From: Tritonibacter horizontis
GTDB taxonomy: Bacteria; Pseudomonadota; Alphaproteobacteria; Rhodobacterales; Rhodobacteraceae
DNA: 64,000 nucleotides
Direction of reading: 5' to 3'
Assembly (NCBI RefSeq): GCF_001518015.1
Contig: NZ_LPUY01000008.1
Coordinates: forward strand, 124,001-188,000
The notes below the pieces were generated by a model that ran no database searches, had not been told where the DNA came from, and saw nothing but the letters and a program-made list of their open reading frames with translations. Positions 1-64,000 of this stretch are shown here, piece by piece (position 1 is the first letter of the stretch; the number at the start of each line of letters is the position of its first letter). Made by a program: the position numbers and the translations under genes.

Positions 1-745
1 CTATGGGCTCGGGACATACGGGTCGCGCTCAACGCCGGTGGCGGGAGCGGCCACTGCCATGGCTGGTCGCAAGATCCGCGCCAAGGCACAGATGATCGCG
101 GCCTATCTGCTTGAAGTGCACGACAACGATGTCGAGTTCGATGTCGACCGGTTTGTGGTGAAGGGCGCGCCCGAGCGGTTCAAGACGATGAAGGAAATCG
201 CCTTTGCCGCCTATAATCAAGCGATCCCGGGGCTCGAGCCGGGGCTGGAGGCGGTCAGTTACTACGATCCCCCGAACATGACCTATCCCTTTGGCGCATA
301 TGTTTGTGTCATGGATATTGACGTGGACACGGGCGTTCCAGACATCCGCCGGTTCTACGCATTGGATGACTGCGGGACACGGATCAACCCGATGATCATC
401 GAAGGCCAGATCCATGGCGGCCTGACAGAAGCGCTCGCTGTCGCCCTGGGGCAGGAAATTGCCTACGATGATATGGGCAATGTCAAAACGGGCACGTTGA
501 TGGACTTTTTCCTGCCGACGGCATGGGAAGTGCCCAACTACGAGACCGATTTCACGGTGACCCCCAGCCCGCACCATCCGATTGGCGCCAAAGGCGTCGG
601 GGAAAGTCCGCACGTCGGCGGCGTCCCGTGCTTTTCAAATGCCGTGCAGGACGCCTTCCGGCCTTTTGGCAACCGGCACACCAATATGCCGCATGACCAT
701 TGGCGGATCTGGCGTACGGCAAATGAATTGGGGCTGCACGACTAG
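1..745 (+). CDS. coxL: Aerobic CO dehydrogenase large subunit, C-terminal part
   Basis: Molybdenum-binding large subunit of aerobic carbon monoxide dehydrogenase, which oxidises CO to CO2 and passes electrons through CoxS and CoxM to the respiratory chain. Only the last 247 residues are present; the frame is open at the left edge, with the first full codon at 2. GTYGSRSTP lies near the edge, and GAKGVGES near fragment residue 200 carries the Glu that serves as active-site base in this family. The loop separating form I CoxL from form II enzymes lies outside the window. The coxD-E-F-G order downstream argues for CoxL over a generic xanthine oxidase homologue. The in-frame GTG at 38 is not the real start. 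Confidence 0.9.
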   Translation, partial: YGLGTYGSRSTPVAGAATAMAGRKIRAKAQMIAAYLLEVHDNDVEFDVDRFVVKGAPERFKTMKEIAFAAYNQAIPGLEPGLEAVSYYDPPNMTYPFGAYVCVMDIDVDTGVPDIRRFYALDDCGTRINPMIIEGQIHGGLTEALAVALGQEIAYDDMGNVKTGTLMDFFLPTAWEVPNYETDFTVTPSPHHPIGAKGVGESPHVGGVPCFSNAVQDAFRPFGNRHTNMPHDHWRIWRTANELGLHD

Positions 746-799
746 GACCTCCGCGATGGGGCATCCGGGCAACGGATGCCCCCGACAAGGGAATGCAAA

Positions 800-1675
800 A
801 TGACCTGGACCGATCTTAAATCCGCTCTGGCGGCAGAGGGATATGTTGCCTCTGACGATCTGGCAGTGGCGCTGCATCTTGGCCTCTCATTGCAACGGCC
901 TCTTCTGCTTGAGGGGTCGGCGGGCGTGGGGAAAACCCAGCTTGCCCACAGTCTGGCGATCGCGCGCGGGGCCAAGCTGATCCGGCTGCAATGTTACGAG
1001 GGGCTTGATTCCGCGCAGGCGATCTATGAATGGAATTACCAAAAGCAGCTTCTGTCGATCCGCGCTGCCGCCGAGAATGGCGAGACAGGAAACGCTGTAG
1101 AGAAACGGATTTTCTCGCGCGAATTCCTGCTGGAGCGGCCCTTGCTGGCCGCGATCACGCAAGACACGGCTCCGGTTCTGCTGATTGACGAAATTGATCG
1201 CGCGGATGAGGCGTTCGAAGCTTACCTTCTGGAGGTCCTCTCGGAGTTCCAGATCACCGTGCCAGAGCTGGGCACCATCACGGCAACGACCAAACCGGTT
1301 GTGATCCTGACATCAAACGGGACGCGCGACCTGTCGGACGCCCTGCGCCGTCGTTGTCTTTATTCCTATATGGAGTACCCGGATCGAATGACCGAGCTGG
1401 CGATCCTCGGCGCCCGCTATCCGACGGTCGAGACGAGGCTGGGGCAACAGATCGTCGGCTTTGTGCAGAAACTGCGTGAAGAAGACCTGGAGAAGACCCC
1501 TGGCATCGCCGAGATGTTGGATTTTGCTGCGGCCCTGATGGGGCTTGGGATCGCAGATCTCACCCGCGACCCGGCGGTCCTGCAACATACGTTGAGCACA
1601 TTGCTGAAGACGCAGAACGACCGCGCGCAGATCACGCCCGAGGTGGCGGCACGTATTGCGGGACGCGCCGCATGA
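800..1675 (+). CDS. coxD: CoxD, MoxR-type AAA+ ATPase for CODH maturation
   Basis: AAA+ ATPase of the MoxR type. CoxD is known to be needed for building the copper-sulfur-molybdenum centre of CO dehydrogenase, together with the VWA protein CoxE. Seen: Walker A GSAGVGKT at residues 39-46 and Walker B VLLIDE near 126-131, in a 291-residue protein typical of the family. The ATG at 800 is preferred over the in-frame ATG at 776 because an AAGGGA ribosome site lies about 8 bases upstream of it. Its stop overlaps the coxE start (ATGA), so the two are probably translationally coupled. Confidence 0.9.
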   Translation: MTWTDLKSALAAEGYVASDDLAVALHLGLSLQRPLLLEGSAGVGKTQLAHSLAIARGAKLIRLQCYEGLDSAQAIYEWNYQKQLLSIRAAAENGETGNAVEKRIFSREFLLERPLLAAITQDTAPVLLIDEIDRADEAFEAYLLEVLSEFQITVPELGTITATTKPVVILTSNGTRDLSDALRRRCLYSYMEYPDRMTELAILGARYPTVETRLGQQIVGFVQKLREEDLEKTPGIAEMLDFAAALMGLGIADLTRDPAVLQHTLSTLLKTQNDRAQITPEVAARIAGRAA

Positions 1676-2853
1676 GCCGGGTGACTCGCTTTGCAGCCCG
1701 TGACCCCGGAGCGATGGCGCGCATATCCGGGTTCATGGCCCACCTGCGCAACAACGGGTTGCAACTTGGCGTTTGCGAAACCAACCTCGCGATGGAAGCG
1801 CTTTGTGCCGTCGAGGCTGTAGAAGCCCAACACGCGCGCCTTGCCTGGCGGGCGATCTGTACAGGCTGCAAAGACGAGGCAGATCGCTTTGATGATCTGT
1901 TCGACAGCTACTGGCTCGACGCAGGCCGTGTGAAACAAAAGATCGTACCGACACCGCCCACAAGCGATGACAGCGGTGTGCAGTCATCGCGAGACGCCCA
2001 AGGCAAGGACGCCAGCGGAGCAGGGACCGCGACTGCGCCTGACGGCGGCGAAGGAGAAGCCGTGAGTGATGGCGAGGGCCGCCTGGTTGCGACCTCGGTC
2101 CAGAACCTGATGCAAAAGGATTTGCGGGATTTGGTAACACCCGACGACATTGCGCAGGCAGAGGACGTCGCTCGCCGTCTTGGCGCGGCGTTGCGTGATC
2201 GCAGGTCGCGCCGCAGAAGCGCCGCACATCGTGGGGACCGGCTTCATTTTCGCAAGATCATCCGCGCCAGCCTTGCAACGGGTGGCGAACCCTTGCGCCT
2301 GTTCCGCAAACAGCGTCCGGAGCGCCCGCATAAAATCGTCGCGCTTTGCGATGTGTCAGGGTCTATGACCCTCTATTCACGGGTCTTTCTGGCGTTTCTG
2401 GCTGGATTGATGCGGTGTGACCGTCATGCTGATGCCTATCTGTTTCACACCCGTCTTGTACGTATAACCGAAGCCTTGCGCGATAAGGATACCCTGCGGG
2501 GAATTGGCCGGATGTCGTTAATGGCTGACGGTTTTGGTGGCGGTTCGCAGATCGGGCCTTCGTTGCGAACCTTCGCGCAAACCTATGCCAAACGTTTTGT
2601 GGACGGGCGCAGCGTTGTCCTGATCCTGTCAGATGGGTATGACACTGCGCCCGCTGAAACGTTGGACGCCGCCCTGTCCGAACTGAAAAAGCGTGGATGC
2701 AAAGTGATCTGGCTCAACCCGCTGAAATCTTGGCAAGATTACGCGCCGGTGGCCAGCGGTATGGCTGCGGCACTACCCTATCTCGACCTTTTTGCTGCGG
2801 CGAGCACGCTGAACGATCTGGCGGCGCTAGAGTCAGAATTGGTGGCACTATGA
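1672..2853 (+). CDS. coxE: CoxE, VWA-domain CODH maturation protein
   Basis: Partner of CoxD in maturation of the CO dehydrogenase active site. The 393-residue protein has a helical N-terminal half, an acidic/low-complexity linker around residues 95-145, and a C-terminal von Willebrand factor A domain whose MIDAS metal site DVSGSM begins at Asp227. The ATG overlaps the coxD stop, and its own stop overlaps the coxF start (ATGA at 2850-2853). Family pairing of a MoxR ATPase with a VWA protein is well established. The function is inferred from operon position and the CoxE-type sequence. Confidence 0.9.
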   Translation: MSRVTRFAARDPGAMARISGFMAHLRNNGLQLGVCETNLAMEALCAVEAVEAQHARLAWRAICTGCKDEADRFDDLFDSYWLDAGRVKQKIVPTPPTSDDSGVQSSRDAQGKDASGAGTATAPDGGEGEAVSDGEGRLVATSVQNLMQKDLRDLVTPDDIAQAEDVARRLGAALRDRRSRRRSAAHRGDRLHFRKIIRASLATGGEPLRLFRKQRPERPHKIVALCDVSGSMTLYSRVFLAFLAGLMRCDRHADAYLFHTRLVRITEALRDKDTLRGIGRMSLMADGFGGGSQIGPSLRTFAQTYAKRFVDGRSVVLILSDGYDTAPAETLDAALSELKKRGCKVIWLNPLKSWQDYAPVASGMAAALPYLDLFAAASTLNDLAALESELVAL

Positions 2854-3632
2854 CATTGATCGAGAACCTGCCCATGGATCTGGCAGAAGCCGCAAAGTCT
2901 CTGCGTGCGCAGGGGGAGGCCTTTGCGTTTGCAACGATCGTGCGGACGGCGGGTGCGACAGCGGCGAAACCGGGCGCAAAGGCGCTCCTCGATCAGGAGG
3001 GGAGCATTGTGCATGGGTGGCTTGGTGGCGGTTGCACACGCGCGGCTGTCAAACGGGCCGCTGTCGAGGCTTTCAAGTCAGGCAAGCCGCAACTGGTGTC
3101 CATCGCGCCAGAGGAATTATTGGCAGAAAAAGGTGTCATGGCCGGCGACGAAGTTGACGGTACCCTCTTTGCGCGGAACGGGTGTCCGTCTCGGGGCAGT
3201 ATCGATATCTTTATCGAGCCGTGCCTGCCGATGCCAATGCTGGCGGTCATCGGCAGTTCCCCGGTTGCCCGTGCGCTAAGCTCGCTCGCTCCTAATTTTC
3301 AATGGGATGTCACCGGTGCAATCCATCAAAGGGTCTCCCACCAACATCATGCGATTGTTGTTGCCACCCAGGGTCAGGGCGATCTGGATGCGCTGACGGC
3401 GGCCCTGAATTCAAAACCGGATTTCGTTGCATTCGTCGGGAGCCAGAAGAAATTCGCGGTTCTTGCCGGACGGCTCCGGGATGCTGGGGTTCTGGAAGAG
3501 GCGATTGCCTCCGTCAAAGCGCCAGCAGGACTGGATATCGGCGCGATCACACCCGAGGAAATCGCGCTGTCGATCCTGGCCGAGCTTGTCCTGCAACGGC
3601 GCAGTTTCTTGTCGGAACGCGTCAATGACTGA
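2850..3632 (+). CDS. coxF: CoxF, XdhC/CoxI-family protein
   Basis: XdhC/CoxI-family protein of 260 residues, implicated in handling or sulfuration of the molybdenum cofactor for CO dehydrogenase and related hydroxylases. The N-terminal XdhC-like domain shows ATIVRTAGATAAKPGAK and GGGC (in GWLGGGCTRA). The C-terminal part resembles the nucleotide-binding XdhC_C domain, with LAVIGSSPVARALSSL. The start is the ATG overlapping the coxE stop; in-frame upstream codons lie inside coxE. The stop overlaps a possible 21-codon ORF at 3625. CoxF in other cox operons has this position and size. Confidence 0.85.
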   Translation: MTLIENLPMDLAEAAKSLRAQGEAFAFATIVRTAGATAAKPGAKALLDQEGSIVHGWLGGGCTRAAVKRAAVEAFKSGKPQLVSIAPEELLAEKGVMAGDEVDGTLFARNGCPSRGSIDIFIEPCLPMPMLAVIGSSPVARALSSLAPNFQWDVTGAIHQRVSHQHHAIVVATQGQGDLDALTAALNSKPDFVAFVGSQKKFAVLAGRLRDAGVLEEAIASVKAPAGLDIGAITPEEIALSILAELVLQRRSFLSERVND

Positions 3633-3690
3633 TCTGAGTGCGCCCGCTGCCATTGCTGCCTGCCGAATGCAGGAGGACCCCACGAAATGA
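3625..3690 (+). CDS. Possible 21-residue ORF between coxF and coxG
   Basis: ATG at 3625 overlaps the last codons of coxF, and the stop TGA at 3688-3690 overlaps the ATG of the next tiny ORF (ATGA). The predicted peptide MTDLSAPAAIAACRMQEDPTK has no recognised domain. There is no strong ribosome site of its own, so translation would depend on reinitiation after coxF. It could be a coupling ORF, a relic of a deleted cox gene, or chance. Confidence 0.3.
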   Translation: MTDLSAPAAIAACRMQEDPTK

Positions 3691-3779
3691 AACATCTGAT
3701 CTCTGGCTTGCGCCGTTTTTGCAGAAAATGGGCTCTCAAGCCCGAGCATGTCGATCAAATCAGATTCCCCTGTTGCTAA
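3687..3779 (+). CDS. Possible 30-residue ORF before coxG
   Basis: ATG at 3687 follows a consensus AGGAGG at 3671-3676 with ten bases between. The ORF ends with TAA at 3777-3779, 13 bases before the coxG start. The peptide is basic (RRFCRKWALK in the middle) and ends PCC. The strong ribosome site is the main evidence that it is translated. I recognise no family. It might encode a real microprotein or serve to couple translation of coxG. Confidence 0.4.
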   Translation: MKHLISGLRRFCRKWALKPEHVDQIRFPCC

Positions 3780-3792
3780 AGAAGGACTTACT

Positions 3793-4245
3793 ATGGAACT
3801 CACAGACGAAATCCTCATCAACGCGCCGAAGGACCGCGTTTATGCGGCCCTGAATGACCCGGAAATCCTGCGGCAGTGTATTCCCGGATGCGAAGAGCTG
3901 ATCAAGCATTCCGACACCGAACTTGAAGCGAAGGTTGTGCTCAAGATCGGCCCGGTAAAGGCGCGGTTCACGGGGCAGGTACAGCTCGACACCACCGATG
4001 CGCCGGATGGGTTTTCGCTTACGGGACAGGGCAATGGCGGTGCGGCCGGACATGCCAAGGGGGGCGCGGACGTGACCCTCATCGCGCAGGGAGACCAAAC
4101 CATCCTGCGCTATGACGCCAAGGCGGATATTGGCGGCAAGCTTGCCCAATTGGGCAGCAGATTGATCCAGAGTACTGCCAAAAAACTGGCAGCAAAGTTC
4201 TTCAAATCCTTTGCCGATGTGCTGAACGAAGAGCCCGTTGCCTGA
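3793..4245 (+). CDS. coxG: CoxG, SRPBCC-fold protein of the CODH operon
   Basis: CoxG-family protein of 150 residues with a START/SRPBCC-like fold. CoxG is associated with CO dehydrogenase at the membrane, and work on actinobacterial CoxG reports a role in handing quinone to the enzyme. Seen: the typical N-terminus with INAPKDRVYAALNDPEIL and IPGCEEL, and a FTGQVQL stretch. The ATG at 3793 is chosen because GAAGGA lies about seven bases upstream; an alternative ATG at 3748 overlaps the tiny ORF. The protein ends soon after the SRPBCC domain and lacks an obvious C-terminal membrane tail. Confidence 0.85.
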   Translation: MELTDEILINAPKDRVYAALNDPEILRQCIPGCEELIKHSDTELEAKVVLKIGPVKARFTGQVQLDTTDAPDGFSLTGQGNGGAAGHAKGGADVTLIAQGDQTILRYDAKADIGGKLAQLGSRLIQSTAKKLAAKFFKSFADVLNEEPVA

Positions 4246-4550
4246 ACGGCGGCGAAGGACCTATCCCGGAACACAGGTGTTTGAAGCAAGCCTGGACAGT
4301 TTGCAATCTCAAGTTGTGTGACCGGTCAGGCCGGTGTCGGAAAAATTTCACGTTTGGAGGGCGTGACAAAGAAGAAAAAGCGCGCTACCCATTTGCGTGC
4401 TGACGAAGCGGGAGGAATGCAGATGTATCGTGGGATTTGGAAGGACGTTTGACGTCTTGACCTAATCGAGGACGTGACGCAGGGATTTTAATCTCTGTGG
4501 TTCGGCCTGCGCATCGCATTTCTGAATTTGCTCAACTATGGAGCACCGCT
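4246..4550 (+). other. Gap between coxG and the ABC exporter genes, with possible leader peptide ORF
   Basis: About 305 bases with no full gene. The only coding-like signal is a nine-codon ORF, MYRGIWKDV, at 4423-4452, preceded by GGAGGA at 4411-4416 with six bases between. I see no convincing intrinsic terminator for the cox operon and no strong promoter match. The region should hold the promoter for the exporter pair. Confidence 0.35.
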
Positions 4551-6389
4551 ATGTTTCGTTTCTTTGAAAATCTTGTCGATCCTTATTGCGACTATCCTGA
4601 AACAGACCGTCCGCCGACCCGCCTTTGGCCATTTATGCTGGAGTATGCGCAGCCCTTCAAAAAGGTGTTCTGGGCAACCGCAGTCATGTCTGTCGTGGTT
4701 GCCGCCGTCGAGATTGGGTTGATCTCTTATATGGGGCGTGTCGTCGATCTGTTGTCCGGGCCGCGGCAAGAATTCTGGCACAACCACGGGGTCGAGATGA
4801 TCCTGATGGCCTTGTTCATCCTGTTTCTCCGGCCGATCCTTCAGCTTCTTGATGTTCTCCTGCTGAACAATACGATCTTGCCAAACTTTGGCACGCTTAT
4901 TCGCTGGCGGGCACATAAACATGTTTTGCGTCAATCAGTTGGTTGGTTTGAGAATGATTTTGCCGGACGAATAGCGAACCGGATCATGCAAACACCGCCC
5001 GCTGCGGGTGAAGTTGTGTTTCAGATCTTTGACGCGATCACCTTCGCCTTGGCGTACCTCGTGGGGGCCGCGTTTCTGTTGTGGAGCGCCGATGCCCGAC
5101 TGTTGTTGCCGCTGGTGATCTGGTTTGCCCTTTACGGCGCGTTGATCAAATGGACCGTAAAACGGGTCGGCCCTGCGAGCCAGGCCGCTTCGGATGCGCG
5201 TTCCACGGTAACGGGCCGGGTGGTGGATAGTTATTCCAACGTCCACTCCGTCAAACTGTTTGCGCATCATAGTCGGGAGCTGGACTACGCCAAAGACGCT
5301 ATCGAGAAAACCCGCGAGACGTTCCAGACCGAAATGCGCATTTACACCATCATGGATGGTGCTCTTGTGGTGTTGAACGGGTTGCTGATCGTCGGCGTTG
5401 TGGGCTGGGGCATCCTGTTGTGGACCCAGGGCACCGCGTCGGTTGGCGTTGTCGCGGCGGCTACCGCCCTGACGCTGCGCCTCAACGCCATGACCGGATG
5501 GATCATGTGGGCGCTGACGACGTTCTTCCGCCAGCTTGGCGTTGTTGCCGAGGGCATGGAAACCATTGCACAGCCGATTGATCTGGTGGATTCGCCCAAG
5601 GCCAAGCCCCTGTCGCTGCCCGAGGGTCAGATTATCTTTGATGGGGTGTCACACCATTATGGACGTGACGCAGGTGGCCTGGATAACCTGTCGCTGAAGA
5701 TCCACGCCGGTGAAAAGGTTGGCCTGATCGGGCGGTCGGGGGCCGGAAAATCGACACTGGTCAAGCTCTTGTTGCGGTTCTACGACGCTGAAAGCGGCCG
5801 CATTCTGATTGATGGTCAGGACATCACGCAGGTCACGCAGGACAGTCTGCGCCAAGCGATCGGCATGGTGCAGCAAGACAGTTCGCTGTTGCATCGCTCC
5901 GTCCGTGACAACCTGCTCTATGGGCGGCCGTCGGCCACCGAACAGGAAATGCTGGCCGCCGCGCGGAAGGCCCATGCGCATGATTTCATTCTCGATCTCG
6001 AAGACCCGCAGGGACGGACAGGTTATGATGCCCATGTCGGTGAACGTGGCGTGAAGCTATCCGGCGGCCAACGCCAGCGCGTGACTTTGGCGCGCGTCAT
6101 CTTGAAGAATGCGCCGATCCTGCTTTTGGACGAAGCGACATCGGCGCTGGATTCCGAAGTCGAAGCCGCGATCCAGAAAACGCTCTACGGGATGATGGAG
6201 GGCAAAACCGTCATAGCAATCGCCCACCGTCTTTCTACGATCGCACAAATGGACCGGATCTTGGTGCTGGATGAGGGAAAGATCGTCGAGGAAGGCACGC
6301 ATGAGGCGCTTTTGTCCGCAAATGGCCTATATGCACAGTTCTGGGCGCGCCAGTCGGGCGGGTTCTTGAATGTAGAGGCGGCAGAATGA
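4551..6389 (+). CDS. ABC exporter half-transporter, first subunit
   Basis: Fused membrane/ATPase half-transporter of the MsbA/MDR type, 612 residues. The N-terminal half has about six membrane segments; the ATPase domain has Walker A GRSGAGKST from Gly394, signature LSGGQRQR, Walker B ILLLDEATSALD and the H-loop IAHRLST. All catalytic motifs are intact. The ATG at 4551 (MFRFFENL) is preferred over an upstream in-frame start at 4497 because the extension looks non-coding. It overlaps the next gene by ATGA, so the two subunits probably form a heterodimer. The substrate cannot be told from the sequence; lipid or drug export is usual for the family. Confidence 0.85.
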   Translation: MFRFFENLVDPYCDYPETDRPPTRLWPFMLEYAQPFKKVFWATAVMSVVVAAVEIGLISYMGRVVDLLSGPRQEFWHNHGVEMILMALFILFLRPILQLLDVLLLNNTILPNFGTLIRWRAHKHVLRQSVGWFENDFAGRIANRIMQTPPAAGEVVFQIFDAITFALAYLVGAAFLLWSADARLLLPLVIWFALYGALIKWTVKRVGPASQAASDARSTVTGRVVDSYSNVHSVKLFAHHSRELDYAKDAIEKTRETFQTEMRIYTIMDGALVVLNGLLIVGVVGWGILLWTQGTASVGVVAAATALTLRLNAMTGWIMWALTTFFRQLGVVAEGMETIAQPIDLVDSPKAKPLSLPEGQIIFDGVSHHYGRDAGGLDNLSLKIHAGEKVGLIGRSGAGKSTLVKLLLRFYDAESGRILIDGQDITQVTQDSLRQAIGMVQQDSSLLHRSVRDNLLYGRPSATEQEMLAAARKAHAHDFILDLEDPQGRTGYDAHVGERGVKLSGGQRQRVTLARVILKNAPILLLDEATSALDSEVEAAIQKTLYGMMEGKTVIAIAHRLSTIAQMDRILVLDEGKIVEEGTHEALLSANGLYAQFWARQSGGFLNVEAAE

Positions 6390-8230
6390 AGCTCGGCAAC
6401 CTGATCAATGCGTTCCAACCGGCGGATGGACCGCCCCCACAGACGCTTGGACCTTTTCTGCGTTGGTGTCTGGCTGGCGCTTGGCCGATGCTCTGCATTG
6501 CGGCGGTGTTTTCATCCCTGGCCGGGGCAATGGAAGCCGGGACGGCTTTTATCCTCGGGCTGGTCATTGACACCGCGTTGCAAGGTGGGCCGGAGGGGTT
6601 CTTTGCGGATAATCTCGGGATTGTTGTGGCGGCGCTGGCATTTTTCCTGCTGGTGCGCCCGGTGCTGTTCGGGCTTTCGGCAGCGACAAATGCCATTATC
6701 GTTCAGCCGAACGTCAGCCCGCTCGTTCTATCGCGTCTGAACCGGTGGACACTGGGCCAGTCGGTGCGGTTCTTTGATGACGACTTCGCCGGCCGCATTG
6801 CGCAGAAACAGATGCAAACCTCAAATGCGGTTACCACCGTCGTGGTGGAGCTGATCAACGTGGTGGCTTTTGCTCTGGCCTCGCTTGCCGGTGCCCTGCT
6901 TCTGCTGGGGTCTGTCGATCTGCGGATCACGGGGATTTTTCTGGTCTGGCTGATCGGGTATTTTGCGATGATCCGCTGGTTCTTGCCCCGGATTCGCCTC
7001 CGTGCGGCCGGCAGAGCCGGAGCGCGGGCCAATGTCAGCGGGCAGGTGGTCGACACCATCACGAACATCAAGACGGTTCAATTGTTCGCCCATGCGGACC
7101 ATGAAGAACGTGGCGCGCAGGACGCGATGGTGACGTTCCGCGACAAGGCGCTTGCCTTTGGCTATTTGTCCGCGTCCTTTCGATTTTGCCTGATGAGCCT
7201 GGCCGGTCTTCTTCCGGTTTTGCTGATCGGCGCGACTTTGCTGCTTTGGCAGGGCGGGATTGCCAGCGAGGGCGACATTGTTGCAGCGGGTGCGGTTTCG
7301 ATCCGGATTGCCCAGATGACCGGTTGGGTCAGTTTCACCCTCATGGGGATCTATTCCAACGTGGGAGAAATCGAAAACGGCATGAAAACCCTCGCACATC
7401 CGGATCGGATTGAGGACACGCCAGATGCGCAAGACCTCGAAATCACCGATGGCACCATCGAATTTGACGACCTCAGTTTCAGCTATGGGCGCGACGTTGG
7501 TGGGATCACGGATGTTTCCTTGACCGTTCAACCGGGCGAGAAGCTTGGCATCGTTGGTGCATCAGGTGCGGGGAAATCGACCCTCGTGGCTCTCTTGTTG
7601 CGGCTCTATGAAGCGGAAAAGGGAAACATCCGGATAGATGGCGCCGACACATCGATGGTCAGCCAGAACAGTCTGCGTAGTCAAATTGGAATGGTCACGC
7701 AGGAAACGGCCATGTTCAATCGCTCCGCGATGGACAACATTCTATACGGTCGTCCAGACGCCACAAAAGAAGAGGTCATCGCGGCGGCGAAAGCGGCCGA
7801 GGCGGATGGTTTCATCGTCGATCTTGAGGATGGCCAGGGCCGCAAAGGGTATGACGCCTATCTGGGCGAACGGGGGGTCAAACTGTCTGGGGGGCAGCGC
7901 CAAAGGATTGCGCTGGCGCGAGCGATCCTGAAGGACGCGCCGATTCTGGTCTTGGACGAAGCGACATCGGCATTGGATTCGGAGGTCGAGGCCTCGATCC
8001 AATCGGCGCTGTCTCGGGTGATGGAAGGTAAAACGGTCCTTGCCATTGCCCACCGTCTTTCGACTCTTTCAGAGATGGACCGGATCATCGTGATGGAGGC
8101 TGGCCGGATCGTCGAGCAAGGCAGCCATGATGCCCTGTTGGCAAAGGGCGGCCAATATGCGCGGTTCTGGTCGCGCCAGTCAGGCGGGTTTATTCGTACG
8201 GATGACGACGCCTCTGCTGCCGCCGAATAG
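6386..8230 (+). CDS. ABC exporter half-transporter, second subunit
   Basis: Partner of the preceding half-transporter, 614 residues with the same membrane-plus-ATPase layout. Walker A GASGAGKST sits near residue 391, followed by signature LSGGQRQR, Walker B ILVLDEATSALD and H-loop IAHRLST. Unlike many heterodimeric exporters, neither partner has a degenerate ATP site, so both sites should hydrolyse ATP. The start codon overlaps the stop of the first subunit. The two proteins are clearly paralogous, as shown by DDFAGRIAQKQMQT here against NDFAGRIANRIMQT in the first. No regulator or substrate enzyme lies nearby. Confidence 0.85.
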   Translation: MKLGNLINAFQPADGPPPQTLGPFLRWCLAGAWPMLCIAAVFSSLAGAMEAGTAFILGLVIDTALQGGPEGFFADNLGIVVAALAFFLLVRPVLFGLSAATNAIIVQPNVSPLVLSRLNRWTLGQSVRFFDDDFAGRIAQKQMQTSNAVTTVVVELINVVAFALASLAGALLLLGSVDLRITGIFLVWLIGYFAMIRWFLPRIRLRAAGRAGARANVSGQVVDTITNIKTVQLFAHADHEERGAQDAMVTFRDKALAFGYLSASFRFCLMSLAGLLPVLLIGATLLLWQGGIASEGDIVAAGAVSIRIAQMTGWVSFTLMGIYSNVGEIENGMKTLAHPDRIEDTPDAQDLEITDGTIEFDDLSFSYGRDVGGITDVSLTVQPGEKLGIVGASGAGKSTLVALLLRLYEAEKGNIRIDGADTSMVSQNSLRSQIGMVTQETAMFNRSAMDNILYGRPDATKEEVIAAAKAAEADGFIVDLEDGQGRKGYDAYLGERGVKLSGGQRQRIALARAILKDAPILVLDEATSALDSEVEASIQSALSRVMEGKTVLAIAHRLSTLSEMDRIIVMEAGRIVEQGSHDALLAKGGQYARFWSRQSGGFIRTDDDASAAAE

Positions 8231-8299
8231 CACTGCCTTTCCAGAATTCAGGCGCATTTGTACCTTTTGCCGTCCGCCCAGCCGCGCTATGGCAGAGGT

Positions 8300-9547
8300 A
8301 TGAATGACGCAGCCAGAACCAGAGCCACGATCGAACGTTTGGGACACCAGGGCGATGGAATCGCCCCGGGCCCTCTGTTTGCTCCCCGCACGCTCCCGGG
8401 GGAAACCATCACAGGTGTTGTGGAGGGGCAATCGCTCGGTGACATTCGGATCGAGGATCCGTCTGATCAACGTGTGCAAGCGCCCTGCAGGCATTACAAA
8501 TCCTGCGGTGGATGCCAGATGCAGCACGCAAGTGATGACTTCGTCGCAGAGTGGAAATCCGATATCGTGCGCAGCGCATTGAAATCGCGCGGATTGACGA
8601 CTGTGTTTCGCCCGATCCTGACGTCACCTGCCCGGTCCCGTCGACGCGCGACATTTTCGGTGAAGCGGACCAAAAAAGGCGCGATGGCCGGTTTTCACGG
8701 CCGTGCATCGGATGTCATTACCGCTATTCCCGACTGTCACCTGCTCGCGCCGGAATTGCTGGCTGCGATTCCGATGGCCGAGGATCTGGCCACGATCGGG
8801 GCCAGCCGCAAGGCGCCACTTGCCGTTACGATCACAACCTCGACCGCCGGGCTGGATGTTCTTGTCCGCAATGGCAAACCCCTGGACGGTCCATTGCGGA
8901 TCGAGCTAGGTCAGATCATCGAGCGCCACAAACTGGCCCGACTGACGTGGGACGACGAACCCATGGGGATGGAACAAGCGCCGGTGCAACGATTTGGCCG
9001 CGCCCTGATCTGTCCTCCGCCTGGGGCATTCCTGCAGGCAACCGAGGAAGGCGAGGCCGCGCTTGTTGCGTCGGTTCGCGAAATCGTTTCGGGCGCGCGG
9101 CGGATTGCTGATCTGTTTGCGGGCTGCGGGACTTTTTCCCTGCCCTTGGCCGAAGACGCCGAGGTGCTTGCCGTGGAAGGGGAACGCGAGATGCTCGTGT
9201 CGCTGGAGCAAGGCTGGCGTCAGGCGCGTGGACTGAAGAAAATCACCACCCAGACACGGGACCTGTTTCGCAATCCACTTCTGCCGGAGGACCTCAACCC
9301 ATTTGGGGCGGCCTATGATGCGGTTGTGATCGACCCGCCACGCGCCGGTGCAGAGGCGCAGGTCGCCGAGCTGGCGCAGGCGCGAACGCCAAAACTGGCC
9401 TATGTTTCCTGCAATCCGATCACCTTTGCCCGTGATGCGGAAACGCTTGTTAAGGCGGGATATACTCTTGATTGGGTACAGGTCGTTGACCAGTTCCGTT
9501 GGTCGTCGCATACGGAACTGGTAGCGAGCCTGACCTGGTCTCGTTGA
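8300..9547 (+). CDS. TrmA/RlmCD-family 23S rRNA or tRNA m5U methyltransferase
   Basis: SAM-dependent uridine-5-methyltransferase of the TrmA/RlmC/RlmD family, 415 residues. An iron-sulfur cluster site is seen as C63-x5-C69-x2-C72 with a fourth Cys at 146 (AIPDCHLL). The SAM-binding motif is ADLFAGCGTFSLPLAED, and the catalytic Cys lies in YVSCNPITF at about residue 371, with the C-terminal HTE motif following. The N-terminal TRAM-like region holds GHQGDGIA. Which RNA position is modified cannot be decided from sequence alone. The ATG at 8300 is chosen; an in-frame TTG/ATG-type extension to 8258 looks unlike the family. The channel gene follows 14 bases after the stop. Confidence 0.85.
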   Translation: MNDAARTRATIERLGHQGDGIAPGPLFAPRTLPGETITGVVEGQSLGDIRIEDPSDQRVQAPCRHYKSCGGCQMQHASDDFVAEWKSDIVRSALKSRGLTTVFRPILTSPARSRRRATFSVKRTKKGAMAGFHGRASDVITAIPDCHLLAPELLAAIPMAEDLATIGASRKAPLAVTITTSTAGLDVLVRNGKPLDGPLRIELGQIIERHKLARLTWDDEPMGMEQAPVQRFGRALICPPPGAFLQATEEGEAALVASVREIVSGARRIADLFAGCGTFSLPLAEDAEVLAVEGEREMLVSLEQGWRQARGLKKITTQTRDLFRNPLLPEDLNPFGAAYDAVVIDPPRAGAEAQVAELAQARTPKLAYVSCNPITFARDAETLVKAGYTLDWVQVVDQFRWSSHTELVASLTWSR

Positions 9548-9561
9548 ATGCCAAAAGAGAG

Positions 9562-10356
9562 ATGCCGCTGATGATCGACCGTCTGAATTCAACTCTTGAA
9601 AGTGAGGCCTTTAGTCGTTTCATCACTGCGGTGATCCTGGTGAACGCCGTCACGTTGGGTCTGGAAACCTCGGATGTCGTCATGGCCAGATTTGGTGGCA
9701 TCGTGCACCTGATCGACGAAATCTGTCTGTTGATTTTCATCCTTGAGATCGCGGCCAAGCTGATCTGCAAAAGGTTGAAGTTCTTCGTCAATGGCTGGAA
9801 TATTTTCGACTTCTTGATTGTCGGTATCGCTCTGGTGCCGGGGGCCCAGGGGTTTTCGGTCTTGCGAGCGCTGCGTATCCTGCGGGTTCTGCGGGTCATC
9901 TCCGTCGCGCCGAGCTTGCGGCGCGTGGTCGAGGGCTTCATCACCGCACTTCCAGGCATGGGGTCGGTGTTCCTGCTGATGGCGATCATTTTCTACATCG
10001 GCTCTGTCATGGCGACGAAGCTTTTTAGCGACACCTTTCCGGAGTGGTTTGGCACACTTGGTTTGTCGGCCTATTCACTGTTTCAGATCATGACCCTGGA
10101 AAGCTGGTCCATGGGAATCGTTCGCCCGGTCATGGAGGTTTACTCGCACGCTTGGGCCTTCTTTGTTCCTTTCATCATGGTCACGACCTTTGCCGTTGTG
10201 AACCTGCTTGTCGGTTTGATCGTAAACTCGATGCAAGAAGGCCATTCGCAGGAAGAGGGCGAGCGAACCGATGCCTATCGCGATCAGGTTCTGGCCCGAC
10301 TTGAAGCCATCGAAAAGAGCATCGCCCAGGCCAACGATCAGCCGACACAAAAGTGA
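9562..10356 (+). CDS. Voltage-gated sodium channel, NavBac family
   Basis: Single-domain voltage-gated channel, 264 residues; four copies would make a homotetrameric Na+ channel in the inner membrane. Seen: S1-S3 segments to about residue 95, an S4 voltage sensor with Arg at 102, 105, 108 and 111 spaced every third residue, S5, a pore loop with selectivity filter TLESWSM at 178-184, S6, and a charged C-terminal helix typical of the NavBac coiled-coil neck. The filter matches that of the well-studied NavAb channel. ATG 9562 has AAAGAGAG upstream; ATG 9571 is an alternative. In marine bacteria such channels are linked to motility and pH/Na+ responses. Confidence 0.9.
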   Translation: MPLMIDRLNSTLESEAFSRFITAVILVNAVTLGLETSDVVMARFGGIVHLIDEICLLIFILEIAAKLICKRLKFFVNGWNIFDFLIVGIALVPGAQGFSVLRALRILRVLRVISVAPSLRRVVEGFITALPGMGSVFLLMAIIFYIGSVMATKLFSDTFPEWFGTLGLSAYSLFQIMTLESWSMGIVRPVMEVYSHAWAFFVPFIMVTTFAVVNLLVGLIVNSMQEGHSQEEGERTDAYRDQVLARLEAIEKSIAQANDQPTQK

Positions 10357-10432
10357 TTTTCAATCCCGGGGCGGGTTGTTGTATTCTGGCCGAAACAAAC
10401 AAAAGCTAAATTAGAGCGGACAGAGCAGACAC

Positions 10433-10951
10433 ATGCACAGGCGAACATTCGGGGTAGGCTTGCTGGCCGCCATCGGGACAACAGCGGGCTGTTCCAGCGG
10501 ACCGCGTATCAGACGGTATGACGGACCTCCTGTGACCTCCATTGTGGTCAATAAGGGCGCGCGCAAGATGTACCTGCTGCACGATACCAGGATCTTGCGG
10601 GAGTATACCGTACAGCTGGGCTTTGCGCCTGTCGGGCACAAACAGATCGAGGGCGACGGGCGCACCCCCGAAGGCAGCTATCTGATCAATCGACGCAATC
10701 CGCGCAGCCAATTCCATCTGTCACTCGGTGTGTCCTACCCGAATACGGCGGACCGGGTCCGTGCACAGGCGCTGGGCGCGCGACCAGGCGGTGATATTTT
10801 CATCCACGGCGAGCCAAACGATCCTGAAAGCCGGAAGCGGGCTGCCCGTGTCAAGGATTGGACCGCCGGCTGCATCGCCGTTACCAATGAAGAGATTGAG
10901 GAAATCTGGGCGATGGTTCAGGATGGAACCCTCATTACATTGCGCCAGTAG
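10433..10951 (+). CDS. L,D-transpeptidase (YkuD) lipoprotein
   Basis: Putative lipoprotein of 172 residues with a YkuD (L,D-transpeptidase) domain, a class that makes or cuts 3-3 peptidoglycan cross-links or attaches proteins to peptidoglycan. A twin-Arg-like start MHRRTF precedes a hydrophobic stretch and lipobox TTAGC with Cys20. The catalytic pattern is present: HGEPND with His125 and DWTAGCIAVT with Cys147. Its spacing from the channel gene (76 bases) suggests its own promoter or a loose operon. A strong terminator hairpin follows at 10986. Confidence 0.85.
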   Translation: MHRRTFGVGLLAAIGTTAGCSSGPRIRRYDGPPVTSIVVNKGARKMYLLHDTRILREYTVQLGFAPVGHKQIEGDGRTPEGSYLINRRNPRSQFHLSLGVSYPNTADRVRAQALGARPGGDIFIHGEPNDPESRKRAARVKDWTAGCIAVTNEEIEEIWAMVQDGTLITLRQ

Positions 10952-10985
10952 CCCCTGGGGTAGCCCTGTCCGCTGAACACAACAA

Positions 10986-11018
10986 AGGCCGCATCATATT
11001 TGAATGCGGCCTCTTTTA
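10986..11018 (+). terminator. Intrinsic terminator after the YkuD lipoprotein gene
   Basis: A nine-base perfect stem, AGGCCGCAT with ATGCGGCCT (10986-10994 and 11004-11012), a nine-base loop and a following TCTTTT. It lies between convergent genes and could stop both, since the minus strand has an AAAG-flanked T stretch as well. Confidence 0.8.
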
Positions 11019-11060
11019 ACTCTCATGCGATGCAGGGGGAAACCCTGCCGTAGGTGGGGC

Positions 11061-11555
11061 TCAGTTGGCCATCACCAATGTCCACCAAATCTTGCCGTTT
11101 GGCTCCTGAAACCAGGAGAATCCCATGTTGACGGCCTTGGGGTCCATGATCACCGACCTGGTTGTGCTATTCTCCATCCAGGCTGTCAGAGTCTGAAGCT
11201 CGTTTTCATAAGATTCGGAGATCGTCTCACCAAGCAAGGTACCAGTGTAGCCAACGCGGGCAATGCGATCCAAGGGCGACGACCCGTCAGAGCCAAAATG
11301 CCATGGGCGGTTCTGAACCGACATATCGCGGGAATGTGTCGCGGCAGCGGCATTCAGTTGGGCATTCAATTGGACGTTCCGGCTGCCGGCGGCCTGGCGC
11401 AGGGCATTGACCGAATCAAGCATTCGAAACTGAACGCGCTCGTCGTTGCGAATCTTGTAGACGCCCGATCCGCTGGCGGTGCCGTCGTTGCCGGTCGCGC
11501 AGGCGGAAACGATGAAAGATGCCAGAACGGTCAAAATCAGAAATACGCGTTTCAT
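11061..11555 (-). CDS. CAP (SCP/PR1)-domain lipoprotein
   Basis: Exported protein of 164 residues with a CAP-superfamily domain (the SCP/PR1 type, also found in YkwD-like proteins). An N-terminal hydrophobic segment ends in lipobox VSAC with Cys19, so it is probably anchored to a membrane. Domain features are the HSRDM-like motif (ATHSRDMSVQNRPWHF) and a C-terminal GFSWFQEPNGKIWWTLVMA strand pair. CAP proteins in bacteria have no single known activity; lipid binding or proteolysis has been proposed for some. It faces the YkuD lipoprotein gene across a terminator. The ATG is the only good start, followed directly by the signal sequence. Confidence 0.8.
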   Translation of the reverse strand: MKRVFLILTVLASFIVSACATGNDGTASGSGVYKIRNDERVQFRMLDSVNALRQAAGSRNVQLNAQLNAAAATHSRDMSVQNRPWHFGSDGSSPLDRIARVGYTGTLLGETISESYENELQTLTAWMENSTTRSVIMDPKAVNMGFSWFQEPNGKIWWTLVMAN

Positions 11556-11722
11556 TCTATGCCCTAGGTGTTGCGTTACTGCGTCCCTTATCGCTCCTGT
11601 GACTTATAGGCAAACCCGGTCCGGTCACAATGGTGCGATTCCAGGGGATTGAATTGCGACTGCGGCTTTCCGGCCATAAACTACGCGGCGAGACCGACCC
11701 ATTCATTGCAGAGTAGCTTGTC

Positions 11723-12340
11723 ATGACACGTAAACCCATTTTGATACCGACCCGTCGGCAATTTCTTGCAGGGTCGTCATCGCTTTTTGCCCTGCCAGCC
11801 GCGGCGCAGGATCTCGCGAGTGAGGATGATTCTGGATATGATCCGCTCCGACCGCCGCCAGAACCCGAACCCAGTGTGGCGCGCAATATTTCGGCGTTCA
11901 GAGCAAAGGACTGGCGCCCCTATTTTGACAGCCTCCGTGGCGGCGCGATTCTCGTCGATATTGACAGCCGAGCGTTGCATTTCTGGTCGGCGGACGAGGC
12001 CGTCTACAAGCTCTTCCCATCGTCCGTTCCGCTGAGTGATGATCTGACACGCCGTGGCCGGACCAAAATTGTGCGCAAGGTCGAGGGTCCCGGTTGGTCG
12101 CCAACGCCCAATATGCTCAAGCGCAACCCGGAGTGGCCGTCCTACATTCCACCGGGACCGGACAACCCGCTGGGGACCCATGCGTTATACCTTGGTTGGA
12201 AGTACTATCGGATCCACGGAACCCACGACACGCGCAAGATTGGGCGTCGATCTTCCAACGGATGCATCGGCCTCTACAACGAACATATCGCCGAACTTTT
12301 TGAACTGGCCCGGAACGGAACACAGGTGTTGCTAATTTGA
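11723..12340 (+). CDS. Exported L,D-transpeptidase family protein
   Basis: Second YkuD-domain protein in this stretch, 205 residues. The N-terminus TRRQFLAGSSSLFALPAAAQ looks like a Tat-type or Sec signal with cleavage after AAA-Q near residue 29. A proline-rich linker (PPPEPEP) precedes the catalytic domain. Active-site residues are visible as RIHGTHD with His165 and SSNGCIGLYN with Cys181. It is only distantly similar to the first YkuD protein and is probably ErfK/YbiS-like, either forming 3-3 cross-links or linking proteins to peptidoglycan. The substrate is not predictable. Confidence 0.85.
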   Translation: MTRKPILIPTRRQFLAGSSSLFALPAAAQDLASEDDSGYDPLRPPPEPEPSVARNISAFRAKDWRPYFDSLRGGAILVDIDSRALHFWSADEAVYKLFPSSVPLSDDLTRRGRTKIVRKVEGPGWSPTPNMLKRNPEWPSYIPPGPDNPLGTHALYLGWKYYRIHGTHDTRKIGRRSSNGCIGLYNEHIAELFELARNGTQVLLI

Positions 12341-12430
12341 CCACAACTGCGTGTGGGGCTGCACTTGAGATTTAACAAGCATTTGCAATCTGGTGAGTTT
12401 ACTGCTTAGAAAAACCTCACGAGGTAAGTC

Positions 12431-12459
12431 TTGAGTGCGCATACCATATGTGTGCTATG
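12431..12459 (+). promoter_or_regulatory. Possible promoter of the 60-residue exported peptide gene
   Basis: TTGAGT at 12431-12436 and GCTATG at 12454-12459 are separated by 17 bases. The -10 match is weak. A GGAGG ribosome site at 12469-12474 and the ATG at 12482 follow. Confidence 0.3.
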
Positions 12460-12481
12460 CGCGTATTCTGGAGGTTATAAT

Positions 12482-12664
12482 ATGAAGAAACTCGTTATCG
12501 CTGCCGCTCTGGTCGCTGCTGCTTCCGCCGCATCCGCCGGCAACTTGGCAGAACCGATCGTCGAAGCGCCGGTTATCATTGAAGAAGCAACCGGTTCTTC
12601 TTCCGGCATGCTGCTTCCGCTGCTGCTGCTGGTCATCGTGGCCGCTGCTGCTGCTGGCAACTAA
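12482..12664 (+). CDS. Small exported protein with Ser-rich spacer and C-terminal hydrophobic helix
   Basis: A 60-residue protein: signal-like N-terminus MKKLVIAAALVAAASAASAG, a short acidic section (EPIVEAPVIIEEA), a GSSSG spacer and a final Leu/Val/Ala-rich segment LLPLLLLVIVAAAAA that could span the membrane. A GGAGG ribosome site lies eight bases before ATG 12482; the in-frame codon at 12431 is inside the promoter region. It stands alone with its own terminator, so it is a separate, probably well-expressed unit. I believe similar small proteins sit near hemH in other Rhodobacteraceae, but their role is unknown to me. Confidence 0.75.
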   Translation: MKKLVIAAALVAAASAASAGNLAEPIVEAPVIIEEATGSSSGMLLPLLLLVIVAAAAAGN

Positions 12665-12684
12665 TCGTTGCTTAAGAAATGAGG

Positions 12685-12720
12685 AAAGGCGGCTGAGCAA
12701 TCAGCCGCCTTTCTTGTTTC
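12685..12720 (+). terminator. Strong intrinsic terminator
   Basis: A perfect 12-base stem (AAAGGCGGCTGA with TCAGCCGCCTTT) closed by a GCAA tetraloop at 12697-12700 and followed by a T-rich run. It ends the small-protein transcript, and on the other strand it may end the hemH transcript. Confidence 0.9.
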
Positions 12721-12763
12721 TGACAGGCCTGTTTTTCGGTCCGCCGCAGCCGGGGATAGCGGG

Positions 12764-13825
12764 CTAGTCCAGCCATCCCTTCAGGTTCCTGCGCACCATC
12801 TGCGACAGCGCAGCGATGTGGCTTTCCTGATCGTTGAGGCAGGGGATGTAGGTGAATGTCTCACCGCCGGCATGCTCAAAACTCTCGCAGATCTCTTCGT
12901 TGATCTCTTCAAGTGTTTCGATGCAATCCGCCGAAAAAGCCGGGGCGATCACGGCGATGTTCTTCTTGCCCTGTTTTGCAAGCTCCGCGACATGTTCAAC
13001 CGTATAGGGACGCAGCCATTCTTCCGGGCCAAAGACCGACTGGAACGTGGTCACGATATCTGTGTCGGCCCAGCCCAGGCGTTCTTTCAGAAGTCGCGTC
13101 GTCTTCTGGCACTGACAGTGATAGGGATCGCCCTGCATCAGATAGCGTTGCGGCATTCCATGGTACGAGCAGACGAGGATGTCGGGTTTCTTCTCTAGTT
13201 TTGAGTAGCTTTCCTCGACCGACCGCGCGAGCGCATCAATGTAATCCGGCTGGTCGAAATATGGCTCTACCGTCCGCGCCGCAGGTTGCCAGGTCTGTTC
13301 CATCAGCGCGCGAAAGAAGGCGTCATTTGCCGTCGCGGAGGTCGCCCCGGCGTAGTGCGGATAGAGCGGCACAAACAGAATCTTCCGGCACCCGGCCGCA
13401 ACAAGCGCTTCGACCTTGGATTTGGTCGAGGGATTGCCGTAGCGCATGCAGAAATCGACGATAACCTGATCTCCGTAAGTCTCCCGCATCGCCGCAGCCA
13501 TTTTTTCGGTCTGGTCCCGCGTGATCGTCATCAAGGGGCTCTCGCCCTTGTCGTGATTCCAGATGGATTTATAAGCCGCGCCCGAGCCAAAGGGGCGTTT
13601 GGTCAGGATGATCAGTTGCAACAGCGGCTGCCATTTCCACGCGGGATAGTCGATAACGCGCCGGTCCGAAAGAAACTCACTCAGGTAGCGCCGCATTGGC
13701 CAATAGCTGTAGTGATCCGGGGTGCCGAGGTTCGCCAGCAGAACGCCCACCCTCTCTTTGGCTACCTTTGGATGATCTTCCGTAGCATGTGCAGGTCGGG
13801 TCGCGGTGGGGCTGGCATCCAGCAT
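12764..13825 (-). CDS. hemH: Ferrochelatase
   Basis: Inserts Fe2+ into protoporphyrin IX in the last step of protoheme synthesis. The protein has about 353 residues with an N-terminal extension before the conserved VGVLLANLGTPD. Key motifs are RYGNPS, YPHYAGATSAT, the catalytic His in CSYHGMPQRY, and the Glu region FSADCIETLEEI. ATG 13825 has AGGA nine bases upstream; an in-frame TTG at 13831 is too close to that site. It is a single gene, with a plausible promoter at 13870-13898 and a terminator hairpin at its 3' end. Confidence 0.93.
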   Translation of the reverse strand: MLDASPTATRPAHATEDHPKVAKERVGVLLANLGTPDHYSYWPMRRYLSEFLSDRRVIDYPAWKWQPLLQLIILTKRPFGSGAAYKSIWNHDKGESPLMTITRDQTEKMAAAMRETYGDQVIVDFCMRYGNPSTKSKVEALVAAGCRKILFVPLYPHYAGATSATANDAFFRALMEQTWQPAARTVEPYFDQPDYIDALARSVEESYSKLEKKPDILVCSYHGMPQRYLMQGDPYHCQCQKTTRLLKERLGWADTDIVTTFQSVFGPEEWLRPYTVEHVAELAKQGKKNIAVIAPAFSADCIETLEEINEEICESFEHAGGETFTYIPCLNDQESHIAALSQMVRRNLKGWLD

Positions 13826-13869
13826 TGGCAAAGATCCTAGTGTTATGTCGCTGTGGAATGTTCGGGGTT

Positions 13870-13898
13870 AGATAAGTCTCTACGCGGCCAAAGGCCAA
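13870..13898 (-). promoter_or_regulatory. Probable hemH promoter
   Basis: On the minus strand, TTGGCC (13898-13893) and TTATCT (13875-13870) are separated by 17 bases and lie about 45 bases upstream of the hemH ATG. Confidence 0.4.
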
Positions 13899-13947
13899 TT
13901 GGATCATCTGACTGCGACCATTCGCTCAGGTTATCGGAAATCATGCG

Positions 13948-14784
13948 CTACTCCTCCTCGGGCAGATTGCCCTCTGGTACCCTCAAAGCATCCGCGAGTC
14001 GCATCTTTGCAGATCCGGGGCGCAGGGGTTGGGGTTGCGATTCGGCGGGGGACCAGCCCGTCAGGCATACAAGTTCGAAAGTCGCATTCAGCTTGCCCGA
14101 TTCAGCAGAAAAATTCTGTCTATAGATGTGATTTGCCAGCTCGAAGAGGCTCCTCGGTGTCGGCTTGCGCAGTCGGGCGGACATCGTGTTGGTTTCTCCC
14201 ATGGCGCGCAAATCGTGCATCAGGTGGGTCAGGTCGCGATATTGGACGGTCAAGGGCACCACGTCGGCGACAGGCAGGGCAAAACCCGCACGTTGCAACA
14301 GCGCCCCAAGATCGCGAATCTCCCCCATTGGGGCAACGCGCGGGGACAGGCCTCCGCTGATATAGGTCTCGGCCTCCGCCAGCGCGGACCGCAGTTCATG
14401 CAAGGTCTGTCCGCCAAGGGTTACCATCAGCAGCAATCCATCGTCTTGCAGGGCTCTGCGGCATTGGATCAGCTGGCCAACAGGATCGTTGGCCCAGTGC
14501 AGCCCCATGACATGCACCAGCACATCGTGAGATCCCGGTTTGAGATCTATCACCTCGCTGTCAGGAACCAGTTTGGCACCGGGCAGCATTCCCTCCCAGG
14601 GTTCCGCAAAAGGCGCGACAATCGCAGGCTTGGTAAAGACTCTATTAACCATGCTGAGGCGATCCTCGACCTCGTCTCTGGCCATATCGTGCAGGAACAT
14701 CGCATCCGGCTGACGCCGGGCGCGGCGCAGGCGAAGTGTATCGTGGTCAAAGATCTGGGGATGAGCCATCGGTTCTTGAGTCAT
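13948..14784 (-). CDS. BioC/NDUFAF5-like SAM-dependent methyltransferase
   Basis: Class I methyltransferase-like protein of 278 residues. Its shape resembles the alphaproteobacterial NDUFAF5/BioC-like group: an N-terminal RLRRARRQPDAMFLHDM, a degenerate SAM-binding core, a HVMGLHWANDPVGQL strand and a C-terminal region ending in acidic residues. Mitochondrial NDUFAF5 hydroxylates an Arg in complex I, and BioC methylates malonyl-ACP; which role applies here is uncertain. It starts head to head with comF, whose ATG is only 11 bases away. An ATG at 14769 is an alternative start. No Shine-Dalgarno sequence is clear for either. Confidence 0.75.
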   Translation of the reverse strand: MTQEPMAHPQIFDHDTLRLRRARRQPDAMFLHDMARDEVEDRLSMVNRVFTKPAIVAPFAEPWEGMLPGAKLVPDSEVIDLKPGSHDVLVHVMGLHWANDPVGQLIQCRRALQDDGLLLMVTLGGQTLHELRSALAEAETYISGGLSPRVAPMGEIRDLGALLQRAGFALPVADVVPLTVQYRDLTHLMHDLRAMGETNTMSARLRKPTPRSLFELANHIYRQNFSAESGKLNATFELVCLTGWSPAESQPQPLRPGSAKMRLADALRVPEGNLPEEE

Positions 14785-14795
14785 GAGGTGTACCT

Positions 14796-15527
14796 ATGAC
14801 GTTGCGCGCGCGGATTCAAACTGCAGTTACTCTTGTCTACCCAGCGCGCTGCCTGAATTGCGGCGGCTTGGTCGAAAGTGATTTTGGATTGTGTAGCGCC
14901 TGCTGGCGGGAAACGGAATTCATATCCGGGCTTGTCTGTGACAGATGTGGCGTGCCGGTCGCCGGTGAAGATGACGGGCAGCCTGTTGAATGTGACGACT
15001 GCGCCATGTCCCAGCGGGATTGGTCGCAAGGGCGGGCGGCACTTGTATACGGAGGGCAGGGGCGACGTTTGGTTCTGGCGCTCAAACATGGCGACCGAAC
15101 CGACCTGGCGCATCCTGCGTCGGCCTGGATGCTCCGGGCTGCGGCGGCACTCCTGGAACCCGCCCCCTTGGTGGTTCCGGTCCCTCTGCATTGGTCCCGG
15201 TTGCTGCGCCGTCGCTACAATCAATCGGCCTTATTGGCGCAGGCCCTGGCCGCGCGTGCCGGCTGCGATTGGGTCCCGGATTCATTGATACGCTCCGTTC
15301 AGACCCCGATGCTTGAGGGGCGCAGCCGTCAGGAGCGAACAGATCTACTGGCAGACGCCATCCGTCCGCACCCCCGCATGGGGGAACGGATGACGGGACG
15401 CGACATCCTGTTGGTGGATGATGTGCTGACCAGTGGCGCCACGCTCTCTGCTTGTGCACGGGCATGTTATGCTGCCGGTGCAAAGAGAGTGAGCGTCGTC
15501 GTCCTCGCTCGGGTCACGGCACTGTGA
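14796..15527 (+). CDS. ComF-family phosphoribosyltransferase-like protein
   Basis: ComF-family protein of 243 residues, related to DNA-uptake ComF and phosphoribosyltransferases. The N-terminus has a double zinc-ribbon: CLNC with CSAC, then CDRCGV with CDDC. A type I phosphoribosyltransferase signature ILLVDDVLTSGATLSAC is near residue 200. In naturally transformable bacteria ComF acts in the cytosol during DNA import; outside that setting its job is unsettled. A GAGGTG ribosome site precedes the ATG. The nearest downstream gene, grxC, follows after 72 bases and may share the transcript. Confidence 0.85.
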   Translation: MTLRARIQTAVTLVYPARCLNCGGLVESDFGLCSACWRETEFISGLVCDRCGVPVAGEDDGQPVECDDCAMSQRDWSQGRAALVYGGQGRRLVLALKHGDRTDLAHPASAWMLRAAAALLEPAPLVVPVPLHWSRLLRRRYNQSALLAQALAARAGCDWVPDSLIRSVQTPMLEGRSRQERTDLLADAIRPHPRMGERMTGRDILLVDDVLTSGATLSACARACYAAGAKRVSVVVLARVTAL

Positions 15528-15599
15528 AAACACTGGCAAAGCTTGTAAAACGGCCCCACATCGCGCAAGACCCGTGAACAAAATCGAAGGGAGACCGAT

Positions 15600-15857
15600 A
15601 TGCAACCGGTTGAAATCTATACCTCGCCGCTTTGCGGTTTTTGCCATGCTGCCAAGCGTTTGTTGACCCAGAAGGGCGTACAGTTTTCCGAGATCGACAT
15701 CCTTGCGGACCCTGATCGTAAACCGGAAATGATCACGCGGGCAAATGGCGGTCGGACCGTGCCGCAAATTTTTGTCGGTGAGATCCACGTCGGTGGCTGT
15801 GACGACCTCTATGCGCTCGACCGCGCAGGCAAGCTCGACCCCTTGTTGGCGGCTTGA
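15600..15857 (+). CDS. grxC: Glutaredoxin 3
   Basis: Dithiol glutaredoxin of 85 residues that reduces protein disulfides and glutathionylated proteins with glutathione. Active-site CGFC (in SPLCGFCHAAKRLL) replaces the common CPYC. The cis-Pro loop GGRTVPQIF and the GGCDDLYAL glutathione-binding end are present. A GGGAG site lies upstream of the ATG. Its stop overlaps the nitrilase start (TGATG), so the two and marR form an operon. Function is firm from the family; the CGFC variant occurs in alphaproteobacterial GrxC. Confidence 0.9.
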   Translation: MQPVEIYTSPLCGFCHAAKRLLTQKGVQFSEIDILADPDRKPEMITRANGGRTVPQIFVGEIHVGGCDDLYALDRAGKLDPLLAA

Positions 15858-16696
15858 TGTCAACAATGCGCGCTGCTCTGCTTCAGACGACGTCTTCGGA
15901 CAGTCCCGCGGACAACCTCGTTGGTGTCTGTGAGATGATTGAGCAGGCCGTCGGCCAGGGTGCTGAGTTTGTTCTGACACCAGAAGTGACAAATTGCCTG
16001 TCGACAAGCCGGGCGCGTCAACAGGAGGTCCTGAGCATTGAAGCAGACGATCCGACGTTGTCCGGATTGCGGCAGGCAGCAAGCCAGCACGGGATCTGGA
16101 TTTCGATCGGGTCACTGGCGCTCAAGACACAGGACCCGGATGGACGATTTGCCAACCGGCAATTCCTGATCTCTCCTGCGGGCGAAATCGTAGCCCGCTA
16201 TGACAAGATCCATATGTTTGATGTCGCAGTCTCGCAGGACGAAACCTACCGTGAATCCGATGGCTATCGTCCGGGGACGAAGGCTGTCGTCGCGGATACG
16301 CCCTTTGCTCGCATTGGTCTTACCATCTGCTATGATGTGCGCTTCCCGGCGCTTTATCGCAAGCTGGCGCAGGCCGGTGCAGAGATCCTGACGGTGCCGG
16401 CAGCCTTTTCTCCTGTGACAGGGGCAGCGCATTGGCACAGCCTGCTTCAGGCCCGGGCCATCGAAACGGGATGTTTTGTGCTGGCGGCAGCTCAAACGGG
16501 AACGCACCCTGCCACGCGCGGCAGCCAACGAAAGACCTATGGCCATTCGCTCGTGGTGTCCCCCTGGGGGGAAGTGCTGGCCGATGCCGGTACACAAGCG
16601 GGGGTGACATGCGTTGACCTCGACCTTGAAGAGGTGAAAAAGGCACGAAGCCGGGTGCCATCGCTCACCCATGACCGAGAGTTTGACGAACCCTGA
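15857..16696 (+). CDS. Carbon-nitrogen hydrolase (Nit-type amidase)
   Basis: Nitrilase-superfamily amidohydrolase of 279 residues, in the Nit/omega-amidase branch. The catalytic triad regions are visible: Glu in FVLTPEVTN, Lys in YDKIHMFDV, and Cys in GLTICYDVRFP. The closest functional guess is deaminated-glutathione amidase (Nit1), which repairs a glutathione side product; sitting beside a glutaredoxin gene fits that idea, but this is inference. ATG 15857 overlaps the grxC stop, and the TTG three bases earlier is less likely. The stop overlaps the marR start. Confidence 0.85.
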   Translation: MSTMRAALLQTTSSDSPADNLVGVCEMIEQAVGQGAEFVLTPEVTNCLSTSRARQQEVLSIEADDPTLSGLRQAASQHGIWISIGSLALKTQDPDGRFANRQFLISPAGEIVARYDKIHMFDVAVSQDETYRESDGYRPGTKAVVADTPFARIGLTICYDVRFPALYRKLAQAGAEILTVPAAFSPVTGAAHWHSLLQARAIETGCFVLAAAQTGTHPATRGSQRKTYGHSLVVSPWGEVLADAGTQAGVTCVDLDLEEVKKARSRVPSLTHDREFDEP

Positions 16697-17136
16697 TGGA
16701 TGAGAACCACTCCCTTGCTATTTCGCTGTTCAGTGAGATCCTGATGGCGGATCAACTGGCGCGCTCCCGGCTGAGCAAGGCGTTGCCCAAGGGAATGGAA
16801 TTGTCGCATTTCTCGGTTCTGAACCACCTCGCCCGCGCGGGACTGGAGCGATCACCGGCCCAACTGGCCAAGGCATTTCATGTCACACGGGGCGCGATGA
16901 CCAATACGATCAACAAATTGGAAGTTGCAGGCTACGTTCACGTTCGGCCGGACTGGGATGATGCACGTCGCAAAATGGTCGCGATCAGTCCCGCGGGTCG
17001 CAAAGCGCGGGATGCGGCGCTTGCATCGATCATTCCTATGATTTCCGAAGTGGTCTCCGAACTTGGCGGAGACCGGGTCCGTTCCGCATTGCCCATCCTG
17101 CGCGAATTTAGGGTCAAGCTGGAAGCGGAAGACTGA
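16696..17136 (+). CDS. MarR-family transcriptional regulator
   Basis: Winged-helix regulator of 146 residues. The helix-turn-helix region SPAQLAKAFHVTRGAMTN and wing DWDDARRKMVAISPAGRKA are typical of MarR proteins, which usually bind DNA as dimers and respond to small ligands or oxidation. Translation is coupled to the nitrilase gene (TGATG). There is no Cys in the sequence, so direct thiol sensing is unlikely. Its target is unknown. A 12-base inverted repeat overlaps its stop codon. Confidence 0.85.
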   Translation: MDENHSLAISLFSEILMADQLARSRLSKALPKGMELSHFSVLNHLARAGLERSPAQLAKAFHVTRGAMTNTINKLEVAGYVHVRPDWDDARRKMVAISPAGRKARDAALASIIPMISEVVSELGGDRVRSALPILREFRVKLEAED

Positions 17137-17164
17137 CGCGTCGGCAAAATAACCGACGCGTCAG
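17133..17164 (+). repeat. Inverted repeat over the marR stop codon
   Basis: CTGACGCGTCGG at 17133-17144 and its perfect complement at 17153-17164 flank an eight-base A-rich loop. No T-run follows on either strand, so it is a poor intrinsic terminator. It could be a Rho-independent variant, an RNA-stabilising hairpin or a protein site. Confidence 0.5.
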
Positions 17165-17435
17165 ATACGAAGAATCCCGGATGTGTGCGGGTTCTCTTTG
17201 GTGAGGCCGTGAGTGGTGTGAATGCGCCCCAAATACGCGTCCTGCCGGAAGAACCAAGCGAGTGGTGTGGTGTGCTTGTCTCAATTTAGGCGGTGCGTAG
17301 CGGCGACCCTATGCAGGTTGCCAAACACAGACAACGCCTCCTTCGGATGCCTGATGTATACTAAAGTATAGGCGACCTTCGAAGGCAAGTGTTTTGAGGT
17401 TATTCCGTATTTCAAGGCCGGTTCAAAGGGACAAC
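17165..17435. other. Convergent gap between marR and ubiG
   Basis: No gene seen. It holds two perfect palindromes: TATACTAAAGTATA at 17357-17370 and CCTTCGAAGG at 17376-17385. A GAGTGGTGTG motif occurs twice, near 17211 and 17260. No coding bias, tRNA or clear terminator is visible. Confidence 0.4.
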
Positions 17436-18179
17436 CTAGGGTTTTGTGCTGGCTGTGACGTAGTTCACGCTCAAATCGCGCTCAGAAATTGACCAACTCC
17501 ACAGAATCGGGTTGAAAACGAATCCCTTGCGGTCAACGGGCGTGAGGCCGGCCTGGCTCAGCAAATCGTACAATTCATCAGGTGTGATGAACTTCGACCA
17601 GTCGTGCGTGCCCCGTGGCAACCAGCGCATCACGATTTCAGCGCCGACGATTGCCATTGCATAACTCTTGGGGTTGCGGTTCAATGTAGAGCAGATTTGC
17701 AACCCGCCTGACTTCAAGAGTTGCTGGGTCGCTGTGAGATAGCTCAGCGGCTCCGCGACATGTTCAACAACTTCCATATTGAGGACGATATCGAATTGCT
17801 CACCGGCCTCGGCCAGTGCTTCGGCGGTGGTGTGACGATAGTCGATAGCAAGCCCGGACTGTTCCGCATGGACACGGGCGACCGGCAGATTACCTGCTGC
17901 TGCATCGGCGCCAACGACGTCCGCTCCAAGCCGTGCCATGGGTTCGCTGAGCAACCCGCCGCCGCAACCGATGTCGAGGAGCCTGAGGCCGGCAAAAGGC
18001 GCAGGCGCGGACAGGTCCCGGTCAAATTCACCCGCGATCTGGCGGGTAATGTAGTCAAGCCGACAGGGGTTTAGCATGTGCAGAGGCTTGAATTTTCCGT
18101 TCGGGTCCCACCATTCAGCGGCCATCGCTTCGAACTTGGCGACTTCGGAAGGGTCAACCGTGGACTGTTGCGCTTGCAT
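17436..18179 (-). CDS. ubiG: Ubiquinone biosynthesis O-methyltransferase
   Basis: SAM-dependent O-methyltransferase that performs both O-methylation steps of ubiquinone synthesis, 247 residues. Seen: the family N-terminus with [19 protein letters not shown], the SAM motif [14 protein letters not shown], the post-I acid region, MEVVEHV, and the [15 protein letters not shown] stretch typical of UbiG. The ATG has GGAGACAGGA just upstream. It is divergent from the aminopeptidase gene, with only 50 bases between starts. Confidence 0.95.
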
Positions 18180-18229
18180 TCCTGTCTCCGTGTGTTTTCT
18201 TGTACGTCTAGTCGTCAGTTAGGTCAGTA

Positions 18230-19210
18230 ATGGACAAATACCCGGATCAAAAGCGCGCCGTTCAGTTTCTCTATCCGCCGATCGAACCCTTTGATCAGCG
18301 GATGCTGGATGTTGGGCAGGGGCACCGGATTTATGTCGAGCAATGCGGCAACCCCAACGGTGTTCCGGTCATCGTCTGCCACGGGGGCCCTGGCGGAGGG
18401 ACGAGCCCGGCGATGCGGCGTTATTTCGACCCTCGTGTCTATCGAATTGTCCTTTTTGATCAACGCGGATGCGGGCGATCTCGTCCGCATGCCTCCTGCG
18501 AAGACAACACAACCTGGCATCTGGTTGCGGATATGGAAATGATCCGCGATCTGCTTGAGATCGACAGCTGGATTCTGTTTGGCGGCAGCTGGGGTGCGAC
18601 ACTTGCGCTCATCTACGCTCAGACCCACCCGGATCGGGTCACACATCTGATTCTGCGCGGCGTCTTTTTGATGACCCAGGCTGAACTCGACTGGTTTTAC
18701 GGTGGTGGGGCCGGGAAGTTCTGGCCGGAAACCTGGGCGAAATTCACCGCTCTTGTGCCCGAAGATGAGCAGGGCGATCTGATCGCCGCCTATCACAAGC
18801 GCCTGTTTTCGGGAAACCGAGACGAAGAGGTCCGCTTTGGCCGGGCTTGGTCCGCTTGGGAAAATGCACTGGCGTCCGTTTATTCCAACGGCATGTCGGG
18901 CGAGAGCCCCGGAGACTACGCACGTGCGTTTGCCCGGCTTGAGAATCACTATTTTTCTAACGCGGGGTTCCTACATATGGATGGCCAGATCCTGGCGAAT
19001 ATGGGTCGGATTTCGCATATTCCGGGGATTATCGTGCAGGGCCGGTTTGATATGATCTGCCCGCCGGCCTCTGCCTACAGCATCCACGAGCAATGGCCGA
19101 ACTCCGACCTGATCATGGTGCGCAACGCGGGGCATGCCCTTTCTGAACCGGGCATCAGTGCCGCATTGGTCAAAGCAATGGATCAGCTGGCAGAGGATTT
19201 TTCCGGATGA
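18230..19210 (+). CDS. pip: Prolyl aminopeptidase
   Basis: Alpha/beta-hydrolase of peptidase family S33 that removes N-terminal proline from peptides, 326 residues. The oxyanion motif HGGPGG lies at residues 51-56, FDQRGCGRS at about 77-85, and the nucleophile elbow GGSWGA with Ser120. Asp in QGRFDMICPP and His in NAGHALSEP complete the triad. Its stop overlaps the start of the solute-binding-protein gene, so the two are likely co-transcribed and may act together in peptide use. Confidence 0.93.
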   Translation: MDKYPDQKRAVQFLYPPIEPFDQRMLDVGQGHRIYVEQCGNPNGVPVIVCHGGPGGGTSPAMRRYFDPRVYRIVLFDQRGCGRSRPHASCEDNTTWHLVADMEMIRDLLEIDSWILFGGSWGATLALIYAQTHPDRVTHLILRGVFLMTQAELDWFYGGGAGKFWPETWAKFTALVPEDEQGDLIAAYHKRLFSGNRDEEVRFGRAWSAWENALASVYSNGMSGESPGDYARAFARLENHYFSNAGFLHMDGQILANMGRISHIPGIIVQGRFDMICPPASAYSIHEQWPNSDLIMVRNAGHALSEPGISAALVKAMDQLAEDFSG

Positions 19211-20064
19211 AGCGACTGGATCGTCGTGCGCTTTTTGCCACTGGTGCCGCGGCTGCGCTGCTTGCCGCGACGGGTACGTCGCTGGCGCATCAGCCACGAC
19301 GGGGTGGGGTGCTTCGGATGGCGGTTCCCCGCGAGGGGGAGCTGTTGTCGCGCATTGCACGTAGCGCCATTTACGATCAGTTGACCGAGGTCGCACCGGA
19401 CGGGCTTTTGCGGGGAGAGCTGGCCGCAGCTTGGGAAAGCGATGTTACCGCCCGCGAATGGCGGATTGAACTTCAGGCGAACATTACCTTTCACGATGGC
19501 GCTGATTTGACCGCGGAGGATGTCGCGTCTTCGCTGGAAGCCCATGTCCACAGTGGAAATGCGTCCTTGAAAGGTTTGCGGGATTTGAAAGTGTCGGGCG
19601 ACGGCGATGTTGTCCTTAGCCTGCATGACGCAAATCCGGACTTGCCCTACAGGCTGGCAGACGCGGGGTTGATCATCGCGCCGGCCGGGCAGGTGACTGC
19701 GCCCCTGTCAGAGATGACCGGAACCGGTCTGTACCGGGTCGAAAGAGCGCAAGAAGATCGTCATCTTCGGGCGCTCAGGGTGGACCAGCACTACAAGGAT
19801 GGTCTGGCCGGGTGGTTTGATGCGCTGGAGTTTGTCGTTATCCCCGACGCCGGGGTGCGCGCCGAAGCCCTTCGCGACGGCTATGTCGATATTGCGGCGC
19901 TTCCGCTGCCAGACGGGCTCCCGAACCGAAGCGAGTTCTCCTACTATCCATCAGAATCTGACATGGTGCTGGCGGCCTCGCAGAAAATCGCGCTGCCGTC
20001 GCGCATTTCCAAACGTGCGTCCTTTGACGATCATCGCATTGCGGAGCGCTGGTGGATGGCGTGA
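19207..20064 (+). CDS. Half-length SBP_bac_5-like solute-binding protein
   Basis: Periplasmic peptide-binding-protein homologue (DppA/OppA type) of only 285 residues; full members have about 500. The N-terminus is Tat-like (KRLDRRALFATGAAAALLAATG), followed by a family-like RGGVLRMAVP and WRIELQANITFHDGADLTAEDV. The second lobe ends early, with a basic/acidic tail and stop TGA at 20062. No permease or ATPase gene is near. It may be a shortened scavenging or signalling protein, or a gene decayed by an early stop; no frame continuation is obvious downstream. It is coupled to pip by ATGA. Confidence 0.7.
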   Translation: MKRLDRRALFATGAAAALLAATGTSLAHQPRRGGVLRMAVPREGELLSRIARSAIYDQLTEVAPDGLLRGELAAAWESDVTAREWRIELQANITFHDGADLTAEDVASSLEAHVHSGNASLKGLRDLKVSGDGDVVLSLHDANPDLPYRLADAGLIIAPAGQVTAPLSEMTGTGLYRVERAQEDRHLRALRVDQHYKDGLAGWFDALEFVVIPDAGVRAEALRDGYVDIAALPLPDGLPNRSEFSYYPSESDMVLAASQKIALPSRISKRASFDDHRIAERWWMA

Positions 20065-20203
20065 CGAACGGTCTGTTTTCTGGGCAAGGCCGTGCGATAC
20101 AGTCGGTCGGGCAAAGTTGATGTTGAGTGAAATCGGATCTTAGCCCTATGGTGGCGTCATTTCGTTTTGACACGTCACATTTGAAAATACGGTTGGAGTA
20201 GAG

Positions 20204-20731
20204 ATTATTCTCGGCCTTTGGAAAAAATCTTCTCTTGATGAGATCCGGGACGGGATAGAGCCGATCTATCCCCGTCTCTGGCGATATTGCCTTGTTCAGA
20301 CCGGCAAGCGCGATCGCGCAGATGACTTGGCCCAGATGACGTGCTTGCGGGCGCTGGAAAAACACGAAAGCTATCAGGCTGGGACGCATCTGGATCGTTG
20401 GCTGTTCCGGATGGCGCACCGCTTGTGGCTGAACGAGATCCGCGCGACCGCGGTCCGCACAGGCGGCGGCCTCGTCGCGCTCGAAGAAACCGAAATTTCA
20501 GATGATTCTGCGACATCAGAAGAGAATATTTTCTTGGCTGAGGTGTTCTCTAAGATAGGGGCGCTTCCAGAGGGGCAGCGTGTTGTCGTCCTTCTGGCAT
20601 ATGTCGAAGGCTTTACCTATCAGGAGACGGCTGACACATTGGGTATCCCAATCGGCACGGTAATGAGCCGTTTGGCCAGCGCGCGAAAGAAAGTCGCAGG
20701 CGCGTTGTCTGTGGTGGAGGCTGGACAATGA
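20204..20731 (+). CDS. ECF-type RNA polymerase sigma factor, apparently with ATT start
   Basis: Extracytoplasmic-function sigma factor of about 175 residues. Region 2 includes YPRLWRYCLVQTGKRDRADD and LAQMTCLRALEKHES, and region 4 has LPEGQRVVVLLAYVEGFTYQ and GTVMSRLASARKK. The conserved region 2 extends well upstream of the first usual start (TTG at 20327, which would remove half of it). In that frame there is no ATG, GTG or TTG back to the stop at 20168; the best candidate is ATT at 20204, five bases after GGAG (20195-20198). Its stop overlaps the anti-sigma start. Targets are unknown. Confidence 0.75.
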   Translation: MILGLWKKSSLDEIRDGIEPIYPRLWRYCLVQTGKRDRADDLAQMTCLRALEKHESYQAGTHLDRWLFRMAHRLWLNEIRATAVRTGGGLVALEETEISDDSATSEENIFLAEVFSKIGALPEGQRVVVLLAYVEGFTYQETADTLGIPIGTVMSRLASARKKVAGALSVVEAGQ

Positions 20732-21474
20732 CGAAGGCTAACGAATCTATCTCGGACGAAGAGCTGACTGCCTACCTCGATCAGGAGGCGGATGCGCAGC
20801 TGGCTGACCGTATTGATCGCGCGCTGGAAACCGATCAGGAGCTGTCGCGCCGGTTGGACTCCCTGATGCTCCCCATGGACGCGTTGCGAGAGGCCTTCGC
20901 AATCGAGCGGTTGGGGCCTGCCAGTTTGCCGGTGATCGAACGCCCGACACCGGGACGAACCGCGATGCCCCTTCGGCTGGTGGCTTCGGTCGTTCTCGCT
21001 TTTGGTATAGGAATTTCAGGTGGATACCTGTTGCAGCCTCAGGCGACCGCGCCCGGTTGGATTGACGTCGTTGCCAGCTATCAGTCGCTCTATATGACCG
21101 AAACCGTTGTCCAGACGACGCAGGACCCGGAGGTGGCACAGGGTGTGCTGGCGCAATTCCAAACCCGCAGTGGCGTCGAATTGTCAGCCGCAACTTCGGT
21201 TGAGGGGTTGGATTTCAGGCGTGCGCAGGTGCTTGGTTTCAACAACAAACCGCTCATGCAAATGGCTTATCTTGGCGAAGATGGCACGCCTTTTGCGCTT
21301 TGCGTGATTAAGACCGCGAATGCAGACAGCGCCTTTAGCGATCGGATGGCGCAGGGGTTGGCAGCGACCTCATGGGTGTCTGACGGGGTTGGTTACCTTG
21401 TGATCGGTGGCGCAGATCAGGCGCGCACGCGAGCCTTTGCCGAGGAAATGAAAACCCGTCTCGAACGAAGCTGA
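20728..21474 (+). CDS. Membrane anti-sigma factor
   Basis: Likely membrane-anchored anti-sigma factor, 248 residues. The cytosolic N-terminus SDEELTAYLDQEADAQL resembles anti-sigma domains, one membrane helix lies near residues 81-103, and the rest is periplasmic. The zinc-binding HxxxCxxC motif of ZAS anti-sigma factors is absent. The ATG overlaps the sigma stop (ATGA), the standard arrangement for a cognate pair. The periplasmic part should sense the signal, but I do not recognise a sensor domain there. Confidence 0.75.
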   Translation: MTKANESISDEELTAYLDQEADAQLADRIDRALETDQELSRRLDSLMLPMDALREAFAIERLGPASLPVIERPTPGRTAMPLRLVASVVLAFGIGISGGYLLQPQATAPGWIDVVASYQSLYMTETVVQTTQDPEVAQGVLAQFQTRSGVELSAATSVEGLDFRRAQVLGFNNKPLMQMAYLGEDGTPFALCVIKTANADSAFSDRMAQGLAATSWVSDGVGYLVIGGADQARTRAFAEEMKTRLERS

Positions 21475-21496
21475 TCTGCCGCCTTTGAGGTAGGGC

Positions 21497-21525
21497 TTGC
21501 AAATCCGGGCTTGCCCGCGTATATC
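21497..21525 (+). promoter_or_regulatory. Promoter of the rimP-nusA-ylxR-infB operon
   Basis: TTGCAA at 21497-21502 and TATATC at 21520-21525 are 17 bases apart, a good sigma-70-type match. Transcription would start near 21532, giving a leader of roughly 90 bases. Confidence 0.6.
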
Positions 21526-21581
21526 GTCGCTCAACAGCGGCGCGTCGGGCTCTGGGCCTGAAGCACCAACGATTAATTTCG

Positions 21582-21604
21582 ACGGGCCGCGCGCCCGTTT
21601 TTTT
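21582..21604 (+). terminator. Attenuator-like terminator in the rimP leader
   Basis: A six-base stem ACGGGC/GCCCGT with a five-base loop is followed at once by seven T (21598-21604) and lies only 15 bases before the rimP ATG. A promoter sits upstream of it, so transcripts must pass this hairpin to reach rimP. Confidence 0.7.
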
Positions 21605-21619
21605 GTGTTTGGAAGTCTG

Positions 21620-22231
21620 ATGAGCAACGACCTTATTGCCAAAGCCGCGATCGACCGGCGCCTGGCTGAGATCATCACCCCGGTTATCGAGGATCTTGGC
21701 TACGAGCTGGTCCGCATTCGATTGATGTCTGGCAAAACGACAACGTTGCAGATCATGGCTGATCGCCCTGATGGTGGCATCGAAGTCGATGATTGTGCGG
21801 CGATTTCCAATGCCGTGAGTGCGACGCTCGATGTGGAAGATCCGATCCTTGATGCCTATGCGCTTGAGGTGTCGAGCCCCGGCATCGACCGTCCGCTGAC
21901 CCGGCTCAAAGACTTTGATATGTTCGAAGGCTACGAGGCCAAGCTGGAAACCGCAGAGCTGATCGACGGTCGTCGGCGGTTCAAGGGACAACTGGCCGGT
22001 GTTGAAGAGGACGAAGTTCTCATCAACATTGAAGAACAGGGCGAACAGGTGACGATTGGTCTGAAATTCGACTGGCTGAGCGATGCCAAGCTGGTTCTGA
22101 CAGACGATCTGATCAAGGAAATGCTGCGTCAGCGCAAGGCCGCTGGCGTTTTGAACGAAGAGACCTTTGACGACATCGAGACCGAAGGGTCCGCAGAAGG
22201 GACCACAGGGTCCGAAGAGGAGAACGAGTAA
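21620..22231 (+). CDS. rimP: Ribosome maturation factor RimP
   Basis: Helps assemble the 30S ribosomal subunit. It has 203 residues: an N-terminal domain with [18 protein letters not shown] and [15 protein letters not shown], the [10 protein letters not shown] signature near residue 87, and a C-terminal SH3-like barrel, then an acidic tail ([10 protein letters not shown]) longer than in enterobacteria. ATG 21620 has GGAAG upstream; the in-frame codon at 21497 overlaps the promoter. First gene of the classical rimP-nusA-infB operon; its stop overlaps the nusA start (TAATG). Confidence 0.95.
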
Positions 22232-23847
22232 TGGCTATCACCTCTGCAAACCAGCTGGAGCTGTTGCAAACCGCCGAGGCCGTGGCGCGCGAAAAGATGA
22301 TCGATCCCGGTCTGGTGGTCGAAGCGATGGAAGAATCCCTCGCTCGGGCAGCCAAGAGCCGCTACGGCAGCGAAATGGACATTCGCGTCTCGATTGATCG
22401 CAAGACGGGCAAGGCGACTTTTACCCGCGTGCGGACCGTGGTGGCCGATGAGGAACTGGAAAACTACCAGTCTGAACTGACCGTCGAACAGGCGCGCCAG
22501 TATCTGGAGAACCCAGCCGTCGGTGACACGTTCTCTGAAGAGGTACCGCCAGTGGAAATGGGGCGGATCGCCGCCCAGTCCGCCAAGCAGGTGATCCTTC
22601 AGAAGGTACGCGAAGCAGAGCGGGATCGTCAGTACGAAGAATTCAAGGACCGCAACGGCACCATCATCAATGGTCTCGTCAAGCGCGAAGAATACGGCAA
22701 CGTCATCGTCGATGTCGGCTCTGGCGAAGCGATCCTGCGCCGGAACGAGAAAATCGGCCGCGAGAGCTACCGCCCGAACGACCGCATCCGCTGCTACATC
22801 AAAGACGTCCGTCGTGAACCCCGCGGGCCGCAGATCTTCCTCAGCCGTACCGCTCCAGAGTTCATGGCCGAGCTGTTCAAGATGGAAGTGCCGGAAATCT
22901 ATGATGGGATCATCGAGATCAAGGCCGTGGCCCGTGATCCCGGTTCGCGCGCGAAAATCGCTGTGGTCTCTTATGACGGTTCGATTGATCCGGTCGGCGC
23001 CTGTGTCGGTATGCGCGGGTCGCGCGTGCAGGCGGTGGTCAACGAGCTTCAGGGCGAAAAGATCGACATTATCCCCTGGAATGAAGACCAGCCGACCTTC
23101 CTTGTGAATGCGCTGCAACCTGCGGAAGTCTCCAAGGTGGTTCTGGACGAAGAGGCCGGCAAGATCGAAGTCGTGGTTCCGGACGAGCAGCTCTCGCTGG
23201 CGATTGGCCGTCGGGGCCAAAACGTGCGTCTGGCGTCGCAGCTGACCAACCTCGATATCGACATCATGACCGAGGAAGAAGAATCCGCCCGCCGTCAGAA
23301 GGAATTCGAAGCCCGGACCGGCCTCTTCATGGAAACGCTGGATCTGGACGAGTTCTTTGCACAGCTTCTGGTCTCCGAAGGGTTCACCAACCTCGAAGAA
23401 GTGGCCTATGTCGAAGTGGACGAATTGCTGGTGATCGACGGTGTCGATGACAGCACGGCCGAAGAGTTGCAGGCCCGTGCCCGCGACTACCTGGAAGCAC
23501 AGGCCAAGGCAGCGCTCGATACCGCGCGCGAACTTGGCGCCGAGGACAGCCTCATTGACTTTGAGGGTCTCACACCCCAAATGGTCGAAGCATTGGCCAA
23601 GGATGGCGTCAAGACGCTGGATGACTTTGCCACTTGCGCGGACTGGGAACTGGCAGGCGGCTGGACCACGGTCAACGGCGAGCGGGTGAAGGACGATGGA
23701 CTTCTCGAGCCCTTCGACATGAGCCTCGAAGAGGCACAGAAGCTGGTTATGACGGCCCGCATCATGCTGGGTTGGGTCGATCCGGCCGAACTTGAGACAG
23801 GCGCAGAAGACCTCGAAGCCGAGGCGGAAGAGGACGCGGAAGCCTGA
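22231..23847 (+). CDS. nusA: Transcription elongation/termination factor NusA
   Basis: Binds RNA polymerase and nascent RNA to modulate pausing, termination and antitermination; 538 residues. Domain order: N-terminal polymerase-binding domain to about 130, an S1 domain (KREEYGNVIVDVGSGEAILR), two KH domains (VGACVGMRGSRVQAVVNEL and LAIGRRGQNVRLASQLT), and C-terminal acidic-repeat regions around 360-530 with helix-hairpin-helix character. The length and acidic end (EAEAEEDAEA) are alphaproteobacterial. It is coupled to rimP by a one-base overlap. Confidence 0.97.
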   Translation: MAITSANQLELLQTAEAVAREKMIDPGLVVEAMEESLARAAKSRYGSEMDIRVSIDRKTGKATFTRVRTVVADEELENYQSELTVEQARQYLENPAVGDTFSEEVPPVEMGRIAAQSAKQVILQKVREAERDRQYEEFKDRNGTIINGLVKREEYGNVIVDVGSGEAILRRNEKIGRESYRPNDRIRCYIKDVRREPRGPQIFLSRTAPEFMAELFKMEVPEIYDGIIEIKAVARDPGSRAKIAVVSYDGSIDPVGACVGMRGSRVQAVVNELQGEKIDIIPWNEDQPTFLVNALQPAEVSKVVLDEEAGKIEVVVPDEQLSLAIGRRGQNVRLASQLTNLDIDIMTEEEESARRQKEFEARTGLFMETLDLDEFFAQLLVSEGFTNLEEVAYVEVDELLVIDGVDDSTAEELQARARDYLEAQAKAALDTARELGAEDSLIDFEGLTPQMVEALAKDGVKTLDDFATCADWELAGGWTTVNGERVKDDGLLEPFDMSLEEAQKLVMTARIMLGWVDPAELETGAEDLEAEAEEDAEA

Positions 23848-23876
23848 TAGGCTTCCCCCTCCTACTGGAGACTTAA

Positions 23877-24494
23877 ATGACGCGCGGTGGTGCAGAAAAA
23901 GACCGTCAAGACGGGCCGGAGCGCAAATGTATCGTCACAGGCGAAACATTTGCCAAATCCGATTTGATCCGGTTCGTGATGGCACCGGACGGTCAGGTCG
24001 TCGCCGATATTCTGGGGAAACTCCCCGGGCGTGGCGTCTATGTGTCCGCCAACCGTGCCGCATTGGAATTGGCGGTGAAGAAAAAGCTCTTTGCCCGGGG
24101 CTTCAAGGCACAGGTTACCGTGCCAGAGGGCATCGTAGATGAGGTGGCGCGCCAGGTGTTGCGGCGCACCATTGAGCTGATCAGCCTGGCCCGAAAGTCG
24201 GGTCATGCGATCGGAGGGTATGAAAAGGTCAAGGATTGGCTGGCCAAAGAGGAAGCCCGGGTTCTGATCCAGGCCTCTGATGGCTCCGGACGAGGGAAGT
24301 CCAAACTGAGCACCCCACATCGGGGAAAATACATCGGATGCCTGACGGCGGACGAGCTTGGAATGGCATTTGGGCGCGAAACTGTCATACATGCCGCGCT
24401 CTCCTCTGGTGGACTCAGCCAACGTGTTGTAGAGGAAGCCCAGCGATTGCAGGGTTTGCGCGAAAAGGGCGGCATGGGCCGCACGGAAGGATAA
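23877..24494 (+). CDS. YlxR-family RNA-binding protein with L7Ae-like domain
   Basis: Small nucleic-acid-binding protein of 205 residues found between nusA and infB in many bacteria. The YlxR (DUF448) domain has [20 protein letters not shown] and LPGRGVYVS. The C-terminal half from about residue 90 looks like an L7Ae/eL30-type domain ([17 protein letters not shown]), a fusion usual in alphaproteobacteria. Its exact role is unsettled; RNA binding and regulation have been reported for relatives. GGAG precedes the ATG, and infB starts eight bases after the stop. Confidence 0.9.
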
Positions 24495-24502
24495 AGAGCT
24501 TT

Positions 24503-27022
24503 ATGAGCGATAGTGACGGCAAAAAGACATTGGGTCTGCGTGGTGGTGGGTCTCGGCCCGGGAATGTCAAACAGAGTTTCAGCCACGGTCGGACCAAGAA
24601 TGTCGTGGTGGAAACCAAGCGCAAGCGCGTGGTTGTCCCCAAGCCGGGCGCTGGCAAGGGTGGCGCCGGTGGCGTTGCTGCTGGCGACGCTTCGCGACGC
24701 CCTGCAGGCATCAGCGATGCGGAAATGGAACGCCGACTGAAGGCGCTGCAAGCCGCCAAAGCCCGCGAGGCGGGTGAAATCGCGCAGCGCGAAGCCGAAG
24801 AAAAAGCCCGCGCTGAAGAGCGTGAGCGTCGTCGTGCGGAAATCGAAGCCAAGGAACGCGAACAGCGCGAAGCTGAAGAACGCGTCCGCCAGAAGGCTGA
24901 AGAAGAAGAACGCAAGCGCAAGGAAGAAGAAGACGCGGCCAAACGGGCTGCGGCTGAAAAATCCGCAAGCCCTGCTGCTTCTGACAAACCGGCCAACGCC
25001 CCTGCCGCGGCCCGCCCGGCGGGTGGTCCTGGTGCACCGAAACCCGGTGTTGCCGCGCCTCGCAAGGCAGAGCGCGAACGCGAAGAACGTGGTCGGAGCG
25101 CCAAGGGTCGGGACGACGCAGGTCGCCGGTCCGGCAAACTGACACTCAGCCAGGCCACCGGTGGTGGCGAGGGCGGCCGTCAGCGCTCCATGGCTTCGAT
25201 GAAGCGTAAGCAAGAGCGTGCGCGTCAGAAAGCCATGGGACAGATCGAGCGGGAAAAGGTCATTCGTGACGTGCAGTTGCCAGAGGCAATTGTGGTCTCC
25301 GAACTGGCGAACCGTATGGCCGAACGTGTCGGTGATGTTGTCAAATCCCTGATGAACATGGGGATGATGGTCACGCAGAACCAGACCATTGACGCCGACA
25401 CGGCCGAGCTGATCATCGAAGAATTTGGCCACAAGGTCGTGCGTGTATCGGATTCCGACGTCGAGGACGTCATCAAGGAAATCGAAGACAACGACGATGA
25501 GCTGAAATCGCGGCCACCTGTGATCACCATCATGGGGCACGTGGACCACGGTAAAACCTCTCTGCTGGACGCCATTCGCGATGCGAAGGTTGTGGCGGGC
25601 GAGGCCGGCGGGATCACCCAGCACATCGGTGCCTATCAGGTGACAACCGACAGCGGCGCTGTGTTGTCCTTCCTTGATACGCCCGGCCACGCTGCCTTTA
25701 CCTCCATGCGGTCGCGCGGGGCACAGGTCACAGACATCGTGGTTCTGGTCGTTGCCGCAGACGACTCGGTCATGCCGCAGACGATTGAGGCGATCAACCA
25801 CGCCAAAGCCGCCAAGGTTCCGATGATCGTCGCGATCAACAAGGTGGATAAACCGGCAGCCGATCCGCAAAAAGTGCGCGCAGAGTTGCTGCAGCATGAA
25901 GTTGTCGTTGAAGCGATGTCCGGTGAAGTGCAGGACGTCGAAGTTTCCGCCCATACGGGGCAGGGCCTGGACGAACTGCTCGAAGCAATCGCGCTGCAGT
26001 CCGAGATCCTCGAACTCAAAGCGAACCCGAATCGGGCCGCTCAGGGTGCGGTGATCGAAGCGCAGCTCGACGTGGGTCGCGGTCCGGTTGCGACCGTTCT
26101 GATCCAGAAGGGCACCTTGCGTCAGGGCGATATCTTTGTCGTCGGCGAACAATACGGTAAAGTCCGCGCGCTCATCAACGACAAGGGCGAACGCGTCAAG
26201 GAAGCCGGACCCTCGGTTCCTGTCGAGGTTCTGGGCCTGAACGGGACACCAGAAGCGGGCGACGTGCTCAACGTCACCGAGACCGAAGCACAGGCGCGCG
26301 AAATTGCCGAGTACCGCGAACAGGCGGCCAAGGACAAACGCGCCGCGGCAGGTGCGGCGACGACCCTGGAACAGCTGATGCAGAAGGCAAAGGACGACGA
26401 AACCGTCTCCGAACTGCCGATCCTGGTCAAAGCCGACGTTCAGGGCTCCGCCGAAGCCATCGTTCAAGCGATGGAAAAAATCGGCAACAACGAAGTGCGC
26501 GTGCGGGTACTGCACTCGGGCGTTGGCGCGATCACAGAGACCGATATTGGTCTTGCCGAAGCCTCCGGCGCCCCTGTTTTTGGGTTCAACGTGCGGGCCA
26601 ATACCTCTGCGCGGAACACAGCCAACCAGAAGGGTGTGGAGATCCGTTACTATTCGGTGATCTACGATCTGGTGGACGACGTGAAAGCTGCGGCCTCCGG
26701 TCTGCTTTCTGCGGAGATCCGCGAGAACTTCATCGGCTATGCAGAGATCAAGGACGTCTTCAAAGTGTCCAACGTCGGCAAGGTTGCGGGCTGTCTGGTA
26801 ACCGAAGGTGTGGCGCGCCGCTCTGCCGGTGTTCGCCTGCTGCGGGACAACGTTGTTGTGCACGAAGGCACGCTGAAAACGCTGAAGCGCTTCAAGGACG
26901 AAGTTGCCGAAGTCCAGTCCGGTCAGGAATGCGGTATGGCATTTGAGAACTACGACGATATCCGCGCCAAGGATGTCATCGAGATTTTCGAACGCGAAGA
27001 AGTCACCCGCTCCCTCGACTGA
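24503..27022 (+). CDS. infB: Translation initiation factor IF-2
   Basis: GTPase that brings initiator fMet-tRNA to the 30S subunit and drives subunit joining; 839 residues. The first 230 or so are a long Lys/Arg/Glu/Ala-rich, coiled-coil-like region, followed by the IF2N domain and the GTPase domain with [22 protein letters not shown] and [10 protein letters not shown], then domains II-IV ending in the initiator-tRNA-binding C2 barrel. ATG 24503 has AAGGA upstream; an in-frame codon at 24338 lies inside ylxR. Last gene of the operon, followed by a very strong terminator. Confidence 0.97.
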
Positions 27023-27039
27023 TCCTCGACGATCATCAT

Positions 27040-27077
27040 AAAAACGCCCCCGGTCAGCGATGGCCGGGGGCGTTTTT
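27040..27077 (+). terminator. Strong bidirectional terminator after infB
   Basis: A 14-base perfect stem (27040-27053 with 27064-27077) with A-rich and T-rich outer ends flanks a ten-base loop. It serves infB on the plus strand and the mutT operon on the minus strand. Confidence 0.92.
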
Positions 27078-27122
27078 GGTTTTAACGGGCATGGCGCGTG
27101 GCAGTGCGCCCGGATCAGGCAG

Positions 27123-27533
27123 TTACAGCCAGTCCCGCAGGATCGGGATCAGGGGAACATCTGCCGCAGGCATCGGGTAGTCCCGCAAATCCTTGGCACG
27201 CACCCATTTCAATGTCTGTCCTTCCTGAGATTGCGGTATGCCCTCCCACTTGCGGCAGGCAAACAGGGGCATCAGCAAGTGAAAACTGTCGTAGCTGTGA
27301 CTGGCAAAAGTCAGCGGCGCGAGGCAACTGGACCAGGTGTTGATTCCCAGTTCCTCTAGCAATTCCCGTATCAAAGCGGCCTCGGGCGTTTCCCCCGGTT
27401 CGATCTTTCCGCCGGGAAACTCCCACAGCCCGGCCATGGACTTCCCCTCAGGACGTTGCGCCAACAGGATGCGGCCTTCAACGTCGATGAGGGCAACCGC
27501 CGAGACCAGAACCAGTTTCTTCGGTTCGGTCAT
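27123..27533 (-). CDS. mutT: MutT-like 8-oxo-dGTP diphosphatase
   Basis: Nudix hydrolase of 136 residues that cleans oxidised nucleotides (8-oxo-dGTP) from the pool and so limits mutation. The full Nudix box GX5EX7REUXEEXGU is present, from Gly near 41 to EELGI near 64. WEFPGGK and the C-terminal PMPAAD pattern are typical of MutT. Its start overlaps the argJ stop (ATGA on the minus strand), so it is the last gene of a PPIase-argJ-mutT operon. The same order occurs in other Rhodobacteraceae to my knowledge. Confidence 0.9.
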   Translation of the reverse strand: MTEPKKLVLVSAVALIDVEGRILLAQRPEGKSMAGLWEFPGGKIEPGETPEAALIRELLEELGINTWSSCLAPLTFASHSYDSFHLLMPLFACRKWEGIPQSQEGQTLKWVRAKDLRDYPMPAADVPLIPILRDWL

Positions 27534-28756
27534 GACCGATAGTCTGCGTTGATCGTGATGTATTGATGGGTTAGATCACAGGTCCAGATTGTCGCCTTGC
27601 CTGTGCCCAGACCCAGGTCAACCTTGACTGTGATCTCGTCCTTTTTCATCTCGGCGGCACCCAGCTCTTCGCGGTAGCTGGGGGAAACCCAACCTTTTTC
27701 TGCGACCAGAATGTCTCCGAAGGAAATCGACAACAGATCGCGATCAGCCTGAGCGCCTGATTTACCGATGGCCATCACGATGCGACCCCAGTTCGGATCT
27801 TCACCGGCAAAGGCGGTCTTGACCAGGGGGGAGTTGGCAATAGAGAGCCCGTGAACCTTGGCATCTGCATCGGTAGCTGCGCCGGTGACCTGAATTTCAA
27901 CGAATTTGGTGGCACCCTCGCCATCCCGCACCACCTGATGTGCCAGATCGAGCATCACGCCACGAAGCGCCTCGCCAAAGCTGGCGTTCCCGGTCGCATC
28001 GACGCCGGAGGCGCCGGTTGCACACAGCATTAGGCTGTCTGACGTGGAGGTATCGCTGTCGACGGTAATGCAATTGAACGAGGTCTCGTTCAAATCCGAA
28101 ACCAAGTCCTGCAATGCGGATTGTTCATAGACCGCATCGGTAAAGATATAGACGAGCATTGTCGCCATATCGGGCGCGATCATACCGGATCCTTTGGCAA
28201 AGCCGGAAATCTGAACCGTCTTGCCATCGATTTCGACCGCGGCCGTTGCCCCTTTGGGAAAGGTATCGGTCGTCATGATCGCTTCGGCTGCGGATTGCAG
28301 CGCATCCGTTGCCAAGGCCCCATGCAGGGTTTCAAGCTTTGCAACGATCCGATCATGGGGCAGCGGCTCGCCAATCACGCCGGTCGAGGCGGTAAAAACC
28401 CGCTCCTGAGGGACGCCGGAAATGTCGGCCACCGCAGCGGTGATCTCGGAGACAGAGGTCTGCCCGTAGTGCCCGGTAAAAGCGTTGGAGTTTCCGGAAT
28501 TCACCAGAATCGCTGCGCCCTTGGTGGGCGCGCCGCCCAGTTTGCTCTGACAGTCCAGAACGGGCGCGGACCGGGTGGCCGAGCGGGTGAAAACGCCCGC
28601 AACAGATGTGCCTGGGTCCATGACTGCAAGCATGACATCGGTCCGCCCTTGGTATCGGACCCCGGCCGCGACAGCTGCGAAACGCACCCCGGCGATTTCC
28701 GGCAAAGCCGGAAACCCGGCGGGAGCGAGGGGAGAGCGGGGCATTGTTTTTGCCAT
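27530..28756 (-). CDS. argJ: Bifunctional glutamate N-acetyltransferase / amino-acid acetyltransferase
   Basis: ArgJ, which moves acetyl from N-acetylornithine to glutamate (and may use acetyl-CoA) in arginine synthesis; 408 residues. The precursor cuts itself before the nucleophile Thr in the DMATMLV motif, near residue 195. N-terminal AVAAGVRYQGRTDVMLAV, the VNSGNSNAFTG segment and the C-terminal WGRIVMAIGKSG are family features. The ATG begins MAKTMPRSPL. The gene lies between the PPIase gene (34 bases upstream) and mutT (overlap). Confidence 0.95.
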   Translation of the reverse strand: MAKTMPRSPLAPAGFPALPEIAGVRFAAVAAGVRYQGRTDVMLAVMDPGTSVAGVFTRSATRSAPVLDCQSKLGGAPTKGAAILVNSGNSNAFTGHYGQTSVSEITAAVADISGVPQERVFTASTGVIGEPLPHDRIVAKLETLHGALATDALQSAAEAIMTTDTFPKGATAAVEIDGKTVQISGFAKGSGMIAPDMATMLVYIFTDAVYEQSALQDLVSDLNETSFNCITVDSDTSTSDSLMLCATGASGVDATGNASFGEALRGVMLDLAHQVVRDGEGATKFVEIQVTGAATDADAKVHGLSIANSPLVKTAFAGEDPNWGRIVMAIGKSGAQADRDLLSISFGDILVAEKGWVSPSYREELGAAEMKKDEITVKVDLGLGTGKATIWTCDLTHQYITINADYRS

Positions 28757-28790
28757 ATCGGTGTTCCTAGAAGCTAAGGTTGAACGCTGG

Positions 28791-29642
28791 TCAGTTCTTG
28801 ATCAGGCTCAAATCGCGCAAAATGGAGGGGTCAAATTCCTCGACACCGGACCGTTCGATCCGGGCATTGGATGTGAGTTGATTCACCCGATCCTCGACCG
28901 CATCCCGGGCAATTTCCTGAGCAATTTCATCGCGCACGTCGATGAAGTCCGGGGCTTCGAGCTTGCGACGCTCGTTCAGCTTGATGACATGCCAGCCAAA
29001 CTGCGTCTCAACCGGGTCGGACACCTGGCCCGGACGCATTTCTGCAACCGCAGCTTCGAATGCGGGCACCATGCTGCCGTTTGTGAACCACCCGAGCGAG
29101 CCACCGTTTGGCCCGGACGGACCCGTCGAGGATTCCTTGGCAATGGTGGCGAATTCGGCACCTTCGTCAATCTGTGCTTTGACTTCCAATGCCTCGGCCT
29201 CGGTCTCGACAAGGATATGCGAGGCATTGAATTCATCGCCGCCATCCCCAGTCGAATAGCGGGCATCGTAGGCGTCGCGGATGGCATCCTCATTCTGGGC
29301 TTGTTCCATGATCGACTGGATCACTTCGGAGGCCAGCAGAGACCGGGTTTCGTTTTCGACGGTCAGCCGGACATGCTCGGGCATATCGCCGTGCAATTGC
29401 TGTTTGAGGGCGGTCTGCTGGATCAGCTGATCCAGCAGAGCATTGAACAACACGTCATCCGGCAAGCTTTGATATTGCGCCGGCAACTTGGTGCGCGCCA
29501 CAATCATATGCCCGACCGTGATTTCTTCGCCATTCACTTTTGCGACGACACTGTTGGCATGTTGCTCGGCCACGGCCGGAACCGCGACGCCAACAACAGC
29601 GGCGATCACGACGCCCTGCAAAAAAGTGAGACCTTTGCGCAT
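28791..29642 (-). CDS. Exported parvulin-type peptidyl-prolyl isomerase
   Basis: PrsA/SurA-like folding helper of 283 residues for exported proteins. A signal peptide of about 25 residues (MRKGLTFLQGVVIAAVV to AVA) precedes a helical chaperone region and a parvulin domain with ASHILVETEAEA, GGSLGWF and FGWHVIKL. ATG 29642 is chosen because AGGA lies eight bases upstream; the frame stays open far upstream, antisense to secA, but that part is not coding. Divergent from secA, which fits a shared secretion theme. The short C-terminus carries ERSGVEEFDPS. Confidence 0.88.
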   Translation of the reverse strand: MRKGLTFLQGVVIAAVVGVAVPAVAEQHANSVVAKVNGEEITVGHMIVARTKLPAQYQSLPDDVLFNALLDQLIQQTALKQQLHGDMPEHVRLTVENETRSLLASEVIQSIMEQAQNEDAIRDAYDARYSTGDGGDEFNASHILVETEAEALEVKAQIDEGAEFATIAKESSTGPSGPNGGSLGWFTNGSMVPAFEAAVAEMRPGQVSDPVETQFGWHVIKLNERRKLEAPDFIDVRDEIAQEIARDAVEDRVNQLTSNARIERSGVEEFDPSILRDLSLIKN

Positions 29643-29662
29643 GGAAACCATCCTATCTTGGT

Positions 29663-29680
29663 GCCGCGACGGGTCGCGGC
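29663..29680. repeat. Palindrome in the PPIase/secA divergent promoter region
   Basis: GCCGCGAC at 29663-29670 and its exact inverse at 29673-29680 are separated by GG. It abuts a TTGACA for secA. It may be an operator or a leader hairpin in the PPIase mRNA. Confidence 0.5.
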
Positions 29681-29681
29681 G

Positions 29682-29710
29682 TTGACACTTATTTTCCTGC
29701 CCCTTACATC
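29682..29710 (+). promoter_or_regulatory. Probable secA promoter
   Basis: A perfect TTGACA at 29682-29687 and TACATC at 29705-29710 have 17 bases between. The secA ATG is about 110 bases downstream, leaving a sizeable leader that contains GGCGGGCAAGCCTGCC. Confidence 0.5.
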
Positions 29711-29819
29711 GCCATGAGGCCTGTGGCAGGACCGTCTTTCCACCTTTGTTTATGGGTTGAGAACACGGCGGGCAAGCCTGCCGCACACATAGGTCGAGAA
29801 CTAGACTTTTGGAGCGCAC

Positions 29820-32513
29820 ATGCTGGGTATCGGAACACTCGCCAAAAAGGTCTTCGGCACGCCGAACGACCGCAAGGTAAAGGCGACACGGCCGCTGATT
29901 GCAAAGATCAATGCGCTGGAGCCTGACTTTGAGGCGCTGAGTGACGATGGGCTGAAGGAAAAGACCGAAGAGCTGCGCAAACGCGCACTCGGCGGCGAGA
30001 GCCTCGACGACCTTTTGCCGGAAGCCTTCGCCAACGTGCGCGAAGCGGCCCGGCGATCCCTTGGCCTGCGCGCCTTTGACACCCAGCTGATGGGTGGCGC
30101 CTTTTTGCACCAGGGCAATATTTCGGAAATGAAAACCGGCGAGGGCAAAACCCTTGTTGCGACGTTTCCGGCCTACCTGAACGCCCTGACCGGCAAAGGC
30201 GTGCATGTTGTCACGGTGAACGAATACCTTGCCAAACGCGACAGCGAATGGATGAGCAAGGTTTTCGATGCGCTGGGCATGACCACCGGCGTGATCTACG
30301 CTAACCAGCCTGAAGCGGAGAAAATGGCGGCCTATGGGTGTGACGTCACCTATACGACCAACAACGAGCTTGGCTTCGACTATCTGCGCGACAACATGAA
30401 GCCTTCGCTCGATCAGGTTTTCCAAAAGTATCACAACTTTGCCATCGTCGATGAGGTCGACTCGATCCTGATCGACGAGGCACGGACACCCCTGATTATT
30501 TCCGGCCCGGCCGAAGACCGTTCCGAGCTGTACGAGACCATCGACAAACTGATTCCAACGCTCAATGATGAGCACTACGAAGTTGACGAAAAAACCCGGG
30601 GCGTGACCTTTACCGATGAGGGCAACGAATTCCTCGAACAATCCCTGCTGGCGGCGGGGCTCCTGGATGAGGGTGCCAGCCTTTATGATCCGGAAAGCAC
30701 CACGGTGGTGCACCACGTCAACCAGGCACTGCGTGCGCATAAACTCTTCCAGCGCGACAAGGATTACATCGTACGCGATGGCAACGTTGTTCTGATCGAC
30801 GAATTCACCGGTCGCATGATGCCGGGTCGGCGGCTTTCCGAGGGGCTGCACCAGGCGATCGAGGCCAAGGAAGGCACCCAGATCCAGCCGGAAAACACGA
30901 CTCTGGCGTCGGTGACCTTTCAGAACTACTTCCGCCTTTACGACAAGCTGGCCGGTATGACCGGCACGGCGATGACAGAGGCAGAAGAGTTCAATGAAAT
31001 CTATGGCCTGGGTGTCGTAGAGGTCCCGACCAACCGTCCCATCGCCCGGGTGGACGAGGACGATCAGGTCTATCGGACCGCCAGCGAAAAATACGCAGCC
31101 ATGATCGCCGAGACGAAGGTAGCCCACGCAAAGGGACAGCCCGTCCTGTTGGGGACGACCTCGATTGAGAAGTCAGAACTGCTGAGCCACCTGCTGCAGC
31201 AGGAGAACATCGAACACAATGTCCTGAACGCGCGTCATCATGAACAGGAAGCCAAGATCGTCGCCGAAGCGGGCCGTTTTGGCGCCGTGACAATCGCCAC
31301 GAACATGGCTGGCCGGGGCACTGACATTCAGCTTGGCGGCAACGTCGACCTGAAGGTCATGGATGCCCTGGAAGCAAATCCAGACGCTGATCCGGTGGCG
31401 TTGCGCAAGGAAGAAGAAGCCAAACACGCAGAAGAAAAGCAAAAGGTTCTCGATGCAGGCGGTCTTTATGTCATGGCATCTGAACGGCACGAAAGCCGGC
31501 GTATCGACAACCAGCTGCGCGGTCGTTCTGGGCGTCAGGGGGATCCCGGTCGCACGCGGTTCTACCTGAGCCTTGAAGATGACCTGATGCGGATCTTCGG
31601 ATCCGAACGCCTGGACAAACTGCTGTCCGGCCTTGGCATGAAAGAAGGCGAGGCGATCATCCACCCTTGGGTGAATAAGTCGCTGGAGCGTGCCCAGGCA
31701 AAGGTCGAAGGTCGCAACTTTGATATGCGCAAGAACGTGTTGAAGTTCGATGACGTGATGAACGATCAGCGGAAAGTTGTCTTTGGTCAGCGCCGCGAGA
31801 TCATGGCGTCAACTGATACCAACGAAATCGTCACCGACATGCGTCACGAAGTGATCGACGATCTTCTGGATGTCTACATGCCGCCAAAAACCTACGCAGA
31901 TCAGTGGAATACCGCTGGACTGCAAGAGGCGGTGAAGGAAAAGCTCGGGATTGATGCCCCGGTTGCGGATTGGGCGGCCGAAGAGGGCGTCGACGATGAT
32001 CAAATTCGCGAGCGGCTGATTGCGGCTTCGGACGAGTTGATGGCCGAAAAAGTTGCAGCCTTTGGTGAAGAAGGCATGAGCAACATCGAAAAGCAGGTTC
32101 TGTTGCAGGCCATTGATGCCAAATGGCGGGAGCATCTCCTGACGCTTGAACACCTCAGGTCCGTTGTCGGATTCCGCGGTTACGCGCAGCGCGATCCTCT
32201 AAACGAGTACAAGAACGAGAGTTTCCAGCTTTTTGAGACCATGCTCGATTCCCTGCGGGAAGCAGTAACACAGCAACTGTCGCGTGTGCGTCCCCTCAGC
32301 GAGGAGGAGCAGCGAGAGATGATGATGCAGATGGCGGCGCGTCAGGGGCTGCGGGCCCAGCCGACACCATCGGACTCCGATGCGCCGGTTGAGGCCCCGA
32401 AAGAGGGATTCGTCGAAGATGATCCAACCACCTGGGGCAACCCGTCGCGCAACGACAAATGCCCTTGCGGGTCCGGGAAAAAGTTTAAACATTGTCATGG
32501 TAAACTGGCGTAG
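29820..32513 (+). CDS. secA: Preprotein translocase ATPase SecA
   Basis: Motor ATPase of the Sec export pathway, 897 residues. Walker A MKTGEGKT near residue 107, [19 protein letters not shown] near 210, the preprotein crosslinking region, [11 protein letters not shown], the second nucleotide-binding fold with [10 protein letters not shown], and the C-terminal zinc tail [12 protein letters not shown], which binds SecB and phospholipid, are all seen. GGAG lies before ATG 29820. Divergent from the PPIase gene and followed by an exported unknown protein. Confidence 0.97.
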
Positions 32514-32638
32514 CGCTTCGGTAAGTCATTTGAATCCGGCCTGAATATGCCAAAACCACGGTTGTTTCGGAGCGCTGCCTTAGTCTAGCCGCCTTGTATG
32601 GTCATACTTTCTTAACCTTTCAGGGTGAGGAGAGAAGG

Positions 32639-33550
32639 ATGGGTATACGAGTAACGGCCCTTACTGTCGCAGCGACTGTTGTCTGCGCGTTGGCCACTGG
32701 TTTGTTTATGCAAAAGCGTGCGGATCTCCGGCACACGGTTGTGGAGGAGACGCGGCAATTTGCTCCGGGAATCCCGGCTGAGCCTGACACGGCTGAGCTG
32801 GACCTTCAGGATGTGGCCTTCACATCCCTGACGCCGACCGATGATCCCTCTCTCTCGCCACCTCAGGAGCCGTCACACACGCCACAGCGATGTGTCGGGG
32901 ACATGCAGCTCAGGTCGATGCCTGCGGCGCTGATGCAGGTGGACATCGACGCGCCCTGTCACGCGGGGGAGCGGTTCACGCTCCACCACGCGGGCCTGAT
33001 GGTGACGCAGAGGCTTGACGATGCGGGGCGCTACAGGGGCACCCTTCCCGCGCTTGCAGAGCATGCGGTTGCGCTGGCTGATTTTCCGTTTGGCCAGGAT
33101 TTCGAGGCCAGGACGCAGATCGTCGGACTGGAGAACATCGACCGCGTGATCTTGCAGTGGCAGGGGGCGAATGGGTTTGAACTCCACGCCCTGGAATTTG
33201 GCGCGACCTATGGCGAAGCGGGCCATGTGTGGCATGGTGCGATTCCGGGCCTTGGTGCGGGGCAGGTGTTATCGCTCGGTGATCCGGCGCAGGTGGCGCC
33301 CTATCTTGCGCAAATCTATTCCCTTCCGATGACTGAAGCCCCCAAATCCAATTCAACCGTCGCAATTTCAGTCGAAGCAGAGGTGACAGCCGAGAATTGT
33401 GATCGGACTGTTGTGGCGCAACTGTTTGAACATCGTCGTGGCGAGATACGTGTGCAGGATCTTTCGCTTACCATGCCGGACTGTTCGGCGAGAGGCGACT
33501 TTCTTGTGTTGAATAATCTTGTGGAAACGCTGAGACTCACCGGCAACTAA
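32639..33550 (+). CDS. Membrane-anchored periplasmic protein of unknown function
   Basis: A 303-residue protein with one N-terminal membrane segment (VTALTVAATVVCALATGLF), then a proline/aspartate-rich stretch around residues 50-80 and a folded periplasmic part. It contains four Cys in the exported part (in RCVGDM, APCHAG, ENCDRT and PDCSAR), which could form two disulfides. I recognise no domain. ATG 32639 follows a strong GGAGAGAAGG site. It lies 125 bases after secA and 23 before the PstS-OmpA fusion, so the latter two are probably one operon. Homologues next to secA are sometimes labelled translocase, without evidence I know of. Confidence 0.65.
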   Translation: MGIRVTALTVAATVVCALATGLFMQKRADLRHTVVEETRQFAPGIPAEPDTAELDLQDVAFTSLTPTDDPSLSPPQEPSHTPQRCVGDMQLRSMPAALMQVDIDAPCHAGERFTLHHAGLMVTQRLDDAGRYRGTLPALAEHAVALADFPFGQDFEARTQIVGLENIDRVILQWQGANGFELHALEFGATYGEAGHVWHGAIPGLGAGQVLSLGDPAQVAPYLAQIYSLPMTEAPKSNSTVAISVEAEVTAENCDRTVVAQLFEHRRGEIRVQDLSLTMPDCSARGDFLVLNNLVETLRLTGN

Positions 33551-33573
33551 ACGGCGATACACCGGGATTTCTC

Positions 33574-35127
33574 ATGCGTTATTTTCGTGCGGCGATTTGC
33601 GTCGCACTCTGCCTATTTGGCCTATCCAGACCGACGATTGCACAGGATGTCACCCTTTCATCGCCCGACGGCGCGATCGAAGTGGTTGGGAACTTGCTGG
33701 GATTCGATGGAGAATTCTATCGGGTAGACACCCAATTCGGTGAGTTGACCGTTGATGGGTCTGGTGTGCGGTGCGACGGCCCGGGGTGTCCGAGCCTTTC
33801 GGATTTTGTGGCCGAGGTGACCCTTTCGGGATCATCGACGATGGCAGAAGTACTTTTGCCTGCCTTGATTGAAGGTTTTGCCCTGCGCAACGGCTATCAG
33901 ACTGCGCGCACGCAATTTGATGCGCGCCAGTTCGAATATACCTTGTCGCGGGATGGCCGTGCGGCGGCTCGGTTCAACTTCTATGTCAGCAATACAGACG
34001 AAGGGTTCGCCGATCTTCTGGCTAATCAGGCCGACGTGGTGATGGCCTTGCGCGAAATCAGAGAGGCAGAGCGGGTGCTCGCCAAAGAGGCGGGAATGGG
34101 CGACCTGTCCGGCGCCAATCGCGGCCGTGTCCTGGCATTGGATGCCATCGTTCCCATTGTGGCGCCCTCGAACCCAGTGAAGCGGATCTCTTTGACGCAA
34201 TTGGCGGAAATCTACGCGGGTCAGATCACCAACTGGATCGAGCTTGGTGGACCGGACGCGCCGATTTCCGTTCATTTACCGGTTGAAGGCGCAGGTCTCG
34301 CGCAGGCGGTCGAGGACAAACTTCTTGGCCCTGCGGTGTTGAGCCTCACGGATGGGATCCGCAGACATGACCGAGGCAGCACATTGGTCCGGAGCGTCGT
34401 CACCGATCCATTTGCAATTGGTCTGGCCAGCTTTGCGGAGACCGGTACGGCCCGCATGCTGACTCTGTCGGGCCCTTGTGGTTTTACGCTCAGCGCCGGT
34501 CGGCGGATGATCAAGACGGAAGATTATCCCCTGACCTCGCCCATGTTCCTTTATTTGCCGGCCCGCCGTCTGCCGCGGGTGGCGCGCGATTTCCTGACAT
34601 ATCTTCGTGGGCCGTCGGCTCAGATCGTGATCCGACGTGCGGGTTTCGTCGATCAGGCGGCGGAACGTATCCCGATGGCGTTGCAGGGGGAACGGTTGAC
34701 CAACGCGATCAAATCCGCGGGGCCGGACATTCCGCTGGAAGAACTGCAACGCATGGTGACAACCCTCGACGGGTTGCAACGGTTGACCATGTCGTTCCGG
34801 TTCGAGGCCGGCTCGTCACGGCCCGATGCGCAATCGAGAAGCAACATCGAATTGTTGGCGCGCGAGGTTGAGGCCGGCGTCTATGACAGCAAACGGTTGG
34901 TGTTTGTCGGCTTTTCAGACGGGGAGGGGCCAGCCGCTGGCAACCGAGAGATTGCCCAACAGAGGGCAGAGGCGGTCAGGAAAGCTGTTGAAAAAGCCGC
35001 AGAAACGGCCAATCTGGATCGGATTTCGATCGAGACCGAAGCCTTTGGCGAGGCGTTGCCGATCGCATGCGACGATAGCGCCTGGGGGCGGCAGGCCAAT
35101 CGCCGCGTGGAGGTCTGGGTTCGCTGA
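33574..35127 (+). CDS. PstS-like periplasmic binding domain fused to OmpA C-terminal domain
   Basis: Exported protein of 517 residues with two domains. After a signal peptide ending near PTIAQ (about 23), a short N-terminal part carries GVRCDGPGCPSLSDF; residues about 80-370 resemble the phosphate-binding protein PstS/PBP-like domain (VTLSGSSTMAEVLLPALIEG). Residues about 400-517 form an OmpA-like peptidoglycan-binding domain, with FVGFSDGEGPAAGNREIAQQ and RANRRVEVWV-type ending. The fusion would tether a ligand-binding domain to the cell wall. The ligand is unknown; phosphate is only a family guess. No PstCAB genes are nearby. Confidence 0.8.
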   Translation: MRYFRAAICVALCLFGLSRPTIAQDVTLSSPDGAIEVVGNLLGFDGEFYRVDTQFGELTVDGSGVRCDGPGCPSLSDFVAEVTLSGSSTMAEVLLPALIEGFALRNGYQTARTQFDARQFEYTLSRDGRAAARFNFYVSNTDEGFADLLANQADVVMALREIREAERVLAKEAGMGDLSGANRGRVLALDAIVPIVAPSNPVKRISLTQLAEIYAGQITNWIELGGPDAPISVHLPVEGAGLAQAVEDKLLGPAVLSLTDGIRRHDRGSTLVRSVVTDPFAIGLASFAETGTARMLTLSGPCGFTLSAGRRMIKTEDYPLTSPMFLYLPARRLPRVARDFLTYLRGPSAQIVIRRAGFVDQAAERIPMALQGERLTNAIKSAGPDIPLEELQRMVTTLDGLQRLTMSFRFEAGSSRPDAQSRSNIELLAREVEAGVYDSKRLVFVGFSDGEGPAAGNREIAQQRAEAVRKAVEKAAETANLDRISIETEAFGEALPIACDDSAWGRQANRRVEVWVR

Positions 35128-35129
35128 AA

Positions 35130-35165
35130 ATCAAGGCCCGGCGCATCCCGGCACCAGGCCTTGAT
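35130..35165 (-). terminator. Hairpin between convergent genes, probable ugpC-side terminator
   Basis: ATCAAGGCC at 35130-35138 pairs with GGCCTTGAT at 35157-35165. On the minus strand the stem is followed by TTTTC, which suits termination of the ABC ATPase transcript. Confidence 0.6.
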
Positions 35166-35174
35166 CGGTCAACG

Positions 35175-36233
35175 TTAGCGCAACCGGGCCTCTGTTTCCT
35201 TGTCAAAGAGGAATACATCGGCGTCGTTGAATGACAGGCTCACCGAGGTGCCTTCTTCCAGCATATCCTCGCCCCGTGTCTCCACGATCAGTTTGGAACC
35301 GTCGGTGCAGATAAGATGGTCATAGGCCACGGCGCCCAAGCGTTCGCGTAGCTCCAACTGGGCGGTATCCCCTGCTGAGAGGGTTATGGATTGCGGACGC
35401 AGACCGACAATCACCTCCGTGCCAATGGGGGGCAAGGTGACGTTGGGTGCAACAACGCGACCACCGAGCGCGGCGATCTCGACACCTTTGTCCGTCACCT
35501 GACCCGCAACGAAATTCATCCCAGGCGAACCGATGAACCCCGCGACAAAGCGATTGTCGGGGTCATTGTAAAGGTCCATCGGCTTGCCGACCTGCTCGAC
35601 CCGCCCGGCCCGCAGCACCACAATCTTGTCTGCGAGCGTCATCGCTTCGACCTGATCATGCGTTACATAGATCATGGTCGCGCCGATTTCCTTGTGCAGA
35701 CGGGCGATTTCAACCCGCATGTCGACACGCAGCTCGGCATCGAGGTTCGACAACGGCTCGTCAAAAAGGAAGACTTCGGGCCCGCGCACAATGGCGCGTC
35801 CAATCGCAACCCGTTGACGTTGCCCGCCGGACAACGCCTTTGGTTTGCGCTTGAGGTAATCGTCCAGTTTCAGGATGTGGGAGGCCTCAGACACCTTTTT
35901 GGTGATCTCGGCTTTTGGATGGCCGGTCATTTTAAGGCCGAAACCCATGTTTTCTTCGACCGTCATATGCGGATAAAGTGCGTAGGACTGGAACACCATG
36001 GCAACGCCCCGTTCGGCGGCATCGACATTGGTCACATCGCGATTACCAATGTGGATCTGGCCGGATGTGGTTTCTTCCAGCCCGGCCACCATTCGCAGCA
36101 AGGTGGATTTTCCGCACCCGGACGGGCCGACGAAGACGCAGAACTCGCCGTCTTCAATCTGAAGATTTACGTCGTGGATGGTCTGGACTTCACCATATTT
36201 CTTGATGGTATTTGTCAGCGTGACGCCGGTCAT
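35175..36233 (-). CDS. Sugar ABC transporter ATPase (UgpC/MalK type)
   Basis: ATP-binding subunit of a carbohydrate importer (CUT1 class), 352 residues. It has Walker A GPSGCGKST, Q-loop MVFQSYALYPHM, signature LSGGQRQR, Walker B VFLFDEPLSNLD, switch His THDQ, and a C-terminal TOBE domain (GLRPQSITLSAG). It sits downstream of the iclR gene on the minus strand, while its membrane and binding partners are on the plus strand across the divergent promoter. The ATG is preceded by AGGAT. The sugar is inferred from the locus to be a galactoside. Confidence 0.92.
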   Translation of the reverse strand: MTGVTLTNTIKKYGEVQTIHDVNLQIEDGEFCVFVGPSGCGKSTLLRMVAGLEETTSGQIHIGNRDVTNVDAAERGVAMVFQSYALYPHMTVEENMGFGLKMTGHPKAEITKKVSEASHILKLDDYLKRKPKALSGGQRQRVAIGRAIVRGPEVFLFDEPLSNLDAELRVDMRVEIARLHKEIGATMIYVTHDQVEAMTLADKIVVLRAGRVEQVGKPMDLYNDPDNRFVAGFIGSPGMNFVAGQVTDKGVEIAALGGRVVAPNVTLPPIGTEVIVGLRPQSITLSAGDTAQLELRERLGAVAYDHLICTDGSKLIVETRGEDMLEEGTSVSLSFNDADVFLFDKETEARLR

Positions 36234-36287
36234 TTTCGTGATCCTTTCTGCGACGCAAGAGCGTTTTGCCCAGAACGTCGGTCCTCC

Positions 36288-37079
36288 TCAGGTGGGAAAC
36301 TGCCAGCTTTCGGCGGATTCCGAGATATCGTTTGCGGTTTTCAGTAACAGCGGGCGCAGCGTGTCGAGGCTTTCCAAGGACCGCCGCTGCAGCGACGACG
36401 TAATGGAGACTGCTCCCATGACCCGGCCATTGGCGGACAGGATCGGGGCAGCGATACAGATGATCCCGGGCTCGTGCTCTTCTCTGTCGAATGCCACGCC
36501 TTCGGCCCGGATGGCCTCCAGTTCGATCCGAAATTCAGCCTCTGTCGAGAGGGTCTGCGGGGTGTGTCGAAGGTATGCCTGCCGGCGGATCGCATCTTCG
36601 CGGCCGTCGGCGTCCAGATGGGCGATCATCGCCTTGCCGACTCCGGTGCAATAGCCGGGGCCAATTTTGCCCGCCTGGCTGAACATTTCGATCGGGGTCT
36701 GGGCGTTGCGTTTGTCCACATAGAGCACCTGCCCCTGGTCGAGCTGCGCGAGGTGGATTGTTTCGCCAACCGTTTCTGACAGCGCGTCCAAATGCGGCCG
36801 TGCCAAGGGGGCGAGCGAACTTTGGCGCCAGGCCGCATGCGCCAGTCGAACGAGGCGGAGGCCCGGCGCATAGGCTTGGCTCTGTTCGTCGAAACGGAGC
36901 ATCCCCTGATTCGTCAGGGTCTGAAGTAACCGGTACAGAGTCGCCTTAGGGTGGGGCGAGTTTGCCAATAATTCGGCAAAACGGACCGGACGACCAAACT
37001 CAGCAACCTGATCCAGAATCTCCAATGCTTTTCCGACAGTTCCATCGGTGCTGCGCTGCGGCAATTGCGGCGTGGTCAT
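36288..37079 (-). CDS. IclR-family regulator of the galactoside locus
   Basis: Transcription factor of 263 residues. The N-terminal winged helix includes GRPVRFAELLANSPHPKATL and YRLLQTLTNQGMLRF, and the C-terminal effector domain has TGVGKAMIAHL and SITSSLQR-type features. IclR proteins bind palindromic operators and respond to pathway intermediates. Two tandem palindromes at 37152 and 37172 in the divergent region are the likely sites. The effector may be galactose, galactonate or 2-keto-3-deoxygalactonate; this is inference. GGGAGGA precedes its ATG. It is followed by the ATPase gene after 54 bases. Confidence 0.9.
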   Translation of the reverse strand: MTTPQLPQRSTDGTVGKALEILDQVAEFGRPVRFAELLANSPHPKATLYRLLQTLTNQGMLRFDEQSQAYAPGLRLVRLAHAAWRQSSLAPLARPHLDALSETVGETIHLAQLDQGQVLYVDKRNAQTPIEMFSQAGKIGPGYCTGVGKAMIAHLDADGREDAIRRQAYLRHTPQTLSTEAEFRIELEAIRAEGVAFDREEHEPGIICIAAPILSANGRVMGAVSITSSLQRRSLESLDTLRPLLLKTANDISESAESWQFPT

Positions 37080-37111
37080 GGTTGTCCTCCCTCACGTCAG
37101 TTCCCGCTGAG

Positions 37112-37129
37112 GTGAACAGACTGTTGACA
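37112..37129. promoter_or_regulatory. Palindrome overlapping a TTGACA box
   Basis: AACAGACTGTT at 37115-37125 is a perfect palindrome around a central A, extended by GT and AC ends. It overlaps TTGACA at 37124-37129, the probable -35 of the solute-binding-protein gene (CATGGT at 37148-37153 could be the -10 with 18 bases between). Confidence 0.4.
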
Positions 37130-37151
37130 TTCATAGACCGGTTCCCCCATG

Positions 37152-37188
37152 GTTTCAATAGTTGGAAAGATGTTTCATTATTTGGAAC
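37152..37188. promoter_or_regulatory. Tandem IclR-like operators
   Basis: Two 17-base imperfect palindromes, GTTTCAATAGTTGGAAA (37152-37168) and GTTTCATTATTTGGAAC (37172-37188), with centres 20 bases apart, about two helical turns. Both fit a GTTYCA-N5-TGRAAC pattern typical of IclR-type sites. They lie at or just after the expected transcription start of the sugar operon. Confidence 0.65.
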
Positions 37189-37218
37189 CAAGCCAACATC
37201 AAAAATAGGGAGGATACC

Positions 37219-38472
37219 ATGAAGTTTCTGAAAGGAACGGCCGCAGGTTTTGCAATGGTCGTTGGACTGGCTGCATCCGCACAGGCTGCTGAGCTGACCG
37301 GGACGTTGAAAATTTTCTCGGATATGTCGAACCCGGCACCGCGCGCGGTGATGGAAAAAATGGCGGCGGATTTTGATGCCCTGCACCCGGATCTGACAGT
37401 TGAACTGACCGTCATCGACCGCGAAGCCTACAAGACGCAAATCCGCAACTTCCTGACCGCAAACGCGCCGGATGTCGCCAACTGGTATGCCGCCAACCGG
37501 ATGCGTCCTTACGTTTCTGCCGGCCTGTTCGAGGACGTGTCGGATCTCTGGGGTGAGCCTGCAATCGCCGACAACCTTGCCTCCACCAAGGGCGCGATGA
37601 CCCTGGATGGCAAACAATGGGGCGTGCCCTATACCTACTACCAGTGGGGCGTCTACTACCGCGAGGACATCTACAAAGATCTCGGTCTGGAAGAACCCAA
37701 AGACTGGGAAGCGTTCAAAGCAAACTGCCAGAAGATCCTGGATTCAGGCAAGAAATGCTTCACCATCGGGTCCAAGTTCCTCTGGACGGCCGGCGGGTGG
37801 TTTGACTACCTCAATATGCGCACCAACGGCTATGACTTCCACATGGCGCTGACCAATGGCGAAGTCGAGTGGACAGACGACCGCGTCAAGGCGACCTTTG
37901 CCAATTGGCGCGAACTGATCGACATGGGCGCATTTATCGACAACCACCAGTCCTACAGCTGGCAGGAAGCGCTGCCATTCATGGTCAACGGCGATGCTGC
38001 GGCCTATCTGATGGGGAACTTTGCGGTTGCCCCCCTGCGCGAAGCGGGCTTGGGTGAAGATCAGCTCGATTTCTATCAGTTCCCGGTGATCAACCCGGAT
38101 GTTGAACTGGCAGAAGATGCGCCAACCGACACATTCCACATCCCGTCGGGCGCGCAGAACAAGGAAGCCGCGCGTGAGTTCCTGCGGTATGTGGTTTCGG
38201 CTGACGTGCAGACCGAAATCAACTCCGGCGATGCATTGGGCCAGCTCCCTGTGAACGCGTCTTCATCGGTGGACGATGACGAGATGCTGAACCAGGGTTT
38301 TGACATGTTGTCAGCGAACAGCCCAGGCGGGATCGCGCAGTTCTTTGATCGCGACGCGCCGGCTGAAATGGCATCGGTCGCGATGGAAGGGTTCCAGGAA
38401 TTCATGGTGTTTCCGGACAACCTGGACGACATCCTGAACCGTCTCGAGAAAACACGCCAGCGGATTTACTGA
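37219..38472 (+). CDS. Sugar ABC transporter substrate-binding protein
   Basis: Periplasmic solute-binding protein of the SBP_bac_1 type, 417 residues. A signal peptide ends after about 23 residues (ASAQAAE). The mature part shows the usual features: LKIFSDMSN, DREAYKTQIRNFL, WGVPYTYYQWGVYYREDIYK and a Trp/Tyr-rich set of residues suited to stacking on sugars. GGGAGGAT precedes ATG 37219. It is the first gene of the galactoside operon, followed by an RNA hairpin that may raise its mRNA level relative to the permeases. An alpha- or beta-galactoside ligand is inferred from GH36 and GH42 downstream. Confidence 0.92.
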   Translation: MKFLKGTAAGFAMVVGLAASAQAAELTGTLKIFSDMSNPAPRAVMEKMAADFDALHPDLTVELTVIDREAYKTQIRNFLTANAPDVANWYAANRMRPYVSAGLFEDVSDLWGEPAIADNLASTKGAMTLDGKQWGVPYTYYQWGVYYREDIYKDLGLEEPKDWEAFKANCQKILDSGKKCFTIGSKFLWTAGGWFDYLNMRTNGYDFHMALTNGEVEWTDDRVKATFANWRELIDMGAFIDNHQSYSWQEALPFMVNGDAAAYLMGNFAVAPLREAGLGEDQLDFYQFPVINPDVELAEDAPTDTFHIPSGAQNKEAAREFLRYVVSADVQTEINSGDALGQLPVNASSSVDDDEMLNQGFDMLSANSPGGIAQFFDRDAPAEMASVAMEGFQEFMVFPDNLDDILNRLEKTRQRIY

Positions 38473-38485
38473 GTGTGATGTGGCC

Positions 38486-38509
38486 GGGCGGAGGATGTTT
38501 CCTTCGCCC
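38486..38509 (+). other. RNA hairpin after the solute-binding-protein gene
   Basis: GGGCGGAGGA at 38486-38495 pairs with TCCTTCGCCC at 38500-38509 with one mismatch and a TGTT loop. There is no T-run. Such hairpins often protect the upstream binding-protein message. Confidence 0.5.
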
Positions 38510-38624
38510 GTGTCCTGGCTTGACGCCGTGACCCGAGGGCGCGACCGCCAAGCGAGGGACGAAATTTTCTGCCCGACATGCCAGGTAACACTGGTTCGGG
38601 TGCGATGTTCCGGGAGGTACTCCT

Positions 38625-39548
38625 TTGGCCGATACGATGATGCCGAACTCCGACGGCGCTCCGGGTTGGATTCGCCGCAACCGGCAGGCGCTGGCGCCAT
38701 TCTTGTTTCTGTTGCCGGGGGTCCTGTTTTTTCTGTTTTATGTGATTTTTCCGATCCTGCAGAGTTTCAACCTGTCTTTCTACCGTTGGGATGGGCTCGG
38801 CGAGCCGGTCTATATAGGCGCTGAAAACTACATCGAACTGCTCGATGACCGCGCCTTTGAGGTCTCGATCTGGAACAACCTCAAATGGTTGCTGATGTAT
38901 CTTCTGGCGATCCCTGCAGGGCTGGCGATAGCGTTGTTCCTCAATCAGAATGTCGTTGGTATTCGACTGTATAAGTCGTTGTTTTTCTTTCCATTCGTGA
39001 TCAGCCAAGTGGTCGTCGGGCTGGTGTTCAGTTGGTTTTATGACCCGACATTCGGTCTGCTGAACCAAATCCTCGGGTTCTTTGGGCTTGGGACGCTGAA
39101 TGTCCTGGGCGATCCAAACCTGGTGACTTACGGGATCATCCTTGCAGGTCTTTGGCCGCAGACAGCCTATTGCATGATCCTTTATTTGACCGGATTGAAC
39201 GCCGTAGACCCGGAGCAGGTCGAAGCGGCCCGTTTGGATGGCGCAAAAGGGTTCAAGATGCTTTGGTACGTGATCATCCCTCAGCTGCGACCGGCAACAT
39301 TCATCGCATTTGTGGTGACCATCATTGGCGCTTTGCGGTCCTTTGACCTGATTTCCATCATGACCAATGGCGGGCCGTTTGGGTCCTCGCGCGTTCTGTC
39401 GTTCTACATGTTTGAAAAAGCCCTGTCTGAATATGGGTTCCGCATGGGCTATGGCGCGGCCATTGCCGTGGTGCTGTTCCTGATCATGCTCCTGTTCATC
39501 GCCTACTTCCTGTGGTCGATGTACGAAGAAGAGAAAGGCGGCCGCTGA
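38625..39548 (+). CDS. Sugar ABC transporter permease, UgpA/MalF type
   Basis: Inner-membrane permease of 307 residues with six predicted membrane segments and the EAA loop EAARLDGAKGFKMLWYVIIP that docks the ATPase. The TTG at 38625 is the likely start: GGGAGG at 38612-38617 lies seven bases upstream, while the first ATG (38637) is too far from it. A low-efficiency TTG start fits lower need for permease than for binding protein. Its stop overlaps the next permease start (TGATG). Confidence 0.92.
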   Translation: MADTMMPNSDGAPGWIRRNRQALAPFLFLLPGVLFFLFYVIFPILQSFNLSFYRWDGLGEPVYIGAENYIELLDDRAFEVSIWNNLKWLLMYLLAIPAGLAIALFLNQNVVGIRLYKSLFFFPFVISQVVVGLVFSWFYDPTFGLLNQILGFFGLGTLNVLGDPNLVTYGIILAGLWPQTAYCMILYLTGLNAVDPEQVEAARLDGAKGFKMLWYVIIPQLRPATFIAFVVTIIGALRSFDLISIMTNGGPFGSSRVLSFYMFEKALSEYGFRMGYGAAIAVVLFLIMLLFIAYFLWSMYEEEKGGR

Positions 39549-40396
39549 TGTTCCCGCGTCCAATTCAGAAATCCTCGTCCGCCTGGGCCGCCACCTATCA
39601 GGCCATGGTGCCGATGGCGCTGGTGCTGTGGTTGCTGCCGTTGATCGCGGTGGCGGTCTTTTCGATCAAGCCGGATGTGGATTTCACCACCGGCAACTAT
39701 TGGGGCTGGCCATCTTCGTTCAAAGGGTTCGAGAACTACGGCAAGGTCTTCTTCGCATCCGATATGCCGCGCTATCTGCTGAACTCGGTACTGATCACGG
39801 TGCCGACGGTGATCGGTGCTGTGGCATTGTCCTGCATGACCGGCTTTGCGCTGGGCGTGTACAAATTTCGCGGTAACCTGTTGTTGTTCTTCATGTTTGT
39901 AGCGGGAAACTTCGTGCCGTTTCAGATCTTGATGGTCCCGGTTCGTGATCTGACGCTGGATATGGGGCTCTACAATACCAAGACGGGTCTGGTTTTGTTC
40001 CATGTCGCGTTTCAAACCGGATTCTGCACCCTGTTCATGCGGAATTTTATCCGTGCCTTGCCGTTTGAGCTGATCGAGGCCGCGCGGGTTGAAGGGGTGG
40101 CAGAGTGGCGGATCTTCTGGTTCGTGGTGCTGCCACTGATGAAGCCCGCGATTGCAGCATTGTCGGTGCTGATCTTTACGTTCATCTGGAACGATTACTT
40201 CTGGGCAGTGGTCCTGACCCAGGGCGCAGAGAGCCAGCCAGTCACGGCGGGGATCACCTCGTTCAACGCGCAATACCGTGCCGCCTATCACCTGATGAGC
40301 GCGGGCTCGATTGTCGCGGCCCTGCCGCCGGTGGCGATGTTTTTCCTGATGCAGCGACATTTCATTGCAGGTCTGACCCTTGGGGCTGTCAAATGA
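39548..40396 (+). CDS. Sugar ABC transporter permease, UgpE/MalG type
   Basis: Second permease of the importer, 282 residues with six membrane segments. The EAA loop reads IEAARVEGVAEWRIFWFVVL. The N-terminal segment MVPMALVLWLLPLIAVAVFS and C-terminal end GLTLGAVK are typical of MalG-type proteins. Start ATG 39548 overlaps the stop of the first permease, and its stop overlaps the alpha-galactosidase start (ATGA), tying uptake to hydrolysis in one mRNA. Confidence 0.92.
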   Translation: MFPRPIQKSSSAWAATYQAMVPMALVLWLLPLIAVAVFSIKPDVDFTTGNYWGWPSSFKGFENYGKVFFASDMPRYLLNSVLITVPTVIGAVALSCMTGFALGVYKFRGNLLLFFMFVAGNFVPFQILMVPVRDLTLDMGLYNTKTGLVLFHVAFQTGFCTLFMRNFIRALPFELIEAARVEGVAEWRIFWFVVLPLMKPAIAALSVLIFTFIWNDYFWAVVLTQGAESQPVTAGITSFNAQYRAAYHLMSAGSIVAALPPVAMFFLMQRHFIAGLTLGAVK

Positions 40397-42459
40397 GCGA
40401 AGAGTTGCAACTCTGGCGGATTGATGCGCCGGGGCAAACCCTGGTTCTCGCGTCTGATGGCGGTCTTCCCGGCGCGATCTACTGGGGCCCTGCGTTGCAA
40501 CCGGAGACGGACCTCGCAGCACTGGCCCGTGCCTGCGAACAAGAGGTGACGGGCGGCATGATCGACCAATTGCCGCCACTGTCCCTATGTCCCGAAACCT
40601 CTCGGTCGTTTGAAGGCCAGCCGGGCATGGTGGTCTATCGGGACGGGGCGCAGCTCTACCCTCGGTTTCGATTGGAAGAAGCAAACGGCAATACCTTTAC
40701 CTGCCGTGATCACGACCAGAGGCTGACCCTGATCTTTGATGTCCAGGTGCTGGGTGAAACGATCGTGGCTGGCACCACGCTGATCAGCGACGACGAGGTT
40801 ACCCTGCATCATCTGGCCGCCCCCGTGCTTCCGGGGCCGCAAATGGGGCAGGAGATCGTTGACTTCTCTGGCCGCTGGATCGGCGAGTTTCAAATGGAAC
40901 GTGCCCGGTGGCGGGCTGGCATTCACAAGCGTGAGGCGCGTTCAGGCCGGTCGGGACATGAGCATCCGCCCCTAGCCTATTTCCCCGAAACAGGGGCATC
41001 CAATACCCAAGGCACAGTCTTTGCCATGCATTACGGCTGGTCCGGCGGGCATGTGATGCTGGCGGAGGAGATGCCGTCGGGGCGGCGACAAATCCAATGG
41101 GGGCACGCGACGGGGACGCGAGCGGCGGGAACCAAGTTCCGCACGGCGCCGCTCTATCTTGCGGTGTCACAACATGGTTTCAACGGTTGCGCCGTGGCGT
41201 TCCAGCGATTGCTTCGTGACCATGTGGTGGTTTGGCCAAAGCCGGAAACACCGCGCCCGGTTCATTACAACTGCTGGGAGGCCGTCTATTTCAAGCACGA
41301 CCTCAGCGTCCTCGGAGAGATTGCCGAGCGTGCGGCCGATCTGGGCGCGGAGCGTTTCGTTCTGGACGATGGCTGGTTCGGCAAGCGGGATGATGACAGT
41401 TCCTCGCTGGGCGATTGGGAAATCGACCGGCGCAAATGGCCTGACGGGCTGACCCCGCTGATCGAACATGTTGAGCAGCTTGGTATGGTCTTTGGTCTTT
41501 GGGTCGAGCCTGAGATGGTGAACCTCGACAGCGATCTCGCCCGCGCGCACCCCGATTGGATTCTGGGGCCGGTTGACCAGATAGAGGGGCGACAGCAGCG
41601 GGTGCTGGACCTGTCGATGGAAGTGGTCCGCGCGTATCTTTTTCAAAAGATCTCAGCGCTTCTGGCGGACTACCGGATCGACTATCTGAAATGGGATCAC
41701 AACCGATTGCTCCCCATTGCGGATGCCGAACAGACAGAGGGATTTTATGCGTTGCTCCGGGAGCTGCGGCACAAATTTCCCCAAGTTGAGATTGAAAGCT
41801 GCGCGTCGGGTGGGGGACGGATTGATGCGGGTGTTCTGAGCCTGACGCAGCGGGTCTGGCTTTCGGATAGCAACGATGCATTGGAACGGCTGCGCATTCA
41901 GCATGATGCGGCGTTGCTTCTGCCGATGTCCGTGACGGGCTCTCATGTGGGGCCACGGACCTGCCATACTTCGGGGCGGACGATTGACATGCCAATGCGG
42001 GCCTGGGTCGCAGCACAGCGCCACCTTGGCTTTGAGATGGATCCGCGAGAATTGACCGACAAAGAGGCCGATGTGCTGCGCCGGGTAACCACATGGTGGA
42101 AAACGAACCGGGATTGGCGGCTGATGGCCGATATCTTGCGTTTGGATGCGGCCGATCCGACGGTGGTTGCAGAACAGCAGCTTGCCCAGGATGGGGCGAA
42201 GTTTGTGGTCTTTGCGGGCCGCGCACAGGCCGCTCGGCAGATCATGCCTAGACCATTGCGACTGACCCAATTGGATCCACAGGCGCGCTATCGTATCAAT
42301 CTCGTCAATCGGGAGGATCTTCACCATCTTTCGCGCGGCTCAACCGCCCTGAAGGACGGTCCGATGGTGCTTGGTGGTGACGTCCTCATGCAGCAGGGAT
42401 TGACCCTGCCGTGGCAATTTCCGCAAACGATCTGGGTGATCGAGGGAGAAAAACTATGA
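40393..42459 (+). CDS. Alpha-galactosidase, GH36
   Basis: Glycoside hydrolase family 36 enzyme of 688 residues that releases galactose from alpha-galactosides such as melibiose or raffinose. An N-terminal beta domain precedes the barrel. Seen: FVLDDGWFGKRDDD, the nucleophile Asp435 in LKWDHNR, CASGGGRID, and the acid/base Asp492 in WLSDSND; the 57-residue gap between the two Asp fits the family. There is no signal peptide, so it acts in the cytosol on imported sugar. ATG 40393 overlaps the permease stop; its own stop overlaps the dehydratase start. Confidence 0.93.
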   Translation: MSEELQLWRIDAPGQTLVLASDGGLPGAIYWGPALQPETDLAALARACEQEVTGGMIDQLPPLSLCPETSRSFEGQPGMVVYRDGAQLYPRFRLEEANGNTFTCRDHDQRLTLIFDVQVLGETIVAGTTLISDDEVTLHHLAAPVLPGPQMGQEIVDFSGRWIGEFQMERARWRAGIHKREARSGRSGHEHPPLAYFPETGASNTQGTVFAMHYGWSGGHVMLAEEMPSGRRQIQWGHATGTRAAGTKFRTAPLYLAVSQHGFNGCAVAFQRLLRDHVVVWPKPETPRPVHYNCWEAVYFKHDLSVLGEIAERAADLGAERFVLDDGWFGKRDDDSSSLGDWEIDRRKWPDGLTPLIEHVEQLGMVFGLWVEPEMVNLDSDLARAHPDWILGPVDQIEGRQQRVLDLSMEVVRAYLFQKISALLADYRIDYLKWDHNRLLPIADAEQTEGFYALLRELRHKFPQVEIESCASGGGRIDAGVLSLTQRVWLSDSNDALERLRIQHDAALLLPMSVTGSHVGPRTCHTSGRTIDMPMRAWVAAQRHLGFEMDPRELTDKEADVLRRVTTWWKTNRDWRLMADILRLDAADPTVVAEQQLAQDGAKFVVFAGRAQAARQIMPRPLRLTQLDPQARYRINLVNREDLHHLSRGSTALKDGPMVLGGDVLMQQGLTLPWQFPQTIWVIEGEKL

Positions 42460-44171
42460 CGAAAGATCGCCGCAGCAAAGGGTGGTACGGAAAGCTGGAC
42501 AAGGACGGGTTCATTCACCGGTCCTGGATGAAAAACCAGGGGTTTCCCGATCATGCGTTTGACGGACGACCGATTATCGGGATCTGCAACACGTGGTCGG
42601 AACTGACACCCTGTAACTCCGGTTTGCGGGACCTGGCCGAAGGCGTCAAGCGTGGCGTCTGGGAGGCGGGCGGGTTCCCGGTGGAGTTTCCGGTGATGTC
42701 CCTTGGCGAGACGCAGATGAAGCCGACGGCGATGCTGTTTCGCAACCTTCTGGCGATGGATGTCGAGGAATCCATTCGTGCCTATGGTATTGACGGTGTG
42801 GTTCTTCTTGGGGGGTGCGACAAGACAACGCCGGGCCAGCTGATGGGCGCCGCGTCGGTCGATCTGCCCGCCATCGTGGTGTCGTCCGGACCGATGCTGA
42901 ATGGCAAATATCGCGGGAAGGATATTGGCTCTGGCACCGACGTGTGGAAATTCTCAGAGGCCGTCCGCGCGGGCGAGATGACCCTGAAAGACTTCATGAA
43001 CGCCGAATCCGGCATGAGCCGGTCCAAAGGGGTCTGCATGACCATGGGCACCGCCTCCACCATGGCCTCGATCGTTGAGGCAATGGGCATGTCGCTGCCA
43101 ACCAATGCTGCATTGCCTGCGGTTGATGCGCGCCGCATGGCGCTGGCGCATCTGACCGGCAAGCGGATCGTCGAGATGGTAGAAGAGGACCTGAAACCGT
43201 CTGACGTGATGACCAAAGACGCCTTTGTGAATGGTATTCTCGCCAATGCTGCGGTGGGCGGGTCAACCAACGCGGTGGTGCATCTCCTGGCGCTTGCGGG
43301 CCGTGTCGGAGTCGATCTCGATTTGACGGATTTTGAAATCGGGTCGGAAATCCCACTGTTGGTGAATTGCATGCCTTCCGGCAAATACCTGATGGAAGAT
43401 TTCTGTTATGCGGGCGGCATGCCTGTCGTGCTGAAGCAGTTGCAGGACAACGGGCATCTGCGCGCCGCAAAGACGGTCCTGGGCGGTGACATCACCGCCT
43501 ATGCGGATGGCGCAGAGTGTTTCAATGAGGACGTTATCCGCAGCTTCGAAGCACCGGTGAAGCCCGCTGCTGGCCTGCGGGTGCTGCGCGGTAACCTCGC
43601 GCCCAACGGGGCGATCGTGAAACCCTCCGCCGCATCGGATCACCTGCTTGAACACGAAGGCGAGGCTTTTGTGTTCGAGAGCATCGAGGACATGAAAGCC
43701 AATATCGACCGTGAGGATCTGCCCGTCACCGCAGAGACCATCCTCGTGCTCAAGGGCTGTGGTCCGAAGGGCTATCCGGGGATGCCCGAAGTTGGCAACA
43801 TGCCGATCCCTCGCAAGCTGGTCACCCAAGGGGTGAAAGACATGATCCGCGTGTCGGATGCACGCATGTCCGGCACCGCATTTGGCACAGTCATCCTGCA
43901 TGTCTCGCCTGAGGCGCAGGCGGGCGGGCCGCTGGCGCTGGTCAAGACGGGTGATCGCATTCGGGTCTCTGCCTCCGGGGGAGAGCTGGAATTGCTGATC
44001 TCGGCCGAGGAAATGGAGGCCCGTCGCGCGGACTGGACCCCTGACGCACCGCATTACACCCGCGGCTATGCAAAATTGTACATCGATCACGTCCTGCAGG
44101 CCGACAAGGGTGCGGATTTGGATTTTCTGGTGGGCAAAGACACCCGCCCCGTTACGAGGGAGAGCCATTGA
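42456..44171 (+). CDS. IlvD/Edd-family sugar-acid dehydratase (probable galactonate dehydratase)
   Basis: Iron-sulfur dehydratase of 571 residues. The [2Fe-2S] ligands Cys53 (TPCNSGL), Cys121 (GGCDKTTP) and Cys194 (GVCMTMG) and the metal-site Lys123 have the same spacing as Rhizobium L-arabinonate dehydratase, which also accepts D-fuconate and D-galactonate. Beside a 2-keto-3-deoxygalactonate kinase and KDPGal aldolase, the likely reaction is D-galactonate to 2-keto-3-deoxygalactonate. This would replace the unrelated enolase-type DgoD of enterobacteria. L-arabinonate activity cannot be ruled out. The start overlaps the GH36 stop. Confidence 0.88.
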   Translation: MTKDRRSKGWYGKLDKDGFIHRSWMKNQGFPDHAFDGRPIIGICNTWSELTPCNSGLRDLAEGVKRGVWEAGGFPVEFPVMSLGETQMKPTAMLFRNLLAMDVEESIRAYGIDGVVLLGGCDKTTPGQLMGAASVDLPAIVVSSGPMLNGKYRGKDIGSGTDVWKFSEAVRAGEMTLKDFMNAESGMSRSKGVCMTMGTASTMASIVEAMGMSLPTNAALPAVDARRMALAHLTGKRIVEMVEEDLKPSDVMTKDAFVNGILANAAVGGSTNAVVHLLALAGRVGVDLDLTDFEIGSEIPLLVNCMPSGKYLMEDFCYAGGMPVVLKQLQDNGHLRAAKTVLGGDITAYADGAECFNEDVIRSFEAPVKPAAGLRVLRGNLAPNGAIVKPSAASDHLLEHEGEAFVFESIEDMKANIDREDLPVTAETILVLKGCGPKGYPGMPEVGNMPIPRKLVTQGVKDMIRVSDARMSGTAFGTVILHVSPEAQAGGPLALVKTGDRIRVSASGGELELLISAEEMEARRADWTPDAPHYTRGYAKLYIDHVLQADKGADLDFLVGKDTRPVTRESH

Positions 44172-44172
44172 A

Positions 44173-44943
44173 ATGGACCTGAACGCAACATTTCATGACC
44201 TTGAGGGGGCTTCTGTTTTCATCACTGGCGGGGGATCCGGTATCGGGGCTGCGCTGACCGAGGGATTCCTGCGGCAGGGGGCCAAGGTGGCCTTTGTCGG
44301 GCGCTCGGATGCCAGCCCATTTGTCGAGCGGATGGCGCGCGAGACTGGAAATCGCCCGCTGTTTATTCGATGCGACATTACCGATGTCACCGGGCTAAAG
44401 GCGGCGATTGCCGAGGCGGCAGAGGCGCATGGCCCCATTGGTGTGCTGGTCAACAACGCTGCCAACGATCAGCGCCATGCCACGCTGGATGTGGACGAAG
44501 AGTTCTGGGATTGGTCGCAGGCGATCAATCTCAAGGCTTACTTTTTTGCCTGCCAGGCCGTGGTTCCGGGAATGCAAAAAATGGGTGGCGGCGCCATCGT
44601 CAACTTTACCTCGATTAGCTACATGATGGGCAATAGCGGATACGCTGCCTACACCACAGCCAATTCAGGCATCAATGGTTTGACCCGCAGTCTTGCCCGA
44701 GAGTTTGGCCCCGACCGGATTCGCGTCAATGCGCTGGCACCGGGATGGGTGCTAACTGAAAAACAACTCGACAAATGGGCCACGCCGGAGGCGCTCGCCG
44801 CGCATCTCGACCGTCAGTGCCTCAAGGATCACCTCGCCCCGCAAGACATCGTCGAATCCACTCTCTTTCTGGCATCCAGAGCGAGCCGAATGATTTCGGG
44901 CCAGGCCATGGTGGTCGACGGCGGAGTGGTGGTGTCGGGATGA
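44173..44943 (+). CDS. SDR sugar dehydrogenase with Asn in place of catalytic Lys
   Basis: Short-chain dehydrogenase of 256 residues, expected to oxidise galactose to galactonolactone with NAD(P)+. The nucleotide site TGGGSGIG lies at 18-25, NNAAN near 94-98, and Ser147 and Tyr160 of the catalytic set are in place (FTSIS and YAAYTTAN). The residue normally Lys in YxxxK is Asn164. The C-terminal end MISGQAMVVDGGVV is typical of sugar dehydrogenases of this group. ATG 44173 has GGGAGAG upstream. The altered residue makes the assigned activity less certain, though position between dehydratase and kinase genes supports it. Confidence 0.8.
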   Translation: MDLNATFHDLEGASVFITGGGSGIGAALTEGFLRQGAKVAFVGRSDASPFVERMARETGNRPLFIRCDITDVTGLKAAIAEAAEAHGPIGVLVNNAANDQRHATLDVDEEFWDWSQAINLKAYFFACQAVVPGMQKMGGGAIVNFTSISYMMGNSGYAAYTTANSGINGLTRSLAREFGPDRIRVNALAPGWVLTEKQLDKWATPEALAAHLDRQCLKDHLAPQDIVESTLFLASRASRMISGQAMVVDGGVVVSG

Positions 44944-45854
44944 CCCAAGAACCACACAGCACGCCAAGCTGGATCGCCGTTGACTGGGGCACGTCGCATC
45001 TTCGCATATGGCCAATGGATGATGATGACCGTCCGTTGTGCAGAATTGACTCTGACAAGGGGATGGGTGTCTTGGCCCCCACGGCCTATGAAGAGACACT
45101 TTTGACCTTGTTAGAGCCGTATATTCAGGGGCGCGAACAATTGGAGGTCATCTGCTGTGGGATGGCAGGATCCCGGCAGGGTTGGGTGGAGGCGCCTTAT
45201 CTGGTGGCCCCATGTGCGCCCCCCTCCGTCGACACAGCGACCCGGGTCGTGACAGCGGACAAGCGGCTCGATGTGCGCATCCTGTCGGGCGTGATGCAGC
45301 ACGCCCCGGCGGATGTGATGCGGGGCGAAGAGACCCAGATCGCCGGTGTTCTCGCCGCAGAGCCGGAGATGGACGGGGTGATTTGCCTTCCGGGCACGCA
45401 TACCAAATGGGTTTCGGTGCGCGCCGGACAGATCACCCATTTTGCGACTTTCCTCACCGGAGAGCTTTTTCAACTGGTGAGCAAGCAATCGGTGTTGCGC
45501 CATTCTGTTGCGACCGAAGGCTGGGACCAAGGCGCATTTGAGGCGGGCTGCCATGCTGCGATCAAGTCGCCGCATGGGATCGCCAATGCGTTGTTCCGAC
45601 TGCGCGCAGAGGCTTTGTTGAGCGATCTGGACCCGATTATCGCCCGCTCGCGGGCTTCGGGCTACCTGCTGGGGCTGGAGATCGAGGATATGCGACGAAA
45701 CTGGCAAGACAAGACCGTGGTGATCGTTGGCGAAAATGAGATTGCCAGAGCATATGCGGTCGCCTTGCAAAGCCAAGGGGCCGAAACGATCGTCGCCGAT
45801 GCCGAAGAGATCACGCTTGCGGGGCTGCGGACCGCTCGGGCGCCAAAGACATAA
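44940..45854 (+). CDS. dgoK: 2-dehydro-3-deoxygalactonokinase
   Basis: Phosphorylates 2-keto-3-deoxygalactonate at C6 with ATP; 304 residues. The N-terminal phosphate-binding motif IAVDWGTSHLRIW, the CCGMAGSRQGW segment and LPGTHTKWV are DgoK-family marks. The start overlaps the SDR stop (ATGA). An in-frame codon at 44775 lies inside the SDR gene. Its presence is the clearest sign that this locus follows the De Ley-Doudoroff route for galactose rather than the Leloir route. Confidence 0.93.
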   Translation: MTQEPHSTPSWIAVDWGTSHLRIWPMDDDDRPLCRIDSDKGMGVLAPTAYEETLLTLLEPYIQGREQLEVICCGMAGSRQGWVEAPYLVAPCAPPSVDTATRVVTADKRLDVRILSGVMQHAPADVMRGEETQIAGVLAAEPEMDGVICLPGTHTKWVSVRAGQITHFATFLTGELFQLVSKQSVLRHSVATEGWDQGAFEAGCHAAIKSPHGIANALFRLRAEALLSDLDPIIARSRASGYLLGLEIEDMRRNWQDKTVVIVGENEIARAYAVALQSQGAETIVADAEEITLAGLRTARAPKT

Positions 45855-45864
45855 GGAACAGAAT

Positions 45865-46470
45865 ATGAGCCGAGAGATTATCGCAATTCTCCGCGGGTTG
45901 CCCCCCGAGGACGCCATAGCGGTTACGAATGGATTGCTGGAGGCGGGGATTACGCGCATCGAGGTGCCGCTGAACTCTCCGCGTCCGTTTGAGAGCATCG
46001 AAAAAATGATCCTGCACGCCTCGGACCAGGCGCTGATCGGGGCGGGGACGGTGCTTGATACCGTCGCTGTGCAACGGCTTAAGGATATTGGCGCTCAGAT
46101 GGTGGTCTCTCCGGACTGCAATCCGGATGTGATCGCGGCGACCAAGGCGGCCGGCATGTTGTCCTACCCCGGCGTGTTGACCCCGACCGAAGCCTTTTCC
46201 GCTCTGCGCGCCGGTGCGGATGGGCTCAAGTTCTTTCCGGCGTTCAAATTGGCTGTCGACGGATTTACCGCGCTCAAGGCCGTGTTGCCTCAGGACACCA
46301 AGACCTATGCCGTTGGCGGTGTCGGACCCGGCAATTTCGCGGAATGGAAGGCGGCGGGCATCACCGGGTTCGGGATTGGCACGTCGCTTTATAAACCGGG
46401 ACAAAGCGCCAAAGAGGTCGCGGCCAATGCACGGGCGCTGGTCAAAGCTTATGACGAGGTCGCATTGTGA
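45865..46470 (+). CDS. dgoA: 2-dehydro-3-deoxy-6-phosphogalactonate aldolase
   Basis: Class I KDPG/KDPGal-type aldolase of 201 residues that splits 2-keto-3-deoxy-6-phosphogalactonate into pyruvate and glyceraldehyde-3-phosphate. Seen: the catalytic Glu region ITRIEVPLNSP, the SYPGVLTPTEA loop, the Schiff-base Lys in GLKFFPA, and GGVGPGNFAEW phosphate loop. AAGGA precedes the ATG. The stop overlaps the lactonase GTG (GTGA). Confidence 0.93.
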   Translation: MSREIIAILRGLPPEDAIAVTNGLLEAGITRIEVPLNSPRPFESIEKMILHASDQALIGAGTVLDTVAVQRLKDIGAQMVVSPDCNPDVIAATKAAGMLSYPGVLTPTEAFSALRAGADGLKFFPAFKLAVDGFTALKAVLPQDTKTYAVGGVGPGNFAEWKAAGITGFGIGTSLYKPGQSAKEVAANARALVKAYDEVAL

Positions 46471-47312
46471 CTGTGGAAATTTTCAGCTCCGTTCCCTGTA
46501 AACTCGGTGAAGGTCCGCTGTGGCATCCTGTGCGCAATCAGCTGTTCTGGTTCGATATTCTCGGCCAAAAAATGATTTCCAAGGAGGGTGACGCAGAACG
46601 CACCTGGCAGTTTGACGAATGTCACTCTGCGGCGGGTTGGGTGGATCGGGACACGCTCCTGCTGGCCAGCGAAACCGGGCTTTGGCAGTTTGATCTGCTG
46701 ACCGAAAAGCGTACTCTTTTGTGCCCGCTGGAAGCGGACAATCCGACAACACGGTCCAACGATGGCAGAGCCGACCCTTGGGGCGGGTTCTGGATCGGTA
46801 CGATGGGGTTCAATGCGGACCCCAAGGCCGGCGCGATTTATCGGTTCTATCGCGGTGAACTACGTCAACTTGTGCCCGATGTGACCATTTCCAATGCGAT
46901 CTGTTTCGCGCCGGACCGGAGCTGTGCCTATTATGTCGATACAGAGGTCGGGCGCATCATGCGGCAATCTCTGGCGGCGGAGGATGGCTGGCCCGAGGGC
47001 GATCCGACTGTTTTCCTGGACCTGAGTGCAGAGGATTTCGGCGTGGATGGCGCTGTTGTGGATCGTCACGGAAATCTCTGGAATGCTCAGTGGGGGGCAG
47101 GGCGCGTGGTCTGTTACGACCCTAATGGTGCCGTATTAGAGACGATTTCCCTGCCGACGCCCCAAACGACATGCCCCGCATTCGGCGGTACGACCCTTTC
47201 GACGCTATACATTACGTCGGCCGCTGACGGTATCGACGTAGCGCCCGCCGGATGCACCTTCGTCGTTACCACCGGCGCCTCTGGCCAACCCGAACACCCA
47301 GTGATCCTGTGA
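46467..47312 (+). CDS. SMP-30/gluconolactonase-family lactonase
   Basis: Sugar lactonase of 281 residues with a six-bladed propeller fold. The metal ligands appear as Glu15 (KLGEGPLWHP), Asn143 (ISNAIC) and Asp194 (FGVDGAVVD); the substrate loop SNDGRADPWGGFWIGTMG is also typical. It should open galactonolactone made by the SDR to galactonate, the dehydratase substrate. It starts with GTG overlapping the aldolase stop and lies eight bases before the GH42 gene. Confidence 0.9.
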   Translation: MTVEIFSSVPCKLGEGPLWHPVRNQLFWFDILGQKMISKEGDAERTWQFDECHSAAGWVDRDTLLLASETGLWQFDLLTEKRTLLCPLEADNPTTRSNDGRADPWGGFWIGTMGFNADPKAGAIYRFYRGELRQLVPDVTISNAICFAPDRSCAYYVDTEVGRIMRQSLAAEDGWPEGDPTVFLDLSAEDFGVDGAVVDRHGNLWNAQWGAGRVVCYDPNGAVLETISLPTPQTTCPAFGGTTLSTLYITSAADGIDVAPAGCTFVVTTGASGQPEHPVIL

Positions 47313-47319
47313 GATTTTG

Positions 47320-49227
47320 ATGAAACGTACCCTTGGAACCTGCTACTACCCGGAACATTGGTCGACCGACATCTGGGAAAGCGATGCCACGCGCATGGCG
47401 GAGGCCGGATTGACCTGGGTGCGGATCGGTGAGTTCTCTTGGTCGCGACTGGAGCCGACTCCGGGGCAGTTGTGCTGGAACTGGCTCGACCAGGCGATCG
47501 AGGTTCTGGGCAGCAGGGGCCTGAAGGTTGTTCTGGGAACGCCAACTGCGACCCCGCCGCGCTGGATGGCGGAGCGTCATCCGGATATGTTTGCCGTTAA
47601 TCAATTTGGTCAAAAACGCGGCTTTGGGTCGCGGCGGCACTATTGCTTCAGCCATGAAGGGTATTTTGCGGAAAGCCAGCGGATCACGCGGCTGATGGCA
47701 GAGCGCTACGGGGCCAATCCGCATGTTGCCGCGTGGCAGACAGATAATGAATATGGCTGCCATGATACGGTGATCAGCTATTCAGATGCAGCTGGTCGGG
47801 CATTTCAATCGTGGTTGCGCACGGCCTTTGACGACGACATCGAGGCCCTGAATGCCGCTTGGGGCAATGTGTTCTGGTCGATGGAGTATCGGGATTTTAC
47901 CGAAATCGGTCTGCCCAACCTCACGGTGACAGAACCGAACCCAGCGCATGTTCTTGCGTTCAAAAGGTTCAGTTCGGACCAGGTGATTGCGTTCAATCGG
48001 GCCCAGGTCGAGATCATCAAGGAACACTCTGCCGCGCCGATTTCGCATAATTTCATGGGTCGCGTGACGGATTTCGACCATTTCAAGCTCGGTGCGGATT
48101 TGGAAATTTCCACCTGGGACAGCTACCCGCTTGGGTTTCTGGAGGATCGGGCGGGCGCGAGCGCGGCGGAGCAACGTGCCTTTTCCCAGCAAGGGGACCC
48201 GGATTTTCAGGCCCTGCATCACGATCTGTACCGCGCGGTCGGGCGTGGCCGCTGGTGGGTGATGGAGCAACAGCCCGGGCCTGTGAATTGGGCGCCGTAC
48301 AATCCGTCGCCGTTGCCGGGAATGGTTCGGCTCTGGACCTGGGAGGCCTTTGCCCACGGGGCCGAGGCCGTGTGTTATTTTCGCTGGCGTCAGGCCCCCT
48401 TTGCGCAGGAGCAGATGCATGCGGGCATGGTGCGACCGGATCACAAGGACGCGCCTGCGATCATCGAAGCCCGCCAGGTGGCCGAAGAGCTTCGGGATGC
48501 ACCGGATTTGCAACCGTCCCAAGCACCTGTCGCGATCCTCTTTGACTATGATGCCGATTGGGCTTGGTCGACCCAACCTCATGGCGCAGGGTTGAGCTAT
48601 TTTGGTCTGATCCTTGATCACTACAAGGCGCTGCGCCGTCTTGGTGTGACGATTGATATCCTGCCGGCAGAAACGCGGGATTTCTCGGGCTATCGTTTGA
48701 TCCTTGCACCCGGCCTGATGCATATGCCGCAAGACTTGAAACAGGCCTTGTCAGAGAGTGACGCGGAGATCCTGGTGGGTCCGCGCAGCGGTGCGCGCGA
48801 TGCGCATTTCAATATCCCGACCTCACCGCTACCGCCGGACCTGCCTGGTCTGGATGTAACCGTCGCGCGGGTCGAAAGCCTGCGGCCCGATCTACCGCGG
48901 CCTTTGGCAGGGGGCGGCGCCGTCATGCACTATGTCGAGGAATTGGAAGGTTCTGCGGTGCCGCTGCTGCAAACCGATTCCGGTGCTGCGGTTGCGGTGC
49001 GTGATGGGAGTATGACCTATTGCGGGGCGTGGCTCGACCCGGTTGGAATGGATCGGTTGCTAAAAGTCCTTGGCCAAGCGGCGGGTCTGGAGATGCGTGA
49101 TTTGCCGGTCGGCGTGCGCACCCGCCGCACTGCAACGGAGGAGTTCTGGTTCAACCACAATGCCACGCCTGTCGAGACGGAGGTTGGCCTTTTGCCGGCT
49201 GCGGGTGTCTTGCGTCGCCCGCGCTGA
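47320..49227 (+). CDS. Beta-galactosidase, GH42
   Basis: Glycoside hydrolase family 42 enzyme of 635 residues that cuts beta-galactosides, in the cytosol (no signal peptide). The catalytic barrel has the acid/base Glu144 in WQTDNEYG and the nucleophile Glu316 in WWVMEQQPG; a trimerisation domain (VAILFDYDADWAW) and a small C-terminal domain follow. The Cys cluster that binds zinc in some GH42 enzymes is only partly present (Cys109, Cys147). Last gene of the galactoside operon, ending six bases from the convergent radC. The TTG three bases before the ATG is a less likely start. Confidence 0.92.
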   Translation: MKRTLGTCYYPEHWSTDIWESDATRMAEAGLTWVRIGEFSWSRLEPTPGQLCWNWLDQAIEVLGSRGLKVVLGTPTATPPRWMAERHPDMFAVNQFGQKRGFGSRRHYCFSHEGYFAESQRITRLMAERYGANPHVAAWQTDNEYGCHDTVISYSDAAGRAFQSWLRTAFDDDIEALNAAWGNVFWSMEYRDFTEIGLPNLTVTEPNPAHVLAFKRFSSDQVIAFNRAQVEIIKEHSAAPISHNFMGRVTDFDHFKLGADLEISTWDSYPLGFLEDRAGASAAEQRAFSQQGDPDFQALHHDLYRAVGRGRWWVMEQQPGPVNWAPYNPSPLPGMVRLWTWEAFAHGAEAVCYFRWRQAPFAQEQMHAGMVRPDHKDAPAIIEARQVAEELRDAPDLQPSQAPVAILFDYDADWAWSTQPHGAGLSYFGLILDHYKALRRLGVTIDILPAETRDFSGYRLILAPGLMHMPQDLKQALSESDAEILVGPRSGARDAHFNIPTSPLPPDLPGLDVTVARVESLRPDLPRPLAGGGAVMHYVEELEGSAVPLLQTDSGAAVAVRDGSMTYCGAWLDPVGMDRLLKVLGQAAGLEMRDLPVGVRTRRTATEEFWFNHNATPVETEVGLLPAAGVLRRPR

Positions 49228-49233
49228 GGCCGG

Positions 49234-49968
49234 TTACAAAAGACCTTCGGACCGAAAGGATAGCTCGTCTGACGCGCCGATAATCAAATGATCGTGCAGC
49301 ACAATGCCAAGCGCCTCCAGGGCGGCGTCCACTTTTCGGGTCATGGAGATATCCGCTTGCGACGGTGTTGGGTCGCCAGAGGGGTGATTGTGGACCAGGA
49401 TCAGCGCGCTGGCGTTCAGTTCCAAGGCACGTTTGGCAACTTCTCTCGGGTATACCGGTACGTGATCGACGGTTCCACGCCCCTGTTCCTCATCCGCCAC
49501 AAGGACATTTTTGCGGTCGAGGTAGAGCACGCGAAACTGCTCTGTTTCCCTATGCGCCATTGCGGTGTGGCAATAGTCCAGAAGGGCATCCCAGCTGGCA
49601 ATCACCTGACGCTGCATGACGCGGGAGCGGGCCATGCGCTGGGCAGCGGCCTCGAGGATTTTCAGGTCGCAAATCACTGCCGTCGCAACGCCCGACACAC
49701 GCGCCAGACGTTCAGGTGGCGCGCTGATAACGCGATTTAGATCGCCAAACTGGTTTAGCAGAAGTCGGGCGAGCGGTTTGACATCTTTGCGCGGGATCGA
49801 GCGAAACAGGATAAGCTCGAGCAGCTCGTAGTCAGGCATCGCCGCTGCGCCGCCGCTCATGAAACGGTCGCGCAGACGGGCGCGATGGTCCTTGATATAG
49901 GAGGGCAGACGCCCTTGCGGGACTGGAGCCGCAGGGGCCTCGTCACTGTCGTCAAACAGCGATCGCAT
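49234..49968 (-). CDS. radC: RadC-family JAB-domain protein
   Basis: RadC-like protein of 244 residues with an N-terminal helix-hairpin-helix-like part (LPDYELLE-type: MPDYELLELILFRSIP) and a C-terminal JAB/MPN metallo-domain with HNHPSGDPTPSQAD. The name RadC implies DNA repair, but that role is doubtful in E. coli, and the true activity is unknown. ATG 49968 is chosen because GAGGA lies just upstream; a further in-frame ATG at 49998 without a ribosome site would add ten residues. It is convergent with the GH42 gene. Confidence 0.88.
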   Translation of the reverse strand: MRSLFDDSDEAPAAPVPQGRLPSYIKDHRARLRDRFMSGGAAAMPDYELLELILFRSIPRKDVKPLARLLLNQFGDLNRVISAPPERLARVSGVATAVICDLKILEAAAQRMARSRVMQRQVIASWDALLDYCHTAMAHRETEQFRVLYLDRKNVLVADEEQGRGTVDHVPVYPREVAKRALELNASALILVHNHPSGDPTPSQADISMTRKVDAALEALGIVLHDHLIIGASDELSFRSEGLL

Positions 49969-50072
49969 GTGTTCCTCGAAATGACCCGATTTTCCCATGG
50001 GTCCATGGTGGCTTCACCTTGGTTAGCGAGTCGTTAACCGGTCGGCTGTGAAGCGTGAAGCTAGAAAAAAGA

Positions 50073-50094
50073 AAAACGCCCCGTGGGGCGTTTT
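50073..50094 (-). terminator. Intrinsic terminator of dnaJ
   Basis: AAAACGCCCC and GGGGCGTTTT form a ten-base stem with a two-base loop; on the minus strand it runs into TTTTTCTTTTTT. It serves the dnaKJ transcript. Confidence 0.85.
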
Positions 50095-50103
50095 ACAGGG
50101 GGA

Positions 50104-50127
50104 GCCGGGCCAGAAGGCTGGCCCGGC
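50104..50127 (-). other. Second hairpin just after dnaJ
   Basis: GCCGGGCCAG (50104-50113) pairs perfectly with CTGGCCCGGC (50118-50127) around a four-base loop, between the dnaJ stop and the terminator. There is no T-run, so it probably protects or slows decay of the mRNA end. Confidence 0.55.
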
Positions 50128-50135
50128 CAATTGGT

Positions 50136-51293
50136 TCAGCCCTTCATTCCGTCCCAAAAGCTTTTGACGGAGGAAAAGAAGCTGCGGCTTTCTGGGTTGT
50201 TGTTCTCTTCCGAGAGATCATCGAATTCGCGCAGGATTTCTTTCTGGCGGGCGGTCAGACTTACCGGGGTTTCGACGGCCAGTTCGATGAACATATCGCC
50301 GACACCGCCGCCACGCAGGGCGGGCATGCCTTTGCCGCGCAGCCGCATCTGGCGACCGGACTGGCTGCCTTCGGGAATCTGGACACGACCGCGCCCGCCA
50401 TCAATGGTCGGAACCTCGATGGCCCCCCCAAGCGCGGCCTTTGCCATCGAAACCGGAACCCTGCAATGCAGGTCATTGCCTTCCCGTTCGAACAACTCGT
50501 GGCGCGCGACCTCGATGAAGATATAGAGATCGCCCGGAGGGCCACCACGCAATCCAGCCTCGCCTTCGCCAGCGAGGCGAATCCGGGTGCCGGTTTCGAC
50601 GCCGGCCGGGATATTGACCGATAGCGAGCGATCCTTTTCCACGCGACCATGACCATGACATGTCTTGCACGGGTTCTTGATCATCTGACCAAGTCCGGAA
50701 CAGGTCGGGCAGGTGCGTTCAACGGTAAAGAACCCCTGCTGCGCACGCACTTTTCCCATGCCGGAACATGTGGGGCAGGTGGCAGGCTCTGCGCCTCCTT
50801 CGGCGCCGGTCCCCTCGCATGAGGAACAGCTGACCGACGTCGGGACATTCACCGTCTTGTGCAGACCGGAGAAGGCTTCTTCGAGAGAGAGACGCAGGTT
50901 GTAGCGCAGGTCTGCACCACGCGACGCGCGCTGACGGGCATTGCCGCGACCGCCGCCGCCCATGAAATCTCCGAACAGGTCGTCGAAGACATCAGAGAAC
51001 GCGGAGGAGAAATCGCCGCCCGGATGTCCTGCTCCGGGGCGACCACCGCCGCCACCGCCGGTGCCGTTTTCGAACGCCGCATGACCATAGCGGTCGTAGG
51101 CGGCCTTGCGTTCCGGATCCTTCAGGATGTCGTAGGCCTCATTGGCCTCCTTGAATTGCGCTTCAGCATCCGGATTGTCCGAGTTTCGGTCCGGGTGCAG
51201 TTCCTTGGCTTTCGTGCGAAAGCCCTTTTTGATTTCGTCGGCGCTGGCTCCTTTGGAGACTCCAAGCACCTCGTAGTAATCACGTTTTGACAT
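50136..51293 (-). CDS. dnaJ: Chaperone DnaJ
   Basis: Hsp40 co-chaperone that delivers substrates to DnaK and stimulates its ATPase; 385 residues. J domain residues 1-70 with His33-Pro34-Asp35, a Gly-rich linker with a [11 protein letters not shown] run, four CxxCxGxG zinc repeats ([32 protein letters not shown]), and C-terminal substrate-binding domains are all complete. It lies 77 bases downstream of dnaK with an RNA hairpin between, and a clear terminator follows. Confidence 0.97.
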
Positions 51294-51324
51294 CGGAAAA
51301 TCCCTTCTGCCTCAACGAAAGAGA

Positions 51325-51347
51325 GCCGGTCCGGGGTACGGACCGGC
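51325..51347 (-). other. Hairpin between dnaK and dnaJ
   Basis: GCCGGTCCG (51325-51333) and CGGACCGGC (51339-51347) form a nine-base perfect stem with a five-base loop. On the minus strand it is followed by CTCTCTTTCG, so partial termination or mRNA processing between the two genes is possible. Confidence 0.55.
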
Positions 51348-51370
51348 CCACCTTTGGCCAAGGTGCACCC

Positions 51371-53296
51371 TTAGCGCTTGTTGTCGTCCAGATCCTCGAA
51401 TTCGGCATCAACGATATCATCGTCTGCACCATTCGCGGCGGAGTCGTCAGCGGCTGCGGGTTCTTCCGCGTCGCCTTCTTCGGCCTGGGCTTTGTAGATC
51501 GCCTCACCCAGACGCATGGCCACTTCGGTCACGTTCTGAATACCGGATTTGATCTTTTCGGCACTGGCCTTGTCGCTCTCAAGGTCATCCTTCAGCGCAG
51601 CAACAGCAAGTTCGATCGCCTCAACCGTGGTCGGATCCACCTTGTCGCCATGCTCCTCGACAGATTTTTCTGTCGAGTGGATAAGGCTCTCGGCCTGGTT
51701 GCGGGCTTCGATCAGCTCGCGGCGTTCCTTATCCGCTTCGGCGTTGTCTTCGGCGTCCTTGACCATCTTTTCGATGTCTTCGTCGGACAGACCGCCAGAG
51801 GCCTGGATCGTGATCTTCTGCTCTTTGCCGGTGCCTTTGTCCTTGGCGGACACGGACACGATCCCGTTTGCGTCGATGTCGAAGGTGACTTCGATCTGTG
51901 GCATGCCGCGTGGGGCCGGCGGGATGTCCTCGAGGTTGAACTGGCCGAGCATCTTGTTGTCGGCCGCCATTTCGCGTTCACCCTGGAAGCAGCGGATTGT
52001 CACGGCGCTCTGGTGATCCTCGGCGGTGGAGAAGACCTGCGACTTCTTCGTCGGAATCGTGGTGTTGCGGTCGATCAGGCGGGTGAACACGCCGCCGAGG
52101 GTCTCAATGCCCAGGGACAGCGGGGTCACGTCCAGAAGAACCACATCCTTCACGTCGCCTTGCAGAACGCCGGCCTGAATGGCGGCACCCATGGCAACCA
52201 CTTCGTCCGGGTTCACACCCTTGTGCGGTTCCTTGCCAAAGAACTTTGTCACCTCTTCGATGACTTTCGGCATCCGGGTCATACCACCGACCAGAACGAC
52301 CTCGTCAATGTCGGACGCGGACAGGCCGGCGTCTTTCAGGGCGGCCGCGCAGGGCTTCATGGAGTTCTTGATCAGGTCGCCGACCAGGTTTTCCAGCTTG
52401 GCGCGGGTCAGCTTCATCACCATGTGAAGCGGCTGGCCGGTGCTGGGGTCCATCGAGATGAACGGCTGGTTGATTTCTGTCTGGCTGGAGGAGGACAGTT
52501 CGATCTTGGCTTTTTCGGCAGCTTCCTTGAGACGCTGCAGCGCCATCTTGTCTTTTGTCAGATCGACGCCGTGGCTCTTTTTAAACTCATCCGCGAGGTA
52601 GTTCACGATCCGCATGTCAAAATCTTCACCGCCGAGGAACGTGTCGCCGTTGGTGGATTTGACTTCGAACAGGCCATCGTCGATTTCGAGGATGGTGACG
52701 TCGAATGTACCGCCGCCGAGGTCATAGACCGCGATGGTTTGCGTGTCTGCCTTGTCGAGGCCGTAGGCCAGCGCAGCCGCGGTCGGTTCGTTGATGATCC
52801 GCAGCACCTCGAGACCGGCGATCTTGCCCGCGTCCTTGGTGGCCTGACGCTGGGCGTCGTTGAAATAGGCCGGAACGGTGATGACCGCTTGGGTCACATC
52901 TTCGCCGAGGTAGCTTTCGGCGGTTTCCTTCATCTTGCCGAGGATGAAGGCGGAAATTTGGGAGGGAGAGTACTTGTCACTCTTGGCTTCCACCCAGGCA
53001 TCGCCATTGCCGCCGTCAATCACGTTGAACGGCAGGTTTTTCTTGTCCTTGGCGAGGTCACTGTCATCAAACCGGCGACCGATGAGGCGCTTGACACCAA
53101 AAATGGTATTGTCCGGGTTGGTCACGGCCTGACGTTTGGCAGGCTGGCCAACAAGGCGCTCTTCATCGGTGAAGGCGACGATGGAGGGGGTGGTGCGTGC
53201 ACCTTCCGCGTTCTCGATAACGCGGGGTTGCGAGCCGTCCATGATGGCTACGCAGGAGTTGGTTGTACCGAGGTCGATCCCGATCACTTTGCTCAT
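51371..53296 (-). CDS. dnaK: Chaperone DnaK
   Basis: Hsp70 chaperone of 641 residues. The ATPase domain begins [12 protein letters not shown], with [15 protein letters not shown] and [11 protein letters not shown]; the substrate domain has the [18 protein letters not shown] stretch, and the C-terminus ends in an acidic DAEFEDLDD motif. The promoter upstream matches the heat-shock sigma RpoH pattern. First gene of the dnaK-dnaJ unit. Confidence 0.98.
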
Positions 53297-53409
53297 TGTG
53301 TTCGATCCCTTTTACTTCACAAGGCGATTACCCGAAGCCAGAACCCGTTTTGGCATTCCGGCCCCGATTCAGCTGCGGTAGGGTATCAACCCGAACCGCT
53401 TCTCGGCGT

Positions 53410-53437
53410 ATATAGGGAGCGAAAATGACCCCTGCAA
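53410..53437 (-). promoter_or_regulatory. RpoH-type (heat-shock) promoter of dnaK
   Basis: On the minus strand TTG (53437-53435) and CCTATAT (53416-53410) are 18 bases apart, matching the alphaproteobacterial RpoH pattern TTG-N17/18-CYTATNT. Transcription would begin near 53403, giving a leader of about 105 bases. Confidence 0.6.
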
Positions 53438-53504
53438 CCGCGCGATTGCCCCGCTACAGGCAAATATGGACGCTTTTGCGATAAACGGAGTTAAGATTAG
53501 GCTA

Positions 53505-54107
53505 ATGGCACAACTGACAGTGCGTGGATTCGAAATCCACAAGGGATTTCTGTCGCCGAGCAAGCAAAGGGCGTTGATCCAGACCCTGCGTTCGGTGCTC
53601 CAGGCGGCCCCGCTTTTTTCGCCGGAGGTGCCCGGGGGCGGTCAAATGTCGGTGCGGATGACCTCGGCCGGCTCGTTCGGTTGGTTTAGCGACAAAAGCG
53701 GATACCGCTATGTCGCGTGTCACCCCTCGGGCAAGCCCTGGCCGGCCATCCCGTCCGAGGTGCTGTCGATCTGGACCGCGCTGGTTGGGGGCGACAGGCT
53801 GCCGGATTGTTGTCTGTTCAATTACTATGGTGAGGGTGCACGGATGGGCCTGCACCAGGACAAGGACGAGGCGGATTTCTCTTATCCGGTGGTGTCGATT
53901 TCACTCGGGGACGATGGTCTGTTGCGGCTTGGTGGCACCACGCGCAAGGAGAAGACCGAATCTCTCTGGTTGAGTTCCGGTGATGTGGTGGTGATGGGCG
54001 GCGCGGCGCGACTGGCCTACCACGGGGTCGATCGGATCCGGTTCAAATCTTCGCGGCTTTTGCCAAAGGGCGGTCGGGTCAACCTGACAATGCGGGTCGT
54101 GACCTGA
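53505..54107 (+). CDS. alkB: AlkB-like Fe(II)/2-oxoglutarate dioxygenase
   Basis: DNA/RNA repair dioxygenase of 200 residues that removes alkyl groups such as 1-methyladenine and 3-methylcytosine. Iron ligands His117 and Asp119 (GLHQDKDE) and His173 (LAYHGVD), and the 2-oxoglutarate-binding Arg197 region (NLTMRVV) are in place, with FNYYGEGARMG before them. ATG 53505 gives the family-like start MAQLTVRGFEIH; an upstream in-frame ATG at 53466 adds 13 unlike residues. It is divergent from dnaK, and its 5' end may overlap the dnaK promoter region. Confidence 0.9.
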   Translation: MAQLTVRGFEIHKGFLSPSKQRALIQTLRSVLQAAPLFSPEVPGGGQMSVRMTSAGSFGWFSDKSGYRYVACHPSGKPWPAIPSEVLSIWTALVGGDRLPDCCLFNYYGEGARMGLHQDKDEADFSYPVVSISLGDDGLLRLGGTTRKEKTESLWLSSGDVVVMGGAARLAYHGVDRIRFKSSRLLPKGGRVNLTMRVVT

Positions 54108-54155
54108 TTTGTCCGCCTGGGATCTGACCAGTAAAATTGAAGTGCGGCGCCCTGT

Positions 54156-54977
54156 CTATCGACGCGCGCTCCAGCTGAGGGACACCGCCCGGCGGGTGTA
54201 GAATTCGCCCATCAACCCAAGAACAAAAAAGATCAAGGCGAGCCAGGCGGTATATTCCCACCAAGTGACCTTGGGGTTGTAATTGATGAAAATATGGCCC
54301 CGCGCCTGATCAATGGTGTGAAACAAGGGGTTCCAGATGAACATTGGCAGCATGTAGCCGGGCAGGGAATTCGCGAGTACCATCTTGCCGGAGAACAACA
54401 TGTTCGACCGCTGATAGATCGTCGAGATGATGCCGATCGCACCGGGTATCCACGGTTTCAGAACATAGAGCACCAGGCCAATCGCCGCGCCGGACGCCCA
54501 GGACAGCAACAGCATGCCAAATGCCGACACCGGGTCCTCGATGTAGATTGGGGTAAAGGCCACATGATAGGCAAAGAGGATGATCAGCATCGATAGAATC
54601 TGCACGTAAAGCGCCCCAAGCGCCGCCGAGAGAATCGCAATCGTTGTGTTCATCGGGGCGTGCTGCATCATCGGGCTGGATGCCCCCTCGGCCCCAACTA
54701 CCGCACCCAGCGTTTTGGTGTGGGTCAGGAACAGAAAGACACCGGACATCATGTAAAGTAGGAAATCACCACGGATGGCCCCGCCGCGCATGCCGAGAAC
54801 CGAGAACATGAAATAGAAGAACATCACGAACATCACCGCCTGAACGATGTTCATGCCAAGGGCGACAAAGGCATTGTTGTGCTTCGAACGCACGCTTCGC
54901 ACGATCGAGTGAAAGACAACTTCACCCAGCGTTATGGCGCGCGACAGCGCCGATCTATCGGTGCGGTATTGAAACAT
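54156..54977 (-). CDS. Orphan ABC-2 type polysaccharide export permease
   Basis: Membrane permease of the KpsM/Wzm type, 273 residues with about six membrane segments. It starts with a cytosolic YRTDRSALSRAITLGEVVFH stretch and has an RGGAIRGDFLLYMMSG loop; these resemble capsule or lipopolysaccharide exporters. No cognate ATPase gene is next to it. It faces cysQ and kdsB-like genes, which fits a polysaccharide role. Its ATPase could be encoded elsewhere. The ATG at 54977 begins MFQYRTDR. Confidence 0.75.
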   Translation of the reverse strand: MFQYRTDRSALSRAITLGEVVFHSIVRSVRSKHNNAFVALGMNIVQAVMFVMFFYFMFSVLGMRGGAIRGDFLLYMMSGVFLFLTHTKTLGAVVGAEGASSPMMQHAPMNTTIAILSAALGALYVQILSMLIILFAYHVAFTPIYIEDPVSAFGMLLLSWASGAAIGLVLYVLKPWIPGAIGIISTIYQRSNMLFSGKMVLANSLPGYMLPMFIWNPLFHTIDQARGHIFINYNPKVTWWEYTAWLALIFFVLGLMGEFYTRRAVSLSWSARR

Positions 54978-55096
54978 GACCTCAATTTCAGCAGTTGGTC
55001 GCTTATCATCCCATGGAAATCTTGCTGATCCATTGCTAAGCGATCATAAGAAGCGCAAATCATTGTGGCAACATATAGTCCCTTGGGAGTTTTTTC

Positions 55097-55894
55097 GTGA
55101 ATTATGATGAGCTGATCGTCGTCACCCGCCGTCTTGCGCTGGAAGCAGGGCAGAAGATCATGGAGATCTACAACGCCGATGATTTCGACGTGAAGGTCAA
55201 ATCTGATGACAGCCCGGTCACGGAAGCGGACGAAGCCGCAGATGCGCTGATCTCCGCAGGCCTGCGGAAAGCGTTTCCGGACGTGCTGCTCGTGACCGAA
55301 GAACAGTCGGCCTCCCATTCCATCAAGGGCGATACATTTCTCATCGTCGATCCGTTGGACGGAACCAAGGAATTCATCAATCGTCGTGGCGACTTTACCG
55401 TCAATATCGCGCTGGTCGAAGCAGGCGTTCCCACCCGTGGTGTTGTTTACGCGCCAGCGCGGGACCGTATGTTTTATACCTTGGCTGACGGGACCTCTGT
55501 CGAAGAGGCGGGGCCCTTTGACATTGAAACGCCCGGTGCGACCACTCCGATCCGGGTGGCGGACAGTGACAACAGCGCGCTTCTGGTTGTGGCGTCGAAA
55601 TCCCACCGGGATCAGGCGACCGACGATTACATCAACAAATACAACGTCAGCGACATGAAGAGCGCCGGCTCGTCGCTGAAATTCTGTCTTGTTGCCACGG
55701 GCGAGGCGGATCTTTACCCGCGTGTCGGCCGCACGATGGAATGGGATACCGCTGCCGGTCATGCGGTTCTGAACGGCGCTGGCGGTCAGGTCGTACGGTT
55801 CGACGACCACAGCCCGCTGGTCTATGGCAAGGAAGGATTTGCCAACCCGTTCTTCATCGCCTTTGCCCCTGCTGTCGACCTTAAAGAGGCCTGA
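55097..55894 (+). CDS. cysQ: 3'(2'),5'-bisphosphate nucleotidase CysQ
   Basis: Inositol-monophosphatase-fold enzyme of 265 residues that turns 3'-phosphoadenosine 5'-phosphate (PAP) into AMP. Metal-binding motifs are DPLDGTKEFINR and WDTAAGHAVL, with Glu in VTEEQSASH. The GTG start at 55097 has GGGAG seven bases upstream. PAP is made whenever PAPS-dependent sulfotransferases or sulfate reduction run, and it inhibits them; a sulfotransferase gene lies at 62755. The next gene starts at the base after its stop. Confidence 0.92.
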   Translation: MNYDELIVVTRRLALEAGQKIMEIYNADDFDVKVKSDDSPVTEADEAADALISAGLRKAFPDVLLVTEEQSASHSIKGDTFLIVDPLDGTKEFINRRGDFTVNIALVEAGVPTRGVVYAPARDRMFYTLADGTSVEEAGPFDIETPGATTPIRVADSDNSALLVVASKSHRDQATDDYINKYNVSDMKSAGSSLKFCLVATGEADLYPRVGRTMEWDTAAGHAVLNGAGGQVVRFDDHSPLVYGKEGFANPFFIAFAPAVDLKEA

Positions 55895-56695
55895 GTGTCA
55901 GTCCTGATTGTCATCCCGGCGCGCTATGCCTCGTCTCGATATCCGGGCAAACCTCTGGTCGAGCTGACAGGGGCCACTGGCGAACGGCGCACCTTGATCG
56001 AACGATCCTGGCGTGCGGCAAAGAGTGTCGCGGGCGTCGACCGGGTGGTGGTTGCGACGGACGACGACAGAATCAAAGCGACGGCGGAGGGCTTCGGGGC
56101 CGAAGTCGTCATGACCTCGGTCGAATGCGCCAATGGCACTGAACGTTGCGCCGAAGCCCAGGCTGCGCTTGGGGTGGGGTATGAGGTGGTCGTCAACCTG
56201 CAAGGCGACGCGCCGCTGACCCCCCATTGGTTTGTCGAGGATCTGATCGCCGGTCTGCGCAATGCTCCGGAAATGGAACTGGCGACACCCGTTCTGCAAT
56301 GTGACGGCGCGACACTGAACAGCCTGCTGGATGATCGCAAGGCCGGGCGCGTGGGCGGCACCACGGCTGTCTTCGCCACAGATATGAGCGCGCTCTACTT
56401 TTCGAAAGAAGTCGTGCCCTTTACCTCCCAGACCTATGCGGCTGAGGCGCCCACCCCGGTGTACCACCATGTGGGGGTCTACGCCTATCGCCCGGACGCC
56501 CTGGCGGCCTATCCGGCATGGCCAACGGGACCGTTAGAGACATTGGAAGGTCTGGAACAATTGCGATTCCTTGAAAATGGGCGCAAGATCCTCTGCGTTG
56601 AGGTTGAAGCCAGGGGGCGAGAGTTCTGGGAGCTGAACAATCCTCAGGATGTGCCAAAGATTGAGACTATGATGCGGAAAATGAGCGTTGAATAA
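55895..56695 (+). CDS. KdsB-like CMP-sugar cytidylyltransferase, divergent
   Basis: Nucleotidyltransferase of 266 residues related to CMP-Kdo synthetase (KdsB). The N-terminal PARYASSRYPGKPL motif and HHVGVYAYR are KdsB-like. The usual QGDEP is QGDAP here (Asp105 kept, Glu changed to Ala), and the C-terminal VDTPED motif, whose Asp binds a second metal in E. coli KdsB, is LNNPQD with Asn248. The sugar may therefore be Kdo or a relative. GTG start, directly after the cysQ stop. Confidence 0.75.
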   Translation: MSVLIVIPARYASSRYPGKPLVELTGATGERRTLIERSWRAAKSVAGVDRVVVATDDDRIKATAEGFGAEVVMTSVECANGTERCAEAQAALGVGYEVVVNLQGDAPLTPHWFVEDLIAGLRNAPEMELATPVLQCDGATLNSLLDDRKAGRVGGTTAVFATDMSALYFSKEVVPFTSQTYAAEAPTPVYHHVGVYAYRPDALAAYPAWPTGPLETLEGLEQLRFLENGRKILCVEVEARGREFWELNNPQDVPKIETMMRKMSVE

Positions 56696-56755
56696 CTGGT
56701 TTTCCCTAGATTTTTATAAGATTTTACATGCTATCTTTAGTTTGTGGTGCGGTAT

Positions 56756-56782
56756 GATCGGTAAGGTGGCTCCCAACCGATC
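56756..56782. repeat. Inverted repeat upstream of galU
   Basis: GATCGGT at 56756-56762 and ACCGATC at 56776-56782 flank 13 bases in the AT-rich gap before galU. It may be an operator or weak RNA hairpin; no better interpretation is visible. A TATGAT at 56753 could be a -10 box, but no -35 is convincing. Confidence 0.35.
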
Positions 56783-56877
56783 CATGGCGCGAGTGTGGTG
56801 AGAAACAGAACTGTTGTGGCCGATTGCAAAGTTTCAACGGCCCCGGTTCAATAGGATATTTAGAATTGAGAGTAGAG

Positions 56878-57771
56878 ATGCGCAAAAAAGTTACAAAGGC
56901 AATTTTTCCTGTGGCGGGACTGGGTACGCGCTTTCTTCCTGCAACCAAGTCAGTGCCCAAGGAAATCATGACGTTGGTCGACCGGCCATTGGTTCAGTAT
57001 GCAATTGATGAAGCCCGCGCTGCCGGGATCAAAGAATTTATTTTTGTGACCTCGCGTGGCAAGGGCGCCCTCGAAGATTATTTCGATCACGCCCCGATCC
57101 TCGAACAGGAACTGCGCCGGAAGGGCAAGGACGACCTTCTGGAAATCCTGAAGCACACCAATATGGACTCTGGCGCGATTGCCTACATCCGTCAGCACAA
57201 GGCGCTGGGTCTCGGGCACGCAGTCTGGTGTGCGCGTCGTCTGATCGCCAATGAACCCTTTGCGGTCATTCTGCCCGACGATGTGATTGCGGCGGAAAAA
57301 CCCTGCTTGCAGCAGATGGTCGAGGCCTACGAAGAAACCGGTGGCAATATGGTCGCGGCGATGGAAGTCGCGCCCGAGAAAGCTTCTGCCTACGGTGTTC
57401 TGGACGTGAAGGAAGACATGGGGTCCGTGGTCTCCGTCAACGGCATGGTTGAAAAACCCAAGAAAGAAGACGCGCCGTCGAACCTTGCGGTTATCGGGCG
57501 ATATATCTTGTCTCCGTCGGTCCTGCGAAACCTGAACCAGCGCAAGCAGGGCACCGGCGGTGAAATCCAGCTGACCGATGCCATCGCCGAGGACATTGCA
57601 AATGACGTCCCGGTCTACGGCTACCGGTTCAAAGGCCAGCGGTTTGACTGTGGCTCCAAGGCGGGCTTCTTGCAGGCAACGGTGCATTTTGCACTGGCCC
57701 GCGACGAATTGCGCGATGATCTGATGGATTACATCACTGACGTTGCACAAGTCAGTCGCGCAGCCGAATAA
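56878..57771 (+). CDS. galU: UTP-glucose-1-phosphate uridylyltransferase
   Basis: Makes UDP-glucose from UTP and glucose-1-phosphate; 297 residues. Signature AVFPVAGLGTRFLPATKSVP-like loop (seen as FPVAGLGTRFLPATKSVPK), VLPDDVI with the metal Asp, and GNMVAAMEVAPEKASAYG are typical of GalU/ExoN. UDP-glucose feeds GalE and the glycosyltransferases that follow. ATG 56878 has GAGAGTAGAG upstream; an in-frame codon at 56824 lies in the non-coding gap. A terminator follows. Confidence 0.95.
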   Translation: MRKKVTKAIFPVAGLGTRFLPATKSVPKEIMTLVDRPLVQYAIDEARAAGIKEFIFVTSRGKGALEDYFDHAPILEQELRRKGKDDLLEILKHTNMDSGAIAYIRQHKALGLGHAVWCARRLIANEPFAVILPDDVIAAEKPCLQQMVEAYEETGGNMVAAMEVAPEKASAYGVLDVKEDMGSVVSVNGMVEKPKKEDAPSNLAVIGRYILSPSVLRNLNQRKQGTGGEIQLTDAIAEDIANDVPVYGYRFKGQRFDCGSKAGFLQATVHFALARDELRDDLMDYITDVAQVSRAAE

Positions 57772-57795
57772 GTCTGGACCTGTCACAAGATCTTC

Positions 57796-57826
57796 AGCTT
57801 GCTCCCTTACGAGGGGGCAGCTTTTT
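57796..57826 (+). terminator. Intrinsic terminator after galU
   Basis: AGCTTGCTCCCT pairs with AGGGGGCAGCT (one bulge, one mismatch) around a short loop, followed by TTTTT. It separates galU from galE transcription. Confidence 0.75.
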
Positions 57827-57872
57827 AGTATAGTCGAAACTCATTTTTCCGATCCCAGGGAGACGATCAAAA

Positions 57873-58856
57873 GTGGCCAACATTCTTGTAACCGGCGGCG
57901 CAGGATATATCGGTTCTCATGCCTGTAAGGCATTGAAAAAGGCCGGGCATGTCCCTGTTACCTACGACAATCTGGTGACCGGTTGGCAGGATGCGGTCAA
58001 ATTCGGCCCCTTTGAACAGGGAGAGCTGACAGATCGCGCCCGTCTGGATGAGGTGTTTGAAAAGTACAAACCCGCCGCTGTCATGCATTTCGCGGCGCTC
58101 AGCCAGGTCGGTGAAGCGATGAGCCAGCCGGGCAAGTATTGGGCCAATAACGTCGGCGGCTCCCTCAACCTGATCGAAGCAGCGGTCGCGGCCGGATGCC
58201 TTGATTTTGTGTTTTCCTCGACCTGTGCAACCTATGGCGAGCATGACAACGTGGTGCTGGACGAAAACACGCCCCAGGTTCCGCTGAATGCCTATGGCGC
58301 TTCCAAGCGTGCGGTTGAGGATATCCTCAAGGATTTCGAAGCTGCATACGGGTTGCGGTCGGTCATCTTCCGCTATTTCAACGTGGCCGGGGCCGATCCC
58401 GATGGCGAGGTGGGCGAATTCCATCAGCCGGAAACGCATCTGATCCCTCTGATGATCCAGGCGATCCGTGGCGAGCGGGCTGGGCTGACGGTGTTTGGTA
58501 CCGACTACGATACCCCTGATGGCACCTGCATTCGCGACTATGTTCATGTTTGCGATTTGGTCGATGCCCATGTGTTGGGTCTGAAGTGGCTCGAAGAGGG
58601 CAAGGGCAGCCAAGTGTTCAACCTTGGCACCGGCACCGGATTTTCGGTGATGGAAGTGATCGAACATTCCCGCGCCGTCACCAATCAGGACGTGCCTCAT
58701 AGCATCGGCGCCCGCCGTGCGGGTGACTGCACAAAACTGGTTTCCGGTTCGACCCGTGCGGGCGAACAATTGGGGTGGGAGCCGAGCCGCTCGACACTGG
58801 ACCAGATGATTGCCGACGCCTGGCGCTGGCATCAAAGCGGCCACTACGAGAAATAA
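57873..58856 (+). CDS. galE: UDP-glucose 4-epimerase
   Basis: Interconverts UDP-glucose and UDP-galactose; 327 residues, extended SDR fold. NAD-binding GGAGYIGS at 7-14, catalytic Ser/Thr region SSTCATYG and YGASK with Tyr and Lys are intact. In this setting it supplies UDP-galactose for the adjacent glycosyltransferases rather than galactose breakdown, because the galactose operon uses the oxidative route. GTG start at 57873 after GGGAGA; the next gene starts two bases after the stop. Confidence 0.95.
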   Translation: MANILVTGGAGYIGSHACKALKKAGHVPVTYDNLVTGWQDAVKFGPFEQGELTDRARLDEVFEKYKPAAVMHFAALSQVGEAMSQPGKYWANNVGGSLNLIEAAVAAGCLDFVFSSTCATYGEHDNVVLDENTPQVPLNAYGASKRAVEDILKDFEAAYGLRSVIFRYFNVAGADPDGEVGEFHQPETHLIPLMIQAIRGERAGLTVFGTDYDTPDGTCIRDYVHVCDLVDAHVLGLKWLEEGKGSQVFNLGTGTGFSVMEVIEHSRAVTNQDVPHSIGARRAGDCTKLVSGSTRAGEQLGWEPSRSTLDQMIADAWRWHQSGHYEK

Positions 58857-58857
58857 T

Positions 58858-59922
58858 GTGACAGCACTGCCGCTCCCGGCGATTTCGACAGGCGCAGCGT
58901 ATCGGTTGCGCCTGAAGCGGCGGCGGTGTCTTTGGCGCGCATTTCGGGCGCGCAGGCGGCTACAGAACATCGTGGACAATACCGCGCAGATGTCGCGCGA
59001 CTCCCGGCTTGTGGTTGTGGTTCTGCGCAACGAAATCAAAAGATTGCCGTCTTTCCTCGCGCACTACCGTCGGCTGGGGGCCGATCACTTCCTCGTCGTT
59101 GACAACAGCAGCGATGATGGCAGTGCTGCGTATTTGCAGGCCGAAGCCTCAAGGGGAGACCTGTCGCTTTGGCAGACATCGGACAGCTACCGCGAAAGCA
59201 GGTTCGGACTGGACTGGTCCGGCTGGTTGCTGATGCGATATGGCCATGGTCGCTGGTGCATGACCGTCGATGTGGACGAGTTGTTCGTTTACCCGGGCAT
59301 GGAACGCCACGACCTGCGCGAGTTGACAGACTGCCTGGATCGCTCAGGGCAGGGCGGGATGGGCGCGCTGATGCTCGACCTGTTTCCCAAAGGCCCATTG
59401 AATCAACACCAAGAACAGGCTCAACAGGCACCGACAGACCTCCTCCGCTGGTTTGATGCCAAGCCCTATCGAATGGTCCGGCAGGCGCCGCAGGGCAATC
59501 TCTGGCTTCAAGGCGGGCCGCGGGCGCGCGTATTTTTTGCCGAGACGCCAGACCAGGCGCCGACTCTGAACAAAATACCGCTGATCCGCTGGAATCGCCG
59601 ATTTGCCTATACCAATTCCACCCATGCCGCGCTGCCGCGAGAGTTGAACGCGCTATATGATGGGCCCGGCGGACCGGTGCCCTCGGCTGTCCTGCTGCAT
59701 ACGAAATTTCTGCCCGAGGTGGTGGAAAAATCCCCTAGCGAACGCAAGCGGCGCCAGCATTTCCACAACCCTGATCTTTTTGATGACTACTATCGGGAGT
59801 TGGCACAGGGACCTGACCTGTGGCATGCCGAGGCTGTGCATTATGAGAGCCCAGAGCAGCTGGCTGCCCTTGGATTGTGTCGTCCGATGGATTGGTCAGC
59901 GTCCCGCGAGGGGACAGCGTAA
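58858..59922 (+). CDS. Glycosyltransferase family 2-like protein (first of a tandem pair)
   Basis: Glycosyltransferase of the Glyco_tranf_2_4 type, 354 residues. After a basic N-terminal region (RLRLKRRRCLWRAFRARRR), the GT core shows VLRNEIKRLPSFLAHYRRLG, VVDNSSDDGS and the DVDELFVYP metal motif. QGGPRARVFF and LLHTKFLPE are shared with the next gene. The probable start is the GTG at 58858 directly after galE, with the in-frame codon at 58810 inside galE. Donor and acceptor are unknown; UDP-galactose or UDP-glucose is likely from context. Confidence 0.82.
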   Translation: MTALPLPAISTGAAYRLRLKRRRCLWRAFRARRRLQNIVDNTAQMSRDSRLVVVVLRNEIKRLPSFLAHYRRLGADHFLVVDNSSDDGSAAYLQAEASRGDLSLWQTSDSYRESRFGLDWSGWLLMRYGHGRWCMTVDVDELFVYPGMERHDLRELTDCLDRSGQGGMGALMLDLFPKGPLNQHQEQAQQAPTDLLRWFDAKPYRMVRQAPQGNLWLQGGPRARVFFAETPDQAPTLNKIPLIRWNRRFAYTNSTHAALPRELNALYDGPGGPVPSAVLLHTKFLPEVVEKSPSERKRRQHFHNPDLFDDYYRELAQGPDLWHAEAVHYESPEQLAALGLCRPMDWSASREGTA

Positions 59923-59937
59923 CCAATTCTAAACGCA

Positions 59938-59966
59938 TTGTTTCCAAAACAGGGACGTGACATATT
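59938..59966 (+). promoter_or_regulatory. Possible promoter before the second glycosyltransferase
   Basis: TTGTTT (59938-59943) and CATATT (59961-59966) are separated by 17 bases, in the 118-base gap between the paired glycosyltransferase genes. Confidence 0.35.
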
Positions 59967-60040
59967 GCGCGCACTTGTGCGGATGCAATGCTGTCCGTGC
60001 TGGGGCCAAGGGGCCGGTCCCGAAAGGCAAGGAACTTAAT

Positions 60041-61051
60041 TTGGGGCTTTGGGATTCTTATCGGATGCGGCTCCGGCGAAAACGCCGGATTTTGCGCGCC
60101 CTGCGAAAGTCGCGGGAGCTTCGCTGTGTGCAGGACAACACGTCCCGGATCCGTCCCAAGGACATCTTGCTTGTCTCGACGATCCGCAACGAAAAGATCC
60201 GCCTCCCGTATTTTTTAAAATATTATCGCGATCTAGGCGTCAGTCACTTTCTCTTTGTCGACAACGACTCCAATGACGGCATGCAGAGCTATCTGGGTGA
60301 GATGGACGATGTATCGATTTGGCATACGAAGGGCAGTTACAAGGCGTCGAACTTTGGTGTCGACTGGTGCAATTTCCTGTTGCGTAAATATGCCCACGGG
60401 CACTGGTCCCTGATCGTCGATCCAGACGAGCTTTTTGTCTATCCCTTCTGCGACACACGGCCCGTGCGGGCGCTGACGGATTGGCTGGATTCTTCTCAGC
60501 TGCGCAGTTTTTCGGCGATGTTGCTGGATGTCTATCCCAAGGGGCGGATTGACGAAATTCCCTACAAGGCCGGCCAGAACCCGTTGGAGATTGCCCATTG
60601 GTTCGACAGCGGGAACTATACCGTTTCCCGCAACGCCACCTATGGCAATCTGTGGATACAGGGCGGGCCGCGTGCGCGGGTCTTCTTTGGCGACAAACCA
60701 CGTCAGGCGCCTGCGCTGAACAAAATACCCCTGGTGAAATGGGATCGCAAATACGCCTATGTCAGCTCGACCCATGCATTGCTGCCGCGCGGTCTCAATC
60801 AGGTCTATGAAACGGATGGCGGCGAAAAGGCTAGCGGCATTCTGCTGCATACGAAATTTCTCGATACCTTCAGCGGCAAGGCGCAGGAGGAACTGAAGCG
60901 GCGTCAGCATTACGCGGGATCAGTGGAATATGCCGCTTATGCAGAAACGCTCAAGACGCAGCCCGATCTTTGGTGCAAATGGAGCGAGAAATACATCAAC
61001 TGGCGCCAGCTGGAGATCCTCGGCCTGATGTCAAAAGGCAATTGGGCATGA
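60041..61051 (+). CDS. Glycosyltransferase family 2-like protein (second of a tandem pair)
   Basis: Paralogue of the preceding glycosyltransferase, 336 residues: STIRNEKIRLPYFLKYYRDLG, FVDNDSNDGMQSYL, DPDELFVYP, QGGPRARVFFGDKP and LLHTKFLDTF match the first in order and spacing. The TTG at 60041 is chosen as start because AAGGAA lies six bases upstream and it gives an N-terminus (GLWDSYRMRLRRKRRILRAL) colinear with the first copy; an in-frame codon at 59957 gives an unrelated extension. The stop overlaps the next gene (ATGA). Two related transferases in a row may add successive sugars. Confidence 0.8.
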   Translation: MGLWDSYRMRLRRKRRILRALRKSRELRCVQDNTSRIRPKDILLVSTIRNEKIRLPYFLKYYRDLGVSHFLFVDNDSNDGMQSYLGEMDDVSIWHTKGSYKASNFGVDWCNFLLRKYAHGHWSLIVDPDELFVYPFCDTRPVRALTDWLDSSQLRSFSAMLLDVYPKGRIDEIPYKAGQNPLEIAHWFDSGNYTVSRNATYGNLWIQGGPRARVFFGDKPRQAPALNKIPLVKWDRKYAYVSSTHALLPRGLNQVYETDGGEKASGILLHTKFLDTFSGKAQEELKRRQHYAGSVEYAAYAETLKTQPDLWCKWSEKYINWRQLEILGLMSKGNWA

Positions 61052-62748
61052 GCAGCGTCGGCATCGTCATGCTGGTTCATACCGCGCTGGAACGCGCCGA
61101 ACAGGTCGTGCGTCACTGGACGGCGGCCGGGTGCCCGGTTGTCCTGCATGTGGATCGCAAAGTGGACGATGCGCGGTTTCGCGCCTTCAAGGTCAAATTC
61201 ACGAAGGATCCGCTGGTGCGGTTTTCCAACCGCCATCGCTGCGAATGGGGTACCTGGGGAATTGTCGCGGCCTCTCAATCCGCGTCCGAGTTGATGCTGG
61301 CTCAATTCGCGGATGTCCGGCACGTTTTTCTGGCCTCCGGATCCTGTCTGCCTCTGCGCCCTGTTCAGGAACTGGTTGATTATCTGGCGGCGCGCCCGCG
61401 CACCGATTTCATCGAGAGCGCAACCACTGCCGATGTGCCGTGGATTGTTGGGGGCCTCAGCACCGAACGCTTCACCCTGCGGTTTCCGTTTTCATGGAAA
61501 CGTCAGCGCAGGACCTTTGACGCCTATGTCTCCCTGCAGCGCAAACTCGGTATCCGGCGTCGTATTCCCTATGGCTTGATCCCGCATATGGGCAGCCAAT
61601 GGTGGTGCCTGACGCGACAAACGCTTTCCGCCATCCTGGAAGATCCCAACCGCAAGGCATATGATGCCTATTTCCGGCGGGTCTGGATCCCGGACGAAAG
61701 CTATTACCAAACGCTTGCACGGCTATACTCCAGCAAGATCGAAAGCCGTTCCCTGACCCTGTCGAAGTTTGATTTTCAGGGCAAACCCCATGTTTTCTAC
61801 GATGATCACCTGCAACTTCTGCGGCGGTCCGATTGTTTTGTGGCGCGTAAGATCTGGCCTCAGGCTGACCGGCTCTACCGGACGTTCCTGACCGATGCGT
61901 CAGGCGCGATGAAGCGGACGGAGCCCAATCCGGGCAAAATTGACCGGATTTTCGCCAAGGCTGTCGAGCGCAGGACGCGGGGGCGAAAAGGGTTGTATAT
62001 GCAAAGCCGCTATCCTGATGTAGGTGCGGAAAACGGGATGACCTCTGGCCCCTATTCGATCCTGCAGGGGTTCTCCGAACTGTTTGAGAATTTTGAACCC
62101 TGGTTTGCCCGGGCCACCGGCGCCCGCGTTCATGGCCATCTGTTTGCGCCAGAGCGTGCGGTGTTCTCGGATGATCAGCAGTTGTTCAATGGCTGTCTCA
62201 GCGACAATGCCAGGTCGCGGGACTATAATCCTGAACGTTTTTTGTCCAACTTGATCTGGAACACCCGGGGCGAGCGGCAATGTTTTCAGTTCGGACCGCG
62301 CGATACGCAGAAGGCCAATTGGTTCATGGCCCGCGACGCCAATGCACAGATCTCGGTCATCTCCGGCGCCTGGGCGATTCCGCTGTTCAAGTCCAACGCG
62401 AATTTTACTGAGCTCCGACGCGAAGCGGCGCGCCTGCAGCAGATCGAATCTGATCAGCTGCAGCTCTTGCGGTCAAAATGGGTATCCGCCCGTATTCGGA
62501 TCTGGAGTATGGCGGAGTTTGTCGAGGCCCCGATGGAAAACCTGCAGACCATCGTCGATGAAATCGGCCCCCTTGCCAACAGCCACCTGAGCGAGGCTCC
62601 GAAAATGGTCGACCTTGTTGGTTTTGGCCAATTCCTGCAGAACCTGAAAAACCAGGGCATGCATCCCTATTTGATGGGCGATTTCCCGGTCGACCCTACG
62701 CCGGCGCAAACGTCTCAACGCCCCCGCAAACCCTACCTGGTGAAATAG
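61048..62748 (+). CDS. Core-2/I-branching-like glycosyltransferase with long C-terminal domain
   Basis: GT14-type protein of 566 residues, related in its first 250 residues to animal beta-1,6-N-acetylglucosaminyltransferases: VMLVHTALERAEQVV, VVLHVDRKVDD, HVFLASGSCLPLRP, GSQWWCLTRQTL and IPDESYYQT. The C-terminal 300 residues form a region I associate with the Rhodobacterales DUF5928 group (HLFAPERAVFSDDQQLFNG, NPERFLSNLIW) of unknown role. The ATG overlaps the preceding glycosyltransferase stop. The actual donor is not proven to be UDP-GlcNAc. Confidence 0.82.
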   Translation: MSSVGIVMLVHTALERAEQVVRHWTAAGCPVVLHVDRKVDDARFRAFKVKFTKDPLVRFSNRHRCEWGTWGIVAASQSASELMLAQFADVRHVFLASGSCLPLRPVQELVDYLAARPRTDFIESATTADVPWIVGGLSTERFTLRFPFSWKRQRRTFDAYVSLQRKLGIRRRIPYGLIPHMGSQWWCLTRQTLSAILEDPNRKAYDAYFRRVWIPDESYYQTLARLYSSKIESRSLTLSKFDFQGKPHVFYDDHLQLLRRSDCFVARKIWPQADRLYRTFLTDASGAMKRTEPNPGKIDRIFAKAVERRTRGRKGLYMQSRYPDVGAENGMTSGPYSILQGFSELFENFEPWFARATGARVHGHLFAPERAVFSDDQQLFNGCLSDNARSRDYNPERFLSNLIWNTRGERQCFQFGPRDTQKANWFMARDANAQISVISGAWAIPLFKSNANFTELRREAARLQQIESDQLQLLRSKWVSARIRIWSMAEFVEAPMENLQTIVDEIGPLANSHLSEAPKMVDLVGFGQFLQNLKNQGMHPYLMGDFPVDPTPAQTSQRPRKPYLVK

Positions 62749-62754
62749 ATCTCG

Positions 62755-64000
62755 ATGGCTGACCGTTTTTCCTCCTTTGTGGTCTTTGCTGAAATGCGGA
62801 CCGGGTCCAATTTTCTCGAAACCAACCTGAACGCGCTCGAAGGGGTCCGTTGTCATGGTGAGGCGTTCAACCCGCATTTCATCGGCTACCCCAACCGGAC
62901 AGAGGTGCTGGGGATCTCGCAGGAGATGCGCGACAACGATCCCCATCAGCTGCTTGAAGCCGTCCGTGCGGCGCCCGGGGGCCTCGGTGGCTTCCGGTAT
63001 TTCCACGATCACGACCCTCGTGTTCTGGATGCCATTCTCGATGACGAGACTGTTGCCAAGATCATTCTCACGCGCAATCCGCTCGACAGCTATGTTTCCT
63101 GGAAAATCGCCAAGGCGACCGGGCAGTGGAAGCTGACCAATGTCACCCGCCGCAAGGACGCGAGTGCGCCTTTTGACGCGGCAGAGTTCGCGACGCATGT
63201 CGACGCCCTGCAGCAGTTTCAGGTGACCTTGTTGAATCGCCTGCAGCGGTCCGGTCAAACCGGGTTCTACCTCGCCTATGAGGATCTGCAGGATGTGGAG
63301 GTGATGAACGGTCTGGCAAAATGGCTAGGTGTATCGGCGCGCCTTGATGCGCTGGACGATACGTTGAAACGACAGAACCCCGCGCCGGCGATTTCCAAGG
63401 TCAGCAACCCGGACGAGATGGTCGAGGCGCTGGCGGGCGTGGACCGGTTCAACCTGTCGCGCACGCCCAATTTCGAACCACGTCGCGGACCAGTCGTGCC
63501 GTCCTATGTGCTCGGAGCTGAAACGCCGCTGATGTTTATGCCGGCACAGACCGGCATCGACAATCTTGTCACGGATTGGTTGGCTCAGCTTGATGGCGTC
63601 TCGGCCGAGGCACTGCCCACGCGCATGAACCAGAAACAGCTGCGGCAGTGGCGACGCGCGTCGCCCGGTCATCGCAGCTTTACTGTGGTGCGACATCCTT
63701 TGGCACGCGCGCATACGGCGTTTTGCACCAAGATCCTCTGCAAGGGACCGGGGAGCCTGCGTCAGATCCGAAATACGCTCCGTCGTCAGTTCAAGCTGGA
63801 TATTCCCGAGCAGGAGATTGACGGCACCTACGGCGCCAAGCAGCATTTGATCGCGTTTGCGCAGTTTTTGGAATTTCTCAAGGCCAATCTGGCGGGGCAA
63901 ACCGCGATCCGGGTCGATGCCAGCTGGGCCAGCCAGACGCAGATCGTGAACGGGTTTGCAGAACTGGCCCTGCCGGATTTGATCTTGCGCGACACAGAAC
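62755..64000 (+). CDS. Sulfotransferase-like protein, two domains, cut by the right edge
   Basis: At least 415 residues, open at the right edge. The first half has a PAPS-binding-like loop VVFAEMRTGSNFLETNL near residues 9-25 and a 3'-phosphate motif LTRNPLDSYVS near 106. A second sulfotransferase-type motif, VVRHPLARAHTAFC, begins near residue 308, so two related domains appear fused. Rhodobacterales homologues are often called NodH. It follows the core-2-like gene after six bases and probably adds sulfate to the same glycan. ATG 62755 lacks a strong ribosome site, suggesting translational coupling. Confidence 0.75.
   Translation, partial: MADRFSSFVVFAEMRTGSNFLETNLNALEGVRCHGEAFNPHFIGYPNRTEVLGISQEMRDNDPHQLLEAVRAAPGGLGGFRYFHDHDPRVLDAILDDETVAKIILTRNPLDSYVSWKIAKATGQWKLTNVTRRKDASAPFDAAEFATHVDALQQFQVTLLNRLQRSGQTGFYLAYEDLQDVEVMNGLAKWLGVSARLDALDDTLKRQNPAPAISKVSNPDEMVEALAGVDRFNLSRTPNFEPRRGPVVPSYVLGAETPLMFMPAQTGIDNLVTDWLAQLDGVSAEALPTRMNQKQLRQWRRASPGHRSFTVVRHPLARAHTAFCTKILCKGPGSLRQIRNTLRRQFKLDIPEQEIDGTYGAKQHLIAFAQFLEFLKANLAGQTAIRVDASWASQTQIVNGFAELALPDLILRDTE

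Follow-up and report, generated by a model that had tools for sequence, protein, structure and literature searches.

SDRs form a very large family, in which the lysine of the YxxxK motif is taught as essential. In the ketoreductase domains of PKS enzymes this lysine and the tetrad asparagine have switched places. YxxxN has been named as a motif of the complex SDRs (PMC3144213) and is also mentioned in PMC10864336, and the Lys and Asn of mammalian FAS appear to have traded places (PMC4635001). Mutants of FabG have put the essentiality of the lysine in doubt for one enzyme: E. coli FabG K155A, K155R, K155I and K155E were active in vivo and supported growth, with K155A showing lower in vitro activity and no significant NADPH binding detected (PMC7973133). 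According to the same paper, the same Lys-to-Ile change in Drosophila ADH led to loss of activity. SimC7 is described as working with Ser-Ile-His by a substrate-assisted route.

The closest described systems to the gene analysed here are the sulfoquinovose dehydrogenase of P. putida (PMC12133307) and the L-arabinose 1-dehydrogenase of H. huttiense (PMC6336799), both of which use NAD. The former shares our residue numbering and has the tetrad Asn119-Ser147-Tyr160-Lys164, in which Tyr160 and Lys164 contact the nicotinamide ribose and Tyr160 and Ser147 the C1 hydroxyl, while Asp99 contacts the C2 hydroxyl and Arg101 and Gln198 the C3 hydroxyl (PMC12133307). The latter, presumably the same enzyme as structure 7wwx, has a kcat/Km for D-galactose only 2.9-fold below that for L-arabinose (PMC6336799). 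D-galactose/L-arabinose 1-dehydrogenases of the Gfo/Idh/MocA type (4ew6, 6jnj) have the same presumed reaction but belong to a different family. We found no description of Asn at the Lys164 place in a sugar dehydrogenase, and no enzymatic, cofactor or structural measurements on the Asn-type relatives of this gene, in the literature searched, which included few subscription journals.

An SDR with Asn164 in a galactose operon

Within the window, by which we mean the whole 64,000-nucleotide stretch of Tritonibacter horizontis DNA analysed here, positions 44173-44943 (+) translate into 256 amino acids and a stop, with ATG as start codon and TGA as stop codon. The first-pass annotation had placed Ser147 and Tyr160 in register and read Asn164 (AAT) at the lysine position of YxxxK, and translation and codon reading bore this out. 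The protein reads Ser147-x12-Tyr160-x3-Asn164, with the Ser/Tyr spacing and the tetrad Asn of an SDR, and its tetrad positions are Asn119, Ser147, Tyr160 and, replacing Lys, Asn164. The cofactor motif TGxxxGIG is present as T18-G19-G20-G21-S22-G23-I24-G25, of which G19, G20, G23, I24 and G25 are kept in both the Asn-type and the Lys-type relatives described below. Neither the window protein nor 102 further rows of that comparison have the classical lysine; all of them read Asn at position 164. The gene and its relevant codons are as follows.

44173..44943, + strand: SDR of 256 aa with a YxxxN motif, predicted to act as an NADP-preferring D-galactose/aldose 1-dehydrogenase
44302..44304, + strand: Arg44 codon CGC, NADP-type residue after beta-2 (Arg in 100/102 full-length Asn-clade rows and 2/75 Lys-type rows)
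44527..44529, + strand: Asn119 codon AAT, tetrad Asn, retained
44539..44541, + strand: Tyr123 codon TAC (Tyr in 102/102 full-length Asn-clade rows, 4/75 Lys-type rows and 0/15 sister Lys rows)
44611..44613, + strand: Ser147 codon TCG, catalytic Ser
44650..44652, + strand: Tyr160 codon TAC, catalytic Tyr
44662..44664, + strand: Asn164 codon AAT, classical Lys position

Five Pfam families matched the window protein, SDR models first (PF13561, PF00106), and GFO_IDH_MocA was not among the five. The best NCBIfam model, D-xylose 1-dehydrogenase XylB (XylDhXylBProt, NF053674), scored 273 bits against a cut-off of 400; the likeness to XylB is one of profile. An AlphaFold2 model built with 55 clade sequences had a mean pLDDT of 89.4 and was weakest around residues 151-160 (below 50 at 151-153), with an average of 55 in the last block. 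Foldseek ranked 7wwx first (TM 0.94), followed by 4lvu/5wjs and then the sulfoquinovose dehydrogenase entries; Pfam, the AlphaFold model and this first match all place the protein in the SDR fold. Both 7wwx and the sulfoquinovose dehydrogenase structures (9gwu/9gwv/9gww) resemble it at fold TM 0.89-0.94 and 44-46% identity. Asn119-Ser147-Tyr160 and Asp99/Arg101/Gln198 are common to the window SDR and 9gwu. In the two known enzymes, however, position 164 is Lys and beta-2 is followed by an NAD-type Asp; the window SDR differs in Asn164, Arg44, Tyr123 and an altered C-terminus. No chain of known structure from the Asn clade was seen, and the three best sequence matches of known structure are all Lys-type. 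Within its own genome, the window gene was the only Y-x3-N protein among the best 30 of 48 SDR matches, which comprised 25 S-Y-K, 1 T-Y-K, 1 S-Y-S, 2 A-T-R and 1 S-Y-N. The YxxxN motif is shared with the complex SDRs (FAS/PKS ketoreductase), but those are domains of large multifunctional proteins and the window SDR is a stand-alone protein of 256 aa that keeps Asn119, with no Lys moved there.

The gene stands in a galactose-catabolic operon, a context befitting a D-galactose 1-dehydrogenase, and the first-pass description of the pathway as otherwise intact was right, the operon genes being present:

35175..36233, - strand: ABC transporter ATPase (Pfam; ORF)
36288..37079, - strand: IclR-type regulator, divergent to the operon (Pfam; ORF)
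37219..38472, + strand: putative galactoside-binding protein, ABC (start inside an ORF opening at 37162; synteny; comparison with the R. litoralis cluster)
38625..39548, + strand: ABC permease 1 (ORF; synteny; so named in a syntenic locus)
39512..40396, + strand: ABC permease 2 (ORF; synteny; so named in a syntenic locus)
40393..42459, + strand: alpha-galactosidase-like glycoside hydrolase, GH36 by reading (start inside an ORF opening at 40105; synteny)
42456..44171, + strand: IlvD/Edd-family dehydratase, presumed galactonate dehydratase (start inside an ORF opening at 42411; NCBIfam PRK06131 above cut-off, translated from 42453)
44940..45854, + strand: DgoK, 2-dehydro-3-deoxygalactonokinase (ORF; so named in syntenic loci; no NCBIfam match at 1e-20)
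45865..46470, + strand: DgoA (start inside an ORF opening at 45727; NCBIfam PRK09140 above cut-off)
46467..47312, + strand: SMP-30/gluconolactonase-family lactonase (ORF; so named in a syntenic locus; no NCBIfam match at 1e-20)
47320..49227, + strand: beta-galactosidase, GH42 by reading (ORF opens at 47317; so named in a syntenic locus; no NCBIfam match at 1e-20)

The alpha-galactosidase-like gene had a distant NCBIfam match far below the cut-off and is named alpha-galactosidase in a syntenic locus. A galactose cluster described for R. litoralis has the gene order of the window, without the IlvD gene (PMC3141670). The IclR regulator and ABC ATPase beside the operon are laid out as listed for R. 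litoralis cluster 1.

Conservation and origin of Asn164

When a genome collection was scanned with the window protein, 121 relatives were confirmed, and the best 80 of them, i.e. those nearest to the Asn-type query, were kept; Ser147, Tyr160 and Asn164 were present in all of these (80/80). Around the same best 80 of 121, DgoK and DgoA were each found in 74 loci, beta-galactosidase in 73, lactonase in 66, alpha-galactosidase in 51 and IlvD/Edd in 45. Two more genome searches, covering 385 and 398 genomes, together with plasmid records and further loci, then widened the set, part of the listed matches being read. This gave 178 rows with the window included, some of them one genome from two collections, comprising 103 Asn and 75 Lys. 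Whether orthologues have N or K here, a question raised by the first-pass annotation, depended on their distance from the window protein: Asn was found in 97/97 relatives at 60% identity or more (98 rows with the window) and Lys in 66/66 rows below 55%, the 55-60% band holding 5 Asn and 9 Lys. A sequence error, which the annotation had allowed for, is ruled out by these 97 relatives. One Asn fragment from a plasmid was left out, leaving comparison sets of 102 Asn and 75 Lys rows. Among 211 distinct SDR rows from all fetched loci, 100 were Y-x3-N, each with Asn119 and Tyr123 (100/100).

Codon 164 is AAT in 75 rows and AAC in 28 (window included), and the use of both indicates that the residue was held through synonymous change. 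Nei-Gojobori estimates of dN/dS against seven orthologues were ~0.03-0.09 (7/8 pairs gave a value, the eighth being saturated), ratios made rough by dS >1. The five loci labelled Roseobacter (L072, L074, L078, L085, L086) were Asn-type (5/5). A contig labelled Nocardioides marinus (Actinomycetota; L033) bears a whole roseobacter-type operon with an SDR 89% identical to the window's, and this assembly is probably mislabelled or mixed. The plasmid fragment mentioned above (L205:8977-9513) is a truncated Asn-type SDR gene with ~162 aa left, lying among arsenic and metal genes of an Ensifer plasmid; it is without its own entry in the gene table, which is incomplete, and no galactose operon is listed in that stretch.

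All Asn rows fell on one side of a single branch (SH-aLRT 96), corresponding to one change, in a quick maximum-likelihood tree (midpoint-rooted, no bootstraps, 44/108 inner branches weak). The tree was built from 51 Asn and 60 Lys rows after thinning at 80% identity and with column 164 masked. The nearest Lys rows were a small group (L157, L169, L194), followed by a group with Phyllobacterium L203 and S. meliloti L204. Only Arg44, Tyr123 and Asn164 were present in at least 97% of the 102 Asn rows and absent from the 15 sister Lys rows, a strict list that depends on these thresholds; nearly as sharp were the differences at Phe50, Ser45 and Arg176 and about three extra C-terminal residues. Asp43, as in NAD enzymes, was found in 72/75 Lys rows but in just 2/102 Asn rows, and from its near absence the clade is predicted to prefer NADP. 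Asn119, Ser147 and Tyr160 were conserved in Asn-type and Lys-type rows alike, and Asp99, Arg101 and Gln198 were invariant (102/102 Asn and 75/75 Lys rows), so that of the contact and tetrad residues of sulfoquinovose dehydrogenase the Asn clade keeps all except Lys164. Two Asn-type rows of related genomes (L155, L156) have Asp43-Leu44 instead of Gly/Gln-Arg and keep Tyr123 and Asn164. Judging by these residues they have likely returned to NAD preference, and their retention of Asn164 indicates that cofactor type and Asn are separable, not tightly tied.

Sister galactose operons with Lys-type SDRs (L203 from Phyllobacterium, L204 from S. meliloti pSymB, L222, L225-L227 and L229-L231) have the SDR-DgoK-DgoA-lactonase order of the window, and their SDRs are ~50-59% identical to the window's. 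They differ from it in having Lys164, His, Gln or Phe at position 123, and Asp43 in 12/15 rows. Among the sister Lys loci whose flanks were examined (11/15 rows), DgoA and lactonase were found in 11/11 and DgoK in 10/11; the SDR leads the DgoA/lactonase genes on the same strand in 9/11 and is divergent in L223 and L224. Beyond the sister groups, eight Lys-type loci were examined (L207, L228, L233-L238), and DgoA was found in none (0/8), with single matches to DgoK (L236), lactonase (L237) and IlvD/Edd (L235). As the sister Lys genes stand with the same DgoA, lactonase and DgoK, the replacement occurred inside one galactose-catabolic lineage. Lys was replaced by Asn once and the change was then fixed, so that the window protein is probably a working natural variant, neither a broken enzyme nor a sequencing error. 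The FabG K155 variants, in contrast, are laboratory mutants, whereas the change in the window clade is natural and fixed.

Proposed activity and the place of the lost lysine

We consider it likely, on the strength of sequence and gene context, that the window SDR has the classical SDR fold and works as an aldose 1-dehydrogenase with Asn164 for Lys164, most likely acting on C1 of D-galactose with NADP+. Its substrate would be the C1 hydroxyl of D-galactose, possibly also of L-arabinose or D-fucose, and NADP+ would take the reaction to a lactone that would then be handled by the lactonase, dehydratase, DgoK and DgoA of the operon. Tyr160 would serve as the base, Ser147 would hold the anomeric oxygen, and Asp99, Arg101 and Gln198 would hold the sugar. 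The lost positive charge would be tolerated, we suggest, because the hydroxyl of a hemiacetal has a higher acidity than that of an ordinary alcohol and because oxidised nicotinamide brings a positive charge of its own.

In the SDR fold helices E and F lie side by side, and we take residues 123 and 164 to be one turn beyond 119 and 160, respectively. Tyr123, on the neighbouring helix, was fixed on the same branch as Asn164, and from this geometry we propose a Tyr123-Asn164 pair: Asn164 would still hydrogen-bond the nicotinamide-ribose hydroxyls, together with Tyr123. That the two jointly replace the lysine in ribose holding and proton relay, giving a Lys-free tetrad Asn-Ser-Tyr-Asn in an unchanged operon, is a tentative proposal, which we regard as possible rather than probable. 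That Tyr123 and Asn164 occur together counts as a single evolutionary event, whatever the number of descendants. The residue itself, its one origin and its conservation, the operon and the coupled changes are shown by the sequences; that the Asn clade is enzymatically active, prefers NADP and uses Tyr123 in this way is what we infer from comparison.

The clade presents a natural loss of the lysine in an unchanged pathway, accompanied by one helix-neighbour residue and a cofactor-type switch, and its bearers are the galactose operons of marine alphaproteobacteria. Lys-type relatives are still 50-59% identical, so that orthologues on both sides are directly comparable. If the proposal is true, Lys-type and Asn-type orthologues would form a natural pair for dissecting the contribution of the lysine, and a galactose dehydrogenase could be named for roseobacters.

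A relocated basic residue could instead take the place of Lys164, whether Lys121, Lys197, Lys218 or one from the neighbouring subunit, leaving the textbook mechanism in force; a relocation of this kind is described for the ketoreductase domain of mammalian FAS, whose Lys and Asn seem to have been exchanged (PMC4635001). The three lysines are frequent in the clade (Lys121 in 96/102 rows, Lys197 in 92/102, Lys218 in 96/102), but positions 121 and 197 are also basic in 72/75 and 75/75 Lys-type rows and Lys218 is found in 58/75, indicating that they already served other purposes before the loss of Lys164. Arg occupies position 176 in 102/102 clade rows and in only 2/15 sister Lys rows; against all Lys-type rows, however, it is not particular to the clade (59/75), and, at 12 residues or about three helix turns beyond 164, a distance deduced from residue spacing, it is unlikely to reach the site. 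Of the positions that are basic in at least 90% of the clade, Arg44 alone is rare among the Lys-type rows overall; each of the others is basic in half or more of those 75 rows. A FAS-type swap with the tetrad Asn was ruled out, position 119, the Lys site of the switched enzyme, being Asn in 100/100 distinct Asn-type rows. A newly gained Lys or Arg is not evident either, only Arg44 being specific against all Lys-type rows and Arg176 being rare just in the sisters. The nearby alternative Lys that the first-pass annotation had envisaged thus found no counterpart in the sequence comparison as a new acquisition; a pre-existing Lys (e.g. 121 or 218) may fill the role of Lys164. Overall we regard a relocated basic residue as unlikely.

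Galactose oxidation outside the operon and the SDR outside galactose operons

The first-pass annotation had offered two alternatives, a subgroup with another mechanism or a loss of dehydrogenase activity. Under the second, the protein would keep a binding or structural role and galactose would be oxidised by a Gfo/Idh enzyme elsewhere in the genome. The lysine is central in textbook SDR catalysis, and a search of the own genome for another galactose dehydrogenase, as the annotation had advised, did find a Gfo/Idh-type L-arabinose/D-galactose candidate (L219, G000:C54:19849-20964). It matches the R. etli D-galactose 1-dehydrogenase 4ew6 at E 2e-100 and the A. brasilense L-arabinose 1-dehydrogenase at 6e-92, so the SDR need not be the sole such enzyme in this organism. 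The candidate was recognised through solved-structure matches, by which only this one of 14 Gfo/Idh matches in the genome was searched; of the 14, 10 were scanned with NCBIfam and none of these 10 reached a curated cut-off. It adjoins a second IlvD/Edd gene, which shares 57% identity with that of the window across 499 residues, and the two are probably an L-arabinose/D-galactose cluster. Published assignments also place the step outside the operon. In PMC3687685 the S. meliloti galactose dehydrogenase is given as gal (SMc00588), separate from the pSymB Lys-type gene L204. R. litoralis grows on galactose, and the oxidation step is given to a gene outside the cluster that resembles the A. brasilense L-arabinose 1-dehydrogenase; the gene at the SDR place is listed in that paper only as 'short chain dehydrogenase' and no complete galactose pathway is assigned (PMC3141670).

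Searching 30 genomes for the Gfo/Idh candidate at 1e-40, however, found it in 7/21 Asn-type genomes (the window genome and six others) and in 6/9 Lys-type genomes, so that 14/21 Asn-type genomes had no Gfo/Idh dehydrogenase match at this threshold. The Leloir route was rejected for the same 30 genomes, galactokinase being above the cut-off in 0/30 with one sub-threshold match (G247) and without any match in the own genome, where the membrane PQQ dehydrogenase TIGR03074 also had no match. In nine same-family genomes scored 100% complete (G022, G154, G331, G543, G568, G594, G597, G672, G691), some of them in up to ~110 contigs, the SDR is accompanied by DgoK, DgoA, lactonase and beta-galactosidase, and there is neither a galactokinase match nor a Gfo/Idh dehydrogenase match at 1e-40. 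Among the routes searched (galactokinase, Gfo/Idh), the Asn-type SDR is the best candidate galactose dehydrogenase in these nine. With the low dN/dS and the conservation of the remaining catalytic and sugar-contact residues, these genomes argue against decay, and we hold lost activity to be quite unlikely. Of the two first-pass alternatives, the subgroup with another arrangement is favoured by the one fixed origin, purifying selection, conserved residues, conserved operon and absence of a Gfo/Idh match from 14/21 genomes, and lost activity is disfavoured.

An active enzyme could also work on another substrate or in the reverse direction, e.g. by reducing a lactone or keto-sugar, a reaction that would not need the Lys. 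The NADP-type Arg44 arose on the same branch as the change at 164, which would suit a reductase, and 3/80 loci (best 80 of 121) have none of nine operon genes (L055, L102, L105). Set against this, the operon contains a lactonase, a kinase and an aldolase with no second dehydrogenase evident by gene reading and a scan of part of the ORFs; the Lys-type sisters stand with DgoA and lactonase at every locus examined (11/11), nine of which share the gene order; and the sugar-contact residues are unchanged. We therefore judge another substrate or direction to be very unlikely, and retain oxidation of D-galactose at C1 as the preferred reading.

Five of the 80 close loci (best 80 of 121) lack both DgoK and DgoA, namely the three above and two more, L093 with only the beta-galactosidase and L103 with only the lactonase of the nine operon genes. 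Flanking ORFs were scanned with Pfam at all five, and no sugar-catabolic enzyme was found in those scanned at L055 (5), L102 (4) and L105 (5). At L103 (4 scanned) a lactonase, the SDR and an aldose 1-epimerase stand in a row, which fits C1 oxidation of an aldose. At L093 (2 scanned) a tryptophan-halogenase-family gene (L093:6446-7996) separates the Asn-type SDR from a GH4 glycosidase, ahead of the beta-galactosidase.
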